From contig NZ_CP051682.1 in the NCBI RefSeq assembly GCF_012849215.1, forward strand, positions 2,418,001 through 2,482,000: a stretch of 64,000 nucleotides of DNA, read 5' to 3'. The DNA comes from Mucilaginibacter robiniae. Its GTDB lineage: Bacteria; Bacteroidota; Bacteroidia; Sphingobacteriales; Sphingobacteriaceae. A program made the translations under genes and the position numbers. The notes beneath the pieces were generated by a model. The model did not search any database and had not been told where the DNA came from. It saw only the letters and a list, made by a program, of their open reading frames with translations. Shown here piece by piece: positions 1 to 64,000 of the stretch. Each line of letters starts with the position of its first letter. The stretch's first letter is position 1.

Positions 1-2
1 AG

Positions 3-620
3 TTTAAAAAACATTCAGAAGAAGGTTTGCTATCGGGCCTTTCGGGTGCCGAAGTAGCTGAGCGCATGTTGAACGACCATGGCATATATAACGTACAAGT
101 GGTAGCGGCCGAAGGACAACTGTCTGACCATTACAACCCGGCAAACCATACCGTAAACCTGAGTTCGGAAGTATATTATGGCCGTAGCGTGGCTGCCGCT
201 GCTGTAGCCGCACACGAGTGCGGACATGCCGTGCAACATGCCAAAGCCTACGGTTGGTTAAATTTGCGTACCGCTATTGTACCGGCCATTCAGGTGGCCT
301 CCAACATTGTGCAATGGACCTTGATGATTGGCGTTATGCTACTGATATTTTCGGGCAACCCACTCATACTGGCCATTGGTGTAGCTGCCTTGGCGCTGGT
401 TACTGTATTTAGCTTTATTACGCTACCCGTTGAGTTTGATGCCAGCCGACGTGCTTTAGCCTGGTTGGATAATAACTACAACGTAGTACAAACCCGCCAG
501 GAACATGATGAAGCTAAAGATGCCCTATGGTGGGCCGCCATGACCTACGTAGTAGCTGCATTAAGCTCATTAGCCACCCTGTTGTACTACGCCTCTCTGC
601 TGAGTGGCCGCAGGCGATAA
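3..620 (+). CDS. Zinc metallopeptidase, YugP-like (5' partial)
   Basis: The reading frame is open to the left edge (codons from base 3), so the true start lies upstream. Residues typical of the YugP/Zn_peptidase_2 family are visible: a SGLSGAEVAERML segment, then the zinc-binding HECGH motif (bases 213-227). Two or more hydrophobic stretches follow (about bases 290-430 and 540-600), giving a membrane-anchored metallopeptidase. The YugP family is annotated as membrane zinc peptidases, but the physiological substrate is not established. The gene ends just before a strong hairpin terminator. Identity is confident; function beyond peptidase fold is not. Confidence 0.85.
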   Translation, partial: FKKHSEEGLLSGLSGAEVAERMLNDHGIYNVQVVAAEGQLSDHYNPANHTVNLSSEVYYGRSVAAAAVAAHECGHAVQHAKAYGWLNLRTAIVPAIQVASNIVQWTLMIGVMLLIFSGNPLILAIGVAALALVTVFSFITLPVEFDASRRALAWLDNNYNVVQTRQEHDEAKDALWWAAMTYVVAALSSLATLLYYASLLSGRRR

Positions 621-640
621 ATTGCTATCTTAAAATAACT

Positions 641-675
641 AAAAAGCCTCACCAATTAAATTTGTGAGGCTTTTT
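641..675. terminator. Bidirectional intrinsic terminator
   Basis: A perfect 12-bp stem (AAAAAGCCTCAC / GTGAGGCTTTTT) with an AT-rich loop is flanked by A and T runs, so it can work on both strands. It separates the plus-strand peptidase (ends 620) from the minus-strand phosphatase (ends 722). Confidence 0.85.
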
Positions 676-721
676 GCTGGAGTAGTTTTTTTTTAAAGTA
701 TGTATAATAAGGTTAGCTATG

Positions 722-2068
722 TTACTTTATACTTTCCAAATATGCACGGCCATTCATGTTTATGCTGGCACCAATTTGGGCAAGCCGGTTCAGGTAAAAT
801 TTTCGTACCGCTATCCACTGGTAAAAGCTTCCTGTTGATGGCTGTAAGCCTATTATTTTAACCGGTCGCTCATTTAGCAAGAACTGAATCAGGTAATTGC
901 CTTTTGTATTTTTATAAAGTACCCAGGCAATATTAGCGCTTAGCGGAATAATAGCCGAAGCCTGCCAGTGTTGGTTAAAACCAATTATGTTTTTAGAGGC
1001 TACTGCAGCAGGTTCCATGCCCAACAAGGTAGCTAATGGTGATACTGTTTCGGCATGAGCAAAATGCAACTGTGCTTTAACCGGCGAACCATTCAGGTAT
1101 GCATCGGTTGTTTTAACTAAATCGGCTAATAAAGGTGCCGCTATTTTTATAGGTAAACCTAATGTATTTGTACCTGGCCCTTTTTTCAGATAATCATCAG
1201 CCTGATCGATATAAGCTAAAGTGTTCAGTTCCTGGCAAGTAAAAAGTGAAGAAAAATCAAGCTCTTTGGCGCTATATCCAGCTTCTTTGATCTCAGCAGC
1301 TAAGGAGTGCACAATAGTGGCAAAGCCGAATACATCATTTGTAAAATCAGACTGATTTTCAGTCGATAGTTTTTTCAGGAAATCAGCTTTAAAAAATCGG
1401 GCTGCAACCTGCTGGTTAATGGCGCTGATATGCTTTTGCTGTTGTAGCAGCACCATAGCTTTAGTCCAGTTGCCTTTATCTTCAAACTGCGTGTATGCGG
1501 GTGATAAATCATAAAAGCGTAGAGTCGTATCATTAACACCTCGCTCTACTACATCAGCCTGAGGTGCCAGCGTTTGCAGCTGTTGCACAAAAGCATCAGC
1601 GCTTTGCCGGGTACGCACTTCTTTGGTAATGGTAACGTCTACTTTGGGCTTACCGGCAAATACCGGTTGATTAGCGGCATATAAGCGCCCTGCAATACCC
1701 TGTAACTCAGCCCGACCTTCGGCCGATATGGATTTGGTTTTTCCTTTTTCTACCTTTTGTAGCGCCATTACCATGCGTTTTAACTGTAATCCGGTAGGCG
1801 TAAGTGCCTGACTACTATCCGCTTGCTGTAATAGCCGATAAGCATAAGATGATTCAGGACTTTTAGTTAAATGCCTGGCCCCATGTCGCCCCACATAATT
1901 AATAAACACCGGCTCATAACCTGTAGGTATTTTGACTGCTGCACCTTTTGGTGCATGGTATAGGGTTTTGGTGCCTAAAAAGTTGCTATCACAGGTTTGG
2001 GCATAGCTAACAGACACCCAGCTGATGCCTGCAAATAGTATTGAAAAAGCTTTTAAACGTAAAGACAT
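722..2068 (-). CDS. Histidine acid phosphatase, MINPP/phytase-like
   Basis: Secreted phosphomonoesterase of the histidine phosphatase superfamily, branch 2. A signal peptide (MSLRLKAFSILFAG..SYAQ) is followed by the phosphohistidine motif RHGARH at residues 61-66. The proton-donor motif is HAE at residues 338-340, not HD; HAE is characteristic of multiple inositol-polyphosphate phosphatases. The start at 2068 is chosen because it gives a clean signal peptide; the frame is open up to 2155, but that extension covers a degenerate interspersed repeat. It is the last gene of the minus-strand group with the beta-helix lipoprotein and TonB receptor, so a role in phytate or other organic phosphate use is inferred. 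Substrate not proven. Confidence 0.8.
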   Translation of the reverse strand: MSLRLKAFSILFAGISWVSVSYAQTCDSNFLGTKTLYHAPKGAAVKIPTGYEPVFINYVGRHGARHLTKSPESSYAYRLLQQADSSQALTPTGLQLKRMVMALQKVEKGKTKSISAEGRAELQGIAGRLYAANQPVFAGKPKVDVTITKEVRTRQSADAFVQQLQTLAPQADVVERGVNDTTLRFYDLSPAYTQFEDKGNWTKAMVLLQQQKHISAINQQVAARFFKADFLKKLSTENQSDFTNDVFGFATIVHSLAAEIKEAGYSAKELDFSSLFTCQELNTLAYIDQADDYLKKGPGTNTLGLPIKIAAPLLADLVKTTDAYLNGSPVKAQLHFAHAETVSPLATLLGMEPAAVASKNIIGFNQHWQASAIIPLSANIAWVLYKNTKGNYLIQFLLNERPVKIIGLQPSTGSFYQWIAVRKFYLNRLAQIGASINMNGRAYLESIK

Positions 2069-2077
2069 ATATGTACA

Positions 2078-2140
2078 GATATGCCATTGCGAGGTGCAAA
2101 GCCATCTTTCAAGAACAGCTTCACACCCCGCAATAGCTAA
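2078..2140. repeat. Degenerate interspersed repeat copy (TTGCGAGG type)
   Basis: Between the phosphatase and lipoprotein genes the sequence reads GCCATTGCGAGGTGCAAAG followed by a partner arm ending CCCGCAATAGC. It resembles, in opposite orientation, the GAGATTGCCACG...CGCAATGACG element at 19969-19998. This looks like a decayed copy of a short palindromic repeat; only two or three copies are visible here. Confidence 0.4.
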
Positions 2141-2171
2141 GGGGAAAAGGAACAAATACTAAGATTATAAA

Positions 2172-3572
2172 TTAATGCTGATTACCAGTACCATCAATCT
2201 GGTAAGCACCCAAATCTTTACCCGGTAAGGTAACGGTAGATGCCGTTGTACCAGTTGAGGTTACTAAATTCAGCGGTTGAAAATCAGTTTTACCTTTGCT
2301 GGCAGCAGGCGAAGTAGCTTGTAACCGGAAGTTGCCACTACCTACTTGTACCAGGTAAGCAGGTTGCTGTGCAGCCGTTAACGGGCCCGGACTGGCCGTA
2401 TAGTTAAACTGATTCAGATCGTAGCTGATGAACAGCGGATTATTTTGCTGCGGCGTGGTTGAATGCACATCATTGCTTTGAAAGGTAGCTACACCATCGG
2501 CCGAGTTGAATTGGTTGACTATAGTCTGTGAGTTACCATAGTAAAGCTGGCTGTTGTATTTGATATTGGTGATATCTGCATCATTCACCAAACGCAAACC
2601 GAAGCGGCAGTTCACAATCAGGTTATTGTAAACTAATCCGCGGGCTGCTTTTTCATAGTTGATAGAGCCGCCCCGGCCTGATTTAGTTTGCCGGAAACCG
2701 CAGTTCACAATTGTGTTGTTGTACATGTTTACGTTACACTGCGTACCCGAGCTACCTGAATCTGATGCTTTAATGGCATTGGTAGCAGCCCCAATCATCA
2801 TATTATAGGCAATATCACCCACGGTACCGCTCTTCATATTGAAAAACTCACCGCCCGATTGGCCGCATATCTCAAAGGTGTTGCGCATAATGTTGATTTT
2901 GCCGCCTACCACGCGTATAGCATCATCTTTACTGCCAAACACCCATGAATCTTCCAGCACAAAATTCTTTTTAATATTACCAAAGTAAATGATGTAGCGA
3001 GGATCGCCTTGTGCATAAATAGCCGGATCGTTGTTGGGGCCCGATGGGCCGCCTGCCATTTCCAGGTGTGTCCATTTGATAATCAAATCGCCACCGGCAG
3101 GAGCAGCATTGGTAGCGGTAGCTGTGGTTGAGGGCGAACAAACAATACCTCCCCAATAGCCCTGAAAAACGTTGGCGTAGTTGCCAGCGGCAGCCTGGCT
3201 GTGTAAATCGGTATAGTTACCTACAGTGATATAGTTAGGATTATCTTTTGTACCTAAGCTGATAAAGGTACCATGCACAATAATTTCGGGGCTGGTTTGG
3301 TAAGTTTTACCATCACCAATGGCAATCAGCTTAACGCCGGCCTGCATTTGCAGCGTATCGCCATCATTAACCGTAATGTCCGATTTAAAATAATAAGTTT
3401 TGCCACTCAGCAAGGTACCTTTGATGGTGCCTTTTAAAGTGTCGGAAGTGATAGGGGCACTTATCTGCAACACCGGCTGCGATAAGGTTAACAGTTCGGT
3501 TTTGTGGCAGGCACTCAGCAGTACTACGCTGCCTAAAGCTAGCAGCAGGAATAAATTTTTTATCAGTTTCAT
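2172..3572 (-). CDS. Lipoprotein with right-handed beta-helix domain
   Basis: The N-terminus is a lipoprotein signal with lipobox LSAC (lipidated Cys22). The body has the pattern of a parallel beta-helix: repeated short strands with Asn/Gly turns, for example FVLEDSWVFG, NIMRNTFEICG, NMYNNTIVNCG and GLVYNNLIVNC. Such folds occur in pectate lyases and other polysaccharide-binding or cleaving proteins, but no catalytic signature is recognised. It starts 14 bases after the TonB receptor stop, so the two are almost certainly co-transcribed and it may be the receptor's accessory lipoprotein in place of a SusD. Function unknown. Confidence 0.7.
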   Translation of the reverse strand: MKLIKNLFLLLALGSVVLLSACHKTELLTLSQPVLQISAPITSDTLKGTIKGTLLSGKTYYFKSDITVNDGDTLQMQAGVKLIAIGDGKTYQTSPEIIVHGTFISLGTKDNPNYITVGNYTDLHSQAAAGNYANVFQGYWGGIVCSPSTTATATNAAPAGGDLIIKWTHLEMAGGPSGPNNDPAIYAQGDPRYIIYFGNIKKNFVLEDSWVFGSKDDAIRVVGGKINIMRNTFEICGQSGGEFFNMKSGTVGDIAYNMMIGAATNAIKASDSGSSGTQCNVNMYNNTIVNCGFRQTKSGRGGSINYEKAARGLVYNNLIVNCRFGLRLVNDADITNIKYNSQLYYGNSQTIVNQFNSADGVATFQSNDVHSTTPQQNNPLFISYDLNQFNYTASPGPLTAAQQPAYLVQVGSGNFRLQATSPAASKGKTDFQPLNLVTSTGTTASTVTLPGKDLGAYQIDGTGNQH

Positions 3573-3586
3573 AACTATGAATGAAT

Positions 3587-6397
3587 TTATAGTCGGTAAC
3601 GTAAACCTAAAATGTAATAGCGGTTGTAAGTATCGCGCCGCACAAAAGCGTTAGCGCCATCTTTCTGGTATTCGGATGATACAGTTACACTTTCCGGATA
3701 GGGGCGATGCAACTCCAGTTGAAATGGCGTATTCAGCAGGTTGGTTGCTTTGAAGTAGCCATACAGGTTTTTGAACAATCGTTTTTCGGTTGAAAAATCG
3801 AGCGTGGTAAAGGCTTTCTGCCAAACATCATTATCCAGGTAACCTGATACCAAGTTGATGCGCGAGCCAGTGTACACCAACGATAACTGGGCATCTAACC
3901 CGGCTTTACCATCCTTATACAGAAACGAGAAGTTACCGATATTTTTAGATTGGCCTTGCAATGGACGAGTTTGATTTTCCAAACGATTGGTTACATAACC
4001 ACTGGCATCACGATAGTTTACCAGTTTGGATGTGGTAATTTTTGAATCGGTGTAGGTGTAATTAAGCCTTACGCCAAAATTGTGAATGTACTTAACTGCT
4101 TCAAACTCGAAACCATAGTTGTGTGCTGTACCAAAGTTTTGCGGTTGTAACACCAGGTTGGTACTGGTACTACCGGCACTGCTGGTTTGACGCACTAAAG
4201 CATTTTCAATAGGGTTATTGATGGCTTTGTAAAATACACCTACCAATAACTCATCCAATCCTTTCGGGAACAGCTCATAACGAAAGTCGAAGTTTTCTGC
4301 CGTGGTACGTTTCAGGGTAGGGTTACCAATCTCTTTGTAATCGGCATCCGGATCGCCAGAAGTATGCGGGATAATTTCGTAAAAATTAGGGCGACTAATA
4401 GCTGAATAGTACGATAAGCGCAGGTTCTGATGTTCTGACAACATGTACTTAAAGTTCAGACTAGGCAAAAAATCATAATAATGGTTGGTACCATTTTTAC
4501 CTACCGTTTGCTCGGAAGCATTGGTTTCATAAGCCTGGCTGGTATGCTCATACCGTAAGCCGCCAATGGTTTGCAACTTGCCCGCTGTAAACTTAAACTG
4601 TCCGTAAGCAGCACCTATCTTTTCATTGAAGGTGTAGTTCAAGGCATCTGAGGCACGGCCTTGCCCATTGAACACCGCAAAAGTGTTGTTATCGATATTA
4701 CCGTTAAAGGTTTGAGCAGTATTGCCGCTTACTCGTAAGTCGTACTCATCATAATCACTGTGGCGGTCTTTATCGCGGTACATACCACCAGCGCTAAATT
4801 CTACTTTGGTATTAAATAGCTGCGGCGAGTAAATCAGGTTCAGGTACCCTGTTTTATCCTGATCGGAGTTGTAAGTAAAAATGCGGGTTTGCGATTGCAG
4901 TGCATCAAACGTAGTTGAAGCTTGCACTACCGAACCATCCGGTTGTATGTTTCTACCCGTATTCAGGTTTAAATCAGCACGATCAGGTTCATTCGCGGTG
5001 GCTTTTGAATATACTGCCATCCAGTTAGCGCGGAAGTTAGGCAACAGGGTATGATCGCCTTGCAGGTTTACGTTATAAACTTGCTGTATAGTACGGTCGC
5101 TACGGTAACCTTCATTTACCCGGCCGTTACCTACAGCCGTACGGCCTAAAAAGCTGGTATCGGAAGCAAAACGATATTCATTTTGCATAAGGTTGATATA
5201 AGAACCATTTAGGGTAAGCTTATTGGCCGAATCAAAACGATAATCCAATTTACCAATTAACGCAGCACGCTGCTGCTGGATGTTGTAGGTACGGCTTTGA
5301 AAATCTTGTACGCTAGGTTCATTATTGGTTAGGTTAACCTGCGTATTAAAAAACACGCCATTGGTTTGCCGGTAGGTGTTCTGGTAACTACCCGCCAGTA
5401 AAGCACCCAGTTTTTTATCATGGCTGCGGCCACCTACGCTAAAGCCTAATATACTAGCCAGCGGTACATTTTTAGTACTGTAGTGGAAAGGGCTATTCGG
5501 AAAATCGTTCATGGTGGCAATATAATCTGCCCCATTTTTAATACGTGGCGAACGTGACAAGCTAGCGCTATGATCGAATTGCGTAAAGCCGTGATTGAAA
5601 AAGTTTTCAGCATAGCCCGTACCCACATTCAGGTGCAGAGCAAAATCGTCAGGAGCATCTTTCAACGCTAAATTGATAGCCCCACCAATCGCATCACCTT
5701 CCTGACTGGCGGTTAATGATTTGTAAACTTCCAAACGGTCAACAATATCGGCCGGGAAAATATCCAGCGGTACATAACGGTTAGTATTGCTGGGGCTAGG
5801 TATTTTGATACCGTTAATCAATGTGTATTGATAACGTTGCGGCATCCCGCGAATAATGGCATATTGCGCCTCGCCATTGTTGCTGCGCTCAACTGATACA
5901 CCGCTAATACGCTGGGTAACGTTGGCAATGGTAATATCTGGCGATATTTCTATACTGTGTGACGATACAGCATTAACCACTTGGTCGGCCCGCTGCTCAA
6001 TGCGCCTGGCAGCCTGATCTGACCCCTGGTTGGTACGACTTTTTATATTTACCTCGCTTAAATCATGTCCCTTGCCTTGTAAAGCCAGGTTAATGATAAT
6101 CAAAGGTACGTTACCGTTTATTTCTGTATGCTTTTCTTCATCCTTGTAGCCTACATATTTAGCTTCTACCTCGTAGCTGCCTGCGGTAACATTCTTGAAG
6201 CTATAGCTGCCATCCAGCCCTACGCTGGTGGATATTTTGGTATGCATGCGCTCATTTTTTAAGGTAACAGTAGCTCCGGGGAGGGGCTCACCATTCTTCT
6301 GGTCGGTTACTATACCTTTTATGGCACTGTCGGCAAAAGCCTGTGCAGTATAGCAAAACAATAGCGTAAAAATTAACAGGGAGTACAGGTTCTTCAT
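3587..6397 (-). CDS. TonB-dependent outer membrane receptor
   Basis: The signal peptide (MKNLYSLLIFTLLF..AQAFA) is followed by a carboxypeptidase-like regulatory domain (about residues 22-110, GIVTDQKNGEPLPGATV). Then come a plug domain (about 130-260, with RISGVSVERS and IRGMPQRYQYTLINGI) and a long beta-barrel ending in RYYILGLRYRL. The frame is open to 6418, but 6397 gives the better signal peptide. No SusD partner is adjacent; instead the next genes are the beta-helix lipoprotein and the MINPP-like phosphatase. The receptor probably imports a phosphorylated or other bulky ligand processed by these neighbours (inference). Family assignment is firm; ligand unknown. Confidence 0.9.
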   Translation of the reverse strand: MKNLYSLLIFTLLFCYTAQAFADSAIKGIVTDQKNGEPLPGATVTLKNERMHTKISTSVGLDGSYSFKNVTAGSYEVEAKYVGYKDEEKHTEINGNVPLIIINLALQGKGHDLSEVNIKSRTNQGSDQAARRIEQRADQVVNAVSSHSIEISPDITIANVTQRISGVSVERSNNGEAQYAIIRGMPQRYQYTLINGIKIPSPSNTNRYVPLDIFPADIVDRLEVYKSLTASQEGDAIGGAINLALKDAPDDFALHLNVGTGYAENFFNHGFTQFDHSASLSRSPRIKNGADYIATMNDFPNSPFHYSTKNVPLASILGFSVGGRSHDKKLGALLAGSYQNTYRQTNGVFFNTQVNLTNNEPSVQDFQSRTYNIQQQRAALIGKLDYRFDSANKLTLNGSYINLMQNEYRFASDTSFLGRTAVGNGRVNEGYRSDRTIQQVYNVNLQGDHTLLPNFRANWMAVYSKATANEPDRADLNLNTGRNIQPDGSVVQASTTFDALQSQTRIFTYNSDQDKTGYLNLIYSPQLFNTKVEFSAGGMYRDKDRHSDYDEYDLRVSGNTAQTFNGNIDNNTFAVFNGQGRASDALNYTFNEKIGAAYGQFKFTAGKLQTIGGLRYEHTSQAYETNASEQTVGKNGTNHYYDFLPSLNFKYMLSEHQNLRLSYYSAISRPNFYEIIPHTSGDPDADYKEIGNPTLKRTTAENFDFRYELFPKGLDELLVGVFYKAINNPIENALVRQTSSAGSTSTNLVLQPQNFGTAHNYGFEFEAVKYIHNFGVRLNYTYTDSKITTSKLVNYRDASGYVTNRLENQTRPLQGQSKNIGNFSFLYKDGKAGLDAQLSLVYTGSRINLVSGYLDNDVWQKAFTTLDFSTEKRLFKNLYGYFKATNLLNTPFQLELHRPYPESVTVSSEYQKDGANAFVRRDTYNRYYILGLRYRL

Positions 6398-6568
6398 CAA
6401 TCTGCAAAGTTTCCGCAAAGTAACCCCAGCTATATAAAGCGAACATCAACCCGATATTATGCTATTGTTAAGACAATGTAACAACATCTTGCACACCTTG
6501 AGTAATTCTGACACCTATTGAATGCTATCATTTCTCTTACATTTATACTTCACCAGCATACTTGTTTT

Positions 6569-6600
6569 TTTGATTAACTGTACAGAAAACACTTAATTTG
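6569..6600 (+). promoter_or_regulatory. Candidate promoter for GH2 gene
   Basis: TTTG at 6569-6572, a 20-base spacer, then TTAATTTG at 6593-6600 (one mismatch to the Bacteroidota -7 consensus TAnnTTTG). It lies 66 bases before the GH2 start in the 269-base divergent region between the TonB receptor and GH2. No other clear signal was found in that region. Confidence 0.45.
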
Positions 6601-6666
6601 TAACAAACACCTATTGTAAACTATAGCAGGTTTCAACATCTGCTGCTTATTTAACCTTGTACGCTT

Positions 6667-9084
6667 ATGCCTCGTAGTAAACCTTTACTTGTTTTAGTAT
6701 TGCTGGCAGTGGTATGTCACACTGCATTTGGCCAATCGGTTAACGGCCGTACCGATTTTGATAATGGCTGGAAATTTTACCTGGGCGATAACAAGCAAGC
6801 CAAAGAGGCAGGCTATAACGATGCCCGCTGGCGTTCGCTTAACCTACCACACGATTGGAGTATTGAAGGCAAGTTCAGTAAGGATAACCCGGCGGGTATA
6901 GGCGGCGGAGCACTGCCTGGTGGCATAGGCTGGTATCGTAAAACTTTTACTGTACCGCAAACGGCACAAGGCAAACAGGTTTATATTGATTTTGACGGCG
7001 TGTACCGCAACAGCGAAGTATGGATTAACGGCCACTTGCTGGGCAAGCGGCCTAACGGTTACATATCCTTCCGGTACGAGCTTACGCCTTACCTTAACTG
7101 GGGCAAAAGTAACGTGATTGCCGTACAGGTTGATAACGCTGATCAGCCTAACTCGCGCTGGTACTCTGGTTCGGGTATTTACCGCAATGTTTGGCTGGTA
7201 ACCAAAAGTAAAATAGCCGTTGCCCACTGGGGAACTTACGTAACCACGCCCGAGGTAAGCTCGGCACAGGCTACGGTTAAGTTACAAACCCGTTTACGCA
7301 ATACTACAGGTAGCAGTCAGCAAGTAACTATTACTTCCAAAATTGTGGATGCGAGTGGTAAAACTATTACCGCGGCTGGCACTACAAGTTACCGCTTGCC
7401 CGATACGCTTACTACTTATGAGCAGCAATTTACAGTAAAGCAGCCGCAGTTATGGTCAGTTAATCGCCCATACCTGTACCAAGTTGTAACACAGGTTAAG
7501 CAAAATAATCAGGTGCTGGATACCTATACTACACCTTTGGGCATTCGCTACTTTGATTTTGATGCCGACAAAGGTTTTTCGCTAAATGGCCAGCACCTTA
7601 AAATTTTAGGCGTTTGCGATCACCATGACTTAGGTTGCCTGGGCGCTGCCTTGAACACCCGCGCCTTAGAACGCCAACTGGAAATTTTAAAAGGAATGGG
7701 CTGCAATGCTATTCGTACCTCCCATAACCCGCCAGCGCCTGAGCTATTGGATTTGTGCGACAAAATGGGTTTTATTGTAATGGATGAAGCTTTTGATACC
7801 TGGGAAAAGCCGAAAGAGAAATACGATTATCATCAGTTCTTCAAAGCCTGGCACAAACGCGATTTGGAAGACCAGTTGCTGCGCGATCGTAACCACCCTT
7901 CTGTATTTATCTGGAGCATTGGCAATGAAATTCCGGAACAACGCGACAGCAGTGCTTTGCGCATTGCCGCTGATTTGGCCCATATTGTACATAGCTTAGA
8001 TAAAACCCGACCAATCACCACCGCCAACAATAATCCTGATACAGGTAATAAAATTATCAGCTCAGGTGCTATTGATTTGGTTGGTTATAACTACCATCAT
8101 CAGGATTATGCTGCTTTTCATCAGCGGTATCCGGGTAAAAGGTTTATTGGTACCGAAACTACCTCGGCACTGGAAACCCGCGGACATTATGATATGCCAT
8201 CAGACAGCATACGTCGTTGGCCGGAAAGATGGGATCAATCTTTGAAAAAAGGCAATGCAGATAATACCGTATCGGCTTATGATAATGTATCTGCCCCTTG
8301 GGGATCAACGCATGAGGAAAGCTGGAAAGAGATCAAGAAATATGATTTTCTGTCGGGCATGTTCATTTGGACAGGTTTTGACTACCTGGGCGAACCTACG
8401 CCTTATGAATGGCCTTCACGCAGTTCATACTTTGGTATTATCGACTTAGCAGGTTTCCCGAAGGATATTTATTATATGTACCAAAGCGAGTGGACCAACA
8501 AACCCGTACTGCATATCTTGCCGCACTGGAACTGGCAGCCCGGCAAAACGGTAGATGTATGGGCTTATTACAACCATGCCGACGAGGTAGAGCTATACCT
8601 GAATGGCAAATCATTAGGTGTTAAAAAGAAACAAGGCGAGGATTTGCACGTCATGTGGCGGGTAAAATATGAACCCGGTACACTAAAAGCCGTATCACGC
8701 AAAAATGGTAAAACAGTGCTTACCCAAACCATTCAAACCGCCGGTAAAGCTGCCCGAATTGAATTGGTAGCCGATCATAAAGTTATTAAGGCCGATAGCC
8801 GGGATTTATCTTTTGTAACTGTGCGCATATTGGATGCAAATGGTAACCTGGTACCTGATGCTAATAACCTGATTCATTTCAAAGTGGCAGGCAACGGGCA
8901 TATTGCAGGTATGGATAATGGCAGTGAAACCAGTATGGAATCTTTCCAAGGCAATCAGCACTCGGTATTTAATGGTTTGGGGCTAGCCGTACTGCAAGCC
9001 GGAACGGCAGCCGGTACGCTTACGTTGACTGCTAGTGCCGATGGTTTACCATCCGCCAACGTGGCCATAAAAATGCAGAAGTAG
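6667..9084 (+). CDS. Glycoside hydrolase family 2 (beta-galactosidase type)
   Basis: Secreted exo-glycosidase (signal peptide MPRSKPLLVLVLLAVVCHTAFG). Domain order is typical of GH2: jelly-roll sugar-binding domain (about 30-180), immunoglobulin-like domain (about 185-295), and TIM barrel. The acid/base sits in WSIGNE (Glu421) and the nucleophile in IGTET (Glu497). A DUF4982-like domain follows (about 615-690, VDVWAYYNHADEVELYLNG), then a C-terminal Ig-like domain. This architecture is common in Bacteroidota beta-galactosidases and related enzymes; sugar specificity cannot be read from sequence. It is divergent from the TonB receptor and ends before a hairpin at 9122-9169. Confidence 0.88.
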   Translation: MPRSKPLLVLVLLAVVCHTAFGQSVNGRTDFDNGWKFYLGDNKQAKEAGYNDARWRSLNLPHDWSIEGKFSKDNPAGIGGGALPGGIGWYRKTFTVPQTAQGKQVYIDFDGVYRNSEVWINGHLLGKRPNGYISFRYELTPYLNWGKSNVIAVQVDNADQPNSRWYSGSGIYRNVWLVTKSKIAVAHWGTYVTTPEVSSAQATVKLQTRLRNTTGSSQQVTITSKIVDASGKTITAAGTTSYRLPDTLTTYEQQFTVKQPQLWSVNRPYLYQVVTQVKQNNQVLDTYTTPLGIRYFDFDADKGFSLNGQHLKILGVCDHHDLGCLGAALNTRALERQLEILKGMGCNAIRTSHNPPAPELLDLCDKMGFIVMDEAFDTWEKPKEKYDYHQFFKAWHKRDLEDQLLRDRNHPSVFIWSIGNEIPEQRDSSALRIAADLAHIVHSLDKTRPITTANNNPDTGNKIISSGAIDLVGYNYHHQDYAAFHQRYPGKRFIGTETTSALETRGHYDMPSDSIRRWPERWDQSLKKGNADNTVSAYDNVSAPWGSTHEESWKEIKKYDFLSGMFIWTGFDYLGEPTPYEWPSRSSYFGIIDLAGFPKDIYYMYQSEWTNKPVLHILPHWNWQPGKTVDVWAYYNHADEVELYLNGKSLGVKKKQGEDLHVMWRVKYEPGTLKAVSRKNGKTVLTQTIQTAGKAARIELVADHKVIKADSRDLSFVTVRILDANGNLVPDANNLIHFKVAGNGHIAGMDNGSETSMESFQGNQHSVFNGLGLAVLQAGTAAGTLTLTASADGLPSANVAIKMQK

Positions 9085-9121
9085 CCTTTAGCCGTGCCGT
9101 TCGGGCACTTACTTAATAGGT

Positions 9122-9169
9122 AATAGCCCTGGTTAAACTTTGATTCATCTAAGTTCAACTAGGGCTATT
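9122..9169 (+). terminator. Probable terminator hairpin after GH2
   Basis: AATAGCCCT (9122-9130) pairs with AGGGCTATT (9161-9169), extended inward by GTT/AAC and AACTT/AAGTT with single mismatches. The T-tract is weak (GCTTTAG), so efficiency is uncertain. Confidence 0.55.
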
Positions 9170-9243
9170 GCTTTAGATGGATACTGGCTAAAGTTGCAAT
9201 ACTCGTAACCTTTATGTTACTTTGGCTGCAATTTGAGCATTAT

Positions 9244-10503
9244 ATGAAACTGATCCGGAGCCTGTCCTTTTGTTTTGCCCTACTGATTTTGGCACAACAC
9301 CAGGTATGGGCACAGGCCGATAAAAACGTTTCAATTCCGCAACTGCTTACCGGCAAAAAGGGGGTGGCCGATACTACGGCTAATGTTACCCAGCCTGCAT
9401 CCAACCAAAAAGATTTGCCTGATGTTTTCCGGGCGTTGCTGCATTTGAAGCCAGCAGCCGAAAATGATTCCGTCACGTCAAAACCTGAAATCTCGGTAGT
9501 GCCGGCTATTGGCTATACGCTAGTTTCCAGGCTGGCGGCGGTACTTTCGGGCAATGTGGCCTTTCGTACAGGTCCGCAGGCGCATATTTCAACTATTGTA
9601 GCCAGTGCCTCTTATACCCAAAACAAGCAGTTTATTATTCCCATCCTGTCCAATATCTGGACAAAAAACAACACGTTTGATTTTGTAGGCGATTTCCGCT
9701 ATTACCAGTATCCTGAAAGCACCTACGGTTTAGGCAGCGGTTCTAACATCCACGATGAAGACCCCATGAACTTTTCATTTGTGCGCTTTTATGAAACCGC
9801 TTACCGACACATAACAGCCAACTGGTATGCTGGCTTAGGTTACGCTTTGGATAATTATTGGAACTTATCGCACCAAGGCCCGCTTAACGGTGCCTTTTCA
9901 GATTACGAAGCTTATGGCACTTCACGCCATACTATAGCTTCGGGTTTTACTCTGAATGTACTGCATGATTCGCGCGATAATTCTATCAATCCGCTTAGAG
10001 GTTGGTATGGCAGCATACAATATCGTACCAACACTCCAATTTTAGGAAGTACCAGTACGTGGTCATCCTTAATTATTGATTATCGTAAGTATGTACGCTT
10101 TCCGGCTCAGTCAGACAATGTACTGGCTTTCTGGTCGTACAACTGGTTTATTCTGAGTGGCAAGCCGCCTTACCTGAACCTGCCCAGTAATTCATGGGAC
10201 CCGAACTCGGCCACAGGGCGCGGGTACATTCAGGGGCGTTTCAGAGGAGCACAGATGGTATATGCTGAAACCGAATACCGTTTTAAAATTACCCGTAATG
10301 GTTTAATTGGCGGCGTACTGTTTGCCAATGCCGAAAGCTTATCGGCTCAGCCGCATACGCGTTTGCAAGCTATACAGCCAGCCTTCGGCCCCGGTTTGCG
10401 CCTTAAACTGAACAAAACATCACGCACCAACGTAGCGGTTGATTATGGTTTTGGCCGCCAGGGCTCACGCGGATTATTTATCGATGTAGGCGAAATTTTT
10501 TAA
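9244..10503 (+). CDS. Omp85/BamA-TamA-type outer membrane beta-barrel protein
   Basis: The signal peptide (MKLIRSLSFCFALLILAQHQVWA) is followed by a barrel-forming protein with the D15/Omp85 surface-antigen hallmark: LHDSRDNSINPLRGWYGS near the middle and a C-terminal strand ending in Phe (GLFIDVGEIF). At about 420 residues it has no room for POTRA repeats, so it is a barrel-only member rather than BamA itself. The frame is open from 9214, but the start at 9244 gives the clean signal peptide. Possible roles are outer membrane transport or lipid/protein handling; no partner gene is adjacent. Function unknown. Confidence 0.75.
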   Translation: MKLIRSLSFCFALLILAQHQVWAQADKNVSIPQLLTGKKGVADTTANVTQPASNQKDLPDVFRALLHLKPAAENDSVTSKPEISVVPAIGYTLVSRLAAVLSGNVAFRTGPQAHISTIVASASYTQNKQFIIPILSNIWTKNNTFDFVGDFRYYQYPESTYGLGSGSNIHDEDPMNFSFVRFYETAYRHITANWYAGLGYALDNYWNLSHQGPLNGAFSDYEAYGTSRHTIASGFTLNVLHDSRDNSINPLRGWYGSIQYRTNTPILGSTSTWSSLIIDYRKYVRFPAQSDNVLAFWSYNWFILSGKPPYLNLPSNSWDPNSATGRGYIQGRFRGAQMVYAETEYRFKITRNGLIGGVLFANAESLSAQPHTRLQAIQPAFGPGLRLKLNKTSRTNVAVDYGFGRQGSRGLFIDVGEIF

Positions 10504-10567
10504 GTTCAGGCTTTAGCTATTCTATATTTTATGAAGCTGGTTACCTTTTTAAAATATATATTGGGCT

Positions 10568-11428
10568 ATGAAAGTAAAAGAAATATTAACCGAAACGCTG
10601 CTTATTGTATTCGGAATACTATCAGCCGCCTTTGGTTTAAAAGGCTTTTTATTGTCAAGCCATTTCATTGATGGCGGGGTTACCGGTATATCCATGCTGA
10701 TTTCTGATATTACCGGTAGTTCTATTTCTATCTGGCTTTTAATCATTAATCTGCCCTTCATTTTTTTAGCATACCGGCAGCAAGGGATGGCGTTTGCCAT
10801 TAAAGGAGCCCTCGCTATTGCAGGCTTATCTTTATGCGTTGCTTTTGTTCATTTTCCAGATGTTACGCACGATAAACTATTAACAGCGGTATTTGGCGGC
10901 TTTTTTATTGGGGTAGGCATTGGCTTGGCTATACGCGGCGGTGCCGTGCTGGATGGTACTGATATTGCCGCCCTAATGCTGAGTAAAAAAAGCCAATTGC
11001 TTAAGGTAAACGATATTATATTGCTACTTAATGTTATCGTTTTCACATTGGCAGCCTTCTTTTTAGGCATTGAATCGGCCATGTATTCAACGCTTACTTA
11101 TCTGGCCGCTTCCAAAATGATTGACTTTATTTTGAATGGTATAGAGCAGTATATCGGAGTAACTATTATATCCGTACGTAGTAAAGAAATTCAAGATTTT
11201 ATTCAAAATAACATGAAACGTGGCGTAACCGTGTATGTGGGCCGGGGTGGTTACGGCAAAGTAGGGCACATTCAGGAAGAAAGAGATATTCTTTTTACGG
11301 TAGTAACCCGGCTGGAAATACCTACGCTGAAAGAAAAAGTTTTGAAAATTGATGCCTCTGCTTTTGTGGTACAACAAAGCATTGATGATACCACCGGCGG
11401 GCTAATGAAGCGAAAATCTGTACACTAA
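10568..11428 (+). CDS. YitT family membrane protein
   Basis: About five or six hydrophobic helices fill residues 10-195, with glycine-rich motifs such as GFFIGVGIGLAIRGGAVLDGTDI typical of DUF161 (YitT_membrane). The soluble C-terminal DUF2179 domain follows (about 200-280, RGVTVYVGRGGYGKVG..ILFTVVTRLE). Length matches the family. YitT proteins are predicted membrane transporters of unknown substrate. The gene stands alone on the plus strand and ends at a shared bidirectional terminator. Confidence 0.88.
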   Translation: MKVKEILTETLLIVFGILSAAFGLKGFLLSSHFIDGGVTGISMLISDITGSSISIWLLIINLPFIFLAYRQQGMAFAIKGALAIAGLSLCVAFVHFPDVTHDKLLTAVFGGFFIGVGIGLAIRGGAVLDGTDIAALMLSKKSQLLKVNDIILLLNVIVFTLAAFFLGIESAMYSTLTYLAASKMIDFILNGIEQYIGVTIISVRSKEIQDFIQNNMKRGVTVYVGRGGYGKVGHIQEERDILFTVVTRLEIPTLKEKVLKIDASAFVVQQSIDDTTGGLMKRKSVH

Positions 11429-11459
11429 AAAAAGCCCCGCTTAATAGGCGGGGCTTTTT
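11427..11459. terminator. Bidirectional intrinsic terminator
   Basis: AAAAAGCCCCGC pairs with GCGGGGCTTTTT around a 7-base loop; strong GC stem with A and T tails on both sides. It serves the convergent yitT-like gene and the small gene ending at 11462. Confidence 0.9.
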
Positions 11460-11461
11460 CT

Positions 11462-11668
11462 TTATTGGTAAGTTTCCTGACCTTCGGTACGAGGAGCCAC
11501 TTTGTCCAGTATCTGATCACTAAACTGCTTGGCCTTATCTGTCCACTCCGGTGCTCTTTCCTGTAAGTCATCTAGTATCGATTTACCATCGGTAGCACGT
11601 TTTTTGGTAACTTGCTGAATGCCGTAGGCTACTGCTGCGCCTATAACTGCGTATTTTAGTAAACTCAT
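11462..11668 (-). CDS. Small hypothetical protein with one N-terminal hydrophobic segment
   Basis: 68 residues: a short hydrophobic, glycine/alanine-rich segment at residues 4-17 (LLKYAVIGAAVAYGIQ), then a charged helical tail with DDLQERAPEWTDKAKQFSDQIL. The layout resembles small YtxH-type membrane-tethered stress proteins, but no diagnostic motif is present. It is bounded by a terminator downstream. No function is assigned. Confidence 0.6.
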   Translation of the reverse strand: MSLLKYAVIGAAVAYGIQQVTKKRATDGKSILDDLQERAPEWTDKAKQFSDQILDKVAPRTEGQETYQ

Positions 11669-11726
11669 GATTATATAAATTAAGTTGATGTTTAACTAGG
11701 TTAGGTGTACAAGTATAGTGCCAGTA

Positions 11727-12194
11727 TTACCATTTACTAAATGGATGTTTGGCTAAATAAACATTATAATATCGCTCATCCTCAGTTACTTCTTCGGCCA
11801 GCCATTCGGGATGTTCAAAAGCTTCGCTCTCATGCTCTAATTCCAGCTCGGCTAATAACAGGCCCTGGTTGGCTCCGGCAAACTCATCCACTTCCCAGGT
11901 TTTACCGGCTACGGTGATTTTAACCCGGGTCTTTTCTACTACAGTGCCAGAAAAATGTGCCAGCATCTCTTCGGCATCCTGCACAGGAATTTTGTATTCA
12001 TACTCCTTCCGCGAAAAACCTTCCGATTTTCCTTTAATGGTGATATAACCATTTTCACCGGCTACACGCACCCGAACTACCTTCTCGCTGCTATCTAACA
12101 AATAGCCTTGCTTGTATAAAGTACCTTCCGGCTTTTCCAACTGTTGCCAGCGGTTTTTATCTACCAAAAACTTGCGTTCAATTTCTACCCCCAT
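11727..12194 (-). CDS. CYTH domain protein (triphosphate tunnel metalloenzyme)
   Basis: 155 residues with the family-defining N-terminal ExExK motif (EIERK, residues 4-8), followed by alternating acidic and basic strands (VRVRVAG, TIKGKSEG, KTRVKITVAG, WEVDEF, LAELELEHE) that form the tunnel. CYTH enzymes hydrolyse inorganic triphosphate or related triphosphates with divalent metals. The start codon overlaps the stop of the upstream CHAD gene by one base (TAATG), implying translational coupling. CYTH and CHAD domains often occur together, supporting a polyphosphate-related role. Confidence 0.85.
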   Translation of the reverse strand: MGVEIERKFLVDKNRWQQLEKPEGTLYKQGYLLDSSEKVVRVRVAGENGYITIKGKSEGFSRKEYEYKIPVQDAEEMLAHFSGTVVEKTRVKITVAGKTWEVDEFAGANQGLLLAELELEHESEAFEHPEWLAEEVTEDERYYNVYLAKHPFSKW

Positions 12195-13012
12195 TACTGT
12201 ACTGCTTTATTTTTTGCGGGTTTCTTCTTCTCTGCCGAGGCCTGCTCCAGTACAGCTTTCTGCCTGAAATTTTCAGCTAGAGAAACTATGCTTTTTTGTA
12301 GTTCGTCCTTCTGTGCTTTTAACTGTCGCGGTACAGGTTCATGCTTCAGTTCATCAGTATGAAATAACTCCAACGCCAGCACCACATCATGCCACTTGCC
12401 AATAGTGTCCTGTAATTGGTTTAAATAATCTTTATTCAAGGTCAGCTTATCAGCCAGGGCGCTATCAGCCACTTTCTGGTTATACATCAGTAGTTTGATT
12501 TTTTTGCGGCAGTCGTGCAAACGTTCGTCAAATACTGGCGATTGCAAAAAATCGGCTGCCTCATTCAACATATCCTGGTAGAAGTTTTGTACCGTTTTAG
12601 CTGGTAGGCGGTGCAAACTATTCATCAGCTTTTTGCGTGTACGTTTAAGTTGTTCAAGCTGCTTAGGGCCTTTACAGTAAAACCGGTTGGCACCTGATAA
12701 TATAATCTGTTGTTGCTTATCTTCAAACTCAGGCTTTCTGAATCCGTACTGATGGCTTAGCTGCAGGTTCACGTAAGCACCGCGAATAACGCCTGCTTTT
12801 TTAAACATCTTTTGTATGGGTTTAACCTGCTTCAGCAGTTTCGGATGCTTATCGCCGCTTTGCAGTAACGTAAGCAAAGCCCGCATTTTTTTAAACTGCA
12901 CCCTGAACTGGTGTAATTCTTCCTGCTCGGCCGATTTTAAAAAACCTTTAACATGTGCTTTTAGCTCCTGATAATGTTTACTTATCTGCTTTTCTTCTTC
13001 CTTCGTTTTCAT
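12194..13012 (-). CDS. CHAD domain protein
   Basis: 272 residues, helical and very rich in Lys and His, with conserved CHAD features: HQFRVQFKKMRALLTLL near residue 55 and ERLHDCRKKIKLLMY near residue 165. CHAD (conserved histidine alpha-helical) domains bind inorganic polyphosphate in characterised examples. It is the first gene of a two-gene unit with the CYTH protein and overlaps it by one base. The tail is Lys/Ala rich (ASAEKKKPAKNKA). The product probably associates with polyphosphate; any enzymatic role is unknown. Confidence 0.85.
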   Translation of the reverse strand: MKTKEEEKQISKHYQELKAHVKGFLKSAEQEELHQFRVQFKKMRALLTLLQSGDKHPKLLKQVKPIQKMFKKAGVIRGAYVNLQLSHQYGFRKPEFEDKQQQIILSGANRFYCKGPKQLEQLKRTRKKLMNSLHRLPAKTVQNFYQDMLNEAADFLQSPVFDERLHDCRKKIKLLMYNQKVADSALADKLTLNKDYLNQLQDTIGKWHDVVLALELFHTDELKHEPVPRQLKAQKDELQKSIVSLAENFRQKAVLEQASAEKKKPAKNKAVQ

Positions 13013-13433
13013 CAGTTGTATTGCTAGTGATATAGCAACTTGCGAAACACCTAAAAGATTTAAAAAAGATGAAATTAGCGCTTAAGTATCAATTTAGTTC
13101 ATCTTTCAGTAATTGCAAACAGTACCGATAACAACTATTAGCAGCTAAGCCGCTTAACAGGCTCAATATGTGCCATATCATCGTTAGAATGGCTTATCTG
13201 GAATTAAGCGTATTAAGAAATATTTTTTTGTAAGTTAAATTGGTGCTTAGGCAGATTTAAACCGAATTTATAGCACTCATCAGTATGTGTTTAAAGCGTA
13301 TTAAAGCCAGTGCTAAATACAGTGTATAAGCGTTTTTATTGAATAGAATTAAATTTCCCTTTAGATTTGCAGATACCTTTTATAACAAATAGCCACTTTC
13401 AAGGCTTACATCTATCTAAATAATTCTGTTTAC
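13013..13433. other. Intergenic region between CHAD and GH3 genes
   Basis: 421 bases without a credible gene. It must hold divergent promoters. On the plus side a good promoter match lies at 13339-13369. An 11-base direct repeat AAGCGTATTAA occurs at 13206-13216 and 13294-13304. No hairpin terminator or structured RNA was recognised. Confidence 0.6.
13339..13369 (+). promoter_or_regulatory. Promoter of the GH3 operon
   Basis: TTG (13339-13341), a 20-base spacer, then TAGATTTG (13362-13369), an exact match to the Bacteroidota -7 element TAnnTTTG. The predicted transcript starts near 13374, giving a 5' leader of about 60 bases before the GH3 start. Confidence 0.6.
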
Positions 13434-15788
13434 ATGATGCGCTTTTTCAAAACATTTGCGTTAGTTGTTACCTCATCGGCCGGGTTAATGGCTGTGTCTT
13501 TATGTGCAGCTGCACAAACCGCTAAAAAGCCGGTACCGCAGTTGGGCAAAAACTCGGTTAAAGAAGTTATTGCCGCCATGACCCTGCGCGAAAAGGTTAC
13601 GTTGCTCGTTGGTGCTGGTCGTGCGCCCAAGCCCAAATCAGCCGGTAACGGCGTGAGTAACGGCTGGGTTCCGGAACCACCCATGATCGGGCATACTGAA
13701 ACCAAAGTACCTGGCGCTGCCGGTAATACCAATGCCATACCACGATTAGGCATTCCTTCGCTGGTACTAAGCGATGGCCCTGCTGGGGTACGCATTTCGC
13801 CCACTCGCAAAGGTGATAACCATACCTACTATGCTACGGCTTTTCCGGTAGGTACACTGCTGGCTTCCAGTTGGGACCCAACCGTGGTGGAAAGTGTAGG
13901 TCGTGCTTTTGGTAACGAAGTAAAAGAGTACGGCGTTGATATTTTGCTGGCTCCCGGTGTAAACATTCACCGTAACCCTTTAAACGGGCGTAATTTTGAG
14001 TACTACTCGGAAGACCCTTTAGTAGCTGGGAAAATAGCCGCTGCTTTAATCAGGGGCGTACAATCAAATGGAGTAGGTACTTCTATTAAGCACTTTGCAG
14101 CTAATAACCAGGAAACCAATCGCAATTATGTAAGCTCAATAGTGAGTGAACGGGCTTTACGCGAAATTTACCTGAAAACGTTCCGGCTGGCTATTGCCGA
14201 ATCTAACCCTTGGACGGTTATGTCATCCTATAACCGCTTAAATGATGTTTATACAGCCCAGCGCCATGACCTGCTGACTACCGTTTTACGAAACGAATGG
14301 AAATTTAAAGGCTTTGTAATGACCGACTGGGGTGGTGGTTACGACTGGGTAGCTGAAATGAAAGCAGGCAACGATTTGATTATGCCAGGTCGCCCAGACC
14401 AGATTGAAACTATAATTGACGCGGTGCAGCACGATTCACTGTCGGTAAAAGTACTGGATAGCAATGTGGAGCACATGTTGAATATCATCCTGAAATCGCC
14501 TGCCTTTAAACAGTATGCTTACTCTAACCATCCCGATTTAAAAGCTCATGCCGCAATAGCACGCCGGGCAGCAGCCGAAGGCATGATTTTGCTGAAAAAC
14601 CAGAGCCAGGCTTTACCAATGACTACCAACGTGAAAACCGTAGCGGCTTTTGGCAATGCTACTTACAATACCATTCCGGGCGGTACAGGCAGCGGTGAGG
14701 TCAACAAGGCTTATACTACATCCGTGTATCAGGGTTTGCTTAATGCAGGCTATCTACCCGATGAAAGTTTAAAAAACGTGTATGGGCGCTTTTTTAAATC
14801 TTTAACAGACCCGGAACACCCTCATCGTGGCTCATCTGAGCTAATGGCGAGTGATAGCTTGCTCAAAGCTACAGCCAGCCATAATGATGTGGCTTTAATA
14901 ACCATCAGCAGAAATGCAGGTGAAGGTCATGATCGTAATTTAGAAACCAATTACAACCTAACCCCAGAAGAAAAGCAGAACTTTAAGAAAATTGCCGAAG
15001 CTTTTCATGGCAAAGGCAAAAAGGTGATAGCTGTATTGAATATAGGTGGCGTAATTGATATGAAAGGCTGGCAGGATGATGCCGATGCTATTTTACTAGC
15101 CTGGCAGCCCGGCCAGGAAGCAGGTGATGCCATTGCCGATTTATTAAGCGGCAAGGTAAATCCATCCGGCAAGCTGGCTACTACCTTCCCGGTTAGTTAC
15201 AGTGATGTACCTTCAGCTAAGAACTTTCCGGGCACACCGGCAGAAAGACCAGCGCAGGTGATTTACCAGGAAGGTATTTATGTAGGCTACCGTTATTATG
15301 ATACCTACAAAGTAAAACCTCAATATGAGTTTGGCTATGGCTTATCCTACACCAACTTTGCTGTTAGTAACCTGAAACTGAGCTCAACGCAGTTCAACGG
15401 GTTGCTCACGGCCAGTGTTGTGGTGAAAAATACCGGCAAAGTAGCGGGTAAAGAAGTAGTACAAATTTACATTAGCGCACCTACGCAAACTATTGATAAA
15501 CCAGAGCAGGAACTGAAAGCCTTTGCCAAAACCCACCTGCTGCAACCCGGCGAGTCACAGACGCTTACATTTGCAATCCGCTCGGCAGATCTAGCTTCGT
15601 ATCATACCCGTAGTTCAGAATGGATTACCGATGCTGGCAAGTACACTTTAAAGGCCGGCACATCCTCACGAGACATCAAGCAAACAGCCACCTTTAACGT
15701 AGCCAAAGCCTTGGTGGTAGAAAAAGATCATCAGGTTTTGCAAACACCGGTAAACATTACTGAGTATAAAGGTTCAGCCAGTAAGTAA
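13434..15788 (+). CDS. Glycoside hydrolase family 3 (beta-glucosidase type)
   Basis: Secreted exo-acting beta-glycosidase (signal peptide MMRFFKTFALVV..CAAAQ). Layout is N-terminal TIM barrel with the nucleophile in FVMTDWGGG (Asp298), GH3 C-terminal alpha/beta sandwich (about 385-620), and fibronectin-III-like domain at the end (about 665-735). Substrate-site motifs GPAGVRI and KHFAANNQETNR are intact. Length is normal for three-domain GH3. It heads a tightly spaced plus-strand group with KdgF-like, lyase, GH30 and AKR genes. Specificity within GH3 cannot be fixed. Confidence 0.9.
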   Translation: MMRFFKTFALVVTSSAGLMAVSLCAAAQTAKKPVPQLGKNSVKEVIAAMTLREKVTLLVGAGRAPKPKSAGNGVSNGWVPEPPMIGHTETKVPGAAGNTNAIPRLGIPSLVLSDGPAGVRISPTRKGDNHTYYATAFPVGTLLASSWDPTVVESVGRAFGNEVKEYGVDILLAPGVNIHRNPLNGRNFEYYSEDPLVAGKIAAALIRGVQSNGVGTSIKHFAANNQETNRNYVSSIVSERALREIYLKTFRLAIAESNPWTVMSSYNRLNDVYTAQRHDLLTTVLRNEWKFKGFVMTDWGGGYDWVAEMKAGNDLIMPGRPDQIETIIDAVQHDSLSVKVLDSNVEHMLNIILKSPAFKQYAYSNHPDLKAHAAIARRAAAEGMILLKNQSQALPMTTNVKTVAAFGNATYNTIPGGTGSGEVNKAYTTSVYQGLLNAGYLPDESLKNVYGRFFKSLTDPEHPHRGSSELMASDSLLKATASHNDVALITISRNAGEGHDRNLETNYNLTPEEKQNFKKIAEAFHGKGKKVIAVLNIGGVIDMKGWQDDADAILLAWQPGQEAGDAIADLLSGKVNPSGKLATTFPVSYSDVPSAKNFPGTPAERPAQVIYQEGIYVGYRYYDTYKVKPQYEFGYGLSYTNFAVSNLKLSSTQFNGLLTASVVVKNTGKVAGKEVVQIYISAPTQTIDKPEQELKAFAKTHLLQPGESQTLTFAIRSADLASYHTRSSEWITDAGKYTLKAGTSSRDIKQTATFNVAKALVVEKDHQVLQTPVNITEYKGSASK

Positions 15789-15845
15789 TATTTTAAACCT
15801 TCGGCTTTTAAATAGTTTATATAGTATTAAACAAACCCAAGTAAC

Positions 15846-16187
15846 ATGACTCATAGCAGTTTATTTCAACAGGGACCGGAGATTGCCTGGCAATATGCTG
15901 GAGAAGGTGTTGAACGGCAAATATTAGGTTACGATGCCAGCGTAATGATGGTTAAGGTACGCTTTGATGCCGATGGTATAGGAGCCACACACAGCCACCC
16001 GCATACACAAGTTACTTACATTGAAAGTGGCGTGTTTGAAATGACTATTGGCGATACAACCCAAGTTTTAAGAAAAGGCGATGGCTACTATGTACCGCCA
16101 AATACTCAGCATGGTATTATTTGTCTGGAGGCCGGTGAACTGGTAGATACATTTAGCCCTTGCCGGGAAGATTTTTTACCTAAATAG
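15846..16187 (+). CDS. KdgF-like cupin, unsaturated uronate linearising enzyme
   Basis: Single-domain cupin of 113 residues. The metal-site pattern of KdgF is visible: His49, His51, Gln55 (THSHPHTQ) and His89 (PPNTQHG), plus the family-typical ending DTFSPCREDFL. KdgF converts 4,5-unsaturated monouronates released by polysaccharide lyases to the linear keto form used by KduI. No signal peptide, so it is cytoplasmic. It lies 57 bases after GH3 and 36 bases before an alginate-lyase-family gene. That context, and kduI/kduD at 32.7-34.4 kb, support the call over a generic cupin. Confidence 0.78.
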   Translation: MTHSSLFQQGPEIAWQYAGEGVERQILGYDASVMMVKVRFDADGIGATHSHPHTQVTYIESGVFEMTIGDTTQVLRKGDGYYVPPNTQHGIICLEAGELVDTFSPCREDFLPK

Positions 16188-16223
16188 TAGATAAGCATTT
16201 AGTTTCCGAGACAACAAATTTAA

Positions 16224-17339
16224 ATGGGGAGACTTATCCATCCACTAAAAATTCAGCTCATTGGGCTGCTGGCTTGCTGGCTGGTTACAGCAACAGCCAC
16301 AGCTCAATATGTAAGCTTAACTACCAACGAGCTTATCCGGCTTAAAACCCGCATTAGCCAAGACACGGCAGCAGCACGGTTGATAGCCTCTTTTTGGAGG
16401 CAGGCAGCGTTGGCCTTGCAAGAGCAGCCTAACCCGATTCAAAAAATTGAATCGCAGGGATTGCTGGAGGGCGATTCGAGGAAAGTAGCCAGCCTAAAGG
16501 CGGTGAAAGATGGTGATAAGGTGTATGCACTGGCTTTAGCCTATCGTGTTTATGGTAAGCAAGATTATAAGCTAAAAGCAGTTGCATATTTAACAGCTTG
16601 GGCCGAAACCAACCAGCCCACTGGCGACCCAATTAACGAAACCAAACTGGAACCCTTTATAACTGGGTACGATCTGATACGACCGGAATTATCCATTGCA
16701 CAAAGGCAGCCTATTGATGCCTGGCTCGACCACATAGCCGATGGTGAAGTGCATAGCTTTTCGATACAGCCAGGTAAAGGCACCGTCATTAACAACTGGA
16801 ACTCGCACCGCATCAAGATTATCACGCTGATTGCCTATACGCTACACAGCAGCAAGTATGAGGGTATAATTATACCCGAACTGGAAAAGCAGATTGGCCA
16901 AAACCTGAATGCCGATGGAACCACTTTGGATTTTATAGAACGTGATGCTTTTCATTACCATACCTACGATTTGGAACCTCTGCTAACTGCAGCTATCGCC
17001 ATCAAGCGCGCTACAGGTAAAAACTACTTTATGTATGAGTCGGATAAAAAAGCCTCTATCAAAAAGTCGGTTGATTTTATCATTCCTTACATGACTGGTG
17101 AAAAACAGCATGGCGAATTTGTAAACAGCCGGGTAGAGTTTGACCGGAAACGGGCTGCCAATCATGAAAAAGGGTATGCCGCCGGTACACCGTTCAATCC
17201 GCAATCGGGTGTTTACCTGCTATCCTTAGCCAGCTATTTTAACCCTGATTATGCGAGCATTATTCAGCAGGTATCTAGAAAAAAAAGTAAGTATCTAAAC
17301 TGGACACTGCTGCTTAGTCAAATTAAAAGAACCAATTAA
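16224..17339 (+). CDS. Alginate-lyase-family polysaccharide lyase
   Basis: Secreted protein (signal peptide to ATATAQ, about residue 27) with the alpha/alpha-toroid pattern of the alginate_lyase domain. Likely active-site residues are in NNWNSHR (190-196, with Asn, His, Arg) and FHYHTYDLEPL (about 238-248, with His and Tyr). These enzymes cleave uronate-containing polysaccharides by beta-elimination, giving unsaturated ends that the adjacent KdgF would process. Whether the substrate is alginate, glucuronan or another uronate polymer cannot be told. It is 36 bases after KdgF and 69 bases before GH30. Confidence 0.75.
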   Translation: MGRLIHPLKIQLIGLLACWLVTATATAQYVSLTTNELIRLKTRISQDTAAARLIASFWRQAALALQEQPNPIQKIESQGLLEGDSRKVASLKAVKDGDKVYALALAYRVYGKQDYKLKAVAYLTAWAETNQPTGDPINETKLEPFITGYDLIRPELSIAQRQPIDAWLDHIADGEVHSFSIQPGKGTVINNWNSHRIKIITLIAYTLHSSKYEGIIIPELEKQIGQNLNADGTTLDFIERDAFHYHTYDLEPLLTAAIAIKRATGKNYFMYESDKKASIKKSVDFIIPYMTGEKQHGEFVNSRVEFDRKRAANHEKGYAAGTPFNPQSGVYLLSLASYFNPDYASIIQQVSRKKSKYLNWTLLLSQIKRTN

Positions 17340-17408
17340 TATTTATCTGAAACTTCAAGCATCATAAAAGCCCTAAGTGCTTCTTTATACGTTTTCAATA
17401 ATTCATCT

Positions 17409-18815
17409 ATGTTTAAATTAAAACACGCTTTACTGGCTACGGTACTTACTACCATTACAGCCAGTACTTTTTCGCAACAGAAGAGCAATGCGGTAGATAG
17501 CTGGCTTACCACAGCCGACAATGCCACGTTGTTTGTACACCAAAAACAACCGCTTAATTTTACCAAAACGGCTAAAGCTAACCCAACTATTGAGGTAAAC
17601 GAAGCTGAACATTACCAAACCATTGATGGCTTTGGCTTTTGTTTAACTGGCGGCAGCGCCCAGTTGCTGATGCAAATGACACCAGCCAGCCGCACACAAC
17701 TACTTAAAGAATTGTTTGATACCGAAGGCAATCACATTGGCATTAGCTACCTACGAGTTTCTATTGGTGCTTCTGACTTAAATCCTTTCGTATTCTCGTA
17801 TGATGATTTACCAGCCGGGCAGACGGATTCATCGTTAACCAAGTTTGATTTAGGACCTGATAAGAAAGATGTAATTCCGGTATTAAAAGAAATCTTAAAG
17901 ATTAATCCGAAGCTAGGTATTTTGGGTTCACCCTGGTCGGCACCAACCTGGATGAAAACTAATGGCGATACCAAAGGTGGCAGCTTAAAGCCCGATTGCC
18001 AGGGTGTGTACGCCCGTTACCTGGTAAAATATATCCAGAGCATGAAAGCTAATGGCATTCACATCAGTGCTATTACGGTACAAAACGAACCGCTGCACCC
18101 TGGTAATAACCCCAGCATGTATATGCCAGCACCAGAACAGGCCGAATTTGTAAAAAACCACTTAGGCCCGGCGTTTAATGCTGCTAAGCTGGATACCAAG
18201 ATTATTATTTATGACCATAATGCTGACAAGCCAGAATATCCGATCTCCATCTTGAATGATGCGGCAGCAGCTAAATATATTGATGGTTCGGCTTTTCACT
18301 TGTACGGAGGTACTATTGATGCGTTATCTACCGTGCATAATGCACACCCTGACAAAAACCTGTACTTTACGGAGCAATGGATGGGCGCACCTGCTAATTT
18401 CCGCGACTTCCGGGATCACATTCGCGACCTGACTATTGGCGCTACCCGCAACTGGTGCCGTACCGTACTAGAATGGAACTTAGCTGCCGACCCGCAAAAT
18501 AACCCGCACACCGACCGTGGTGGTTGCGACCGGTGCCTGGGTGCTATTACTTTAGATAAAGATAATGTACTGCGCAACCCAGCCTATTATGTAGCAGCGC
18601 ACTCCGCTAAGTTTATTCGTCCGGGTTCCATGCGTATACAATCAAACCTGCCTGCCGATTTACCTAACGTAGCTTTTAAAACACCTGATGGTAAGAAAGT
18701 GCTGGTGGTTATTAATACAGGTAAAGAAACCCAAAACTTCAACATTAAATACAAAAACCAGCAGGTAAGCACTCACTTGAATAGTGGTTCGGTTGCTACT
18801 TACGTGTGGAAGTAA
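17409..18815 (+). CDS. Glycoside hydrolase family 30
   Basis: Secreted (signal peptide MFKLKHALLATVLTTITASTFS). The (beta/alpha)8 barrel contains the acid/base in ITVQNEP (Glu227) and the nucleophile in YFTEQW (Glu322). The short beta-structured C-terminal domain completes the barrel-side domain typical of GH30 (FIRPGSMRIQS..VATYVWK). GH30 includes glucosylceramidases, beta-1,6-glucanases and xylanases; the substrate here is open. Co-transcription with GH3 and a lyase suggests joint attack on a glycan containing both neutral beta-linked sugars and uronic acid (inference). Confidence 0.88.
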   Translation: MFKLKHALLATVLTTITASTFSQQKSNAVDSWLTTADNATLFVHQKQPLNFTKTAKANPTIEVNEAEHYQTIDGFGFCLTGGSAQLLMQMTPASRTQLLKELFDTEGNHIGISYLRVSIGASDLNPFVFSYDDLPAGQTDSSLTKFDLGPDKKDVIPVLKEILKINPKLGILGSPWSAPTWMKTNGDTKGGSLKPDCQGVYARYLVKYIQSMKANGIHISAITVQNEPLHPGNNPSMYMPAPEQAEFVKNHLGPAFNAAKLDTKIIIYDHNADKPEYPISILNDAAAAKYIDGSAFHLYGGTIDALSTVHNAHPDKNLYFTEQWMGAPANFRDFRDHIRDLTIGATRNWCRTVLEWNLAADPQNNPHTDRGGCDRCLGAITLDKDNVLRNPAYYVAAHSAKFIRPGSMRIQSNLPADLPNVAFKTPDGKKVLVVINTGKETQNFNIKYKNQQVSTHLNSGSVATYVWK

Positions 18816-18872
18816 TATTTTAATTTTTTGGTCAACAAATAAACGTTACAAATCTTATTTATAACAACAACC

Positions 18873-18880
18873 AGAAGGAG
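18873..18880 (+). promoter_or_regulatory. Strong Shine-Dalgarno-like ribosome binding site
   Basis: AGAAGGAG ends 4 bases before the ATG at 18885. Starts elsewhere in this window lack such a motif, as is usual in Bacteroidota, so this one stands out and fixes the start codon of the reductase. Confidence 0.55.
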
Positions 18881-18884
18881 AGTT

Positions 18885-19865
18885 ATGGAATTTGTGAGAT
18901 TTGGAAATACAGGCATGACGGTTTCCAGGATATGCCTGGGAACCATGACCTATGGTACGCCAACCGAACGTTGGCCATGGGCACTGAACGAGGAGCAAAG
19001 TCGCCCGTTTATTCAAAAAGCGTTGGAGCTGGGTATCAACTTTTTTGATACGGCCGATGTGTACACCGCTGGCGCCAGCGAAGAAGTAGTAGGCCGGGCA
19101 TTAAAAGATTTTGCCAAACGTGATGAGGTGGTGCTGGCGACCAAGGTATATAACCCTATGGGGCCAGGGCCTAATGATAAAGGCTTATCACGCAAGCACA
19201 TCATGAGTGCCATTGATGCCAGTTTAAAGCGCCTAGGTACTGATTATGTGGATTTGTACCAGATACACCGTTGGGATTACGATACCCCCATTGAAGAAAC
19301 GATGGAAGCCTTGCACGATGTAGTAAAAGCCGGTAAGGCGCGCTACATTGGCGCTTCATCTATGTACAGCTGGCAGTTTGCGCAGGCACAATACACTGCT
19401 GATTTACATGGCTGGACACGCTTTGTATCTATGCAACCGCATTATAATTTAATTTACCGGGAAGAGGAACGGGAGATGATCCCATTCTGCCAGGATCAGA
19501 AGATTGCGATTATCCCGTGGTCGCCATTAGCACGCGGACTGCTGACTGGCAAACGCAGTAAAGAGCGTAACGAAACAGAACGTGCTAAAACAGATGCTTT
19601 CGGTAAAAGCCTGTACGGTCAGGATTCAGATTTTGACATTGTAAACCGCGTCAGCGAAATAGCTGAACAACGCGGCTTACCGAATGCTCAGATTGCCTTA
19701 GCCTGGATGCTGAGCAAGCCTTACATTACATCTCCTATTGTAGGCGCCAGCAAGCCCGGCCACCTGGAAGATGCCGTAGCCGCTGTGTCGGTCAAATTAT
19801 CTGATGAGGAGGTTAAGCAATTAGAAGAGTTGTACCAGCCACACCCGGTACTGGGCTTTCAATAG
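18885..19865 (+). CDS. Aldo/keto reductase
   Basis: 326 residues, cytoplasmic NADPH-dependent oxidoreductase fold. The catalytic tetrad is visible: Asp and Tyr in FFDTADVY, Lys in VLATKVY, His in YQIHRWD. Late motifs ISPWSPLARGLLTGK-like (IIPWSPLARGLLTG) and SPIVGASKPGHLEDAV bind the cofactor. It resembles YajO/YghZ-type reductases. It is 69 bases downstream of GH30 with a strong Shine-Dalgarno sequence, probably the last gene of the GH3 group. It may reduce sugar aldehydes from polysaccharide breakdown, but AKR specificity is not predictable. Confidence 0.88.
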   Translation: MEFVRFGNTGMTVSRICLGTMTYGTPTERWPWALNEEQSRPFIQKALELGINFFDTADVYTAGASEEVVGRALKDFAKRDEVVLATKVYNPMGPGPNDKGLSRKHIMSAIDASLKRLGTDYVDLYQIHRWDYDTPIEETMEALHDVVKAGKARYIGASSMYSWQFAQAQYTADLHGWTRFVSMQPHYNLIYREEEREMIPFCQDQKIAIIPWSPLARGLLTGKRSKERNETERAKTDAFGKSLYGQDSDFDIVNRVSEIAEQRGLPNAQIALAWMLSKPYITSPIVGASKPGHLEDAVAAVSVKLSDEEVKQLEELYQPHPVLGFQ

Positions 19866-19968
19866 AAGCTTGTAAGAAGCTATAGATAGCAGTACTATAT
19901 ACAAACACGTTCTTGCAAGGAACGGGCGCCACCTCTACGCTGATCTGTAAACAACTAATGTCTCCGCA

Positions 19969-19998
19969 GAGATTGCCACGCTAGCGCTCGCAATGACG
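19969..19998. repeat. Short interspersed palindromic repeat
   Basis: GAGATTGCCACG, a short centre, then GCTCGCAATGACG. This pattern resembles a short dispersed intergenic repeat seen in Sphingobacteriales-type genomes (recalled, not checked). It sits in the 295-base gap after the reductase, which otherwise holds only a terminator. Confidence 0.5.
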
Positions 19999-20102
19999 CA
20001 TTTGTATTGTTTTTGTAAGAAAGGTTCTTAACCAAATTAATAGTAAATAAGGAAAGTTGTTGACCAGCTTTCCGTACTGCTTAGGTATAGTATTCTATAT
20101 AA

Positions 20103-20146
20103 AACACAAAAGCCGGTTTGTAATTTTACAAACCGGCTTTTGTGTT
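20103..20146. terminator. Bidirectional intrinsic terminator
   Basis: A perfect 19-bp stem (core AAAAGCCGGTTTGT / ACAAACCGGCTTTT) with a 6-base loop and terminal A/T runs. It separates the plus-strand GH3 group from the minus-strand small gene ending at 20161. Confidence 0.9.
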
Positions 20147-20160
20147 ACGAACCCGATGTG

Positions 20161-20349
20161 TTATGCTGCTTTTTTATCAGCGCACATTTTAGCGCATTTT
20201 GCTTTAGTTGCAGCGCTAGCCTGGCTCATTTTTTTGCAGCAATCTTTACCTGCAGTGCATTTTTCATGCATTTTACCTTTGTCTTTATCGTGGGCAAAGG
20301 TGGTGGCCATGGTACCCATTACGGCCAGCATTAATACTAATTTTTTCAT
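20161..20349 (-). CDS. Small secreted Cys/Lys-rich protein
   Basis: 62 residues with a signal peptide (MKKLVLMLAVMGTMATTFA). The mature part is short, highly charged, and has five cysteines, including a CC pair (AGKDCCKK, KAKCAKMCADK), plus His near the N-terminus (HDKDKGKMHEKC). A metal- or redox-related periplasmic role is conceivable, but there is no recognised domain. It is 22 bases downstream of the psd gene and upstream of a strong terminator, so it may share that transcript. Confidence 0.65.
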   Translation of the reverse strand: MKKLVLMLAVMGTMATTFAHDKDKGKMHEKCTAGKDCCKKMSQASAATKAKCAKMCADKKAA

Positions 20350-20371
20350 GTTTGTTTATATTTAGGTTGAT

Positions 20372-21040
20372 TTAAACTGCTTCAGGTAATTCGGCCAGCA
20401 TGGTACGCCCGCCTTTTACTTTATCGCCCAGGTTAACCAATACCTGCGAACCTAAAGGTAAGAAAATATCTACCCTCGAACCAAATTTGATAAAGCCGAA
20501 TTGCTGGCCTTGCTCTACTTCCTGTCCCTCTTTTACGTACCATACAATACGGCGGGCCATAGCACCCGCTATCTGGCGGAACAGTACGGTTAAGCCCGCG
20601 CTGTTTTCAATAGCAATGGTAGTACGCTCGTTATCGGTTGATGATTTAGGGTGCCAAGCCACCAGATATTTTCCCGGATGATATTTAAAGTACTTAACTA
20701 TGCCTGATATTGGGTTACGATTTACGTGCACGTTGATAGGCGACATAAAAACCGAAATCTGGATACGTTTATCCTGAAAGAACTCCGGCTCTTCTACTTC
20801 TTCAATCACTACCACTTTACCATCAGCAGGGCATAACACTTGGGTTTCATGCGTGTTAATGGCAAAACGCGGACTACGGAAAAATTGTAGAATTACAATA
20901 AACAGCAAGGCTGATATACCATATACTATCCATTTCAGATAAATCGATTCCGGATAATAAAAATGTACCAGGGCATTAAGTATAAAGATAACCAGTATGC
21001 ACAGAGCCATTGAGGTATATCCTTCTTTATGAAAAGTCAT
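20372..21040 (-). CDS. psd: Phosphatidylserine decarboxylase family protein
   Basis: 222 residues, the short single-ORF PSD type. Two N-terminal membrane helices (about 10-55) anchor it. The decarboxylase core contains CPADGKV and VFMSPINVHVNR. The self-cleavage site KFGSRVD has Ser188, which would become the pyruvoyl group, splitting the protein into beta and alpha chains. It converts phosphatidylserine to phosphatidylethanolamine at the inner membrane. The cdsA gene, which feeds the same pathway with CDP-diacylglycerol, is 4 kb away. Intact, with all key residues present. Confidence 0.9.
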   Translation of the reverse strand: MTFHKEGYTSMALCILVIFILNALVHFYYPESIYLKWIVYGISALLFIVILQFFRSPRFAINTHETQVLCPADGKVVVIEEVEEPEFFQDKRIQISVFMSPINVHVNRNPISGIVKYFKYHPGKYLVAWHPKSSTDNERTTIAIENSAGLTVLFRQIAGAMARRIVWYVKEGQEVEQGQQFGFIKFGSRVDIFLPLGSQVLVNLGDKVKGGRTMLAELPEAV

Positions 21041-21156
21041 ATCGCTTATAAATAAAGTATCAAAAGTAATAATTAACCGGCATAGGCGAAAAAATATATA
21101 AAACAGGCAGGTAGTAATTATTCCTTTTATCTTTACTGTTAACCAACTACCTGAAC

Positions 21157-22449
21157 ATGAAAAACCTTTTTATCATTCTGCTACTGCTTACTAGCGGTTT
21201 AACTAAAGCACAGCCATTTAAAGGAATTAAGTTTGAACACGGCCTTACCTGGGCACAAATCAAAGCCAAAGCCCGTCAGCAAAACAAGTACATTTTTTTG
21301 GATGCTTACACCAGTGATTGCGTACCCTGTAAAGTAATGGCGAAAGAAGTTTTTCCGCAACAAAAGGTAGGAGATTTTTTTAACGCGAACTTCATCAACG
21401 TATCTGTTCAGTTAGATGTATCAAAAAGAGATAACCCTGAAATAAAACGTTGGTACCGGGATGCCAGGCTTATTAAGGCAACGTACCCTATTCATGCTTA
21501 TCCTACTTTCTTGTTTTTAAACCCGCAAGGGGATTTGGTACACACACAGGAAGGTGCAATCCTGAACCCTGATGAATTTATAGCCAAAGCACAATCAGCA
21601 TTAAACCCGATAACACAATACGCTACACTCAAGAAGCAATATGAACAGGGTAAAAGAGATTCCACTTTTTTATTAACCCTTAGCTGTGCTGCTTTACAAG
21701 CTAACGATTGGAAATTTATACCAACTATAACCAATACCTACCTGGCTACACAAAATAACCTGCTCACCGATGAAAACTTGAAGTTTGTTTTGGCCGGAAC
21801 TACTAAAAGCACTGATCCTGGCTTTAATATTTTACGCCGTAGCGGTACTCAGGCTGATGCCGTTTTAGGTAAAGGTAAAAGCGCCGAAAAAGTTAGAAAT
21901 ATTGTATTTCAGGAAGTAGTTTTTCCAGAGGTAATGCAGGATGGTAAAATAACCGACCTTGGTTGGGGAATGGCTATGTATTCTGGTCAAGCGGTTGAAA
22001 ATGTAAATTGGGCTGATGTAAAAACTAAATTAGATGCACAATACCCAGATTTGTCAGAAGCTGTTTTACTATCGTCTAAACCTACTTACTACCAATTTAT
22101 ACATAACTGGCCCAGGTTCTGTCAATCAGTTACTGCTTACCTGGCTTCTCCTTATGCAGATGGCCTTAACCCTGACTATTTAAGTTCTTACGCCGAAAAC
22201 GTTTTCCGCTCAACTGATGATACTACTTGCTTAAAAACTGCTTTATCTTGGTGTGATAAACTACTGGTAGGGGCTGGCACTCATAACGTAGGCTATCTAT
22301 ATACCTATAGCCACTTGCAATATAAACTTGGCAAAAAAGAAGAAGCCATCACCGCGATGGAAAAAGCCTATAAAGCTGCGGTAAAAGGACAAAATGAAGT
22401 ATTAGCCACCGAATTGGATAAAATGAAAAAAGGCGAAAAGACGTGGTAA
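21157..22449 (+). CDS. Secreted thioredoxin-like protein
   Basis: The signal peptide (MKNLFIILLLLTSGLTKA) precedes a thioredoxin fold with an active CxxC pair, Cys55 and Cys58, in DAYTSDCVPCK, and the later cis-Pro segment HAYPTFLFL. The C-terminal 260 residues are helical, with TPR-like character near the end (LGKKEEAITAMEKAYKAA). It is likely a periplasmic disulfide oxidoreductase or protein-repair enzyme. It is divergent from psd with a 116-base gap. The specific partner is unknown. Confidence 0.82.
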   Translation: MKNLFIILLLLTSGLTKAQPFKGIKFEHGLTWAQIKAKARQQNKYIFLDAYTSDCVPCKVMAKEVFPQQKVGDFFNANFINVSVQLDVSKRDNPEIKRWYRDARLIKATYPIHAYPTFLFLNPQGDLVHTQEGAILNPDEFIAKAQSALNPITQYATLKKQYEQGKRDSTFLLTLSCAALQANDWKFIPTITNTYLATQNNLLTDENLKFVLAGTTKSTDPGFNILRRSGTQADAVLGKGKSAEKVRNIVFQEVVFPEVMQDGKITDLGWGMAMYSGQAVENVNWADVKTKLDAQYPDLSEAVLLSSKPTYYQFIHNWPRFCQSVTAYLASPYADGLNPDYLSSYAENVFRSTDDTTCLKTALSWCDKLLVGAGTHNVGYLYTYSHLQYKLGKKEEAITAMEKAYKAAVKGQNEVLATELDKMKKGEKTW

Positions 22450-22564
22450 ATAGACGTTAATCTTTCTTTGCTTTAAGTATAGCGTAGGCGGCTTTATTCT
22501 TTATTGCTCTTATCAATATTCCCCTTTTACAATAAGATTACATATTTATCGGCGTTACTGAAAG

Positions 22565-22572
22565 TATATTTG
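22565..22572 (+). promoter_or_regulatory. Exact -7 promoter element before histidine kinase
   Basis: TATATTTG matches TAnnTTTG exactly and lies 18 bases before the ATG at 22591. It supports that start over the upstream in-frame extension from 22504. No good -33 element is visible. Confidence 0.45.
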
Positions 22573-22590
22573 GTAATCTTTTACCGTAGC

Positions 22591-23676
22591 ATGAAGAATA
22601 TTTCGTCTAACTTATTTCATCATATTGGCTGTCTTTCTAAAGATGCTTATTTCATTTTCAATACTGCTCATAACTGTTTTCACTATCTTAATCCAGCTTT
22701 TGAAAAAATATGGGAGCTGCCTATAAATCAAGTAGAACTTAATCCATCTATACTTTTAGACATCATTCATCCGGAAGATCGGGGTTATGTTCAGGATTGC
22801 TATGCGGATGCCCTGCAATCGGCACAGGAACATAAATTCGAGTTCAGAATTTGCCCAGCAAGCGGGCAGGAAAAGTATCTTCAGCTTAGCCTTTACCCGC
22901 TCGATGCAGATTACGGTACCAATTCAATAGCGGGTATTGCGCGTGATATAACAGTGCTGCAAAATAATGTGCTGTATGCCGAAAGAATTAACGGCCGTAA
23001 AAATTCCATGCTGCATATTCTTGCCCATGATTTGAAAGGCCCTATGGGTACGATGGACGTATTGGCTGCATCTATTAAAAGCGGCCTTGAGGAGGAAAAA
23101 ACTGAAAACCTATTACAATCCGTAGAATTTATTCAGGAACTATGCCAGCGCAACATCAGCCTGATACGCAACGTGATTGACCTTGAATTTTTAGAATCGC
23201 CTGAGGTTGGTTTGCACAAGGAAAGGGTTGACCTGGTTTGGTCTATCAATGATGTTTTAAATACCTACAAAAATTCGGAAGACATTATTCGGAAAAAATT
23301 CACGCTAACCTCCTCTGCCGAAAAAATATATGTGCAGATTGATAATTTAAAAATTATACAGGCATTTAACAATTTACTATCTAATGCCATCAAATTCACA
23401 CCGGCAAATGGTTTAATTGAGGTGCATATTCAAGAACAGCATCCATGGGTAATCCTTACGGTGCGCGATAATGGTATTGGCATTCCCGATCATCTGCAAC
23501 CTTACATATTCGATAAATTTACCAAGGCAAGGCGGTTGGGCTTAAACGGGGAAGAAACTACCGGGCTGGGCATGTCTATCATTAAAACGATTGTTGAACT
23601 GCATGGCGGAAGAATATGGCTAGAGAGTAAAGAAAATATGGGAACCGCTTTTTACATAGAACTGCCCATGCTTTAA
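22591..23676 (+). CDS. PAS-domain sensor histidine kinase (soluble)
   Basis: 361 residues, no membrane segment. There is one PAS domain (about 10-125, DAYFIFNTAHNCFHYLNPAFEKIW), then a HisKA dimerisation domain with phosphoacceptor His146 in LAHDLKGPMG. A complete HATPase_c domain follows: N-box NNLLSNAIKFTP, G1 VRDNGIGIPD, and G2 GLGMSI. It autophosphorylates and passes phosphate to a response regulator, none of which is encoded nearby. Unlike the three kinase-like proteins at 23954, 29580 and 38394, it keeps the catalytic domain. The ligand is unknown. Confidence 0.88.
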   Translation: MKNISSNLFHHIGCLSKDAYFIFNTAHNCFHYLNPAFEKIWELPINQVELNPSILLDIIHPEDRGYVQDCYADALQSAQEHKFEFRICPASGQEKYLQLSLYPLDADYGTNSIAGIARDITVLQNNVLYAERINGRKNSMLHILAHDLKGPMGTMDVLAASIKSGLEEEKTENLLQSVEFIQELCQRNISLIRNVIDLEFLESPEVGLHKERVDLVWSINDVLNTYKNSEDIIRKKFTLTSSAEKIYVQIDNLKIIQAFNNLLSNAIKFTPANGLIEVHIQEQHPWVILTVRDNGIGIPDHLQPYIFDKFTKARRLGLNGEETTGLGMSIIKTIVELHGGRIWLESKENMGTAFYIELPML

Positions 23677-23953
23677 TATAAAGCAGATATACTCATAACA
23701 GCTCTAATTAAAATCCTGCATTAAAACAATTTAATTAAAAGTGTAAAAGCCCTGTATTGATTGCTGATATTGTAAACTAAACTTCAAAACCTTACTGACA
23801 AGCATTTGATAATAAGTTAATTTAACCAGAACACGTATTTGCTTAATTACGGTTTAATTTTTATCAGGAAACTCTAACATTATAAGGTTTATTGAAGTAT
23901 AAGGAAAAATCTATGCTCTAATTGCTTGATTAAAGTATAGCACCTCTAATTAT
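23677..23953. other. AT-rich intergenic region
   Basis: 277 bases between two sensor genes on the same strand. It is very AT rich, with several TTAATTAA-like stretches but no hairpin terminator, RNA gene or exact promoter motif that could be supported. Confidence 0.5.
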
Positions 23954-25063
23954 ATGCCTCAAAAAGAGTTAGAACGTATTGCTGCTGTAAACCGGTTTTT
24001 AAAACTAGAGTTAAGCAAAGAAAAGGAATTACAAGAGATTGTAAAGCTTGCTGCTGAAATTTGCGGTACACCAACAGCCCTGCTTACGTTGATTGATGAG
24101 GAAACGCAATACATCAAATTAAAACAAGCTTTTGATTTTGATACCACAACCCGTCGTGATGCATTTTGCAATCATGTAATTGATCAGTATGAGGTTATGG
24201 TAGTACCTGATGCACTTGAGGATGAACGCTTTATTAACAATCCCTTAGTAACGGGCAACCCCAATATCCGTTTTTATGCCGGCTCTCCATTAACCACGCA
24301 AGACGGGCAGAACTTGGGAAGCTTATGCGTAATTGACCAAGCACCTAAAGAGTTGAGCAGCATTCAGCAGCTAATGTTGAAAGCTCTTTCTAAACAGGCT
24401 ATTCAGCTAATGGAATTTGATGCCAGCCTACAAATTCTGAAAGAGCAATATACGGAGGCAAAACGAGCAGAAATTGAACTTCGGTCTTTTTTTGAAAGTT
24501 CAATTGATTGCCATTTGCTTTTAGGAAAAGATTTTGAAATATTAACTTTTAATAAAGCCTGGGAAAATTATGTAAAATCAGCTTATGGGTTAACGCTGGA
24601 AAGAGGTAAATCCATGACGCATTACTTAAATCCTGACAACTTAGGCGTTTTTTATAAAGATTATACTAAAGCATTAAGAGGGACGGCCGTTTTTGCTGAA
24701 AGAAAAATCAAACAGCATAACAGTCACCATTGGCGCCTTTCCAAGTTTGAACCAGCGTTTGACAGCACCGGTGAAATTATTGGCGTATCAGTCAACTCTA
24801 CTGATGTTACCTCGAAAATTGAACAAAGAGCCCTATTGGATGCACAGAACGAATCGCTCCGGGAAATTGCTTTTATTCAATCTCATGAGTTACGTCGTCC
24901 CGTAGCTTCCATTCTGGGCTTAATGCAAATTTTGGAAATGGATGGGCATACCTCTCAGATTAAAGAACTGGAACTTATGCAGCACGCTGTACAAGAACTA
25001 GATGAGAAGATCAGAATAGTAGTTAATTATACTGACAATTCATCATCCAGCCTGAGTGCCTAA
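23954..25063 (+). CDS. GAF-PAS protein ending in a kinase-like DHp hairpin, no ATPase domain
   Basis: 369 residues: GAF domain (about 15-155, ETQYIKLKQAF..FYAGSPLTTQDGQNLGSLCVID), PAS domain (about 160-290), then a two-helix HisKA-like hairpin with His311 in IQSHELRRPVASILGL. The protein stops 58 residues after that histidine with no HATPase domain. The stop is followed by 37 bases and then the convergent cdsA gene, so there is no lost downstream domain. It belongs to a group with 29580-30161 and 38394-39731. Glu follows the histidine, as in active kinases. Possible roles are a phosphotransfer protein or a partner of intact kinases. Confidence 0.85.
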   Translation: MPQKELERIAAVNRFLKLELSKEKELQEIVKLAAEICGTPTALLTLIDEETQYIKLKQAFDFDTTTRRDAFCNHVIDQYEVMVVPDALEDERFINNPLVTGNPNIRFYAGSPLTTQDGQNLGSLCVIDQAPKELSSIQQLMLKALSKQAIQLMEFDASLQILKEQYTEAKRAEIELRSFFESSIDCHLLLGKDFEILTFNKAWENYVKSAYGLTLERGKSMTHYLNPDNLGVFYKDYTKALRGTAVFAERKIKQHNSHHWRLSKFEPAFDSTGEIIGVSVNSTDVTSKIEQRALLDAQNESLREIAFIQSHELRRPVASILGLMQILEMDGHTSQIKELELMQHAVQELDEKIRIVVNYTDNSSSSLSA

Positions 25064-25100
25064 ACTTCAGGTAATTTTTATTGAGATAGAAGATTACGGC

Positions 25101-25934
25101 TTAGTTCAGCACAAAGTATAAATAAGCAAATACAACTGGGCAGGCCAGTAATAGTCCATCAAAACGGTCCAGCAAGCCGCCATGACCAGGCAATATGCCG
25201 CCGCTATCTTTAATATTAATACTGCGCTTGAACATAGATTCTACTAAATCGCCAGTGGTGCCTACCACACCTATAATGATAGCCATTGATACCCAGTTGC
25301 GCCATGACATTTCGGGGTAGTACCTGCTGATAATAAAAGCTACTACCGCGCTTATCAAAACACCACCAATAAAGCCTTCCCAAGTTTTTTTGGGCGAATG
25401 CCGTTCAAACAATTTGGTTCGACCCAGCCAGCGCCCAGTTAAGTAAGCCCCGGTATCATTAGCCCATAGCATCAGCATAAAAGCTAGCGGGATATGAAAG
25501 TTAAAACCACTATGCCCTACATAAGCCAGTGCATGAAAAAAGCAAAACGGCACCACAGCGAAAATGATACCCCAAAAAGTATAGGCAATATGCGTAAATG
25601 GGTTAGGCTGCTCCTTAAATAGTTCAAGGGCCAGTATGCTGCCCATAGTTACCGGCAATAAAAAAACAAGTTTGTTTACCGGGAAGGTAAACCCCACGTT
25701 GGTTGGATCAGAACTATAGCTTAGCAATGCAAAAGCTACATAAAGTAACCCTGCATTTAATATACCAGCACCCACATTGGGGTTGATACCAGCTTGCTTA
25801 ACCAGTTTATAAAACTCCTGCAAGCAAAGTAAGCTCAGCAACAGGTAAAAAGCAGCAAATACGTAATGCCCGGCAAAAAAAGAACCCAGCATTACAGCTA
25901 TAAAAAATAGCCCAGTTATAGCACGTGTTTTCAT
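25101..25934 (-). CDS. cdsA: Phosphatidate cytidylyltransferase
   Basis: 277 residues, multi-pass inner membrane enzyme making CDP-diacylglycerol from phosphatidic acid and CTP. The CdsA signature is intact near the C-terminus: SMFKRSINIKDSGGILPGHGG, with conserved Lys, Asp and His. Eight or so hydrophobic segments are visible. It overlaps the upstream DUF2007 gene by 4 bases (ATGA), making it the last gene of a three-gene translationally coupled unit. It supplies the pathway that leads to the Psd substrate. Confidence 0.93.
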   Translation of the reverse strand: MKTRAITGLFFIAVMLGSFFAGHYVFAAFYLLLSLLCLQEFYKLVKQAGINPNVGAGILNAGLLYVAFALLSYSSDPTNVGFTFPVNKLVFLLPVTMGSILALELFKEQPNPFTHIAYTFWGIIFAVVPFCFFHALAYVGHSGFNFHIPLAFMLMLWANDTGAYLTGRWLGRTKLFERHSPKKTWEGFIGGVLISAVVAFIISRYYPEMSWRNWVSMAIIIGVVGTTGDLVESMFKRSINIKDSGGILPGHGGLLDRFDGLLLACPVVFAYLYFVLN

Positions 25935-26143
25935 AAAGTAATCTGGTTCATCACCATTAATTCAATGGCGTTACTGAAATCTTCCTGATGAATGTAAACT
26001 TCAATGTTGCCAAAATTGCGGTGCGAAGAGGCTTGGCGATTAAGCAACACGGCGCCAATTTCATTTTCAATCAGTACCTGTTTAATTATTTCAGCCTTAA
26101 AATAGTCGGTTGATGTATAAAATTTAACCCAGTTTTTTTCCAT
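25931..26143 (-). CDS. DUF2007 family small protein
   Basis: 70 residues, soluble, with the DUF2007 pattern: KFYTSTDYFKAEIIKQVLIENEIGAVLLNRQ and VYIHQEDFSNAIELM. The family is described as putative signal-transducing proteins with a ferredoxin/GlnB-like fold, but function is unproven. It shares a base with the stop of the upstream CPBP gene and overlaps cdsA by 4 bases. The tight coupling to a phospholipid synthesis gene suggests a regulatory role in membrane biogenesis (inference). Confidence 0.8.
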   Translation of the reverse strand: MEKNWVKFYTSTDYFKAEIIKQVLIENEIGAVLLNRQASSHRNFGNIEVYIHQEDFSNAIELMVMNQITL

Positions 26144-27075
26144 TAATGCAGGTAAGCTTGATGCTTGTTCAAGGCAATAGCCCGGTAAGCATATAACAAA
26201 GCTACGGTAATTAACACACTTAAAATATACCAGCTATAATTAAAAACATAGGGGCTATCCGGGTTGCCTGCCAGCTTTTTATGCTGATACAGGTATACCA
26301 AAACCACATCAGTTCCATTATTTATAAAGTGCGCCCACACGGCCGGCCATATACTACCGCTCCAGGCAGCAAAGTAGCCAAACAGCACGCCCAGCATTAA
26401 GCGGGGTAAAAAACCGAAAAACTCCATATGGAAAGCACTGAATAAAGCGGCTGTAATCCAAATGGCGGCATGGGTGCTTTTCGTCCACCGCACCAATATA
26501 GTTTGCAGGCAGCCCCGAAACATTAGTTCTTCTACAAAAGCCGTTAGTAGGCCAATCAGCAGTACGTTAACTATACAATCCCATACAGTATTCATTTGCA
26601 GCATAGCCATCATAGCTTTTTGTGCCATTTGCTCCGAGCTGCGCATCCAGTCTTCCAGCCCTTTCAGCCATTGTGGCAGTACCATGCGCTGGTTAAAATT
26701 AATTAGCACCTGCAAAATCGGGGTAGAGGCAACCATAATCAGCAATACGGCCATCAGTAAAATAGGCCGAAAGTTGATGTTGGTTTTCAGGTAAGCATTA
26801 GGCTCTTTTACAATCAAGGCAAACAAAACCGGAATTAAACCGATAGGCAGCGTAGTACCCAAAAGCTGAATGGCCCATAAAGCATGCGTAGCCTGCGGTG
26901 TCGAGATGTTCATGTGCAGAATCTGCTTTACGGCATCCGAACCATAAAAAATGTAAGCGGCTGCCAGTCCGAGCAATTGCCCCACAATAATCAGCCCTAC
27001 GGTAAGCGCTAAAAATACTACAAACTGCAGCGCCGGATTCATCTGCTGACGCTGATATGGCTTTTCTGTCATCAT
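26143..27075 (-). CDS. CPBP family intramembrane glutamic protease
   Basis: 310 residues with about eight hydrophobic helices. The CPBP/Abi motifs are complete: EExxxR (Glu182, Glu183, Arg187 in FVEELMFRG), His216 in LFSAFHMEFF, and HxxxN (His249, Asn253). Members include Rce1-type CAAX proteases and bacterial relatives of largely unknown substrate. It is the first gene of the CPBP-DUF2007-cdsA unit, with a one-base stop/start overlap to the next gene. It is divergent from dusB. Confidence 0.88.
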   Translation of the reverse strand: MMTEKPYQRQQMNPALQFVVFLALTVGLIIVGQLLGLAAAYIFYGSDAVKQILHMNISTPQATHALWAIQLLGTTLPIGLIPVLFALIVKEPNAYLKTNINFRPILLMAVLLIMVASTPILQVLINFNQRMVLPQWLKGLEDWMRSSEQMAQKAMMAMLQMNTVWDCIVNVLLIGLLTAFVEELMFRGCLQTILVRWTKSTHAAIWITAALFSAFHMEFFGFLPRLMLGVLFGYFAAWSGSIWPAVWAHFINNGTDVVLVYLYQHKKLAGNPDSPYVFNYSWYILSVLITVALLYAYRAIALNKHQAYLH

Positions 27076-27094
27076 ATAACTGTTGCAAATTTCG

Positions 27095-27102
27095 TATTTT
27101 TG
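27095..27102 (+). promoter_or_regulatory. Exact -7 promoter element before dusB
   Basis: TATTTTTG matches TAnnTTTG exactly, 19 bases before the dusB ATG at 27122, in the 46-base divergent gap with the CPBP gene. No clear -33 box. Confidence 0.45.
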
Positions 27103-27121
27103 CAGCGGTTAAAGGTAAGCT

Positions 27122-28114
27122 ATGTCTGTACAAATAGGAAATATTGATTTAGGTGAGTTTCCGCTGCTGCTGGCACCTATGGAAGATGTGAGCGATCCGC
27201 CGTTCCGTTACGTATGCAAGAAGTATGGCGCGGATATGATGTACACCGAGTTCATATCATCAGAGGGGCTGATACGCGATGCTGCTAAAAGCCGTCAGAA
27301 GCTGGATATTTTTGAATATGAACGGCCCATTGGGATTCAAATATTCGGCAGCAATATTGAGCATATGCGCGAAGCCACCGAAATAGCCACCCAGGCTGGT
27401 CCGGATTTGATGGATATCAATTATGGTTGCCCAGTTAAAAATGTGGCTTGCCGCGGTGCAGGAGCCAGCCTGTTGCAGGATATTGATAAAATGGTAGCCA
27501 TGACCAAAGCCGTGGTAGAAGCTACCCATTTGCCCGTAACGGTAAAAACCCGTTTAGGTTGGGATGATAATACCAAAAACGTGTACGAAGTAGCCGAACG
27601 CCTGCAGGATGTAGGCATTAAAGCCCTTACCATACATGGCCGCACCCGCGCCCAGATGTACAAAGGTGAAGCCGACTGGACGCTGATTCGTGAAATTAAA
27701 CGCAACCCGCGCATACAGATACCTATTTTTGGTAACGGTGATATTGACTCGCCCGAAAAGGCAGCCAACTGGCGGCTGGAGTATGGCGTAGACGGCATGA
27801 TGATTGGCCGTGCAGCTATTGGCTACCCTTGGATATTCAGAGAAATTAAGCACTTTTTTACTACTGGCGAGCACCGCGAACCTCCTACTATAGCCGAGCG
27901 GATTGATGCCTGCAAAACACATTTGGAAAAATCCATTGAGTGGAAGGGACCAAAAACCGGTGTATTTGAAATGCGTCGTCATTACTCCAACTACTTCAAG
28001 GGGTTAGACCATTTTAAGGAGTACCGCATGAAACTGGTATCTACCGAAAATATTGACGAACTGTATGATATTTTATGGCAGATAAATGAGAAATATAGTG
28101 TGCAAATGGCTTGA
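27122..28114 (+). CDS. dusB: tRNA-dihydrouridine synthase B
   Basis: 330 residues. FMN-dependent enzyme reducing uridine to dihydrouridine in tRNA. The family landmarks are LLAPMEDVSDPPFR at the N-terminus, DINYGCPVKNVACRGAGASLL with conserved Cys103, TVKTRLGWDD, LTIHGRTRAQMY and GNGDIDSPEKA, followed by the helical C-terminal domain. The length is standard. It is followed 30 bases later by apaG, probably in the same transcript. Confidence 0.92.
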   Translation: MSVQIGNIDLGEFPLLLAPMEDVSDPPFRYVCKKYGADMMYTEFISSEGLIRDAAKSRQKLDIFEYERPIGIQIFGSNIEHMREATEIATQAGPDLMDINYGCPVKNVACRGAGASLLQDIDKMVAMTKAVVEATHLPVTVKTRLGWDDNTKNVYEVAERLQDVGIKALTIHGRTRAQMYKGEADWTLIREIKRNPRIQIPIFGNGDIDSPEKAANWRLEYGVDGMMIGRAAIGYPWIFREIKHFFTTGEHREPPTIAERIDACKTHLEKSIEWKGPKTGVFEMRRHYSNYFKGLDHFKEYRMKLVSTENIDELYDILWQINEKYSVQMA

Positions 28115-28144
28115 TTATTGACCACCCAAAACATAACTTTGAAT

Positions 28145-28534
28145 ATGGTTACTACTACAATAACAGATGGAGTTAAAGTGTCGGTGGAAACGCAGTACCA
28201 ACCTGAATACTCAAACCCGGCGAATGAGCATTACATGTTTGCTTACAAAATAAATATTGAAAACCTGAGCAACTATACTGTGCAACTGATGCGCCGCCAC
28301 TGGCACATTTTTGATTCGAACAGTACCCGTCGCGAAGTAGAAGGTGAAGGTGTAGTAGGTGTACAGCCGGTTATTGAACCGGGCCATTCACACGAATACA
28401 TATCAGGCTGCAACCTGAAAACTGATATGGGCAGCATGAAAGGCGAGTACGAGATGGTACGCCTGTTAGATAACACCACCTTCAACGTCCAAATACCGGA
28501 GTTTTACTTAATTGCTCCGTTTAAAATGAATTAA
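28145..28534 (+). CDS. apaG: ApaG domain protein
   Basis: 129 residues forming the single Ig-like ApaG/DUF525 domain: VSVETQYQPEYSNP, FAYKINIENLS, LMRRHWHIFDS, GEGVVGVQPVIEPGHSHEYISG, GSMKGEYEM. The start is placed at 28145, where family members begin; the frame is open to 28118 with a TTG. ApaG has been linked to cobalt/magnesium phenotypes in enterobacteria, but biochemical function remains uncertain. It follows dusB and ends at a strong terminator. Confidence 0.92.
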   Translation: MVTTTITDGVKVSVETQYQPEYSNPANEHYMFAYKINIENLSNYTVQLMRRHWHIFDSNSTRREVEGEGVVGVQPVIEPGHSHEYISGCNLKTDMGSMKGEYEMVRLLDNTTFNVQIPEFYLIAPFKMN

Positions 28535-28550
28535 AATACGTTATTTAAAT

Positions 28551-28581
28551 AAAAGTCCTGCTGGTCATCAGCAGGACTTTT
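28551..28581. terminator. Bidirectional intrinsic terminator after apaG
   Basis: Perfect 13-bp stem AAAAGTCCTGCTG / CAGCAGGACTTTT with a 5-base loop and a T-run. The next 140 bases up to the mgtC-like stop contain nothing recognisable. Confidence 0.9.
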
Positions 28582-28723
28582 TTATTTGGTAGCTCTTTGC
28601 AGTTATTGGTAATCTGTACGACCTAGAGTAAGTGCATGCAGTATTGAGTAAGCTTTAGCTACAAAGGGCAACAAAAGGTATAAATAGGCAAGTTTTTTAT
28701 TGCACCTGTAGGAAAGACAAGCA

Positions 28724-29356
28724 TTAAAAAGATTTTACCAGCGGACTGATAGCTAATTGCTCATTTAGCTTATTGATATTTTCCTGATGACCAGTTACCT
28801 CAATCAACGCCTGCAGATTGTTATCTTTTTTGTTGATGGAAAGGCGTTCTGACTTTAAATGATGGACTATTACCAAGCTTTCGAAAGATTTAATATCATC
28901 AAAATTAACGTCGGTAAATACAAGATTGTAAATTTTCTTACTATGTATCTTGTTCATGTAATCTTCAAACAAGCTAAATACCGATAAGATGCATATGGTT
29001 AATGCAGTAGCCACCATAGCCAATGTATAATCGCCGGTGCCGGTTGCTACGCCAATAGCAGCCGAAATCCAGATTACGGCCGCGGTAGTTAAACCACTTA
29101 CCGAAAAACCATCTTTAAATATCACACCGGCACCAATAAAGCCAATGCCCGTAATTACATTGGCATTTACATTTGTACCACCCTTTTGCGCCACCAGCGT
29201 GAACAAGGCTGAGCCTAAACAGATCAGGATAATAGTTCGAAAACCAGCAGTTTTATGTTTGTACTGTCTTTCTAAACCTAATATTCCACCGAAGAATATA
29301 GATAAACCTATTTTAATTAAATCATGGTACGCGATGTGAAAGAATTCAGAGTGCAT
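28724..29356 (-). CDS. MgtC/SapB family membrane protein
   Basis: 210 residues. The N-terminal MgtC domain of four to five helices has the family motifs GGILGLERQYKHKTAGFRT, ICLGSALFTLVA and GIGFIGAGVIFK. A soluble C-terminal domain (about 140-210) may be ACT-like. In other bacteria MgtC proteins modulate ATP synthase or magnesium-stress physiology rather than transporting Mg2+. It stands alone, divergent from the small sensor gene at 29580 with a 223-base gap in which no clear signal is seen. Confidence 0.88.
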   Translation of the reverse strand: MHSEFFHIAYHDLIKIGLSIFFGGILGLERQYKHKTAGFRTIILICLGSALFTLVAQKGGTNVNANVITGIGFIGAGVIFKDGFSVSGLTTAAVIWISAAIGVATGTGDYTLAMVATALTICILSVFSLFEDYMNKIHSKKIYNLVFTDVNFDDIKSFESLVIVHHLKSERLSINKKDNNLQALIEVTGHQENINKLNEQLAISPLVKSF

Positions 29357-29579
29357 GTGGCAAATAATCTTGTTGAAAGCAGATGATGAATAAGCACATA
29401 AAGGTTACTAAGTGTTTTTAAGAATTTATAGATATTACAGATCCGGCAATTGATACCCTGACTGATTTTGATGGTTGCTAATACTTGCGTTTTGACTGAT
29501 AAATTATGCCTTGTAGATACCCAAACTTAAAGCAGATGTTTACCGTACACAGCACAACCATCATGAATTTACTCGATTT

Positions 29580-30161
29580 ATGTCTTTAAATAAAGTGCAG
29601 CTTATATCGGCGCTAGGCCTTGCGGCTGTTTTTATTATTGACATTGTAACACCAACCGACTATACTGTTGATATTTTGTATTTGTGCTGCATTTTAGCCG
29701 TATTTAAACAATCTATACAAACTATAATCGGTTTTTCTTTTTCCGCCTGTTTGCTCATTAGCCTCAGTTTACTGATTGCCGTTGAAAATGGTTTAATGCT
29801 TAACTTATCTGTATGGGTTAATCGTGGCATATCTATTTTTGCCATCTGTATTGTTGCGTACATAGCGGCACACTACAACAAGTTAAGCCAGCTAAGCCGC
29901 GATAAGGAAAAACAATACAGCAAGGCGTTAGAAGATATGCTGTTTATTACCTCTCATCAGGTAAGAAAACCCGTAGCGAATATACTGGGCCTTGTTAATT
30001 TGATTGATAAAGATGCTGATGCTTCCAGTTTAAAAGAATATCATGAGCACTTACAGGCCTCAGCCAGCGAACTAGATACTATCATCAAAGAACTAAACAA
30101 CTTTATGGAACAGGCTGAACAAGACCAGCATACCGAGTTAGATAATTTCACTGCCCTGTAA
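29580..30161 (+). CDS. Membrane protein ending in a kinase-like DHp hairpin, no ATPase domain
   Basis: 193 residues: three or four membrane helices (about residues 8-95), a short coiled linker (SQLSRDKEKQYSKALEDM), then a HisKA-like hairpin with His126 in ITSHQVRKPVANILGL. It ends 67 residues after the histidine, with no ATP-binding domain. The stop is 20 bases before a perfect terminator hairpin, so the gene is complete. The residue after the histidine is Gln, not the usual acidic general base. It looks like a minimal membrane relative of the proteins at 23954 and 38394. No function is known. Confidence 0.82.
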   Translation: MSLNKVQLISALGLAAVFIIDIVTPTDYTVDILYLCCILAVFKQSIQTIIGFSFSACLLISLSLLIAVENGLMLNLSVWVNRGISIFAICIVAYIAAHYNKLSQLSRDKEKQYSKALEDMLFITSHQVRKPVANILGLVNLIDKDADASSLKEYHEHLQASASELDTIIKELNNFMEQAEQDQHTELDNFTAL

Positions 30162-30181
30162 GGTTTATAAACCTTTATAAA

Positions 30182-30220
30182 AATAGCAAAGCCGGCTTAA
30201 TGTAAGCCGGCTTTGCTATT
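30182..30220. terminator. Bidirectional intrinsic terminator
   Basis: Perfect 18-bp stem (core GCAAAGCCGGCTTA / TAAGCCGGCTTTGC) with a 3-base loop. It lies between the convergent genes ending at 30161 (+) and 30240 (-). Confidence 0.9.
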
Positions 30221-30239
30221 GTATTCCCCTGCTGTAATA

Positions 30240-30476
30240 TTATTTAGTAGCTGATTTAGCTGTTTTTTTCACTACGGTTTTATGAGTTTTGTGCACCACC
30301 GCTTTTTTTACCTTTTGGGTATCAGCTTTTGCAGCAACCTCTTTTTTCGCAACCGGAGCTTTTACTTCTTTCTTCACCTCTTTAGTATGCGCTTTTTTAA
30401 CAGCCGGTATAGTATTTTTAGCGAAGCTTGCGGCAGAAATCATTGCTGCGACAGCCAGTAACATCATCTTTTTCAT
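30240..30476 (-). CDS. Small secreted Lys/Ala/Val-rich basic protein
   Basis: 78 residues: signal peptide (MKKMMLLAVAAMISAASFA), then a low-complexity, very basic mature chain built from repeated VKK, KKEV and HKT units (KKAVVHKTHKTVVKKTAKS). Predicted periplasmic and disordered. Basic low-complexity proteins like this may bind envelope polyanions, but no family is recognised. It is flanked by a terminator and a 214-base gap with nothing else recognisable. Confidence 0.65.
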   Translation of the reverse strand: MKKMMLLAVAAMISAASFAKNTIPAVKKAHTKEVKKEVKAPVAKKEVAAKADTQKVKKAVVHKTHKTVVKKTAKSATK

Positions 30477-30690
30477 AATTCGTATTTTGTTAATTTTAAT
30501 AGTCAGATAGCCAAAATGAACATTAGTTTAATGAAAACAGATTAGAATTTGATTAGACTTAAATATCCATTTATGTTATAAATTTTTCTGAGGTAGGATG
30601 ACCGCAATTAACCTACCCGGCATAAATAGTTGCTCCGCTTAAAACCCTATTTGTTTTTTAACTGTTGCCATCAGCATATACAACACAACT

Positions 30691-30876
30691 ATGGCAAAGA
30701 TTATTGAACTGTCGGAAGCGCCAGATGGCCGGAAACTTTACTTTAACGCAGATCTGATTTTATACTTTTATGAGGTAGTCGATTTTGATGGCAATACCAC
30801 TAAGGTTTTTATAGGCGACAGCAATTTTGATGTTGTTGAATCGGCCGAAACTATTCAGCAGATGCTAAATAATTAA
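30691..30876 (+). CDS. Small hypothetical protein (61 aa)
   Basis: 61 residues, soluble, predicted mostly beta: MAKIIELSEAPDGRKLYFN, LILYFYEVVDFDGN, TKVFIGDSNFDVVES. The terminal helix SAETIQQMLNN resembles small FlbD-like proteins in layout, but no function can be assigned. The insertion sequence begins 34 bases after its stop. Confidence 0.6.
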   Translation: MAKIIELSEAPDGRKLYFNADLILYFYEVVDFDGNTTKVFIGDSNFDVVESAETIQQMLNN

Positions 30877-30910
30877 AGTGTTAGGCTCAATTCTGTACCA
30901 GCACTTCATA

Positions 30911-32653
30911 AAAAAGAGGCTGTCTCATAAGGGACAGTCTCTTGTTGTTTTAGGATATTTTTGGTATCTTAAAGGCATGGGAGGCAAGATAGTCTTTAAG
31001 GAATATGATCCAGACCAGTTAACGTTTTTACCGTACAAACTGGAGGAACTGGTACCGACAGGTCATCCGGTCCGTATCGTTAAACAGGTCGTGGACACGG
31101 TAGATGTCAAACCGATCAACCGGAAGTACAAAGGCGGCGGGGCGTCAAGTTTCCATCCCCGGCTGATGCTGAAGCTGCTGGTTTACGGCTATCTGACCAA
31201 TACTTATTCCTCACGCAAACTGGAAGAACAGGCGGCACAGAACGTACACTTCATGTGGCTTTTAGGGATGAAAAAGCCCGACCACAACACCATCAACCGT
31301 TTTCGCAGCGAGAAGTTGTCAGGCGTCTTAAAGCAGATCTTCTCACAAATCGTGTTGCTGCTCGAGCAGGAAGGTATCGTATCCTTGAAAGAAGCCGTTT
31401 TTACTGATGGTACCAAGATCGAATCAGCGGCGAACAAGTACACCTTCGTATGGGGCAAAAACATCAAGGCGAATAAAGATAAGATGAAAGCCCAGCTTGA
31501 TGAACTGTGGGGTTATGCGCAAAGCATTGCCGCCGAAGAACTAAAAGATACAGCGCCCTTGGAATATAGTGAGATCAACCCGGAGAAAGTAAAGGAAACC
31601 ATCTCAAAGATCAATGCAGCCTTAGATGATAAAGAAGACGTAGACAAAAAAGTAAAGCAAAAGCTGAACTACGCAAAGAAGCACTGGCCGGAGAGCCTGG
31701 CACGGTATGACGAGCAGGAAAAGTTATTAGCCGGCCGTAACAGCATGTCAAAGACCGACCCGGATGCCACCTTCATGCGGATGAAGGAAGACCATATGCT
31801 GAACGGACAACTTAAGCCGGCCTATAACCTGCAGATATCCACCCAGGAGCAATTCATCCTTAATTATACCCTGCATCAAACCTCAACCGATTACCAAACC
31901 TTGTCTTCCCATATTGAACAATACCAAGCCTTATATAAAGACCTGCCCAAAGCCATTGTTGCCGACGCCGGCTACGGATCGGATGAGAACTACGGTGTGT
32001 TAGCGCGAAAAGGCATTGAGGCTTACATCAAATACAATACGTTCGATAAGGAACAAAAGGACGGTATCAAAGCGTTCAGTAACGACAGCCTGCATTATAA
32101 CGAAGCGGAGAATTACCTTGTTTGTCCGATAGGTCAATGGATGGCGCATATCGGTAACGGTCAGCGAGTCACTTCATCTGGTTTTGTACAACTGATCAGC
32201 CGTTACCGTGCCCAGAACTGTGAAGGTTGCCCGATGCGTGGTGTTTGCCATACTACACAGGGTAACCGGGTCGTTGAGATCAACCACAGCCTAAGACAAC
32301 ATAAACAGGCAGCCAAAGAACGGTTGAATACAGAACAGGGTATCAACCTCAGGAAACGAAGGCCGGCCGATGTGGAACCGGTATTCGCCCAATTAAAGCA
32401 TAACCATGGCTTCAGACGATTCCTGCTGAAAGGGATGTCCAAGGCCGAGGTCGAAATCGGCTTATTATCCATCGCACATAACCTAAGAAAATGGAAAACC
32501 TGAAAACAAGCTTTTTATAGACTTTTAGAACCTGTTAGAATCAATCCCCCGGTTCTTAAACGGCTGCTGACATCTTTCACTCAACCTTCCAACCAAAAAT
32601 CATAACTAAATAAAAAACCGCCTCATATTTGACTTATGAGACGGCCTCTTTTT
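30911..32653 (+). mobile_element. IS1182-family insertion sequence, complete
   Basis: Terminal inverted repeats of 21 bases (30911-30931 and 32633-32653) match at 20 of 21 positions, core GTCTCATAAG preceded by AAAAAGAGGC/T. They enclose a single intact transposase. Each end also contains an internal hairpin: GAGGCTGTC/GACAGTCTC at the left and CCGCCTCAT/ATGAGACGG at the right, each with one mismatch. No convincing target-site duplication could be found. The element sits between a small gene (stop 30876) and kduI (stop codon at 32680), 27 bases from the latter, without breaking either. It is complete and probably recent. Confidence 0.88.
30977..32503 (+). CDS. IS1182 family transposase
   Basis: 508 residues. 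The N-terminal DUF772 region (VFKEYDPDQLTFLPYKLEELVPTGHPVR, HPRLMLKLLVYGYLTNTYSSRKLE) is followed by a DDE domain: FTDGTKIESAANKY, VADAGYGSDENY and the C-terminal EPVFAQLKHNHGFRRFLLKG. A Cys cluster, CEGCPMRGVCH, lies near residue 420. The start at 30977 is chosen over the frame extension into the left inverted repeat. Codon choice (more ATC, GAC and GGC) differs from neighbouring genes, consistent with a mobile origin. It appears intact. Confidence 0.9.
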   Translation: MGGKIVFKEYDPDQLTFLPYKLEELVPTGHPVRIVKQVVDTVDVKPINRKYKGGGASSFHPRLMLKLLVYGYLTNTYSSRKLEEQAAQNVHFMWLLGMKKPDHNTINRFRSEKLSGVLKQIFSQIVLLLEQEGIVSLKEAVFTDGTKIESAANKYTFVWGKNIKANKDKMKAQLDELWGYAQSIAAEELKDTAPLEYSEINPEKVKETISKINAALDDKEDVDKKVKQKLNYAKKHWPESLARYDEQEKLLAGRNSMSKTDPDATFMRMKEDHMLNGQLKPAYNLQISTQEQFILNYTLHQTSTDYQTLSSHIEQYQALYKDLPKAIVADAGYGSDENYGVLARKGIEAYIKYNTFDKEQKDGIKAFSNDSLHYNEAENYLVCPIGQWMAHIGNGQRVTSSGFVQLISRYRAQNCEGCPMRGVCHTTQGNRVVEINHSLRQHKQAAKERLNTEQGINLRKRRPADVEPVFAQLKHNHGFRRFLLKGMSKAEVEIGLLSIAHNLRKWKT

Positions 32654-32679
32654 ATTACTTTGGATTTTAAAATGTAGAT

Positions 32680-33510
32680 TTACTTTAAATCAGGTACAGT
32701 CAAAGCATCCATATCTGAGTAAACCTGGTTTTCACCGGCCATGCCCCAGATGAAGGTGTAATTGCTGGTACCACAACCAAAGTGTACCGACCAAGGTGGT
32801 GAGATCACGGCATCATGGTTTTGCATAACAATGCTGCGGGTTTGCTGCGGCTCGCCCATAAAATGGAACAAGCGTTGGTTTTCCGGCAAATCAAAGTAAA
32901 AGTACACTTCGGTACGGCGGGTATGCGTATGCGGTGGTACAGAATTCCATACACTGCCAGGTTCCAGCACGGTAAGGCCCATTACCAGTTGTGCACTTCG
33001 AATGCCTTCCAGGTGAATGTATTTGTACACGGTACGTTTATTCGAAGTCATTGCATCGCCTAACTGCACTGGTGAAGCTTCTTCTTTAGGCATCAAGCGG
33101 CTAGGATATTCGGCATGTGCCGGTGCTGATAGCAGGTAAAACATTGCGGGATTAGCCGCATCAGTGCTGGTAAAGCTAACTTCTTTGGTGCCTTTACCTA
33201 AATACAAACAGCTCAACTTATCTAAATGGTAAGTTTGTCCATCAGCAGTCACGGTGCCTGCACCGCCTACGTTGATAATGCCCAGCTCTCGGCGCTCCAA
33301 AAAGTACTCGGCTTTAAGCTCGGTATGCGTTTCCAGCCTTACTTGGCTGTTTACTGGCTTTACACCGCCTACAATCAGGCGGTCATAATGCGAGTACACC
33401 AGCGTAATTTTATCTTCCTGCATCAGCTGTTCTACCAAAAAAGCTTCTCTCAGCTCTTCGGTAATCATTCTGCTAACTTCCTTTTTGCTATTTTCAAATC
33501 TGATTTCCAT
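32680..33510 (-). CDS. kduI: 5-dehydro-4-deoxy-D-glucuronate isomerase
   Basis: 276 residues, bicupin. KduI isomerises 5-keto-4-deoxyuronate to 3-deoxy-D-glycero-2,5-hexodiulosonate in the cytoplasm. The zinc ligands fall at the spacing of the E. coli enzyme: His194, His196, Glu201 (PPHTHTRRTE) and His243 (PPWSVHFGCG). It is the last gene of a minus-strand group with kduD, 144 bases upstream. It works after the lyase and KdgF-like enzyme encoded at 15.8-17.3 kb. An insertion sequence lies immediately beyond its 3' end. Confidence 0.93.
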   Translation of the reverse strand: MEIRFENSKKEVSRMITEELREAFLVEQLMQEDKITLVYSHYDRLIVGGVKPVNSQVRLETHTELKAEYFLERRELGIINVGGAGTVTADGQTYHLDKLSCLYLGKGTKEVSFTSTDAANPAMFYLLSAPAHAEYPSRLMPKEEASPVQLGDAMTSNKRTVYKYIHLEGIRSAQLVMGLTVLEPGSVWNSVPPHTHTRRTEVYFYFDLPENQRLFHFMGEPQQTRSIVMQNHDAVISPPWSVHFGCGTSNYTFIWGMAGENQVYSDMDALTVPDLK

Positions 33511-33654
33511 ATAGGTATTTGTTTTTCAGTGGCGGGTTCCCGGTGGCGAATGGCCGTTATCCAATTGCCTGCTAATGTTCTTGAATCTATATTCTTAAAT
33601 TGTAACTTACGTCTTGACTCTTGACTCTTGGCTCTTGTTTCCGGGCTTTCCAGT
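33511..33654. other. Spacer between kduD and kduI with tandem heptamer repeat
   Basis: 144 bases inside an otherwise tight operon. It contains three tandem 7-base units (CTTGACT, CTTGACT, CTTGGCT at 33613-33633) next to a related TTGAATCTATATTCTTAAAT stretch. Similar AAGATTCAAGAATATAGA text occurs at 57278-57300. It is probably an inserted repeat rather than regulatory sequence. Confidence 0.45.
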
Positions 33655-34419
33655 TTATCGTCCCATCCAGCCGCCATCTACAGTCAGGATGGTGCCGGTT
33701 ACGTAATCGCCAGCTTTAGAAGCCAGGAAAATGGCTGGTCCGGCAAAATCTTCCGGGTTTCCCCAACGGCCTTGAGGTATGCGTTCCAAAATACTTTTGC
33801 TACGGTCTGGGTCGTTCCGCAGTGCTTCAGTATTGTCAGTAGCAATATAGCCCGGCGCTATGCCATTAACATTAACCCCTTTAGCTGCCCACTCGTTAGA
33901 TAAGGCTTTAACTAAGCTGGAAAGCGCCCCTTTGCTGGCTGCATAACCCGGCACATTGATGCCGCCTTGAAAGCTCAGCAATGAGCATGTAAAGATGATT
34001 TTACCAGAACCTTGTTCTACCATCTGCTTGCCCAGTTCGCGCGCCAGAATGAAAGGAGCATCCAGGTTTAAAGATAATACACTGTCCCAGTATTCGTCAG
34101 GGTGTTCGGCTGCCGGTTTGCGCAGTATGGTGCCGGCGTTGTTTACCAAAATATCAATCTGCGGATAATCGGTTTTTAGCTGGTTAATAAAAGCATAAAG
34201 GCTGTCACGGTCAGAAAGGTTGGCTTGATAAGCTTTAAACTTACGACCCAAAGCCGTTACTTCCTGCTCTACTTCACTGCCTTCCAGTGCTACAGAACCA
34301 GAAACGACAATAACATCGGCACCTGCTTGGGCTAAGCCCACCGCCATACCACGGCCAATACCTTTATTGCCGCCTGTTACCAGCGCCGTTTTGCCCGTTA
34401 AATCAAATATGTTGTTCAT
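33655..34419 (-). CDS. kduD: 2-dehydro-3-deoxy-D-gluconate 5-dehydrogenase
   Basis: 254 residues, short-chain dehydrogenase. The cofactor motif TGGNKGIGRGMA, the NNAG motif, a catalytic Ser-Tyr-Lys triad (FTCSLLSFQGG..YAASKGA) and the C-terminal GTILTVDGGW are all present. KduD converts the KduI product to 2-keto-3-deoxygluconate. SDR specificity alone would be ambiguous, but adjacency to kduI makes the call reliable. It is preceded 37 bases upstream by a secreted DUF4440-like gene. Confidence 0.9.
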   Translation of the reverse strand: MNNIFDLTGKTALVTGGNKGIGRGMAVGLAQAGADVIVVSGSVALEGSEVEQEVTALGRKFKAYQANLSDRDSLYAFINQLKTDYPQIDILVNNAGTILRKPAAEHPDEYWDSVLSLNLDAPFILARELGKQMVEQGSGKIIFTCSLLSFQGGINVPGYAASKGALSSLVKALSNEWAAKGVNVNGIAPGYIATDNTEALRNDPDRSKSILERIPQGRWGNPEDFAGPAIFLASKAGDYVTGTILTVDGGWMGR

Positions 34420-34456
34420 GTGTAATTGGTAAATTAAATATGATTTGCCTGCCCGA

Positions 34457-34900
34457 TTAGCTCACCGGCGGTTTTATGGCTTGCCTGCCTAATAATATCC
34501 AATGGCTTTTGGTTTTCTGCCACACCAGTAAAATGTATAGCTTAACCGTGCCAGGTTTGCCGCTATCGTTGGTAGTGGCTGCTAGTGTGTGGCGAACCAG
34601 GGCTGTAGTACCCGATACCGTAATGGTTTGTTCGGTTAAGTTAATACTTACAAAATCCGACTCGCCGGTAGCCAGTGAATGTATAAATTCAGCTTGGGTT
34701 TGAACTTTACCGCTGGAGTGTCCATAACTTAAATGTGCAGAAGTAAGCTTGGAGAGCTGCGTGGTGTCAGCATCCGTCATGGCCTTGGTTAAGGCAGTTA
34801 CTGCCTGGGCTACTTCGGTTTCTTCTTTAGATTGGGCCATAGCGCTTATGCTCATTATCATGATGCAGATAAAAAACAATAATAACTTTCTATTCATCAT
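34457..34900 (-). CDS. Secreted NTF2-like (DUF4440) protein
   Basis: 147 residues with signal peptide (MMNRKLLLFFICIMIMSISAMA), then one cone-shaped SnoaL/NTF2-like domain: EVAQAVTALTKAMTDADTTQLSKL, HLSYGHSSGKVQTQAEF, WQKTKSHWILLGRQAIK. DUF4440 proteins bind small ligands; no catalytic residue is assigned. It leads the kduD-kduI group (37-base gap). Its periplasmic location contrasts with the cytoplasmic isomerase and dehydrogenase, so its role in uronate use is unclear. Confidence 0.8.
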   Translation of the reverse strand: MMNRKLLLFFICIMIMSISAMAQSKEETEVAQAVTALTKAMTDADTTQLSKLTSAHLSYGHSSGKVQTQAEFIHSLATGESDFVSINLTEQTITVSGTTALVRHTLAATTNDSGKPGTVKLYILLVWQKTKSHWILLGRQAIKPPVS

Positions 34901-35248
34901 TGGCTTGCAATAATAGGTTTCCGGCTTTTAAAAAATAACAAAATAACTATCCTGTTCTGTTATGGTTGCTGGCATGAGCCGACCGGAGGTTTATAACATA
35001 GGATTTTGTAACTTTTGCAAGGTACTATTTCTTTATATTGGAGTGAACCAGCTGAAAAAATATTTTCTTTAGTAAGCAACCTAGTTGGTAAAAATTGGTT
35101 CTTTAAACGCTGAAAGTTAAGATAAATAGTCCGATAATTCATGCTTAAATTGGAAGATTTGCTGTTCGGTATGCATTGTAATGTATAAGACATAAAGGCT
35201 ATAAAATGTTGAATTATCAGCAGGGCAAAACTTATATTTATCCCGTTT
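34901..35248. other. Divergent promoter region, DUF4440 gene and multi-PAS kinase
   Basis: 348 bases without a gene. It must contain promoters for both flanking transcripts. On the plus side TATATTTA, one mismatch from TAnnTTTG, lies about 15 bases before the kinase start. On the minus side only a weak match (CAAAATAA on the plus strand, near 34938) was seen. No hairpin or RNA gene is supported. Confidence 0.5.
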
Positions 35249-37870
35249 ATGAATGATATGCAGTCCGACAATCATGTTACGCAACAAAGCTTTCAACAGT
35301 TGGTTGAAGCATCACCTATGCCTACCGCTATTTACTGGGGGCAGGAAATGCAGATTATAGCCGCCAATCAGGCTATGTTGCAAACGTGGGGTAAAGATTC
35401 TTCCGTATTAAATAAACCACTTAAAGATGCTTTACCTGAATTAGAGGGGCAACCTTTTTTTGATTTACTAAATACCGTTTTTACCACCGGGCAAGCCTAT
35501 GAAGCCCAGGAGGATCCGGCTGATTTGATAGTAGATGGTAAGTTGCAAACCTTCTATTTTACTTTCACTTATAAAGCTTTAAAAGGAACTGACGGACAAA
35601 CACAAGCTATCATTAACACGGCTACTGATGTAACGGAATTGGTGTTGGCCCGCCAGCAGGTGGCCGAAACACAAGAGCGCTTAGTTTTTGCGTTGGATGC
35701 TGCTGAAGTGGGAACTTGGGATTTGGACCCAATTAACAATGTCGTAAACTGGGATGCCCGATGCCGTGAGTTGTTTGGTTTTGACGGCAATAGTATTATT
35801 CCATATCATGATGTATTAAGTTGCATTCACCCGGATGATGCAGAGCTGGTACGTAAAGCAGTTACAGCAGCCATTAACCCCTACAATAGCAGCAGTTATG
35901 ATATTCGGTATCGTACCGTAGGCCGGCATAATCAGCAGGTGCGTTGGGTGCATTGTAAAGGCAAAGCTTATTTTAATAATGATAATGCAGCTTATCGCTT
36001 TGCCGGTACTGCACAGGATATTACCACGGAGGTAAACGCCCGGCAACGCGAGTTGCAATTGCTGAGTTTGGTTAACAATAATGCCGACCAGATGACCGTA
36101 GCCGATATGGACGGGCACTTACTATACATGAACCAGGCTGCCAAGAAAATGCTGGGTGTAGATGCCGGTACTGATGTACATACCTTAAGTGCCAACGATT
36201 TTTACATGCCTGATGAGCTGAAGCGGGTACAGCAGCAGGTAATTAAAGAAATTAGTGAGCACGAAGGCTGGCAAGGCATAATTAACCTGATGAACCGTAA
36301 AACCCGCGAGGTTATCCCGTGTCAGGTAAGCTTTATTTTAATTAAGGATTTGCAAACAGGCAATGTAATTGGCCGTGGCGCTACTATTCGTGATTTGCGC
36401 CCTGAAATTAAGGCTAAAACCGAACTGCAACGCTTGGCTACCATTGTAGATAGTAGCGAAGACTTTTGTAATTATTGTGATATCAGCGGTAATACTATTT
36501 ATCTGAACAAAGCGGGTAGTGAGCTGATTGGATTAAACAAAGAAACTCTGAGTGGCACTACAATTTTTGATTATCATTCGGTGGCTGCTAATGATAAAAT
36601 TAAGGATGAGGTATTGCCTCAACTCCTGAAAACCGGTAGATGGTCGGGCCAGTTAGAGTTACTTCATCAAAAAACCAGCGAAATTATACCTATACACAAG
36701 CAGTTTTTTGTTGTTCGTGAAGATATTACCAATGAACCTATAGCTATAGCAGGAATTGCCCGCGATTTGCGGCCTGAGTTGAATGCCCGTAAGGCAATAG
36801 ATATAAAAAATACTGAACTGAACAAAGCTGTTAAAGAGTTGGAGTTTCTGGCCGATTCGGTACCAGCTGTGGTTTGGAGCAGTACTCCCGACGGATTGAT
36901 GGATTACATTAACCAGCGCTGGAGCGAGCACAGCATACAGCCTGTTGAAGCCGCCTTGGGTACAGGTTGGTTGAAAGATGTGCATCCGGAAGATGTGCAA
37001 CCTGCAACCGCTTTGTGGAACGCATCCATCGCTACAGGTGAGCCTTACCAAGTTGAAATCAGGCGGTTGGATAAATATGGCCATTACCGCTGGTGGTTGG
37101 TTCGTGCTGTGCCTTTGAGAGATGAAAATGGCCAGGTGATTAAATGGTATGGTTCCAATACTGACATTACTGAACAAAAGGAACTTTCGCAGCAAAAGGA
37201 CAACTTCTTGGGCGTAGCCAGCCATGAACTGAAAACGCCTGTAACCAGTTTAAAGGCTTACACCCAGGTAATGGAAAGTATGTTCAGGCGTTCGGGCGAT
37301 ATTAAGAATGCCGAGATGCTGGCTAAAATGGATAAGCAGATTAACCGCTTAAATAGTTTAATTGGCGATTTGTTGGATGTAACTAAAATAAATACCGGCA
37401 GATTACAATTTAACGACACGGTATTTGACTTTAGCCAGATGGTGGAAGAGGTAGTAGAAGATTTACAGCGTACCGCATCTAAGCACCAGATGGTAATGGA
37501 GCTTAATTTTCATGGTACTGTTATAGGCGATCGCGACCGGGTAGGCCAGGTAATTATTAATTTGCTAACCAATGCCATCAAGTATTCGCCTGAGGCTAAC
37601 CGAATTGTAGTACAAACCAGTTTACAAGGTGCAGAAGTTCAGCTATGTGTTCAGGATTTTGGTATTGGAATCAGTGCTGATAAAAAAGACCGGGTGTTTG
37701 AGCAATTTTACCGGGTAAGTGGCACCCGCGAGCACACTTTTCCTGGTTTAGGTTTAGGACTTTATATCTCAGCCGAAATTATTAAGCATATGGGCGGCCG
37801 TATGTGGGTAGATTCTGTAGAGGGTGAAGGTTCTACCTTTTGCTTTGCTGTGCCTGTACATCAAAGTTAG
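35249..37870 (+). CDS. Multi-PAS sensor histidine kinase
   Basis: 873 residues, no membrane segment. Five PAS-type domains in series (about 12-130, 145-262, 268-385, 392-512, 525-650), at least the second and fifth of PAS_3 type. Then HisKA with phosphoacceptor His659 (VASHELKTPVTSLKAY) and a complete HATPase_c domain (NLLTNAIKYSPEAN, DFGIGISADKKD, GLGLGLYISAEI). It is an active kinase by motif. No receiver domain or response regulator gene is adjacent. The PAS ligands are unknown. Confidence 0.9.
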   Translation: MNDMQSDNHVTQQSFQQLVEASPMPTAIYWGQEMQIIAANQAMLQTWGKDSSVLNKPLKDALPELEGQPFFDLLNTVFTTGQAYEAQEDPADLIVDGKLQTFYFTFTYKALKGTDGQTQAIINTATDVTELVLARQQVAETQERLVFALDAAEVGTWDLDPINNVVNWDARCRELFGFDGNSIIPYHDVLSCIHPDDAELVRKAVTAAINPYNSSSYDIRYRTVGRHNQQVRWVHCKGKAYFNNDNAAYRFAGTAQDITTEVNARQRELQLLSLVNNNADQMTVADMDGHLLYMNQAAKKMLGVDAGTDVHTLSANDFYMPDELKRVQQQVIKEISEHEGWQGIINLMNRKTREVIPCQVSFILIKDLQTGNVIGRGATIRDLRPEIKAKTELQRLATIVDSSEDFCNYCDISGNTIYLNKAGSELIGLNKETLSGTTIFDYHSVAANDKIKDEVLPQLLKTGRWSGQLELLHQKTSEIIPIHKQFFVVREDITNEPIAIAGIARDLRPELNARKAIDIKNTELNKAVKELEFLADSVPAVVWSSTPDGLMDYINQRWSEHSIQPVEAALGTGWLKDVHPEDVQPATALWNASIATGEPYQVEIRRLDKYGHYRWWLVRAVPLRDENGQVIKWYGSNTDITEQKELSQQKDNFLGVASHELKTPVTSLKAYTQVMESMFRRSGDIKNAEMLAKMDKQINRLNSLIGDLLDVTKINTGRLQFNDTVFDFSQMVEEVVEDLQRTASKHQMVMELNFHGTVIGDRDRVGQVIINLLTNAIKYSPEANRIVVQTSLQGAEVQLCVQDFGIGISADKKDRVFEQFYRVSGTREHTFPGLGLGLYISAEIIKHMGGRMWVDSVEGEGSTFCFAVPVHQS

Positions 37871-37922
37871 TTCTAGACAAATGTACTTAGCGTATGGTAG
37901 GTAGTACAATTTGGTTTTTGTG

Positions 37923-37946
37923 CAGCCGATAAGCCGAATTCGGCTG
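37923..37946. repeat. Nested palindrome downstream of kinase
   Basis: A perfect 14-base palindrome AGCCGAATTCGGCT (37932-37945) overlaps an inverted repeat CAGCCGA/TCGGCTG (37923-37929 and 37940-37946). It lies about 50 bases after the kinase stop but lacks a T-tract, so it is a weak terminator candidate or a protein site. The rest of the 258-base gap shows nothing else. Confidence 0.4.
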
Positions 37947-38128
37947 ATAACTTCTTATTTGTATGTATTTCTCTACATATATCTTTAAAAGATTTCGTGA
38001 GGTGGCTATAAAATTAGCCTGAAAGCAAAGTTTACCTTTTACAGAAACTCATTGCAGGCTATTATAAGCGTACTAAATTAAAGTTGGCACCATTTTGGCA
38101 TATACCAATACAACAAATTAAACATCGC

Positions 38129-38272
38129 ATGAAAGCATCTACACAAACCACCGTACTGTTAAAAGCATTGGATTTAGAACTAAAAGCTATGTTGCAAAAA
38201 GATTTAACACAGTTCAAATCACGTCAGCAAAATCAAGTTGCTCAGGAAGTTGCTAAAAAGCAAGCTGCCTAA
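38129..38272 (+). CDS. Small hypothetical helical protein (47 aa)
   Basis: 47 residues from the ATG at 38129: MKASTQTTVLLKALDLELK, then AMLQKDLTQFKSRQQNQVAQ and a Lys/Ala tail. Charged, Gln/Lys rich, likely one or two amphipathic helices. The frame stays open upstream to 38084, but the internal start gives a more plausible soluble protein. No family recognised; it may not be a real gene. Confidence 0.4.
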   Translation: MKASTQTTVLLKALDLELKAMLQKDLTQFKSRQQNQVAQEVAKKQAA

Positions 38273-38393
38273 GTTAACTACTCTATATATAATACAGCCT
38301 GCGCAGGCCAACAAAGGTTTAAAACAATAAGCCTCTTTATATTATAATCAAACCGGATTGGTTATAATACATTTGGTTCTTTAAGCTGGTTAA

Positions 38394-39731
38394 CTACAGT
38401 TCTGGTATATTATCACTCTCATTGTAGTTATAAGTTTTATACGTAATAGTTTTAATTACTTCATCAAACTCATTAGCTGAGCTTTCCAAATGGTGTAATA
38501 CTTCCTGATCTGCTTTTTCTGGAGCATTTTGAATCAGCAAATCAACCAACCCCATTATGCGAGCCAATGGTGCTCTTACTACATGCGATTGTATGTAGGC
38601 AATTTCCTGTAAGTTTTTATTATGCATTTCTATAGCACGGGTATAATTAACCTGTTCGGTAATGTCATGTGCTATAACTAGTTTGCATAGTTTGCCATTA
38701 AACGGAATGGTACTGCATTGTACTTCTACATGAAAACATTGCTGGTTTTTACGACAATGCTGGCAATAAGCATGAAAATCCATACCAGTTGATAAATCTT
38801 GCTTTAGAGTCGTCAAAAATTGATCTACATCTCCAACGGGTCTAATTTCTTTAATTGTCATAGATAAGAATTCTTCCCGCGAATAGCCGTAACTTTCAAT
38901 AGCTGCCTCGTTCACCTGTAAAAACTGTAAAGTGTCTTCATCAAATACCCACATAGGCGTTGGGTTTGAATGGAATAAACTTTTGTAATGTCCTTCCGAT
39001 TCCTTTAACTGTTCATTACGCCGCTGTCTTTCTACGGCTTCTTGTTGTAGCTCGTCCTGTAATATATACTCTTTTGTTAAAGTTTTCTCCAATCCGCTAA
39101 GCACATAATTAACCAGGGCTACACCAACCCAACTTAAAAAAATCAGGTTAGATACCACCGCTATCCAACTGCCGGTATTATACTCCTGTATTAAAGGAGT
39201 AGCAAAAAGCCTAAACTGAATTACGAAAGCAAAGACAGCGCCTACCAGTACATTAACTGCTACCGACCAGTAAGCTGCCTTTGCACTGGAAGTAAGGGTA
39301 ATAAACAAATTTAGGGCTAGCAGGTATAAAATTCCGGGCCCCAAAGTGCCGAATGTAATTGTAAGTACAATAGCCAGCAGGTAAAACATGGCTACTACAA
39401 ACATCTTTCTAAATTTCAGGCTTAATGATTTGTTCAGCGCTACTAAGCATACCGTAGCTATTGCTGTTAAGCCAAAACAAACTACCAGTCCATACCCTTG
39501 CCTGATGCCTACCCATATACCGGGTATTATAGCTAGTAAGCTTACCGGCAACGTATAGGTTACAAAACACGTAAATAGCTTTTTTCGCCAATAATGGATA
39601 TCTTCTTTGTGGTTAGGGTAGTCAGCTTGAATTGCATCAGCAACAAACTGTTGATAATGCTGCCATCCTAACCGCAAATAATGCTGCAAGCGGTTAGCCG
39701 CTAGCTGAAGGGTGTTTGATAAGTGAGTCAA
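38394..39731 (-). CDS. Membrane PAS protein ending in a kinase-like DHp hairpin, no ATPase domain
   Basis: 445 residues: six hydrophobic helices (about 50-220), coiled linker (LQDELQQEAVERQRRNEQLKE split by charged turns), one PAS domain (about 240-365). The C-terminal HisKA-like hairpin has His383 in IQSHVVRAPLARIMGL. It stops 62 residues after this histidine and has no HATPase domain; 121 bases of noncoding sequence follow. Val replaces the acidic residue that normally follows the histidine, so autokinase activity is unlikely. It belongs with the proteins at 23954 and 29580. Confidence 0.84.
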   Translation of the reverse strand: MTHLSNTLQLAANRLQHYLRLGWQHYQQFVADAIQADYPNHKEDIHYWRKKLFTCFVTYTLPVSLLAIIPGIWVGIRQGYGLVVCFGLTAIATVCLVALNKSLSLKFRKMFVVAMFYLLAIVLTITFGTLGPGILYLLALNLFITLTSSAKAAYWSVAVNVLVGAVFAFVIQFRLFATPLIQEYNTGSWIAVVSNLIFLSWVGVALVNYVLSGLEKTLTKEYILQDELQQEAVERQRRNEQLKESEGHYKSLFHSNPTPMWVFDEDTLQFLQVNEAAIESYGYSREEFLSMTIKEIRPVGDVDQFLTTLKQDLSTGMDFHAYCQHCRKNQQCFHVEVQCSTIPFNGKLCKLVIAHDITEQVNYTRAIEMHNKNLQEIAYIQSHVVRAPLARIMGLVDLLIQNAPEKADQEVLHHLESSANEFDEVIKTITYKTYNYNESDNIPEL

Positions 39732-39931
39732 TTTAGGTATCGGTTTTAATGAATAAGCATCAACGCAGATCTACAGAACAATATCAAAAAAGCAATCTGT
39801 AAATAAGGCTTTGATAATAGGTTTATTAATATAAAGTTAAGTAAAAAATGCAATCATAGTTAATGAATTTACGTGTATTGTAATCTGTAAACCATTATTT
39901 ATGAACTCCTTTTAAGTATAAAATTTGCTTG

Positions 39932-39939
39932 TATATTTG
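39932..39939 (+). promoter_or_regulatory. Exact -7 promoter element of the TetR/efflux operon
   Basis: TATATTTG, exact TAnnTTTG match, ends 23 bases before the tetR ATG. The predicted transcript start falls inside the adjacent inverted repeat at 39942-39957. Confidence 0.5.
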
Positions 39940-39941
39940 CA

Positions 39942-39970
39942 TCAACCAAATGGTTGAACTGAATGGTTGA
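39942..39970 (+). promoter_or_regulatory. Probable TetR operator overlapping the start codon
   Basis: A perfect inverted repeat TCAACCA-AA-TGGTTGA (39942-39957) is followed by a third half-site TGGTTGA (39964-39970), which begins inside the ATG of the tetR gene. Position over the predicted transcript start is typical of an autoregulatory TetR operator (inference). Confidence 0.55.
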
Positions 39971-40571
39971 CGTAAATAAAACAACAGAAGAGCTGATTTT
40001 TGATGCAGCCTTAAGCATCTTTCAAAAAAAAGGATTGGCTGGTGCGCGTATGCAAGAAATTGCCGATGCGGCAGGTATTAATAAATCCATGCTGCATTAT
40101 TATTATCGTAGTAAGGAACTGCTTTTTAAGCAAGTGTTTCTGCTATCCTTTAAGCAGTTTTCGGCTTCTGTTATCCCGTTATTGAATCAGCCCAATACCT
40201 GGGAAGAGAAAATACCGCTATTGGTGGCGCATTATATCTCATCAATGCAGAAAAACCCGGATTTACCGATGTTCGTGATTAACGAACTACGCTACAATCC
40301 GGATGAGTTTATCAATATTGTGACTGAAAATCGCGTCGGTAATACCTTGTTTATTCAGCAGCTTAAAGAGGGTATGGAAAAGGGATTTATTCGCCCTATT
40401 CGGCCTATTCAGGTAATGGTTAGTATTATTTCTGAAACTGTATTCCCGTTTATTGCCCAACCTATGATTAATTACATGACCCATGTACAGGAAACCAGCT
40501 GGGAAGTTTTTATAGAAACCCGGCAGGCTGTTATTCCTGAAATGCTGATTAAATACCTGAAAGAATTTTAA
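39963..40571 (+). CDS. TetR family transcriptional regulator
   Basis: 202 residues. The N-terminal helix-turn-helix is clear: ELIFDAALSIFQKKGLAGARMQEIADAAGINKS split over residues 10-45, then MLHYYYRSKELLFKQVF. The C-terminal 140 residues form the helical ligand-binding and dimer domain. It is the first gene of an efflux operon (2 bases to the TolC-like gene) and has a palindromic site across its promoter, so it likely represses itself and the exporter until a ligand binds. Ligand unknown. Confidence 0.9.
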   Translation: MVDVNKTTEELIFDAALSIFQKKGLAGARMQEIADAAGINKSMLHYYYRSKELLFKQVFLLSFKQFSASVIPLLNQPNTWEEKIPLLVAHYISSMQKNPDLPMFVINELRYNPDEFINIVTENRVGNTLFIQQLKEGMEKGFIRPIRPIQVMVSIISETVFPFIAQPMINYMTHVQETSWEVFIETRQAVIPEMLIKYLKEF

Positions 40572-40573
40572 AC

Positions 40574-41896
40574 ATGAAGCTACTCGCTATTTTATGGCTC
40601 AACCTGTTAGCTAGCCATCCTAAACCAGCAGTAATGCAGGCTCAAGCCGATACGGTAAAGCTACAATCGTACCAGGAGGTGGTGGCTACAGCCGTAAAAA
40701 ATAACCCGACACTAGCCGTTTACCAGCAGCAAATTAAACAGACGCATTATAACTATAAAGCTTCTAAAGGTTTTATTTACCCTAATGCCTCCGCTAATTT
40801 TAACGGAACGGATAACCTGCACCTGGCGGTAACGCCTATACCTGGTATATTATTAGGGCAGCCAGGTACTACGTATTATGCACAATTCGGTAAGCAGTTT
40901 ATTTACAACACCGGCGTAACGCTAACTGAAAACATTTTCGATTGGACCTCCATCCTGCAATCGCAAATAGCCAACAACAATATCCGACTTAATCAATTGC
41001 AACAGGATTCTTACTTGCAGAACTTAAGAGACCAAGCAGGTAAGTATTACTTTTCGGCACTGATTGCCAAATCGGCCCTGAAAATTGTAGCTACTGATAA
41101 GCTATTGGCCGATAGTATTGTGGCACTTACCAAACAGCGGTTAAAAGAAGGTACTACCGATTTGCTGGCCGTAAACCAAGCCACCATCAATACCACCAAC
41201 ATTCAGCAAAATCAGGCACAAAGCCAGCAGTTGTATGATCAAAGTATAGAGAACCTGAAAATTTTATTAGGCGAACAACCCACCAATGAACTGGCTGTGG
41301 CCGAAACGCTGAATCTGGATTCGCTTGTTTCGGTAGGTATACCCAACTTGGGTAATGACAAAAACCTGGATGTTTACCAGCAGCAAATCAGCATAGCCGC
41401 TTTGCAAAGCCGTTCGCAGCGTTCAACAGCCTACCCTAAACTATCCGCCTCGGCTTACTTTGGCGCACAACAGTTCCGTAACGATTTTGGTTTGAGTTTT
41501 GGCAATAACGCCTGGTCAGGTTACCGCTACCTGGGGGTTAATTTAACCGTTCCGGTATTTACCGGGTTTACCAATAGCAATAAATATAAAAGCGCGCTGG
41601 TACAAAAAAATATCGCTCAAATACAATACAACAACGCCCGTCAGCAAAGTGAAATTAACGATCGCTTGCTGCTGAAAAGCTATACCGATTACCTGCACAT
41701 GGCGCAGGCAGCGGCCACTAGCTTTAAGTTATACGGCAGTAACTTAAAGCTGAATCAGCAAAAATACCAAGAAGGTATTTTGAGCATGGATATTTACCTG
41801 CGTGCCTTTCAGGATTACTTAACAGCAGAAAATGCTTACCTGAACAGCTTGTCGCAACTACTGTCCACCCGATCAACCTTACTATCACGTCAATAA
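40574..41896 (+). CDS. TolC-like outer membrane efflux protein
   Basis: 440 residues; a short signal sequence, then the duplicated outer-membrane-efflux-protein pattern of long helices (SYQEVVATAVKNNPTLAVYQQQIKQ, LTKQRLKEGTTDLLAVNQA, KLNQQKYQEGILSMDIYLRAFQ) and barrel strands (GVTLTENIFDW, YLGVNLTVPVF). It forms the outer membrane and periplasmic channel of a tripartite exporter whose other parts follow directly. It starts 2 bases after the tetR stop. Confidence 0.88.
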   Translation: MKLLAILWLNLLASHPKPAVMQAQADTVKLQSYQEVVATAVKNNPTLAVYQQQIKQTHYNYKASKGFIYPNASANFNGTDNLHLAVTPIPGILLGQPGTTYYAQFGKQFIYNTGVTLTENIFDWTSILQSQIANNNIRLNQLQQDSYLQNLRDQAGKYYFSALIAKSALKIVATDKLLADSIVALTKQRLKEGTTDLLAVNQATINTTNIQQNQAQSQQLYDQSIENLKILLGEQPTNELAVAETLNLDSLVSVGIPNLGNDKNLDVYQQQISIAALQSRSQRSTAYPKLSASAYFGAQQFRNDFGLSFGNNAWSGYRYLGVNLTVPVFTGFTNSNKYKSALVQKNIAQIQYNNARQQSEINDRLLLKSYTDYLHMAQAAATSFKLYGSNLKLNQQKYQEGILSMDIYLRAFQDYLTAENAYLNSLSQLLSTRSTLLSRQ

Positions 41897-41905
41897 AGAG
41901 ATAAG

Positions 41906-43015
41906 ATGAACCATTGTATGTATATAAAACACTACTCGCTGTTGGGGTTAACCGCTTTGTTAATATTAGCCGGTTGCCAGCCTAAAAACTTGGTTAAGCC
42001 ACAGCGTAAAAATATTGTAGATGCCGTTTTCGGCAGTGGTCATATTGAAAACTTGAACCAATACACCATTATGGCTAATGCCGAAGGCTTTATCAAGAAA
42101 GCTTATGTAGCCGAAGGGGATACCGTTAAAGGCGGTCAGCCGCTGTTTCGCTTGGCTAATGATGTGCAGCAAACTCAGGTAAGCAATGCATTAACCAATT
42201 TGCAGTATGCTGAAACCAACACTGCCCAGGGCTCACCGCAAATTGAGCAATTGAAAATACAGATTGGACTGGCTAAACAACGCAACCGGGTAGATTCGGC
42301 CAACTATCAGCGCTACTCACGCCTGATTAAAACCCAAGCTGTATCAGTTACCGATTTTGAGAACTCGCGCCTTACCTATCAAAACTCTTTATCTAACCTG
42401 CATGTGCTGCAAAAGAACCTGGCCGATTTGCAACGTAATCTGAATTTAAATCTACAGAATGCCAAGGCACAGTACAAAATTCAGGAAGCCAATAACAATT
42501 ACTATAACCTAACCAGCAGTGGTGCCGGCGTGGTGATGAATGTGGTGAAAAAAACAGGCGATTACGTGCGTAAAGGCGATGCCATTGCCTTGGTTGGTGC
42601 TGGTAAGCCTATTGCCAAACTGGATATAGCCGAAAATGATATTGAACGTATTAAGGTAGGTCAGCAAACCTTAATCTCACTTAACAGTGATAAAAATAAG
42701 GTTTATGAAGCTACCATCACCAAAATTTATCCGGCTTTTAATACCAGCGAGCAGGCTTTTATTGCTGAAGCTACTTTCACGAATACGCCAGGTAACTTGC
42801 TGAATGGAACGCAGCTGCAAGCTAATATCATTATTCAGAAAAAGAAAGATGCGCTGGTAATTCCATCATATTATCTGCAAAACGGCGATTACGTATTTGT
42901 TCAAGGTAGCAAAGAGAAAAAGAAGGTAGAAGCAGGTATACGTACCCTGGAGTGGACCGAAATTACCGGCGGATTAAGCGGTAATGAGGAGCTTACCTTA
43001 CCTAAGCAACAGTAA
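41906..43015 (+). CDS. Efflux periplasmic adaptor lipoprotein (HlyD/MFP family)
   Basis: 369 residues. Lipoprotein signal with lipobox LAGC (Cys about residue 24). The two lipoyl half-motifs (GFIKKAYVAEGDTVKGGQPLF and GVVMNVVKKTGDYVRKGDAIALVG) flank a long coiled-coil hairpin (about residues 90-195). A beta-barrel domain with LISLNSDKNKVYEATITKIYP follows. It links the TolC-like channel to the inner membrane MacB-type permease encoded next. The stop is one base before the permease start codon. A second in-frame ATG lies 12 bases downstream and cannot be excluded as start. Confidence 0.88.
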   Translation: MNHCMYIKHYSLLGLTALLILAGCQPKNLVKPQRKNIVDAVFGSGHIENLNQYTIMANAEGFIKKAYVAEGDTVKGGQPLFRLANDVQQTQVSNALTNLQYAETNTAQGSPQIEQLKIQIGLAKQRNRVDSANYQRYSRLIKTQAVSVTDFENSRLTYQNSLSNLHVLQKNLADLQRNLNLNLQNAKAQYKIQEANNNYYNLTSSGAGVVMNVVKKTGDYVRKGDAIALVGAGKPIAKLDIAENDIERIKVGQQTLISLNSDKNKVYEATITKIYPAFNTSEQAFIAEATFTNTPGNLLNGTQLQANIIIQKKKDALVIPSYYLQNGDYVFVQGSKEKKKVEAGIRTLEWTEITGGLSGNEELTLPKQQ

Positions 43016-43016
43016 A

Positions 43017-44258
43017 ATGGCAACAACCAACTTTAAAATAGCCAAGGTACATTTAACCTCCAGGCTTAAGCAAACTATTGTGGCCGTGCTGGGTGTAGTA
43101 TTTGGTATATCCATGTATGTGTTCATGAACAGCTTTATATCGGGCGTAAACGATATACAAACGGTGCTGGCTTTTACCTCACTGGCTCACATTCGCATTT
43201 ATAATGATGGACCGGCTGATAATACCAATTTAGTTAAACAGGTTTACCCGGCTAGTACCGCTATCAACATCCGCAATGCTAAAGTAATACAATATACCGA
43301 GGGTATTAAAAATACTGCGGCTATACTCGAACTGGTACGCAACCAGCCCGAGGTAGCTGCTATTGCCCCGCAGGTAAATATTAATGTTTTCTTCCGTAAT
43401 GGCGGCAACAAGCTAAATGGTACCCTATCGGGCGTTGATGTAGAGAATGAAAATAAAGTATTTAACATTTCTACCTACATGACGGCCGGTAGCTGGAATA
43501 GCCTGCTATACCGCCCGGATGGTATTATTGTAGGTGCCGACTTGGCGCATGACCTAAGCTTGAATATTGATGACAATGTAAACATCCTGACCTCGGATGG
43601 TGTAAGCCGTAATTATAAGCTGATCGGCATTTTTCGAACCAATGTGAAAAGTGTAGATAAAGCTAAAGCCTACATCAACATTACTGCGGCCCGCCAGTTG
43701 CTGAACAAAAATCAGGAATATGTAACCGATTTGCAGGTAAACGTACAGAATTTTGAGAACACAGCTCCGATTGTACAACGTATAGCCCCGGTTGTACCTT
43801 ACAAGGTAGAAAGCTGGCAAACATCCAACCAACAGCTGGAAGCAGGTTCAAAGCTGCGTAATATCATTGCACAGGCGGTATCGCTCACTATTTTGATGGT
43901 AGCTGGTTTCGGTATTTACAACATCATGAACATGACGATCAATGAAAAAATCAGGGAGATTGCCATTCTGAAAGCTATGGGCTTTTCAGGACATGATGTA
44001 ACGCAGATATTTTTAATTCAGGCTGTTGTAATTGGTGTGATTGGCGGTTTGGCAGGCATGATGCTGGGGTTTGCCATTGCCGATATTGTGAACCATATTC
44101 CGTTTAAGCTAGGCGGTTTAGATCATCTGCCTATGGCTTATAACGTAAAAGACTACCTAATGGCCTTTACTTTTGGGCTGATTACTACGCTGGTGGCCGG
44201 TTACCTACCTGCCCGCAAAGCCTCCAAAATTGATCCGGTTGAAATTATTAGAGGATAA
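43017..44258 (+). CDS. ABC transporter permease, MacB/FtsX type
   Basis: 413 residues from the ATG at 43017; the frame is open to 42984, but that overlaps the adaptor gene. One N-terminal helix (about 15-40), then a large MacB-like periplasmic core domain (about 40-275), then three C-terminal helices of the FtsX domain with NMTINEKIREIAILKAMGFSG between them. The end, PARKASKIDPVEIIRG, is a family hallmark. With the next gene's ATPase it forms a mechanotransmission exporter, not a channel through the membrane. Cargo unknown. Confidence 0.9.
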   Translation: MATTNFKIAKVHLTSRLKQTIVAVLGVVFGISMYVFMNSFISGVNDIQTVLAFTSLAHIRIYNDGPADNTNLVKQVYPASTAINIRNAKVIQYTEGIKNTAAILELVRNQPEVAAIAPQVNINVFFRNGGNKLNGTLSGVDVENENKVFNISTYMTAGSWNSLLYRPDGIIVGADLAHDLSLNIDDNVNILTSDGVSRNYKLIGIFRTNVKSVDKAKAYINITAARQLLNKNQEYVTDLQVNVQNFENTAPIVQRIAPVVPYKVESWQTSNQQLEAGSKLRNIIAQAVSLTILMVAGFGIYNIMNMTINEKIREIAILKAMGFSGHDVTQIFLIQAVVIGVIGGLAGMMLGFAIADIVNHIPFKLGGLDHLPMAYNVKDYLMAFTFGLITTLVAGYLPARKASKIDPVEIIRG

Positions 44259-44263
44259 CCCCT

Positions 44264-44950
44264 ATGGAAAGCACACTAGCCTTGCAGGCTGATCATATTA
44301 TCAAATATTTTTATGAGCCTGAAAAATTTCAGGTATTGAAAAATGTAAGCTTTGATGTTAAAAAAGGTGAGTTTTTATCGCTTACTGGCAAATCGGGTTC
44401 CGGTAAATCAACGTTGCTGTATGTGCTATCTACTATGGATACCGACTACGAAGGTCAGCTCATTATCAATGGGGAAACGTTAACAGGTCGTACGCAGAAC
44501 CAGCTGGCGGCTTATCGGAATGAGCATATTGGCTTTGTATTTCAATTTCATTACTTGCTGCCTGAATTTTCCGTGTTGGATAATGTGATGCTGCCAGCCC
44601 TGAAGCTTAACCGGAAAACCAAAGCCGAAATTGAACACAAAGCTTACGAGAACTTGAAACTACTGGGCTTGGAAGATCAGGCATTTAAAATGGCGAGTAA
44701 ATTATCTGGCGGACAACAGCAACGGGTAGCCATAGCCCGTGCGCTGATTAACGACCCGTCTGTTATTATGGGTGATGAGCCTACCGGTAATCTCGATTCT
44801 AAAAATACGCAGGTGGTATTTGATATTTTCAGGGAACTGGCTCATGAGCGTGGTCAAACCATTATTGCGGTAACCCACGATGAAGACTTTGCCAAAAACA
44901 GCGATCGCACCATTGATTTGAGTGATGGTCGTATTGTGCATCATGGCTAA
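44264..44950 (+). CDS. ABC transporter ATP-binding protein, MacB/LolD type
   Basis: 228 residues, single nucleotide-binding domain. Walker [11 protein letters not shown]-loop [19 protein letters not shown], signature LSGGQQQR, Walker [14 protein letters not shown] and switch His in AVTHDEDFA are all intact. It energises the permease encoded 5 bases upstream. It is the last gene of the tetR-tolC-adaptor-permease-ATPase group, and a weak hairpin (AGGTATG/CATACCT, 44963-44981) follows. Confidence 0.92.
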
Positions 44951-45068
44951 ACTGCATAGTGCCAGGTATGCAGCTCATACCTAAAATAAGGCTGGGGTTG
45001 CGGTCCGAAATGACAATAACTTTATACTCTGGTAAGGCCGCCGGTTTTTTAACCTGCGCCAAAATCCG

Positions 45069-45076
45069 TAATTTTG
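45069..45076 (+). promoter_or_regulatory. Exact -7 promoter element of def, leaderless arrangement
   Basis: TAATTTTG matches TAnnTTTG exactly and ends only 4 bases before the def ATG (45081). Because this element is centred near -7, transcription should begin at or next to the A of the start codon. Confidence 0.5.
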
Positions 45077-45080
45077 CACC

Positions 45081-45653
45081 ATGAAATTACCTATTGTAGC
45101 CTACGGAGATCCGGTTTTACGCAGAAAAGCAATTGATATTATACCCGAAGAAGAGCCGGATCTGAAACAGTTGGTAACAGATATGTTTGAAACCATGTAT
45201 GCCGCTCGTGGTGTAGGGCTGGCTGCTCCGCAGGTAGGTTTATCACTCCGTTTGTTTGTGGTAGATGCTACACCTTTTGACGATGATGAACCAGAATTAA
45301 AAGACTTCAAGAAGGCTTTTATTAACGCCCAGGTACTGGAAGAAACCGGCGAAGAATGGCCATTTAATGAAGGTTGTTTGAGCATACCCGATGTTCGGGA
45401 AGATGTGTACCGTAAATCGCACGTGCGTCTGTCATACTATGACGAAAACATGGAACACCATGAAGAAGTATTTAAAGGCTTGGTGGCCCGTATTATTCAG
45501 CATGAATATGACCATATTGAAGGCAAACTGTTTACAGATAAGTTAAGCCCTTTACGCAAACGCCTTATTGAAAAACGCCTGAGCGATATATCGCGCGGGG
45601 TAGTGAAAGTAGACTATAAAATGAAATTCCCGGCAGCTAAAAAAGGCCGTTAG
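45081..45653 (+). CDS. def: Peptide deformylase
   Basis: 190 residues. Removes the formyl group from the N-terminal methionine of new proteins. All three motifs are present: GVGLAAPQVGL, EGCLSIP (metal-ligand Cys) and QHEYDHIEG (metal-ligand His pair and catalytic Glu). The length is normal. It follows the efflux operon by 130 bases but has its own promoter motif abutting the start codon, suggesting a leaderless mRNA. It converges with the minus-strand gene ending at 45657, 3 bases away, with no terminator visible between them. Confidence 0.95.
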   Translation: MKLPIVAYGDPVLRRKAIDIIPEEEPDLKQLVTDMFETMYAARGVGLAAPQVGLSLRLFVVDATPFDDDEPELKDFKKAFINAQVLEETGEEWPFNEGCLSIPDVREDVYRKSHVRLSYYDENMEHHEEVFKGLVARIIQHEYDHIEGKLFTDKLSPLRKRLIEKRLSDISRGVVKVDYKMKFPAAKKGR

Positions 45654-45656
45654 TAG

Positions 45657-46319
45657 TTAATTACTGCCGGTGCGGCTTTTATCCCCATCGGCAATTTGCT
45701 TAATTAATGAACCCCAGGCAATAGGGTTCAGCAATGGGTTCGGAATCAACGAGTGCGAATTTAGGATGTTGGTGTGCATATCGCGCGCCAATGATGATTG
45801 TATTTCATTAGCATCACGTGGCAAGCTGCTGTTGGCAGCCGCCAATGAACTGCGGTTTAAATTTTTACGCGCATTCTCCAAATCATCATCAGCAATTTTC
45901 ATGGTCAGGAAATCTTTCCTGAACTCATCTGTAGTAGCCCACGGGAAAACACGAAAAGCCGGAAGATTAATAACCTGCGGCTTCATTTTAACTTGTGCAA
46001 TGTAGCTTTTACTGCTTACACCGGTTGGTATAACAATTTCTTGCGGTGCAAAGCCTACTGCGGTAAAGCTTAGCGTATCCTGTTCATGCACAACGAAAGA
46101 AAAATAGCCTTTATAGTTGGAAATATTAACGGCTTTGTGGGTAGCCATATCGGTAATGCTTACATAAGGTACAACAGCTTTAATGCTATCCGCATTTGAA
46201 GTAATACCGGTAAACTGCACTAATGGGCGCTCCTGCTTTTGTGCAAAAGCTGCCGATACGGCAAAAAGGCTTATTACAATAACAATAAAACGTTTTATTA
46301 CCCCAGCTGGCATCATCAA
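45657..46319 (-). CDS. Secreted carboxypeptidase-like regulatory domain protein
   Basis: 220 residues with a signal peptide ending near AAFAQ (about residue 26). The middle is a beta-sandwich of the CarboxypepD_reg-like type: VPYVSITDMATHKAVNISNYKGYFSF, then DTLSFTAVGFAPQEIVIP, about residues 45-110. The C-terminal half is helical and Asn/Leu rich, without a recognised domain. Such proteins are common in Bacteroidota envelopes. It has an exact -7 element at 46359-46366. Function unknown. Confidence 0.75.
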   Translation of the reverse strand: MMMPAGVIKRFIVIVISLFAVSAAFAQKQERPLVQFTGITSNADSIKAVVPYVSITDMATHKAVNISNYKGYFSFVVHEQDTLSFTAVGFAPQEIVIPTGVSSKSYIAQVKMKPQVINLPAFRVFPWATTDEFRKDFLTMKIADDDLENARKNLNRSSLAAANSSLPRDANEIQSSLARDMHTNILNSHSLIPNPLLNPIAWGSLIKQIADGDKSRTGSN

Positions 46320-46358
46320 ATATTTATCCGGTTAGCCCTTAAATGGTTTTTACCTGTG

Positions 46359-46366
46359 CAAAGATA
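46359..46366 (-). promoter_or_regulatory. Exact -7 promoter element (minus strand)
   Basis: On the minus strand TATCTTTG matches TAnnTTTG exactly, about 40 bases before the start at 46319. No -33 match at normal spacing. Confidence 0.4.
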
Positions 46367-46409
46367 TACGCTTAATTAAACAAAATATTGCTTTTAACAC
46401 TCCTTAACA

Positions 46410-46700
46410 CTAACGCATGTTGGCCGGCAATACGGCATTAGGGTCATCCATGTCGGTTAGGTTAACGGCCTCAACACCGGTAATTTCAGGTACAGCTTTA
46501 ATAATGGCTTGCTCAATACCAGCTTTTAGCGTCATGATGCTCATCGGGCATGAACCGCATGAGCCCAGCAGTTTCAGCTTCACTACTTTTTCAGGTGTAA
46601 TTTCTTCTATTGAAACGTTCCCCCCGTCAGTCTCCAGATATGGCCTGATGGTATCTAAAGCTGATTCAACCTGCTCAAATAAACTCATAATTGGTTTCAA
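46410..46700 (-). CDS. NifU-like C-terminal domain protein
   Basis: 96 residues, a stand-alone NifU/NfuA scaffold domain: ALDTIRPYLETDGGNVSIEEI, then the CxxC cluster ligand motif GSCGSCPMSIMTLKAGIEQAI. It assembles or carries [4Fe-4S] clusters for delivery to target proteins. It starts 27 bases after the mrp stop, so the two Fe-S genes form an operon. Confidence 0.92.
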   Translation of the reverse strand: MKPIMSLFEQVESALDTIRPYLETDGGNVSIEEITPEKVVKLKLLGSCGSCPMSIMTLKAGIEQAIIKAVPEITGVEAVNLTDMDDPNAVLPANMR

Positions 46701-46727
46701 TTATATTATATGTAAAGATACGAAATT

Positions 46728-47816
46728 TTAACGATTTATAACATCCTGCAAGTCTGTTGCCTTGGCGTTATAAACAGATATCTGTTGGGCTACACGCTCG
46801 GCTAAGTGCAAGAAAGCCTTACTCAAAATGCCATCTTCGGTAAGCACTACCGGCTTGCCTGCATCACCCGATTCGCTAATGCTTTTTACCATCGGTATTT
46901 CGCCCAAAAATGGTGCATTAATCATGTTAGCCAGCTTTACACCGCCGCCTTCGCCAAAAATGTAGTACTTGTTTTCAGGCAGTTCGGCAGGTGTGAAGTA
47001 CGACATGTTTTCGATAATACCCAATATAGGTACATTAATGGCATCCATCATCAGCATGCCTATACCCTTTTTAGCATCTGCCAAAGCTACATTTTGCGGG
47101 GTAGTGACAATAACGGCACCCGTAATTGGGAAGCTTTGAGTAACGGTGATATGAATATCTCCGGTACCGGGTGGCAAATCCACTACCAGGTAATCCAGTT
47201 CGCCCCAATCGGCATCATTAAACAATTGTTTTACCGCGCTGGATACCATCGGGCCACGCCATGGCACAGGCTGGTTCGGGTCGGTAAAAAAGCCGATAGA
47301 TAACAGCTTGATACCGTATTTTTCAATGGGCTCAATGCGGGTTTTACCATTCACCTGGCTGGCCTGCGGTTTAGCGCCTTCCAATCCGAACATAATAGGA
47401 ACTGATGGCCCGTAAATATCAGCATCAATCAAACCTACCTTAGCGCCGGTAGCTGCCAGGCCCAAAGCCAAATTAGCTGCCACAGTTGATTTGCCTACGC
47501 CACCTTTGCCTGAAGCTACTGCAATAATATTTTTAACACCCGGTACACCGGTATTCTTTTGCGTAGTAACCCGCGAAGTCATATTAATGCTTACTTCCAC
47601 TGCCGGGCTAATAAAATGACTGATAGCATTGCGGCAGGCATTTTCAATTAATCCTTTAAGCGGGCAGGCCGGCGTGGTTAGGATTACTGAAAAGCTCAAG
47701 CGATTGCCTTCAATATGAATATCCTGAATCATGTTCAGCGTTACCAGATCTTTTTTCAAATCGGGCTCTTCAACGTTACTCAGGGCTTGTAAAACTTGTT
47801 CTTTATTCAACTGCAT
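46728..47816 (-). CDS. Mrp/NBP35 family Fe-S carrier ATPase
   Basis: 362 residues from the ATG at 47816 (the frame extends to a TTG at 47831). The N-terminal MIP18/DUF59 domain (about 5-85) is followed by a deviant Walker A P-loop, ASGKGGVGKST, then DADIYGPSVP, LVVDLPPGTGDIHIT and TTPQNVALADAKKG. A typical Mrp CxxC pair near the end is not obvious: the region around ENMSYFTPAELPENKYYIFG has no cysteines. The protein probably loads Fe-S clusters with the NifU-like partner. An exact -7 element lies at 47829-47836. Confidence 0.9.
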   Translation of the reverse strand: MQLNKEQVLQALSNVEEPDLKKDLVTLNMIQDIHIEGNRLSFSVILTTPACPLKGLIENACRNAISHFISPAVEVSINMTSRVTTQKNTGVPGVKNIIAVASGKGGVGKSTVAANLALGLAATGAKVGLIDADIYGPSVPIMFGLEGAKPQASQVNGKTRIEPIEKYGIKLLSIGFFTDPNQPVPWRGPMVSSAVKQLFNDADWGELDYLVVDLPPGTGDIHITVTQSFPITGAVIVTTPQNVALADAKKGIGMLMMDAINVPILGIIENMSYFTPAELPENKYYIFGEGGGVKLANMINAPFLGEIPMVKSISESGDAGKPVVLTEDGILSKAFLHLAERVAQQISVYNAKATDLQDVINR

Positions 47817-47828
47817 TTTTTTGATAAG

Positions 47829-47836
47829 CAAAATTA
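47829..47836 (-). promoter_or_regulatory. Exact -7 promoter element of mrp-nifU
   Basis: TAATTTTG on the minus strand, exact match to TAnnTTTG, 12 bases before the mrp ATG at 47816. This also argues against the TTG at 47831 as start. Confidence 0.45.
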
Positions 47837-47907
47837 CTAAAACCGGGCCTTGCTGCTTTTGTTAGAGAAATAATAACTAGGCAAAATCGTTTTATACTGA
47901 ATTAGCT

Positions 47908-47915
47908 TAGTTTTG
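47908..47915 (+). promoter_or_regulatory. Exact -7 promoter element of the GT51 gene
   Basis: TAGTTTTG matches TAnnTTTG exactly, 14 bases before the ATG at 47930, in the gap divergent from mrp. Confidence 0.45.
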
Positions 47916-47929
47916 ACGAAAATTTACAG

Positions 47930-50107
47930 ATGCATCGCCTTAAATCTAAATACATCCGCATTGCCGGATTAATTGTTGGTATAATATTAATTTTTGTGTT
48001 AATTGGCGGTTATATAGCTTATTCCAAACGCCAGGCTATACTGGAAAATGCTATCAGCAAAGCTAAAGCAAAAGCCAAACGTGAGTATAATTTAGATGTA
48101 AAAATAGGCGACGCACACTTTATTGGCGCCAATACGGTATCCTTCTCCAACATTACCGTAGTACCCGAACAGCGCGATAGCTTGCTGAGCATTGAGCATT
48201 TTGAGGTAAGCGTAAAGATGCTGCCCCTGCTGGTAGGCCATGTAAAGCTGGCCGATGTAAAGCTACAAAACGGCTTACTGAATTTAACCAGCAAAAACGG
48301 TGTACGCAATTTTGATTTTCTGTTTAAAAAGAAAAGAGATTCTACCGCAACCAAATCGAAAAAAGGGCTGAATGATTTGGCTGATAACCTCATTAACCAA
48401 GTTTTGTATAAGATACCGGATAATTTAGATATGAAAAACTTCCTGGTATCTTTTGCTGATGACAGCAACCAGGTAAAATTGCTTACGCGCACAGCGTTAA
48501 TTAAAGATGGCGACCTGACTTCCACCATCGTGGTGAACAACAACGAAGCGGTTTGGCACCTGTCGGGGATTATGCAACCATCTGATAAGCATATTGATGT
48601 GAAGTTTTATGCTGATGCCGGTAAGGTGGAGTTTCCGCTGGTGGAAAAGAAATTTCATTTAAAGCTGAACTTTGATACCCTAACCACCCGCCTGAACAAG
48701 GTAGAACATGGCAGCGATGAAACCCAGATTTATACGTATTGTGCCATACGCAACCTGCTCATTAACCATCCGGCTATATCGCCTAACAATATTGTGGTGC
48801 CACAGGGTGCTATTGATGCCAATTTATTTGTAGGGCCTAAATACGTATCGCTTGATAGCTCATCAGTGGTTTATTTAAAAAAGATTGTAGCGCATCCTTA
48901 TATCAAATACACGTTAAAGCCTACCAAAATATACGTGGTAAAAATGCATACCGACTGGACCGGAGCCCAGGATATGGTGAACTCGTTGCCCCAAGGTATG
49001 TTTGATGAGCTGGAAGGTATACGGGTAGCGGGTAAGCTGCGTTACAACATGCACTTGTTTCTGGATAGTTCTAATCCTGACGATGTACAGTTTGAGTCGG
49101 GTATGGCACAGCAGGGTTTTCAGGTGCTGGGCTATGGTAAAACTGATTTAAGCCGCCTGAACCAGGAGTTTACTTACACCCCTTACGAGAAAGGCAAGCC
49201 TATGCCAGCCAGATTTATCGGTGCATCAAACTCTAATTATACGTCGCTGCAAAATATTTCACCCAACTTACGAAACGCGGTTTTAACGGCAGAAGATCCA
49301 TCGTTTTATACCAACCATGGCTTTGTGATCGAGTCTATACGCCGTTCTATTGCTGAAGATGTGAAAGAACATCGGTTTAAGCGTGGCGGTAGTACTATAT
49401 CCATGCAGTTAATTAAAAACGCTTTTCTGGTACGGCAAAAAACACTGGCCCGCAAAATTGAGGAAATTTTGATTGTATGGATCATCGAGAATGGTCATAT
49501 CATGACCAAAGACCGTATGTTGGAGGTTTATTTTAATATTATTGAATGGGGCCGGAATATCTACGGCATTGGTGAGGCTTCCCGTTATTACTTTGCTAAA
49601 GCGCCATCACAGCTAACCATAGGTGAAAGTATTTATCTGGCCAGTATTGTACCGCACCCGAAAACCGGTTTATATGATTTTGAGCCTGATGGCAGCTTAC
49701 GTTACCGCCTGCATGGCTACTTCAGGTTGATAGGTAACCTGATGGCTAGCCGGGGATTGGCACAGCGCGACAGCAGTAATTACGGGTTCTATTCTGTTCG
49801 GTTACGTGAATCATTAAGACCGAAGATGGCACCGGCAGATACTGCCTTAGCTGATAGTTTGCAGAAAAAGATTGATACTAATGAGGGTGAAGATGATGTA
49901 ATGCCACCGGCAGTTACCGAAGAAGAAAAACGTCCCGGCTTTTTTCAGCGCCTATTTGGTAAGCGCGATACCACCGGCGACCATCGTAAAGAAGTACAGG
50001 CCGATTCGGCTGATGCTGCCCGTAAGCGCGAGAAGGCACAACGCAAAGAAGAAAAGCGCTTAGAAAAAGAGCGAAAGAAGTTAATGCGTGAACGAGGCTT
50101 GATGTAG
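47930..50107 (+). CDS. AsmA-like/GT51 peptidoglycan glycosyltransferase fusion
   Basis: 725 residues. One N-terminal transmembrane helix (about 10-31), then an AsmA-like periplasmic region (about 40-380: VSFSNITVVPEQRDSLLSIE, MLPLLVGHVKLADVKLQNG). A family-51 transglycosylase domain follows (about 430-610), with catalytic Glu455 in TAEDPSFYTNHG, plus RGGSTISMQL, KIEEILIVWIIE and YFNIIEWGRNIYGIGEAS. No transpeptidase domain is present. The last 80 residues are a charged Lys/Arg/Glu tail. The GT51 part polymerises lipid II glycan strands. Fusion to an AsmA-like domain is unlike E. coli MtgA or class A PBPs. Confidence 0.85.
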   Translation: MHRLKSKYIRIAGLIVGIILIFVLIGGYIAYSKRQAILENAISKAKAKAKREYNLDVKIGDAHFIGANTVSFSNITVVPEQRDSLLSIEHFEVSVKMLPLLVGHVKLADVKLQNGLLNLTSKNGVRNFDFLFKKKRDSTATKSKKGLNDLADNLINQVLYKIPDNLDMKNFLVSFADDSNQVKLLTRTALIKDGDLTSTIVVNNNEAVWHLSGIMQPSDKHIDVKFYADAGKVEFPLVEKKFHLKLNFDTLTTRLNKVEHGSDETQIYTYCAIRNLLINHPAISPNNIVVPQGAIDANLFVGPKYVSLDSSSVVYLKKIVAHPYIKYTLKPTKIYVVKMHTDWTGAQDMVNSLPQGMFDELEGIRVAGKLRYNMHLFLDSSNPDDVQFESGMAQQGFQVLGYGKTDLSRLNQEFTYTPYEKGKPMPARFIGASNSNYTSLQNISPNLRNAVLTAEDPSFYTNHGFVIESIRRSIAEDVKEHRFKRGGSTISMQLIKNAFLVRQKTLARKIEEILIVWIIENGHIMTKDRMLEVYFNIIEWGRNIYGIGEASRYYFAKAPSQLTIGESIYLASIVPHPKTGLYDFEPDGSLRYRLHGYFRLIGNLMASRGLAQRDSSNYGFYSVRLRESLRPKMAPADTALADSLQKKIDTNEGEDDVMPPAVTEEEKRPGFFQRLFGKRDTTGDHRKEVQADSADAARKREKAQRKEEKRLEKERKKLMRERGLM

Positions 50108-50151
50108 TTTTTATAAGTACTTGCAAAATTACGCAAGCATTACACAGATAT

Positions 50152-50172
50152 ATGTTTAAACATGTATTTTTG
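50152..50172 (+). promoter_or_regulatory. Palindrome plus -7 element before nitroreductase gene
   Basis: A perfect 12-base palindrome ATGTTTAAACAT (50152-50163) sits directly upstream of an exact -7 element TATTTTTG (50165-50172), 22 bases before the ATG. The geometry fits a repressor site covering the promoter spacer. Confidence 0.45.
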
Positions 50173-50194
50173 ATGAAATAAGAAACTCATAGTC

Positions 50195-50824
50195 ATGTCA
50201 TTAATAAAACCGCTACAGTGGCGCTATGCCACCAAAAAATTTGATGCTACTAAAAAGTTAAGTGCCGAACAACTGGAAGACTTACTGAGTGCTATACAAC
50301 TAGCGCCTTCATCATACGGCTTACAACATTACCGTATTTTGGTGGTTGAAGACCCTGCTGTACGCCAACAACTGCGCGAAGCCGCTTACGGTCAAACACA
50401 ACTTACCGATGCTTCACAAATATTGGTATTTGCTGCCGAAACTGTGCTGGATGCCAATTACATAAAAAGATACATTAACGAAGTAGCCCGTGTACGTCAG
50501 GTGGATGCTAGCCAATTGGCTCCATTTGAAAAAAGCCTGATGGATACTATTGATAGCCGTGCTGAAGATCAGAAAATTGCCTGGTCGCACAAACAAGCTT
50601 ATATTGCTTTAGGTGTAGCGCTTACTGCTGCTGCTGAAGCTGGTATTGATGCTTGCCCAATGGAAGGCTTTAACGCCGGTAAATTCGACGAGATTTTAGG
50701 CTTGAGAGATAAAAACCTGACTACATCGGTAATTGCCTGTATCGGTTTCCGTGCAGAAGATGATAAATACAGTGAGTTTGCCAAAGTGCGCAAACCTAAA
50801 GATGATCTGTTTATTCGTATTTAA
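50195..50824 (+). CDS. NAD(P)H-dependent nitroreductase family oxidoreductase
   Basis: 209 residues, FMN-binding nitroreductase fold of the NfsB type: RYATKKFDATKKLS, LLSAIQLAPSSYGLQHYRILVVED at the FMN phosphate site, IALGVALTAAAEAGIDACPMEGF and VIACIGFRAEDD near the C-terminus. It likely reduces quinones, nitro compounds or similar electrophiles in the cytoplasm. Single gene with its own promoter and palindromic element, ending at a strong terminator. Confidence 0.9.
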   Translation: MSLIKPLQWRYATKKFDATKKLSAEQLEDLLSAIQLAPSSYGLQHYRILVVEDPAVRQQLREAAYGQTQLTDASQILVFAAETVLDANYIKRYINEVARVRQVDASQLAPFEKSLMDTIDSRAEDQKIAWSHKQAYIALGVALTAAAEAGIDACPMEGFNAGKFDEILGLRDKNLTTSVIACIGFRAEDDKYSEFAKVRKPKDDLFIRI

Positions 50825-50852
50825 GCAACTTTGCTTTCAAATTAAATTCATT

Positions 50853-50894
50853 ACTAAAAAGGCCATTGCTGATGCCAGCAATGGCCTTTTTAGT
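50853..50894. terminator. Bidirectional intrinsic terminator
   Basis: Perfect 19-bp stem (core AAAAAGGCCATTGCTG / CAGCAATGGCCTTTTT) with a 4-base loop, between the convergent nitroreductase (+) and HAD (-) genes. Confidence 0.92.
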
Positions 50895-50914
50895 ATAAGT
50901 GCTAATTATTGTGC

Positions 50915-51532
50915 TTATAGTTTATCAATGCGAACCCAGCGCATACCAGCAGCCTTGGCGGCTTGTACACCAGCCTCTCCATCTTCAAATACCAGACACT
51001 TCTCAGGTGCAACGCCCAGCAGTTCGGCCGCTTTCAGGAAGGGGTCAGGGTAAGGTTTGCCGTTAGGGGTTTCGCCGGCGCAAACTACGATTTGTATGAA
51101 ATGATCAATACCTAATACTTTCAAGGTTTTCTCTACAGCTTCGCGGCTACTGCCAGATACTACGGCTATTTTAACCCGGCCGAAGTGATATTTTAAATGA
51201 TTTACCACATAATCGATAGGCTGAGTTTGCTCAATATACTGATCCATAAACAACTTATACTTGGCTGTTTTAAACTCTTCCGGATCAAAAGTTGACTCAT
51301 AACGATGGTTAATCTGCTCCACTACTTTGGTTACCGGTAAACCGGCAAACTCATCTATGATTGAACCCTCAATAGCTATACCCTGCTCGGCCGCTACCCG
51401 GATGTAGGTATCTTTATGGGCGCCCATGTTATCGGCTAGGGTACCATCGCAATCGTACAAAAAAGCTTCAAAATCATCCTGGCTTAACTTAACCAAGGCT
51501 TCGTACTTATCGTTGTTGGTTGATGTACTCAT
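50915..51532 (-). CDS. HAD superfamily phosphatase, beta-phosphoglucomutase-like
   Basis: 205 residues. Motif I DCDGTLAD holds the nucleophile Asp and acid/base Asp; motif II is VVSGSS; the Lys of motif III is in ETPNGKPYPDPFLKAAELLG; motif IV is FEDGEAGVQAAKAAGM. The small helical cap after motif I is of the beta-PGM/phosphatase subclass. The substrate is probably a small sugar phosphate (family knowledge), not determined here. Monocistronic, convergent with the nitroreductase. Confidence 0.88.
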   Translation of the reverse strand: MSTSTNNDKYEALVKLSQDDFEAFLYDCDGTLADNMGAHKDTYIRVAAEQGIAIEGSIIDEFAGLPVTKVVEQINHRYESTFDPEEFKTAKYKLFMDQYIEQTQPIDYVVNHLKYHFGRVKIAVVSGSSREAVEKTLKVLGIDHFIQIVVCAGETPNGKPYPDPFLKAAELLGVAPEKCLVFEDGEAGVQAAKAAGMRWVRIDKL

Positions 51533-51595
51533 AATGTTGTATAGTTACAAAAGTGGTAAAAATAAAACCCTGTATCTTCCAGTAATTGTAATAAA

Positions 51596-51636
51596 AAAGA
51601 AGCCCGGCCTGTTTATCAGTACCGGACTCTCTTTGT
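51596..51636 (-). terminator. Terminator of the htrA-like gene
   Basis: On the minus strand AGTCCGG pairs with CCGGGCT (one G-U pair) and is followed by a TTCTTTTTT run. It lies just past the protease stop codon at 51655. Confidence 0.65.
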
Positions 51637-51654
51637 TTATTTAATCAATTTGGG

Positions 51655-53214
51655 TTATTCTACCTGGAAGCTGCCGGTAAATTTAGAACCGTCAGGGTAA
51701 TAGCCTGAAATATTAACCATACCATTACGGGTGCTGGTAATAGCTTTATCAATATCGTTAGTGCTATTGATTGGGCTATGGTTCATGTTGGTAATAATTG
51801 AACCTACCGGAATATCAGCATTTTCAAAAAAGCCACCTTCACGAACCTGGGTAACTACCACACCTGAAGCAATATGGAACTTAGCTTTTTGAGCAGGGCT
51901 CAAGGGTTGGAAGCTACCACCCAGTTTGTTATACAACTCTTCGGCTGATTTAGAAACTGCTGCTGTACGATTAGCAACCGGCATATCGCCTTTTAAGGTT
52001 ACAGAAACGTTACGTTCACTACCATTACGCAGTACAGTTAAGTTTACTTTATCGCCAGGTTGCAGACGGCCTACACGTTCTTGCAAGTCTGATGACTCGT
52101 AAATAGTGTTGCCTTCTACTTTGGTAATAATATCAGCTTTTTGTAAGCCTGCTTGTGCAGCACCACCACCAGCAACTACATCGTTTACATACAAGCCAAC
52201 AGTGTTTTTAATGTTCAGCTGTTGTGCAACATCAGGGTTTAGTTCCTGGAAGCTTACACCAATGTAGCCACGTTTAACAGAACCAAATCTTTCTAAATCA
52301 TTCAATACTTTTTTAGCCAGGTTAACCGGTACGGCAAAACCGTAACCTTCGTATGAACCAGTGTGTGAAGCAATCGCTGAGTTAATACCAATCAGCTCGC
52401 CTTTGGTGTTTACCAAGGCACCACCACTGTTACCTGGATTAATAGCGGCATCAGTTTGGATAAATGATTCGATAGCTTTTCTTGGTGCAGGTGCTTGTTG
52501 CTGATAACGGCTACGGCCAAACGGATTGCTGTTTTGATCGTCATCATCGTTATCGCTGCCGATAATACCTATGCTACGGCCTTTCGCACTTACTATACCT
52601 GCAGTAACGGTTGAAGTTAAGTTGAAAGGGTTACCTACAGCCAATACCCACTCGCCTACACGTACATCATCAGAGTTACCTAATTTTACGATAGGCAGGT
52701 TAGTGGCACTAATTTTAATCAGCGCCAAGTCAGTGTTCGGGTCGGTACCAATTACTTTAGCTTCAAACTCGCGGTGGTCGTTGGTGGTAATCTGCACTTT
52801 GCTGGCATTAGCCACTACGTGGTTGTTGGTTACAATATAACCATCAGGCGAAATGATTACACCTGAACCTGATGCACGTTGTGGTGCTTGTTGCTGTGGA
52901 CGAGCACGCTGACCAAACATTTCACCAAACATCTGCTCTAACTGATCCTGGCCACTACTGCGGCCACTTTGGTTGGCGTTATAGGTAGTACGGATATAAA
53001 CTACAGCCGGTGTTACTGCTGCTGCAGCTTGGGTAAAATCAAGCTCGCCGGCTGATGACATGATCTCAGGCGTACGGTTGCTGGTGAAATAAACTTTTTG
53101 GCGGTCTTCGAAAGTCATCCCTGCATTTGGATCTTTCTCAAATACTTTATAAGTACCGAGCGCCATTGCGCCGCCCAAAAAGGCGGTTAACATGGTTAAA
53201 CCAATTTTTCTCAT
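51655..53214 (-). CDS. HtrA/DegP family periplasmic serine protease
   Basis: 519 residues. N-terminal signal/anchor (MRKIGLTMLTAFLGGAMALG). The trypsin-like domain has catalytic His132 (NNHVVANA), Asp162 (NTDLALIKI) and Ser263 (NPGNSGGALV). Two PDZ domains follow (about 300-400 and 415-515). Low-complexity inserts occur at about 80-115 (Gln/Gly/Arg rich) and 220-245 (Asp/Asn/Gln rich), the latter in the loop region that controls activity in DegP. It degrades or refolds damaged envelope proteins. A promoter with both elements lies upstream at 53262-53293. Confidence 0.92.
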   Translation of the reverse strand: MRKIGLTMLTAFLGGAMALGTYKVFEKDPNAGMTFEDRQKVYFTSNRTPEIMSSAGELDFTQAAAAVTPAVVYIRTTYNANQSGRSSGQDQLEQMFGEMFGQRARPQQQAPQRASGSGVIISPDGYIVTNNHVVANASKVQITTNDHREFEAKVIGTDPNTDLALIKISATNLPIVKLGNSDDVRVGEWVLAVGNPFNLTSTVTAGIVSAKGRSIGIIGSDNDDDDQNSNPFGRSRYQQQAPAPRKAIESFIQTDAAINPGNSGGALVNTKGELIGINSAIASHTGSYEGYGFAVPVNLAKKVLNDLERFGSVKRGYIGVSFQELNPDVAQQLNIKNTVGLYVNDVVAGGGAAQAGLQKADIITKVEGNTIYESSDLQERVGRLQPGDKVNLTVLRNGSERNVSVTLKGDMPVANRTAAVSKSAEELYNKLGGSFQPLSPAQKAKFHIASGVVVTQVREGGFFENADIPVGSIITNMNHSPINSTNDIDKAITSTRNGMVNISGYYPDGSKFTGSFQVE

Positions 53215-53261
53215 ATATACTTTACTTTCTTTTTTTACTTAAATGGTTGCTAAATACTATT

Positions 53262-53293
53262 CAAAATTAATACCATATAGACGATGAAGGCAA
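53262..53293 (-). promoter_or_regulatory. Promoter of the htrA-like gene
   Basis: On the minus strand TTG (53293-53291), a 21-base spacer and TAATTTTG (53269-53262) form a full match to the Bacteroidota -33/-7 consensus, about 48 bases before the protease start. Confidence 0.55.
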
Positions 53294-53343
53294 CCATATG
53301 GTATGTTGTTTTTTGTTAAAAAATGTTAAAGCCCAAATTATTG

Positions 53344-53375
53344 TATTTTTGAGGTGTTGTACCTGCTTCGGCAGG
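53344..53375 (+). promoter_or_regulatory. -7 element and UUCG hairpin in the dapF leader
   Basis: An exact TAnnTTTG match (TATTTTTG, 53344-53351) precedes dapF. The predicted leader contains CCTGC-TTCG-GCAGG (53362-53375), a 5-bp stem closed by a stable cUUCGg tetraloop, 18 bases before the ATG. No T-run follows, so it is not a terminator. Confidence 0.45.
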
Positions 53376-53392
53376 GCTAAAATGTAAAGGTC

Positions 53393-54178
53393 ATGAAGTT
53401 GAAATTCTATAAATATCAGGGCGCCGGCAACGATTTTATTATGTTGGATAATCGCACGGCTAACATTGATCATCATAACCCGCAGTTTATCAGTAAGTTG
53501 TGCGATAGGCGCTTTGGTATTGGCGGAGACGGCTTAATGCTCTTACAAAATAAAGAAGGTTATGACTTTGAAATGATCTATTATAATGCTGATGGACAGC
53601 CCAGCAGCATGTGCGGTAACGGCGGCCGCTGCATTGTAGCTTTTGCCAGATTTTTAAAGGTAATTGACAGCGAGACTAACTTTTTGGCAGTTGATGGCCC
53701 ACACCATGCCAAAATTGCTGAATCGGGTAATTGGGTAAGTTTACAGATGATTGATGTAGATACCCTGAGCCGTGATGCCGAAGCTTACGTGCTGAATACC
53801 GGTTCGCCCCATTACGTACAATTAACCACCAATTTGCAAAACAAAGATGTGTACACTGAAGGCTATGCTATTCGCAATAATGCCACGTATGCGGCTGAAG
53901 GGATTAACATAAACTTTGTAGAGCCACTGGAGGATGGTTATTTCGTACGCACCTTTGAGCGTGGTGTAGAAGACGAAACTTACGCTTGCGGTACAGGGGT
54001 AACCGCAGTGGCTTTAGCTATGGCCCGTCATAACGGGCAAACCGGCAACATCAACACACCCATTAAGGTACTAGGCGGCAACCTGAACATCCGGTTTGAA
54101 GATGATGGTACAAGGTTTAGCAACATATTTTTAGAAGGCCCGGCAGTGCAGGTGTTTGAAGGAGAAATAGAAATTTAG
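53393..54178 (+). CDS. dapF: Diaminopimelate epimerase
   Basis: 261 residues. Converts LL- to meso-diaminopimelate for lysine and peptidoglycan synthesis without a cofactor. The two catalytic cysteines are Cys74 in SSMCGNGGRC and Cys199 in TYACGTGVTA, one in each half of the pseudo-symmetric fold. YQGAGNDFIMLDNR at the N-terminus is a further family marker. It is divergent from the htrA-like gene. Complete, normal length. Confidence 0.95.
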   Translation: MKLKFYKYQGAGNDFIMLDNRTANIDHHNPQFISKLCDRRFGIGGDGLMLLQNKEGYDFEMIYYNADGQPSSMCGNGGRCIVAFARFLKVIDSETNFLAVDGPHHAKIAESGNWVSLQMIDVDTLSRDAEAYVLNTGSPHYVQLTTNLQNKDVYTEGYAIRNNATYAAEGININFVEPLEDGYFVRTFERGVEDETYACGTGVTAVALAMARHNGQTGNINTPIKVLGGNLNIRFEDDGTRFSNIFLEGPAVQVFEGEIEI

Positions 54179-54292
54179 TTGCGTGCATATTTATTGTGCT
54201 TTGTGTTGTGAGGGTTTTTATAGCACTTTACCTATCCTCACGAAGAACTAAAGACCGAGCCATGAGTTTAACAAAAAGTATCAGAAGCAAAC

Positions 54293-54676
54293 ATGAAATT
54301 CATTGGCTATAACTCAGACATCATTAATTACCTGGTTAATGATTTAACCTTATTAAACGCTACGGTCAAGAACTTTAAAAAGCACGTGGTAGAGGGGAGC
54401 CCGGCTATCAGTATTATTTTTGAACTGGCTTATACCGAAGCTGATGTAATGCTCACGTTTAAAGATGTGCTGAAGAATGGTTTTGACAATAACCCAGCTG
54501 ATGAATTATATCAGGTGGACTCCTGTAAGTTTTACCACATTGGTAACAAGGTCTATATCTCCTTAGACCCTGACGAAAGCGAAGAAGGTTACGATACCAT
54601 TTCGGCCGACGATCATGATTTTATAATCAGCCAAAGTGTAGAGGGTTACATTTTTGAAGAAGAGCATGGGGATTGA
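54293..54676 (+). CDS. Hypothetical acidic protein (127 aa)
   Basis: 127 residues, soluble, acidic, without signal peptide: MKFIGYNSDIINYLVNDLT, ISIIFELAYTEADVMLTFKDV, KFYHIGNKVYISLDPDESEE and a very acidic C-terminus. Alternating beta strands suggest a compact domain, but no family is recognised. It lies 114 bases after dapF on the same strand and is followed by a long perfect inverted repeat. Codon use is like its neighbours, so it is probably a real gene. Confidence 0.65.
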   Translation: MKFIGYNSDIINYLVNDLTLLNATVKNFKKHVVEGSPAISIIFELAYTEADVMLTFKDVLKNGFDNNPADELYQVDSCKFYHIGNKVYISLDPDESEEGYDTISADDHDFIISQSVEGYIFEEEHGD

Positions 54677-54679
54677 TTA

Positions 54680-54732
54680 TGACCTTCATGCTGGCACAAG
54701 TATAAAAAAGATAGGTGCCAGCATGAAGGTCA
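54680..54732. repeat. Long perfect inverted repeat between convergent genes
   Basis: An 18-bp perfect stem (arms 54680-54697 and 54715-54732, core CCTTCATGCTGGCAC) encloses a 17-base AT-rich loop. It ends 3 bases before the stop codon of the minus-strand cyclase gene. Its position suggests a transcription stop for both genes, but unlike the other terminators here it has no A/T runs at the base. Confidence 0.6.
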
Positions 54733-54735
54733 AAC

Positions 54736-55149
54736 TTAGCCTACCTGTACGCCGAGTTGTTTTAATATACCCAGTTCGTCTGAACTGCCCCAGCGCTCTA
54801 CCATTTTGCCATTCTCAAAACGGCTAATCTGCATACCTCTGATCTTGATAGACTTGCCGGTAGCCGGTATGCCGTTGAAGTTGCCTTGGTGGGTTCCGGT
54901 TGCTGTGTAGGCAAAGGCTACATTATTCTCATCGGCCACCAAGTGTTCTACTTCCACTTTAAAATCCGGGAAGGCAGTTCGCATCATGGTGAAAAAATGC
55001 ATGTAACCTTCCGGGCCTAATAGTTGGCCAGGTGCCGGATCGTTATCTAGAGCATTAGGTGCTACTACCTCTTTAAACAATTCAAAGTTGCCAGTATTTA
55101 CCGCTTCTCCAAATTTTTGCTGAGCTTCTATATTAAGTTGTTTACTCAT
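54736..55149 (-). CDS. SnoaL-like ester cyclase family protein
   Basis: 137 residues from the ATG at 55149 (the frame is open to 55188). Single SnoaL-like domain of the polyketide-cyclase/ester-cyclase group: FKEVVAPNALDNDPAPGQLLGPEGYMHFFTMM, FPDFKVEVEHLVADENNVAFAYTATGTHQG, GKSIKIRGMQISRFENGKMVERWG. These NTF2-fold proteins bind or cyclise small hydrophobic ligands, but most genomic copies have no known substrate. It stands alone; convergent with the hypothetical gene at 54293. Confidence 0.82.
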   Translation of the reverse strand: MSKQLNIEAQQKFGEAVNTGNFELFKEVVAPNALDNDPAPGQLLGPEGYMHFFTMMRTAFPDFKVEVEHLVADENNVAFAYTATGTHQGNFNGIPATGKSIKIRGMQISRFENGKMVERWGSSDELGILKQLGVQVG

Positions 55150-55357
55150 AATTCGTTTTTTTAATATCTGTTGCAACACATCAACCAAGAAGGGGTTTTT
55201 AAACTACTTATACTTCATAGCTTTAAAAGGAGTAAGCCGGAAGGATTTGCTGAACATTTTTTAGGTTGAATTTGAGGATACTATTTACAGCGTTCATGAA
55301 CGTTCATACATTCCAAAAAATGAATACCTGTAAACCTGCATAACCAATCAAAATCTT

Positions 55358-55365
55358 TAACTTTG
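55358..55365 (+). promoter_or_regulatory. Exact -7 promoter element, leaderless arrangement
   Basis: TAACTTTG matches TAnnTTTG exactly and ends 4 bases before the ATG at 55370, so the transcript should begin at or next to the start codon. Confidence 0.45.
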
Positions 55366-55369
55366 TATT

Positions 55370-55762
55370 ATGCTGAAAAAATCAGGTATTATAGCTTTAG
55401 CACTGCTGTACTTAGTTACGGTATTGGGCTTTGCTATGGACCTGCATTTCTGCGGCAGCTATATGGCCTCCGTACATTTTGAGGCTCCTGGTAAATTACC
55501 GATAGCTAAAGCCAAATGCGGCATGAAAATGAAGTGCTGCAAAAACCAGCACCTTAATGTTAAAGTAAAAGATGCACACCAGAGTGTGTCGGCTTTGGAG
55601 TCGATTAAACTACTGGCTCTGCACTTACCCGTAGCCTTTCTGAATAGCTTTGCTCCTGCTCCGCAACCTGTTACACTGATAGCGCAGCAGCTGAGAGGCC
55701 CGCCTGATTTGCCGGTTAACCTAGTCCCCGTATTTCTTAAGAACTGCAATTTTCGTATCTGA
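55370..55762 (+). CDS. Small membrane/secreted protein of HYC_CC_PP type
   Basis: 130 residues. An N-terminal hydrophobic segment (IIALALLYLVTVLGFA) is followed at once by DLHFCG, then KCGMKMKCCKNQHL, and near the C-terminus RGPPDLP. The H-(Y/F)-C, CC and PP elements in this order match a Bacteroidota family named for them (HYC_CC_PP), whose function is not established. The Cys/His/Met pattern suggests metal handling. It lies 77 bases before a His/Met-rich outer membrane protein. It appears to have a leaderless promoter. Confidence 0.75.
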   Translation: MLKKSGIIALALLYLVTVLGFAMDLHFCGSYMASVHFEAPGKLPIAKAKCGMKMKCCKNQHLNVKVKDAHQSVSALESIKLLALHLPVAFLNSFAPAPQPVTLIAQQLRGPPDLPVNLVPVFLKNCNFRI

Positions 55763-55839
55763 TCAAGCTTGATCGTTCCTGTTCAGGGTGGCGCTCGCTA
55801 TCCTGTGTTTTTTATTCACGATTAAGTATTTGATAAACT

Positions 55840-57264
55840 ATGAAATTGATAAAACTTTCGATAGCCTTGCTGGCTATCAGCATAAGCGCTGCTCAGGCGC
55901 AAACCGACCATACCGTACACTTGCCTACCCACCGGGTACAACACATGCATCACGATAGTACCATGATGATGCATGACACTACCCATCACCCCATGAACCA
56001 CATGATGATGATGTCGAGCCAATACTCGCGCGATTTGCCTATGAACCGTGATGGTTCCGGTTCATCATGGGTACCCGATGCTACGCCTATGTATGGCTAC
56101 ATGATTCATGGTAAAAAGTGGATGAGCATGGTGCATGGCAACATTGTGCCGCGTTATACCAACCAGGATTTGTTTAACAAAGGCAGTCGTGGCGCTTATA
56201 AAGTAGATGCCCCAAACTGGTTTATGGCCATGACGCAGCGTAAAATAGGCGCTAACGGCTTGTTCTCGGTAAATGCTATGTTCTCGTTCGATCCGTTTTT
56301 GGTGGGTAATGGCGGTTATCCGCTGCTGTATCAAACCGGCGAATCCTACAAAGGTGTAAAGCTGGTCGACCGCCAGCACCCGCACGATTTATTTTCGGAG
56401 CTGAGCATCGCTTATGCCCATCGCATAGCTAAAAACACCGATGTATATGCTTCTGTGGGTTATCCTGGCGAACCGGCTTTAGGTCCGCCTACGTTTATGC
56501 ACCGGCTTTCGGCCATGAATATTCCGGATGCTCCGTTAACACACCATTATGCAGATGCTACCCACATTACTTTTGGTGTAGCTACCTTAGGCTTTCGGTA
56601 CAAGGATGTGAAAATAGAAGGCTCTACCTTCAAAGGTCGCGAACCTAACGAAGAGCGTTATGGCTTTGATAGTCCGAAGTTTGATTCCTATTCTGTACGC
56701 CTGTCTTACAATCCATCCAGAGAGTGGGCCTTGCAGGTATCTAACGGCTGGATACACAGTCCGGAAGATTTGGAGCCGCAGCAGAATGTAGATCGTTTTA
56801 CGGCATCAGCTATGAACACGCATTTGCTGAAAGGTGACAACTATATATCGACTACCCTAGTATATGGCCAAAACCATTTTTCAGACAACCATAAAACCTT
56901 GCCATCGGTATTGCTGGAAAGCAACCTGCAACTGCGCAAAACTGCTATTTACGGCCGGTACGAATATGTGCAGAAGGATGCCGACGAATTGGATTTGCAT
57001 GAACTATACACCAGCAACCCCAACTTTAACATTAATGCATTTACATTAGGCATTAACCAGATTTTAGCCACTGTAAAACATACCGATTTGCGTGCTGGTG
57101 TGCAGGCTACAGTTAATGCTTCACCATCTGCCTTAAAAACGTTATATGGAACTGCGCCGGTAGGTTTTGAAGTGTACCTGCGCATTAGCCCTTCTATCAT
57201 GAAAATGATGGGTATGGGCGGGCAGCATAAAAAAGCCATGAAGATGGATGATATGCAGATGTAG
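55840..57264 (+). CDS. His/Met-rich outer membrane beta-barrel protein, probably metal related
   Basis: 474 residues. Signal peptide (MKLIKLSIALLAISISAAQA), then a His/Met-rich stretch (residues 22-62: HRVQHMHHDSTMMMHD, HHPMNHMMMM). The rest has barrel-type alternating aromatic strands (GLFSVNAMFSFDPF, YSVRLSYNPSREWALQVSNGW) and the end is again Met/Lys/His rich (MKMMGMGGQHKKAMKMDDMQM split over the tail). His/Met clusters typically bind copper or silver. With the preceding Cys/His protein it forms a likely metal-handling pair (inference). No known transporter signature. Confidence 0.7.
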   Translation: MKLIKLSIALLAISISAAQAQTDHTVHLPTHRVQHMHHDSTMMMHDTTHHPMNHMMMMSSQYSRDLPMNRDGSGSSWVPDATPMYGYMIHGKKWMSMVHGNIVPRYTNQDLFNKGSRGAYKVDAPNWFMAMTQRKIGANGLFSVNAMFSFDPFLVGNGGYPLLYQTGESYKGVKLVDRQHPHDLFSELSIAYAHRIAKNTDVYASVGYPGEPALGPPTFMHRLSAMNIPDAPLTHHYADATHITFGVATLGFRYKDVKIEGSTFKGREPNEERYGFDSPKFDSYSVRLSYNPSREWALQVSNGWIHSPEDLEPQQNVDRFTASAMNTHLLKGDNYISTTLVYGQNHFSDNHKTLPSVLLESNLQLRKTAIYGRYEYVQKDADELDLHELYTSNPNFNINAFTLGINQILATVKHTDLRAGVQATVNASPSALKTLYGTAPVGFEVYLRISPSIMKMMGMGGQHKKAMKMDDMQM

Positions 57265-57304
57265 TAATAGCATTAAGAATAAAGATTCAAGAATATAGAT
57301 GTAA

Positions 57305-57345
57305 TGCAAAAAAGCTGTTTGGATATCCCAAACAGCTTTTTTGCA
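57305..57345. terminator. Bidirectional intrinsic terminator
   Basis: TGCAAAAAAGCTGTTTGG pairs perfectly with CCAAACAGCTTTTTTGCA around a 5-base loop, with A6 and T6 runs. It ends the outer membrane protein transcript. Confidence 0.85.
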
Positions 57346-57520
57346 TTTAACAAGGTTTGAACACCTTATTAAATGCATGACATACCTAAGATACTTACAG
57401 GTGTTACATGTTTCAGTGTGTAACACCCTGTAACACTGACAAACCATTGGCAGTGGTGGCACTGTTTTGTCAGTACTTTATAGTCTTAACAGGAATGCTG
57501 TCTGACGCTAAACAACCTTT
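57342..57520. repeat. Cluster of consecutive inverted repeats
   Basis: Directly after the terminator, several further inverted repeats follow. One is a 15-bp stem with one mismatch (57342-57356 / 57363-57377) and a 6-base loop. Another is GGTGTTAC/GTAACACC around 57400-57426. TCAGTGT/ACACTGA follows, then ACTGACAA/TTGTCAGT enclosing CAGTG/CACTG (57435-57474). GTAACAC occurs three times. The 268-base convergent gap has no gene. The element could be a structured RNA, a repeat element, or a tandem terminator; none is proven. Confidence 0.5.
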
Positions 57521-57532
57521 ACATACATTATT

Positions 57533-59320
57533 TTACTTTTTTACATATCCTGCCTGGTATTGCAAAGCTTCTATCGCATTAGCCAGATAGGCAAAAGGTG
57601 CATTCCAGTTGATAGCAATTTCATTGACGGCATAAGCCCGGTCATCATCAATATAAGCTTGATTCGGGATGGTGGAAGGTACCTGGATATGATCCTGCAT
57701 ACCAGGGTTGGGTCCGCCAGCCATTAGTCCGGGTACCGGATCGGCAATGCCATCGGCTACCGAAGGGCGATGGTGCGGGTGGCGGGTGCTTTTGCTGCCA
57801 AAGCCGGTTACCATGCAATAACCTGTACCATTGCGGCCTAAAATATAGTCGAGATTACTCAACGCCGCATTTAGATATTTGGCTTGACGGGTAAGTTGGT
57901 AAGCTTGTATTAAAGTGATCCCTTGGTTAGCGGCATCTGAATTGCTTCCCCATCCAAAATCATGTGCCGACCGGCCCATAACGGTTTGATAAGCCGGCAA
58001 CGTAGCTGGGTTAGCTAAGCTATCAGCCAAAGCTAATAGCTGATGGCTAAGCTGCGGAACAGCTTTTTTACCAGCTGCCGTAAGCTGGTTACGGTTGCGG
58101 AGCAAACTATAATAACCTAATGTTTGCACCTGTGCCCATGATGGAATGGTGAACCGGATAGTATTGCTCCATGGAACAGCTTTCAGGTACGTATCATTTT
58201 TTGTGGTAATATAAAGTTCGGCTGCTGCCCACGTCCGCTCATCATCAAAGTGATTATCGCCATAGGCACCGGTTGATACTTTGGGCTCAAAACGGCTGTT
58301 CATCGCATCCTGATCATACACTGCATTCGGGTGCGCTTGTGCCCACTGCCATGCTTTTTCGGCTGCTTTCAGGCAAGAATCTGCTAAACCGGGCAGTTGT
58401 TGATTATAGTTTTCATAAATGCGGCTGGCCTGTGACATTACGGCGGCAAAATCAAGCGTAGCGGCTGTGCCTTTTTGTACTACATAGCGAGGCTGTACGG
58501 CTTTGTCGGGCATCACCATACCATCAAAAGCCGCATTGGTAAGTTTATGGTACACACCGCCATCATTAGGGTCTTGCATGGTGAGCATCCAACGCAAATT
58601 CCATAAGGCTTCATCCAGTAAGTCGGGCACCTGATTATTGCTTTCCGGGATATTGAGCTTTACGGTTTTTACATATGTTGGAAAGTCCTCGTACAAAGAC
58701 AGCAACGTGCCCATGCTGATTCCGCTGTTTACTATATATTTATTGTAATCGCCTGCATCGTACCAACCTCTGGAAGCCGATATTACCGTGCCTGCGGGCC
58801 GTTGTGCTGTAGCTGCCGATGGATGAACAAGCACAGCAGTATCAGGATGCCCCGCTGCCCGGGCCCACTTACCGGCATACTTTTCAGGCAAAGCAGTAGA
58901 AACCCTCTGGTAATAAAAAGCTTTGATAGCCCCTGCTGCTACCCCTGCATGTACCTGATTGCCGATTTGAAACAGATATGACTGTCCAACACCAGGCACA
59001 ACCAGCCTATACTGACCGGGTTGTTGCAAGGCGGTAAAATCAGCAACGTAAATAGTACGTCCGGATAAGTCAGGACGGGGCGATGGTTTTAACTTACCGG
59101 AGAAAACTACTTTTTTACCGGGTGTTTGAATGGTAAAAGGCTGTACGTTGCCCGTAAGTACAATAGCCGTTTTAGATGCTGCAGGATAAAAGCCTATCTG
59201 GTTCAGGCGAATGCTATCCGGCGCTGATGAATGCCCTGTCTGGGCAGAAGCAGAAAGCGAAAATAAACAGGTAATACTGCACCAAAGCAAGGAGCGAATA
59301 ATGTTTTTACTGTAAGCCAT
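57533..59320 (-). CDS. Glycoside hydrolase family 9 (endoglucanase type)
   Basis: 595 residues, secreted (signal peptide MAYSKNIIRSLLWCSITCLFSLSASA). An N-terminal Ig-like CelD_N domain (about 35-120, SIRLNQIGFYP) precedes the (alpha/alpha)6 barrel. Catalytic base region WYDAGDYNKY (Asp188, Asp191), substrate loop KSTRHPHHRPSVADG, and general acid Glu567 in AVNEIAINWNAPF are all present. GH9 enzymes are mostly cellulases, with some exo-glucosaminidases. The neighbouring GH2 is 54 bases upstream in the same operon, which leaves both glucan and chitosan-type substrates possible. Confidence 0.9.
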   Translation of the reverse strand: MAYSKNIIRSLLWCSITCLFSLSASAQTGHSSAPDSIRLNQIGFYPAASKTAIVLTGNVQPFTIQTPGKKVVFSGKLKPSPRPDLSGRTIYVADFTALQQPGQYRLVVPGVGQSYLFQIGNQVHAGVAAGAIKAFYYQRVSTALPEKYAGKWARAAGHPDTAVLVHPSAATAQRPAGTVISASRGWYDAGDYNKYIVNSGISMGTLLSLYEDFPTYVKTVKLNIPESNNQVPDLLDEALWNLRWMLTMQDPNDGGVYHKLTNAAFDGMVMPDKAVQPRYVVQKGTAATLDFAAVMSQASRIYENYNQQLPGLADSCLKAAEKAWQWAQAHPNAVYDQDAMNSRFEPKVSTGAYGDNHFDDERTWAAAELYITTKNDTYLKAVPWSNTIRFTIPSWAQVQTLGYYSLLRNRNQLTAAGKKAVPQLSHQLLALADSLANPATLPAYQTVMGRSAHDFGWGSNSDAANQGITLIQAYQLTRQAKYLNAALSNLDYILGRNGTGYCMVTGFGSKSTRHPHHRPSVADGIADPVPGLMAGGPNPGMQDHIQVPSTIPNQAYIDDDRAYAVNEIAINWNAPFAYLANAIEALQYQAGYVKK

Positions 59321-59374
59321 AAGGGTAGATGCTATAAAACGTCAGAGGCACCAACAGGTGCCTCTGACAAATGA

Positions 59375-62161
59375 TTATTTGGTACTAATTATTTGGTGCT
59401 TTACGTTCCAGCCCGAAACCTGTATAACAGGTGTTTGCTGGCCCAGCTTAGCTACCGGTGCACTTACCGATAAGGTTGTGCTTTCATGAGGCGCTAAAGT
59501 AACGTAGCTGCCAGTCCAGTAGGCTGGCATTACTTCCTGGCCGTTCACCATTAGTTGCGGGCGTACATAAAATGCTAGTTGGTTGCTGTTATTGGTTAAC
59601 TGTATAGTCCAGCTGTTTTCAGATTTACCTTTAGCTGTTTTCAGTAATTTGGCTTGTACCTGTGCATTGTTTAACTTATTAAGCGGAGTGTAATCATTAC
59701 CCGGCGCCATCCAGTAAGTGTTGCGCGATACCACATTGCCTTTAGCATCTTTCAAGCTCAATACTACAAAACAGAACTCCTTAACCTGTTTTAAAACGTA
59801 GCCCATTGGTATTACTTCCTTTACCCCTTCGTCGTCAAAACTGGCAGTAGCTAGTTGGTGGAAAAGGCTTTTGGTATGCGTGTCATAAACATCGGCCTGC
59901 AACATCAAGGTGCCGGTAGATCGGTGTGTGCGGTTTAATACCGCCACAGTAGAATCACTCTGATTAAACTGAATATGAATAGGCTCACAGGCATTTTGCA
60001 TCGCATAGTAGCCAGCGTTAGGCTCCAGGTACCAATCATAAATCTGCCAAATTACACTTGGGAAAGCTGCATTCAGTTTCCACAGCATAACACCGCCGGT
60101 TTCCGTTAATTTGTGGCCTGCTGCTTCAAATATGCCCTGGTAGCCAGTGGTATTCATCAACTGCATTTTGTCGGAAAAATCTTCACGGCTGGTAGGCTTG
60201 CCGTAACGGCTTACCATATCCTTGTAATACTCATCGTACTTACCCGCACCTGTAGCGGCATCATGGTAGCCCCACATGTTGTTTAATGGGTAGGGTAAAT
60301 TTTTATCCCAGGTAGTGTCCGGTATATTTTTAGCCAATGTATTGTAAGGTGGCTGCGATGGTAAGCCGGTTTCATCTTTAAATACCCAATCATGAGCCTG
60401 ATCGGCTAGTTTGTAGTATTCTTTAGCATCTTTCCAGGCGTAAGGGCCACCACTATACACGCCGCTAGGCTGATTATCAGGCCATGAGCCTTCCCAGCCA
60501 GCCGGAAGTTTGGCAAAGCCCGATGAGCTAGGGATAAATGGCCGGGTACCATCCAGTTTGATGATATTGTTGCGCATTACATCGTACAACTCACGGCGGG
60601 CATGACCTTCATTACCGCCTGTCCATACTAGTAAACTAGGGTGATTGCGGATGCGGTAAATAGTGCTGATGACGTTTTTGGTGAATACATTATTTTCCAG
60701 CGGCCAGTCAGGCGAACCTTTAAACTCGCCTTGGGTATCGCCGGTAATCCAGAAATCTGACCATACCATTAAACCGTAGCGGTCGGCAGCATTCCAGAAA
60801 GCATCCGGTGGGGTAACGCCGCCACCCCAAATACGTACCAGGTTCACGTTGGCATTGCGGCACAGGTGCATTTCATAATCATACCGTGCCGAATCGCGGT
60901 GTACCATTAAATCAGGTACCCAGGCACCACCGTTTAGGTGTACGCGTTTGCCATTCACAAAAAACTCGCGACGGGTAAAGCCATTTACTTCGCTGGTACG
61001 GGTACTTACTGTACGTATACCGAAAACAAAGCTGGTATCATCGGTAATATGGGCACCATTGGCATACTGTAACTTGATACGGTACAAATTAGCCCGCCCG
61101 TAACCATTAGGCCACCAAAGTTTAGGGTTTTTAATCAGCAGCTGATTGACCTTATCTGCATCCAGCTTTACAATTTTAGTTACGCCGCCTGGCAAGGCTA
61201 CCGGCTGGGTAAACTGCGTGACTGGGCCTGCAAAGTTTTCAGGCTTAATGCTTACCATTAACTTACCATTAGCTGTTGCTGCACTGTAGTTAGTTAAAGT
61301 TAAGCCTAAGCTAAGCTTAGCAGTGCTGGTATCAGGGAATGAAGGTAAATCGGTAGTTAATTTGGGCCGGGCAATGGTTACCGTACCTGTAGTGCGTAAG
61401 TAAACCGGTTGCCAGATACCCATATTACGATCGCGTACGGGCGGCATCCAGTCCCACCCAACGGAGCATAGCATCGTTACGTTTTTACCGATATCGCCTG
61501 TTGGTCCACCATTTTCATAAAAAGGGCCTAAGGCTTCCAATTGCTCTTTAGCCGGTAGGCCGGGTTCATCCAGCGGGAATATCTTAACAGCTAAAGTATT
61601 TGAACCACCCGCCAAAACGGAACGGCTCACATTCAGGTTGTGCTCAGCAAACATGCCTGCCATTTGGGTAGAGTCGGCTACACGATGGCCGTTCAGCCAA
61701 ACTTCAGCGCGGTAATTAATACCTTTAAAAATTAACTGAAAGGTTTTGCCTTTATCAGCAGCCGGTACCGTAAAGGTAGTACGATACCAATAAGGTTTTT
61801 TCCAGGGGTTTACTTTTCCCGGCAGATGGCTATACTTATCCAGATTATACTGTTTGTTAAACGCATCTGAAGCATCGGGAATGTGCATGTTGTTCCAGCC
61901 CTGGTAGGGGTCGGGGTACACATGGTTGGCTACCAAGCCGTAAAGTACTGTTGAGGGCACCTGAACCGGATACCAGGGTGCCGTGTTGCGGTAGTTTTTA
62001 TCAGATAGCTCCCGCCCACCGGCTTTCACCAATACCGAGGATTGTAACTGAAAACGTGTTAATTGTACCTGCTTTACCGGTGCATTTTGTGCATGCGCGG
62101 GCGTTGCTGATAGCCAATTAACAAGAGCTGCACAAGCAGCATAAAGGAATAATTTTTTCAT
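59375..62161 (-). CDS. Glycoside hydrolase family 2, exo-glucosaminidase/mannosidase type
   Basis: 928 residues, secreted (signal peptide MKKLFLYAACAALVNWLSATPAHA). Sugar-binding jelly roll (about 55-210), Ig-like domain, and a TIM barrel with acid/base Glu518 in WTGGNEGH and nucleophile Glu597 in FKDETGLP, then C-terminal beta domains. The GNEG motif and the WGGGVTPPDAFWNAADRYG segment resemble exo-beta-glucosaminidases and endo-beta-mannosidases more than beta-galactosidases. It heads a two-gene unit with GH9 and is divergent from a GH3 gene. The true substrate needs assay. Confidence 0.85.
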   Translation of the reverse strand: MKKLFLYAACAALVNWLSATPAHAQNAPVKQVQLTRFQLQSSVLVKAGGRELSDKNYRNTAPWYPVQVPSTVLYGLVANHVYPDPYQGWNNMHIPDASDAFNKQYNLDKYSHLPGKVNPWKKPYWYRTTFTVPAADKGKTFQLIFKGINYRAEVWLNGHRVADSTQMAGMFAEHNLNVSRSVLAGGSNTLAVKIFPLDEPGLPAKEQLEALGPFYENGGPTGDIGKNVTMLCSVGWDWMPPVRDRNMGIWQPVYLRTTGTVTIARPKLTTDLPSFPDTSTAKLSLGLTLTNYSAATANGKLMVSIKPENFAGPVTQFTQPVALPGGVTKIVKLDADKVNQLLIKNPKLWWPNGYGRANLYRIKLQYANGAHITDDTSFVFGIRTVSTRTSEVNGFTRREFFVNGKRVHLNGGAWVPDLMVHRDSARYDYEMHLCRNANVNLVRIWGGGVTPPDAFWNAADRYGLMVWSDFWITGDTQGEFKGSPDWPLENNVFTKNVISTIYRIRNHPSLLVWTGGNEGHARRELYDVMRNNIIKLDGTRPFIPSSSGFAKLPAGWEGSWPDNQPSGVYSGGPYAWKDAKEYYKLADQAHDWVFKDETGLPSQPPYNTLAKNIPDTTWDKNLPYPLNNMWGYHDAATGAGKYDEYYKDMVSRYGKPTSREDFSDKMQLMNTTGYQGIFEAAGHKLTETGGVMLWKLNAAFPSVIWQIYDWYLEPNAGYYAMQNACEPIHIQFNQSDSTVAVLNRTHRSTGTLMLQADVYDTHTKSLFHQLATASFDDEGVKEVIPMGYVLKQVKEFCFVVLSLKDAKGNVVSRNTYWMAPGNDYTPLNKLNNAQVQAKLLKTAKGKSENSWTIQLTNNSNQLAFYVRPQLMVNGQEVMPAYWTGSYVTLAPHESTTLSVSAPVAKLGQQTPVIQVSGWNVKHQIISTK

Positions 62162-62301
62162 AAACCTGTAAGCGCAAATTATCTATCTGTCCCTTTAATT
62201 GGGGGCAGTTTGTTTGAAACGTTAATGATAACACTTATATGCTTTAGGCGTATTGTATTTTTATTGCTTTTATTGACATTATTTTACCACTGCCGATAAG
62301 T

Positions 62302-62349
62302 TGTTTAATTAACCTATATCTTCGTTGGCTTAAAACTGTTTAATTAACC
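62302..62349. promoter_or_regulatory. 13-base direct repeat in divergent GH2/GH3 promoter region
   Basis: TGTTTAATTAACC occurs at 62302-62314 and again at 62337-62349, 35 bases apart, each containing the palindrome TTAATTAA-like core. It lies in the 214-base gap between two divergent glycosidase genes and may be an operator for both. The rest of the gap shows no exact -7 motif. Confidence 0.45.
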
Positions 62350-62375
62350 AATTAATAAGCAGACCACCTTTTTTT

Positions 62376-64000
62376 ATGAAGAATATCGGACTTGCCCTTG
62401 TGGCTTTTTGCTGTTCATTTAGCGTGATGGCCCAGCGCGCGCAGCCAGGTTCATCAGTTGATCAACGTGTGAATCAGCTTTTATCTCAAATGACGTTGGA
62501 AGAAAAAGTAGGCCAGATGACGCAGCTTACTTTAGATGCCGTGTTGAAAACAGATGCTCAGAAAAATGCTGTTATGCCTCATGCACTGGATGAGCAGAAG
62601 CTGAATGAAGCTTTACTAAAATACCATGTAGGTTCATTACTAAACGTAAGCGGTGCTGCCGAAACCCGGGAACACTGGTACGGTTTAATTTCGCAAATAC
62701 AAAAAACCGCTGCTAAAGACCGCCTGAAAATACCTGTGCTGTATGGTATTGATGCGATGCATGGCATGAACTATACTACAGGCAGTACCTTATTTCCGCA
62801 AGAAATTGGTATGGCGGCTACCTTTAACCCCGATATAGCTTATAAAGCTGCTGAAATTACCGCTTACGAGGTTCGGGCCAGCTATATTACCTGGAACTTT
62901 GCACCGGTACTGGATTTGGGTAAGAACCCGCTATGGCCGCGTATTTATGAAACCTTTGGCGAAGACCCCTATGTTGCTAAAACGATGGGTGCGGCTATGG
63001 TGAAAGGTTTGCAAGGTAACCTGAACGGCAAATACAATGTAGCCGCTTGTATGAAACATTATATGGGCTACAGTTTCCCATTAAATGGTAAAGACCGTAC
63101 CCCTGCCTGGATACCTGACCGTTATCTGCGCGAATACTTTATGCCTTCATTTAAGGCTGCTGTTGATGCCGGTGCCCGTACCGTAATGGTGAACTCTTCT
63201 GAAATTAACGGGGTACCCGTGCATGCCAGCAAGTATTTGTTAACCGATGTGTTAAGAGGCGAACTGGGCTTTACCGGTATTGCGGTAACTGACTGGCAGG
63301 ATATTAAATATTTGCATGACCGTCATCATATTGCTGCTACGCAGAAAGAAGCCGTGCAAATTGCGGTGAACGCCGGTATTGATATGAGCATGGTGCCTTA
63401 TGATTATACCTTTTATAATTACCTGATTGAACTGGTACATGAAGGTAAAGTGCCTATGGCCCGTATTAATGAAGCGGTAAAACGGATATTGAAAGTGAAG
63501 CTGGAAACCGGCTTGTTTGAAAGTTCAATAGGTAACCCGAATGATTACCCTAAGTTTGGTTCGGCTGAGTTTACGCAGGCTAGCTTGCAGGCCGCTAATG
63601 AATCCATTACCTTATTGAAAAACAACAACCAGATACTGCCGCTTAAAAAGAATATGAAAGTGCTGGTAACCGGCCCAACCGCCAATACCATGCGTGCTTT
63701 AAACGGTGGCTGGAGCTATACCTGGCAAGGCGACCGTAGCGATGAGTTTGCTGCCGATAAGAACACTATTCTGGAAGCTATACAGCAAAAGGTAGGTAAA
63801 GACAATGTATTGTATGAACCCGGCGCAACGTTTGATGCAGCACAAAATACGGATGATGCAGTAAAAGCAGCACGTAAAGCTGATGCCATTGTATTGTGTC
63901 TTGGTGAACTATCTTACGCCGAAAACCCAGGTAATATTGACGAACTGAGTTTGCCAAATGCACAAATAGAGCTGGCTCATGAGTTGGCTAAAACAGGTAA
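62376..64000 (+). CDS. Glycoside hydrolase family 3, beta-glucosidase (3' partial)
   Basis: The open frame starts at the ATG at 62376 and runs past the right edge (541 codons seen). Signal peptide MKNIGLALVAFCCSFSVMA. GH3 barrel motifs: MTLEEKVGQMTQL, LYGIDAMHGM, TLFPQEIGMAATF, AACMKHYMGYS, and nucleophile Asp306 in IAVTDWQD. The C-terminal sandwich has begun (NESITLLKNNNQILPL, VLVTGPTANTMRALNGGWSY). The sequence is of the BglX type. It is divergent from GH2 and probably co-regulated with GH2-GH9. Confidence 0.9.
   Translation, partial: MKNIGLALVAFCCSFSVMAQRAQPGSSVDQRVNQLLSQMTLEEKVGQMTQLTLDAVLKTDAQKNAVMPHALDEQKLNEALLKYHVGSLLNVSGAAETREHWYGLISQIQKTAAKDRLKIPVLYGIDAMHGMNYTTGSTLFPQEIGMAATFNPDIAYKAAEITAYEVRASYITWNFAPVLDLGKNPLWPRIYETFGEDPYVAKTMGAAMVKGLQGNLNGKYNVAACMKHYMGYSFPLNGKDRTPAWIPDRYLREYFMPSFKAAVDAGARTVMVNSSEINGVPVHASKYLLTDVLRGELGFTGIAVTDWQDIKYLHDRHHIAATQKEAVQIAVNAGIDMSMVPYDYTFYNYLIELVHEGKVPMARINEAVKRILKVKLETGLFESSIGNPNDYPKFGSAEFTQASLQAANESITLLKNNNQILPLKKNMKVLVTGPTANTMRALNGGWSYTWQGDRSDEFAADKNTILEAIQQKVGKDNVLYEPGATFDAAQNTDDAVKAARKADAIVLCLGELSYAENPGNIDELSLPNAQIELAHELAKTG

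Follow-up and report, generated by a model that had tools for sequence, protein, structure and literature searches.

Locus organization

The window analyzed here, a 64,000-nucleotide stretch of the Mucilaginibacter robiniae genome, carries three consecutive genes on the minus strand with a Pho-box-like repeat in front of them. The positions and strand given for the three genes in an earlier sequence-only reading are confirmed by the open reading frames:

3587-6397, minus strand: TonB-dependent receptor (from the ORF list; start ATG at 6397 chosen by eye)
2172-3572, minus strand: predicted beta-helix lipoprotein with an LSAC lipobox (from the ORF list; start ATG at 3572 chosen by eye)
722-2068, minus strand: secreted MINPP-like histidine phosphatase (branch 2), 448 aa (ATG at 2068 chosen by eye)
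6466-6482, minus strand: Pho-box-like element, GTTACA-TTGTC-TTAACA, an 11-bp direct repeat lying 85 to 69 bp ahead of the receptor start codon

The receptor gene is flanked by the lipoprotein gene and, divergently, by a GH2 glycosidase gene, and no SusD-like gene was found beside it by ORFs and Pfam matches of the neighbors, as the sequence-only reading had described. The trio recurs in relatives, for example in M. pedocola TBZ30 (locus L032/L090), and the arrangement is therefore more than chance. The phosphatase gene begins 103 bp behind the lipoprotein gene, so that a common transcript is only a possibility. Rfam models at the gathering threshold gave no match over positions 1-12000.

In Pfam, the receptor matches TonB_dep_Rec_b-barrel (7.5e-29), Plug (1.2e-14) and two carboxypeptidase-regulatory models (CarboxypepD_reg). 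Against NCBIfam at E 0.1, it matches TIGR01782 (E 2.9e-84, 283.9 bits, under the cut-off of 310) and an S-layer model, but no SusC/RagA model. This sets it apart from SusCD/PUL systems, in which the receptor falls in the SusC/RagA NCBIfam model and a SusD-like lipoprotein stands beside SusC, whereas the window lipoprotein matches nothing in Pfam and is modeled as a beta-helix instead. The receptor sequence matched no PDB entry at E 0.001, and a paralogue search in its own genome gave a second-best match of 55.5 bits, compared with 2114.6 bits to itself.

The phosphatase matches His_Phos_2 (PF00328, 5e-13), and its best solved relative is the MINPP of Bacteroides thetaiotaomicron (BtMinpp, 4fdt), aligned over nearly the whole chain (phmmer E 1.9e-40). 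Both motifs named in the earlier reading are present: RHGARH conforms to the RHGxR nucleophile motif, and FAHAETVSP aligns to the HAE of BtMinpp, the proton-donor tripeptide that replaces HD and whose role has been described for that enzyme (PMC3969271). A third motif, LRFYD, aligns to LRFFD of the 4fdt chain, and its Arg maps to R183 of BtMinpp (counted by hand, the numbering being shifted by 1 on the basis of E325), so that RHGxR, HAE and this Arg are common to the two proteins. However, the RHGXRXP fingerprint (PMC3969271) ends in Pro, where the window phosphatase has Leu; among 24 sequences (the window and 23 partners), this last position is Leu or Met in all 23 that have the motif. We therefore call the protein MINPP-like within PF00328 rather than a proven MINPP. 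Its N-terminus is signal-peptide-like, and no lipobox precedes its Cys (AQTC).

A lipoprotein with a predicted beta-helix fold

The lipoprotein sequence has no match in Pfam at E 0.1, in NCBIfam, or in the PDB at E 1. Four PDB matches of the A1 lipoprotein profile at E 10 were judged meaningless. Its AlphaFold2 model has a mean pLDDT of 91.3, and the structural neighbors of the model are right-handed beta-helices with VIA Z up to 24.0, headed by the PL6 lyase domain 7dmk (Z 24.0, 281 residues, rmsd 3.6), although a number of further beta-helix families reach the same VIA Z or nearly so. On this model, the lipoprotein is predicted to be a right-handed parallel beta-helix, a fold common to many families. 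The beta-helix part of the earlier "carbohydrate-type beta-helix" is thus borne out, whereas "carbohydrate-type" amounts to no more than a resemblance of fold.

This resemblance raises the alternative that the lipoprotein is a lyase- or hydrolase-like enzyme cutting a phosphorylated glycan at the cell surface, in which case the receptor would import the pieces and the phosphatase would dephosphorylate them. The top structural neighbors include PL6 and PL9 lyases, the glycoside hydrolase BT_1002 and alginate epimerases, and charged residues are conserved across 52 rows of the lipoprotein family, with D208, R230, K268 and R294 invariant and E207, D216, D217, R220, E234 and K247 nearly so. Moreover, K247 and K268 are 21 positions apart, which we take to be the spacing that the catalytic Lys/Arg have in chondroitinase B, a PL6 enzyme. 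However, a common fold proves no function, and in a Pfam scan of the 52 members at E 0.01, generic Beta_helix was matched by 4, no other family by any, and the PL6/chondroitinase model by none; Foldseek found no match to the model with E < 0.001, and no glycosidase or lyase was present among the recurring downstream clusters scanned. An assignment to PL6 has no Pfam support, and we retain an enzymatic lipoprotein as an alternative that is unlikely, if still worth weighing. We propose that the lipoprotein is instead a substrate-capturing partner of the receptor.

Conservation of the receptor-lipoprotein pair

Of 17 genera searched with the single lipoprotein sequence, the window's own was the one that matched, and within this genus the lipoprotein profile matched 117 of 120 genomes at E 0.001, many of them by weak partial matches. 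Homologous loci were combined from two record sets (80 + 47), with the same lipoprotein core counted once and with the window and matches below 200 bits omitted; L152, where gene calls gave no lipoprotein, is absent from the count. The receptor lies directly upstream of the lipoprotein in 125 of these 127 distinct loci, and the remaining two are located at a contig end or close to one. It is also directly upstream in 30/30 loci of the genus-level set, own locus counted. The receptor and the lipoprotein form a fixed pair, in which the receptor is the constant partner.

In the window's clade (20 rows, window included), a MINPP-like gene lies behind the lipoprotein in 16 loci, while one locus is cut by a contig end (L102) and three have no MINPP-like gene (L096, L100, and L101). 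The sequence-only reading was to be given up if the phosphatase was not conserved next to the receptor in relatives; since 16/20 clade loci keep the MINPP-like gene and other clades have other phosphatase types, this is not what was found.

Exchange of the downstream gene

A phosphohydrolase-type gene of one of six kinds lies at +1 or +2 in 90/127 loci. The class is backed by Pfam matches of representatives (PF00328, PF00149, and PF02333) in 76 loci, and in 14 the partner is only histidine-phosphatase-like or EEP-like; Pfam gave nothing for the small histidine-phosphatase-like group, and for the EEP-like group no match reached the cut-off. A beta-propeller phytase lies behind the lipoprotein in 17 of the 127 loci, and none was found in the window's own genome. 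The +1/+2 genes themselves supplied the sequences for the partner profiles, and as background 23 of 1039 other genes of the same loci match them, a figure that is too high if anything, because genes of duplicate loci are included. On the lipoprotein tree, the partner class changes at least 13 times over 91 labelled rows, compared with a mean of 55.7 and a minimum of 51 after shuffling, and partner class therefore tracks lineage yet gets exchanged. As part of the best explanation, the receptor-lipoprotein pair would be a platform on which evolution exchanged the phosphatase.

If the genes were chance neighbors, an orphan receptor pair beside an unrelated phosphatase, loci without a recognized partner (16/127) and the three clade loci without a MINPP-like gene would be expected. 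However, conservation within the clade, exchange for other phosphatases and a shared regulatory element (see below) make this explanation extremely improbable, and the 127-locus counts together with the tree of class changes largely refute a phosphate locus by chance.

A propeller protein is the sole recognized partner in 13/127 loci. Its model, built from six rows, has a pLDDT of 69.0 and a beta-propeller fold, with YjiK (3qqz) giving the top target TM, 0.68, among the matches listed, and the protein could not be assigned as a phosphatase. One representative each of the propeller, small histidine-phosphatase-like and EEP-like proteins gave nothing useful against the PDB. In an evenly drawn phylum sample, for which 20 of 27 strong loci were fetched, a phosphatase is present at +1/+2 in 10/20 loci (only EEP-like in one of these), only a YjiK-like propeller in 7, a YncE-like propeller in 1 and nothing in 2. 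The phosphatase link is weaker in this even sample, which counts against the best explanation.

Some downstream genes may have to do with metals. EncFtn-like (ferritin-type) genes lie at +2 in four MINPP loci (L091, L092, L095, and L103; the one scanned matches PF22277 at 2.9e-24), a possible pointer to iron that counts against the best explanation. A PepSY_TM-like membrane protein lies directly behind the lipoprotein in 9/127 loci, and the +1 gene of L057 is nearest to siderophore receptors, below cut-off. PepSY_TM-like proteins are of a kind involved in siderophore reduction, and TonB receptors often serve metals. The system might therefore take up a metal (Fe, Ca, or Mg) chelated by phytate or by a different phosphate compound; the phosphatase would free the metal, which would be the nutrient sought. 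We consider this quite improbable, since none of the nine PepSY_TM-like genes lies in a MINPP locus and the upstream element is common to phoB-like and PhoU_div/PHO4 genes. In L035, a PhoU_div gene follows the MINPP gene.

A Pho-box-like element upstream of the receptor

Upstream of 110 receptors, exact hexamer repeats number 97 at period 11, compared with 14 to 28 at periods 8, 9, 10, 12, and 13. The pattern TTAACA-N5-TTAACA occurs within 2 mismatches in 81/110 receptor upstreams vs. 93/403 controls, within 1 mismatch in 22/110 vs. 30/403, and at -130 to -55 on the gene's strand in 36/110 vs. 34/403. In the window's clade, a site of this type lies at -110 to -55 of 17/20 receptors vs. 28/403 controls, and the box of the window itself departs from the pattern at 2 positions, a level reached at that place by the same 28/403 controls.

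The window's own genome has 11 exact sites. Three of them precede, at 39 to 73 bp from site start to called gene start, the gene of a phoB-like regulator and two PhoU_div genes, one of which has PHO4 behind it. The genome has no other PhoU_div genes, and the phoB-like regulator (C1:4406219-4406878) is its best PhoB homolog, although its 221 bits fall short of the 270 that NCBIfam requires. Seven exact sites have no evident phosphate link, and one precedes another TonB protein. With up to one mismatch, the genome contains 109 sites compared with 64 for the reversed pattern, and most single sites therefore mean little. The element is shared with the phoB-like and PhoU_div genes, which suggests PhoB-type regulation. 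Enrichment upstream extends to a further element, TTCAGAATTNCTNCAG (18/110 vs. 4/403 at 2 mismatches).

Comparison with known phosphate systems

The sequence-only reading had seen no obvious place for the lipoprotein in known phosphate systems, and this is contradicted by published lipoproteins. In Flavobacterium johnsoniae, PUSIII is described as comprising lipoprotein FI (Fjoh_3856) and TonB receptor Fjoh_3857, and PUSIV, which belongs to the phoBR cluster, as comprising FII (Fjoh_0546) and receptor Fjoh_0545 (PMC8115612). In both, a TonB receptor stands beside a lipoprotein of pectin-lyase-like fold, and expression is strongly Pi-induced (PMC8115612); the window lipoprotein likewise has a lipobox and a TonB receptor neighbor. 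The PUSIV pair differs in lying in a phoBR cluster (PMC8115612), whereas the window pair lies with a MINPP-like gene, and the terms "MINPP," "pf00328" and "histidine acid" are absent from the main text of that paper.

Compared through proxies rather than the F. johnsoniae proteins, an FII-like group of 11 loci (not Fjoh_0546 itself) appears to be a distant relative of the window family (hhalign probability 99.2, E 5.8e-20, 289 columns, values that repeats of a shared fold could inflate). Its members score 33 to 64 bits with the window-family profile, compared with more than 200 for counted members, and the window family would form a separate branch. Among 20 weak FII-like matches fetched, a receptor adjoins 11 (one gene away in L183, and in reverse order in L169, L171, and L177), four have no adjoining receptor (L173, L174, L175, and L179), and five were not recovered by gene calls. 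In L178, PhoB-like and PhoR/PnpS-like genes are divergent from the receptor, the layout described for Pi-induced PUSIV (PMC8115612). L183 is also beside a PhoB-like regulator; the PhoB-like regulators beside these pairs score under the cut-off.

In Caulobacter crescentus, ElpS (CC0170) is likewise a Pi-starvation lipoprotein beside a TonB receptor (CC0171) and is tied to phosphatase activity; likened to our protein by description, it differs in standing beside type II secretion genes and being released by that system (PMC2996285). Since ElpS is tied to more secreted phosphatase activity (PMC2996285), the window lipoprotein might also stimulate or anchor secreted phosphatases, as considered for ElpS, with no import of organic phosphate. 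Unrelated phosphatase kinds beside a constant pair would suit such a helper. However, the constant TonB receptor would be left unexplained, and the start of the window phosphatase resembles a signal peptide and has no lipobox ahead of the Cys, making this explanation improbable.

The PusCD systems PUSI and PUSII of Flavobacterium are also Pi-induced outer-membrane import pairs with phosphatases, but their lipoprotein is SusD-like instead of a beta-helix protein (PMC8115612). Fjoh_1367/1368 is a Pi-induced combination of TonB receptor and phytase, but the phytase is a beta-propeller, and the adjacent locus tags leave no room for a lipoprotein (PMC8115612). Among the publications listed by searches of the open-licence PMC literature, supplements aside, none joins MINPP with a TonB receptor (a direct search on the full MINPP name together with "TonB" had no result), and none was found on the window lipoprotein branch with swappable phosphatases, MINPP included; "TonB" and "operon" are absent from the main text of PMC3969271. 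Pi-induced beta-helix-type lipoproteins beside TonB receptors are already published (PMC8115612).

Proposed role and mechanism

Based on the fixed pair, its phosphohydrolase partners and the Pho-box-like element, phosphate-starvation control and organophosphate acquisition are well supported by association, whereas import and phytate as a substrate are what we infer from sequence. We hypothesize, with a probability of about 0.7, that these genes serve to acquire an organic phosphate under phosphate starvation, with the pair serving as an exchange platform. Very probably, the three genes catch organic phosphate, bring it across the outer membrane and strip off the phosphate, with a beta-helix lipoprotein replacing the usual kind of protein. 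The single organophosphate locus of the sequence-only reading is thereby upheld by the MINPP-like gene in the clade, the other phosphatase types elsewhere and the element upstream, though not its label "carbohydrate-type" or its view that the lipoprotein lacks an obvious place in known phosphate systems.

Much soil phosphorus is organic, and a good part of it is phytate. For the window copy, a myo-inositol polyphosphate such as phytate is the leading candidate substrate, at slightly below even odds, and other phosphomonoesters are possible. It is an even bet that the pair is a general SusD-free organophosphate import platform in Bacteroidota, with six kinds of phosphohydrolase exchanged, one PhoB box and a beta-helix lid. 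If so, the pair would be a phosphate counterpart of SusCD and a sequence handle for organophosphate importers missed by SusD-based searches, and it would assign a role to beta-helix lipoproteins that are Pi-induced but uncharacterized and would equip the group with a PhoB box open to testing.

In the mechanism that we propose, PhoB-type control would switch the genes on from the Pho-box-like repeat. The lipoprotein, presumably anchored in the outer membrane, would bind the phosphorylated substrate and, as the observed pairing suggests, act as a lid that hands it to the TonB receptor for transport, like SusD to SusC. The MINPP-like phosphatase, judging from its family and motifs, would remove phosphates in the periplasm. 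Pi would then enter the cytoplasm, probably via the PHO4-type (PiT) transporter, whose PhoU_div neighbor has an exact box.

Genomic arrangement and structure predictions

The trio occupies the first 6.4 kb of the window, all on the minus strand, with a gap of 14 bp between receptor and lipoprotein genes and 103 bp from the lipoprotein gene to the phosphatase ATG:

3587-6397, minus: TonB-dependent receptor with Pfam barrel, plug and carboxypeptidase-regulatory domains
2172-3572, minus: lipoprotein without a Pfam match
722-2068, minus: secreted histidine phosphatase (Pfam His_Phos_2, 5e-13)

Sequence searches with the lipoprotein likewise gave no match in NCBIfam or PDB. The VIA-align neighbours of its AlphaFold2 model (mean pLDDT 91.3, from a 52-row alignment) are right-handed parallel beta-helices, led by the PL6 lyase 7dmk (Z 24.0, 281 residues, rmsd 3.6), BT_1002 5mqp (Z 23.1, tied) and Pel9A 1ru4 (Z 22.7), with many further beta-helix structures close below; Foldseek alone returned nothing under E 0.001 with this model. 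The right-handed beta-helix is a common fold and says nothing on the function of the lipoprotein. The middle coils hold a set of invariant or almost invariant Lys, Arg, Asp and Glu residues, a conservation that suggests a binding or active site, and the 52 rows carry a simple lipobox pattern in 40 cases and a C-terminal GN.H in 39.

The nearest solved structure to the window phosphatase is BtMINPP (4fdt, E 1.9e-40, query 26-436), and RHGARH, HAE and an Arg mapped to BtMinpp R183 are all present. However, the RHGXRXP motif of BtMinpp closes with Pro, as stated in PMC3969271, whereas the window phosphatase has Leu. Among 24 phosphatases (that of the window and 23 distinct partner proteins), 23 have an RHGxR-type motif, with Leu or Met at the Pro place in every one, 23 have HAE and 22 have LRFYD. 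Because of this Leu/Met replacement of the fingerprint Pro, we name the window enzyme MINPP-like. No other PF00328 protein and no beta-propeller phytase were found in its own genome (GCF_012849215.1). The sequence that lacks RHGxR and HAE by pattern is the second, tandemly arranged MINPP-like copy of another locus (L037:17332-18699), possibly an altered or inactive enzyme.

Conservation of the receptor-lipoprotein pair

A search with the single lipoprotein gave matches in 20 of 41 genomes, all of the window's genus, and the receptor adjoins the lipoprotein in all 30 resulting loci. Of 392 Bacteroidota genomes, 174 had a match to the lipoprotein profile A1 at E 0.001, while only 23 of the 392 (27 loci, counted by hand) scored >220 bits, the other matches being weak and partial. 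Named genomes contributed 79 loci, with Mucilaginibacter, Pedobacter, Chitinophaga, Hymenobacter, Taibaiella and Cytophaga among the genera represented. Pooled, with duplicates removed and the window not counted, these make 127 distinct loci, in 125 of which the receptor lies directly before the lipoprotein (-1); of the other two, L129 starts at the very edge of its contig, and ~300 bp separate L138 from the end of a contig. The locus also occurs in Bacteroidota-like form on contigs labelled Nostoc and Candidatus Saccharibacteria (L109, L123), which are probably contaminant or misbinned.

Exchange of the partner phosphatase

In 90 of the 127 loci, a phosphohydrolase-type gene follows the lipoprotein on the same strand at +1/+2; the remainder have only a YjiK-like propeller (13) or a YncE-like propeller (2), no recognised partner (16), or are cut by the contig end (6). 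As background, 23 of 1039 genes (≥150 aa) elsewhere in the same loci match the partner profiles. First labels are MINPP-like (23 loci), calcineurin-like in two groups (19 and 17), beta-propeller phytase (17), small histidine-phosphatase-like (8) and EEP-like (6), a class list that is not independent, since the profiles were built from the +1/+2 genes themselves. Class representatives match PF00328, PF00149 and PF02333, and such Pfam-backed phosphatase classes account for 76 of the 127 loci; the small histidine-phosphatase-like group has no Pfam match and an IRHAEKP motif by eye, and all PF03372 matches of the EEP-like group are sub-threshold.

In an even draw across the phylum (20 contexts fetched from the 27 strong loci), the receptor was present in 20/20, and +1/+2 held a Pfam-backed phosphatase class in nine, an EEP-like gene in one, only the YjiK-like propeller in seven, a YncE-like gene in one and nothing in two; of these last three loci, two (L204 and L207) carry a divergent metallophosphatase gene on the receptor's other side. 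Therefore, the phosphatase link is real, yet looser phylum-wide than among the relatives favoured by the named-genome scan.

The lipoprotein tree (91 rows including the window) requires at least 13 changes of phosphatase label, compared with a mean of 55.7 and a minimum of 51 for shuffled labels: the partner tracks lineage but was swapped repeatedly. By a quick tree, which carries a long-branch warning, a single 27-row clade (Mucilaginibacter, Pedobacter, Chitinophaga and MAGs) is characterised by MINPP, which also occurs outside it as the second L037 copy and in L201, and beta-propeller phytase falls in two separate branches. In the window's 20-row clade, MINPP is present in 16 rows; L102 is cut, and L096, L100 and L101 are without it.

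In L201 (genome G378), two phosphatase types surround one pair, with MINPP-like upstream of the receptor and metallophosphatase on the lipoprotein's downstream side. Among partners that are not phosphatases, the YjiK-like propeller, which mostly lacks a Pfam match, is the most frequent (16/127 at +1; e.g., L189, L191, L194, L196-L200, L202 and, by first residues, L248:6288-7217 in the own genome). In nine loci (L128, L130, L141, L143, L150, L156, L157, L161, L163), a PepSY_TM-like membrane protein of 109-212 aa (truncated by the contig end in one locus; both scanned sequences match PF03929) directly follows the lipoprotein, and in six of these a metallophosphatase comes next.

Upstream elements and proposed regulation

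Before 110 receptors, 97 exact hexamer repeats were found at period 11, compared with 14 to 28 at periods 8, 9, 10, 12 and 13. An 11-bp period agrees with tandem sites of the PhoB type, and the PhoP element of Bacillus is TTAACA. TTAACA-N5-TTAACA occurs with ≤2 mismatches in 81/110 receptor upstreams vs 93/403 control upstream regions, with ≤1 mismatch in 22/110 vs 30/403, and on the gene's strand at -130 to -55 in 36/110 vs 34/403; for the window's 20-row clade, the count at -110 to -55 is 17/20 vs 28/403. The window's own site is:

6482-6466, minus: TTAACA-N5-TTAACA-type site before the receptor

The own genome has 109 such sites at ≤1 mismatch, vs 64 for the reversed pattern, and 11 exact ones. 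Of the exact sites, three precede phosphate genes by 39 to 73 bp: the best PhoB homolog (221 bits, below the cut-off of 270) and the only two PhoU_div genes in the genome, one of which is followed by a PHO4 transporter. Another exact site is 93 bp upstream of the gene for a TonB-linked outer-membrane protein of 1065 aa (L255:3801-6998), which may be a further Pho-regulon member; no phosphate link was seen for the remaining seven, including two inside called genes. L035 has a PhoU_div gene behind MINPP, read in the same direction.

Another element with 11-bp periodicity, TTCAGAATTNCTNCAG, precedes 18/110 receptors vs 4/403 controls at ≤2 mismatches (e.g., window 6512-6497, minus strand; L037; L208); several receptors have it 49 to 59 bp ahead of their start. 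In L042, a histidine kinase/response regulator pair directly behind the lipoprotein scores best with PnpS/PhoR and RprY/PhoB models, each below cut-off, and L035 and L058 have relatives of this pair at most about 5 kb away from the locus.

Relation to known systems and candidate substrate

Lidbury and co-workers (PMC8115612) describe two lipoproteins, FI and FII, that have a polygalacturonase-like fold, are related to Caulobacter ElpS (PMC2996285) and are encoded next to Pi-induced TonB receptors; they predict organic phosphorus as the target of these systems. FII-like proxies (11 of 20 weak profile matches fetched) align with the window lipoprotein family (hhalign probability 99.2, E 5.8e-20), a score that the repeats of a common fold could raise. 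Further, L178 resembles the Flavobacterium johnsoniae system PUSIV in having PhoB-like and PhoR/PnpS-like genes divergent to the receptor, with regulator models that agree in kind, every score being below cut-off. Therefore, the general kind, a Pi-induced receptor with a beta-helix lipoprotein, is already known. What appears new is the window's branch: in the open-access literature searched, we found no report of this lipoprotein branch with its exchangeable phosphatases, of its MINPP version, or of the TTAACA repeat in Bacteroidota.

The sequence data show the genes, their families, the pairing, the exchange of phosphatases and the common DNA element; beyond that, we infer that the lipoprotein would bind substrate at the cell surface, the receptor would import it and the phosphatase would dephosphorylate it in the periplasm, under PhoB control. 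Where the sequence-only reading had proposed phytate or a phosphorylated glycan, we favour phytate for the window's copy, because its partner is MINPP-like and because, in two further branches, an unrelated phytase, the beta-propeller type, was joined to this pair. Less probably, the MINPP loci might serve metal-phytate uptake: in four of them (L091:11054-11371, L092, L095, L103), the +2 position after MINPP is taken by an EncFtn-like gene of encapsulated-ferritin type (PF22277, 2.9e-24 in the one scanned), which counts against phytate as a phosphate source. Besides the phytate favoured for the window's copy, other esters may be served by the metallophosphatase and EEP-like branches.
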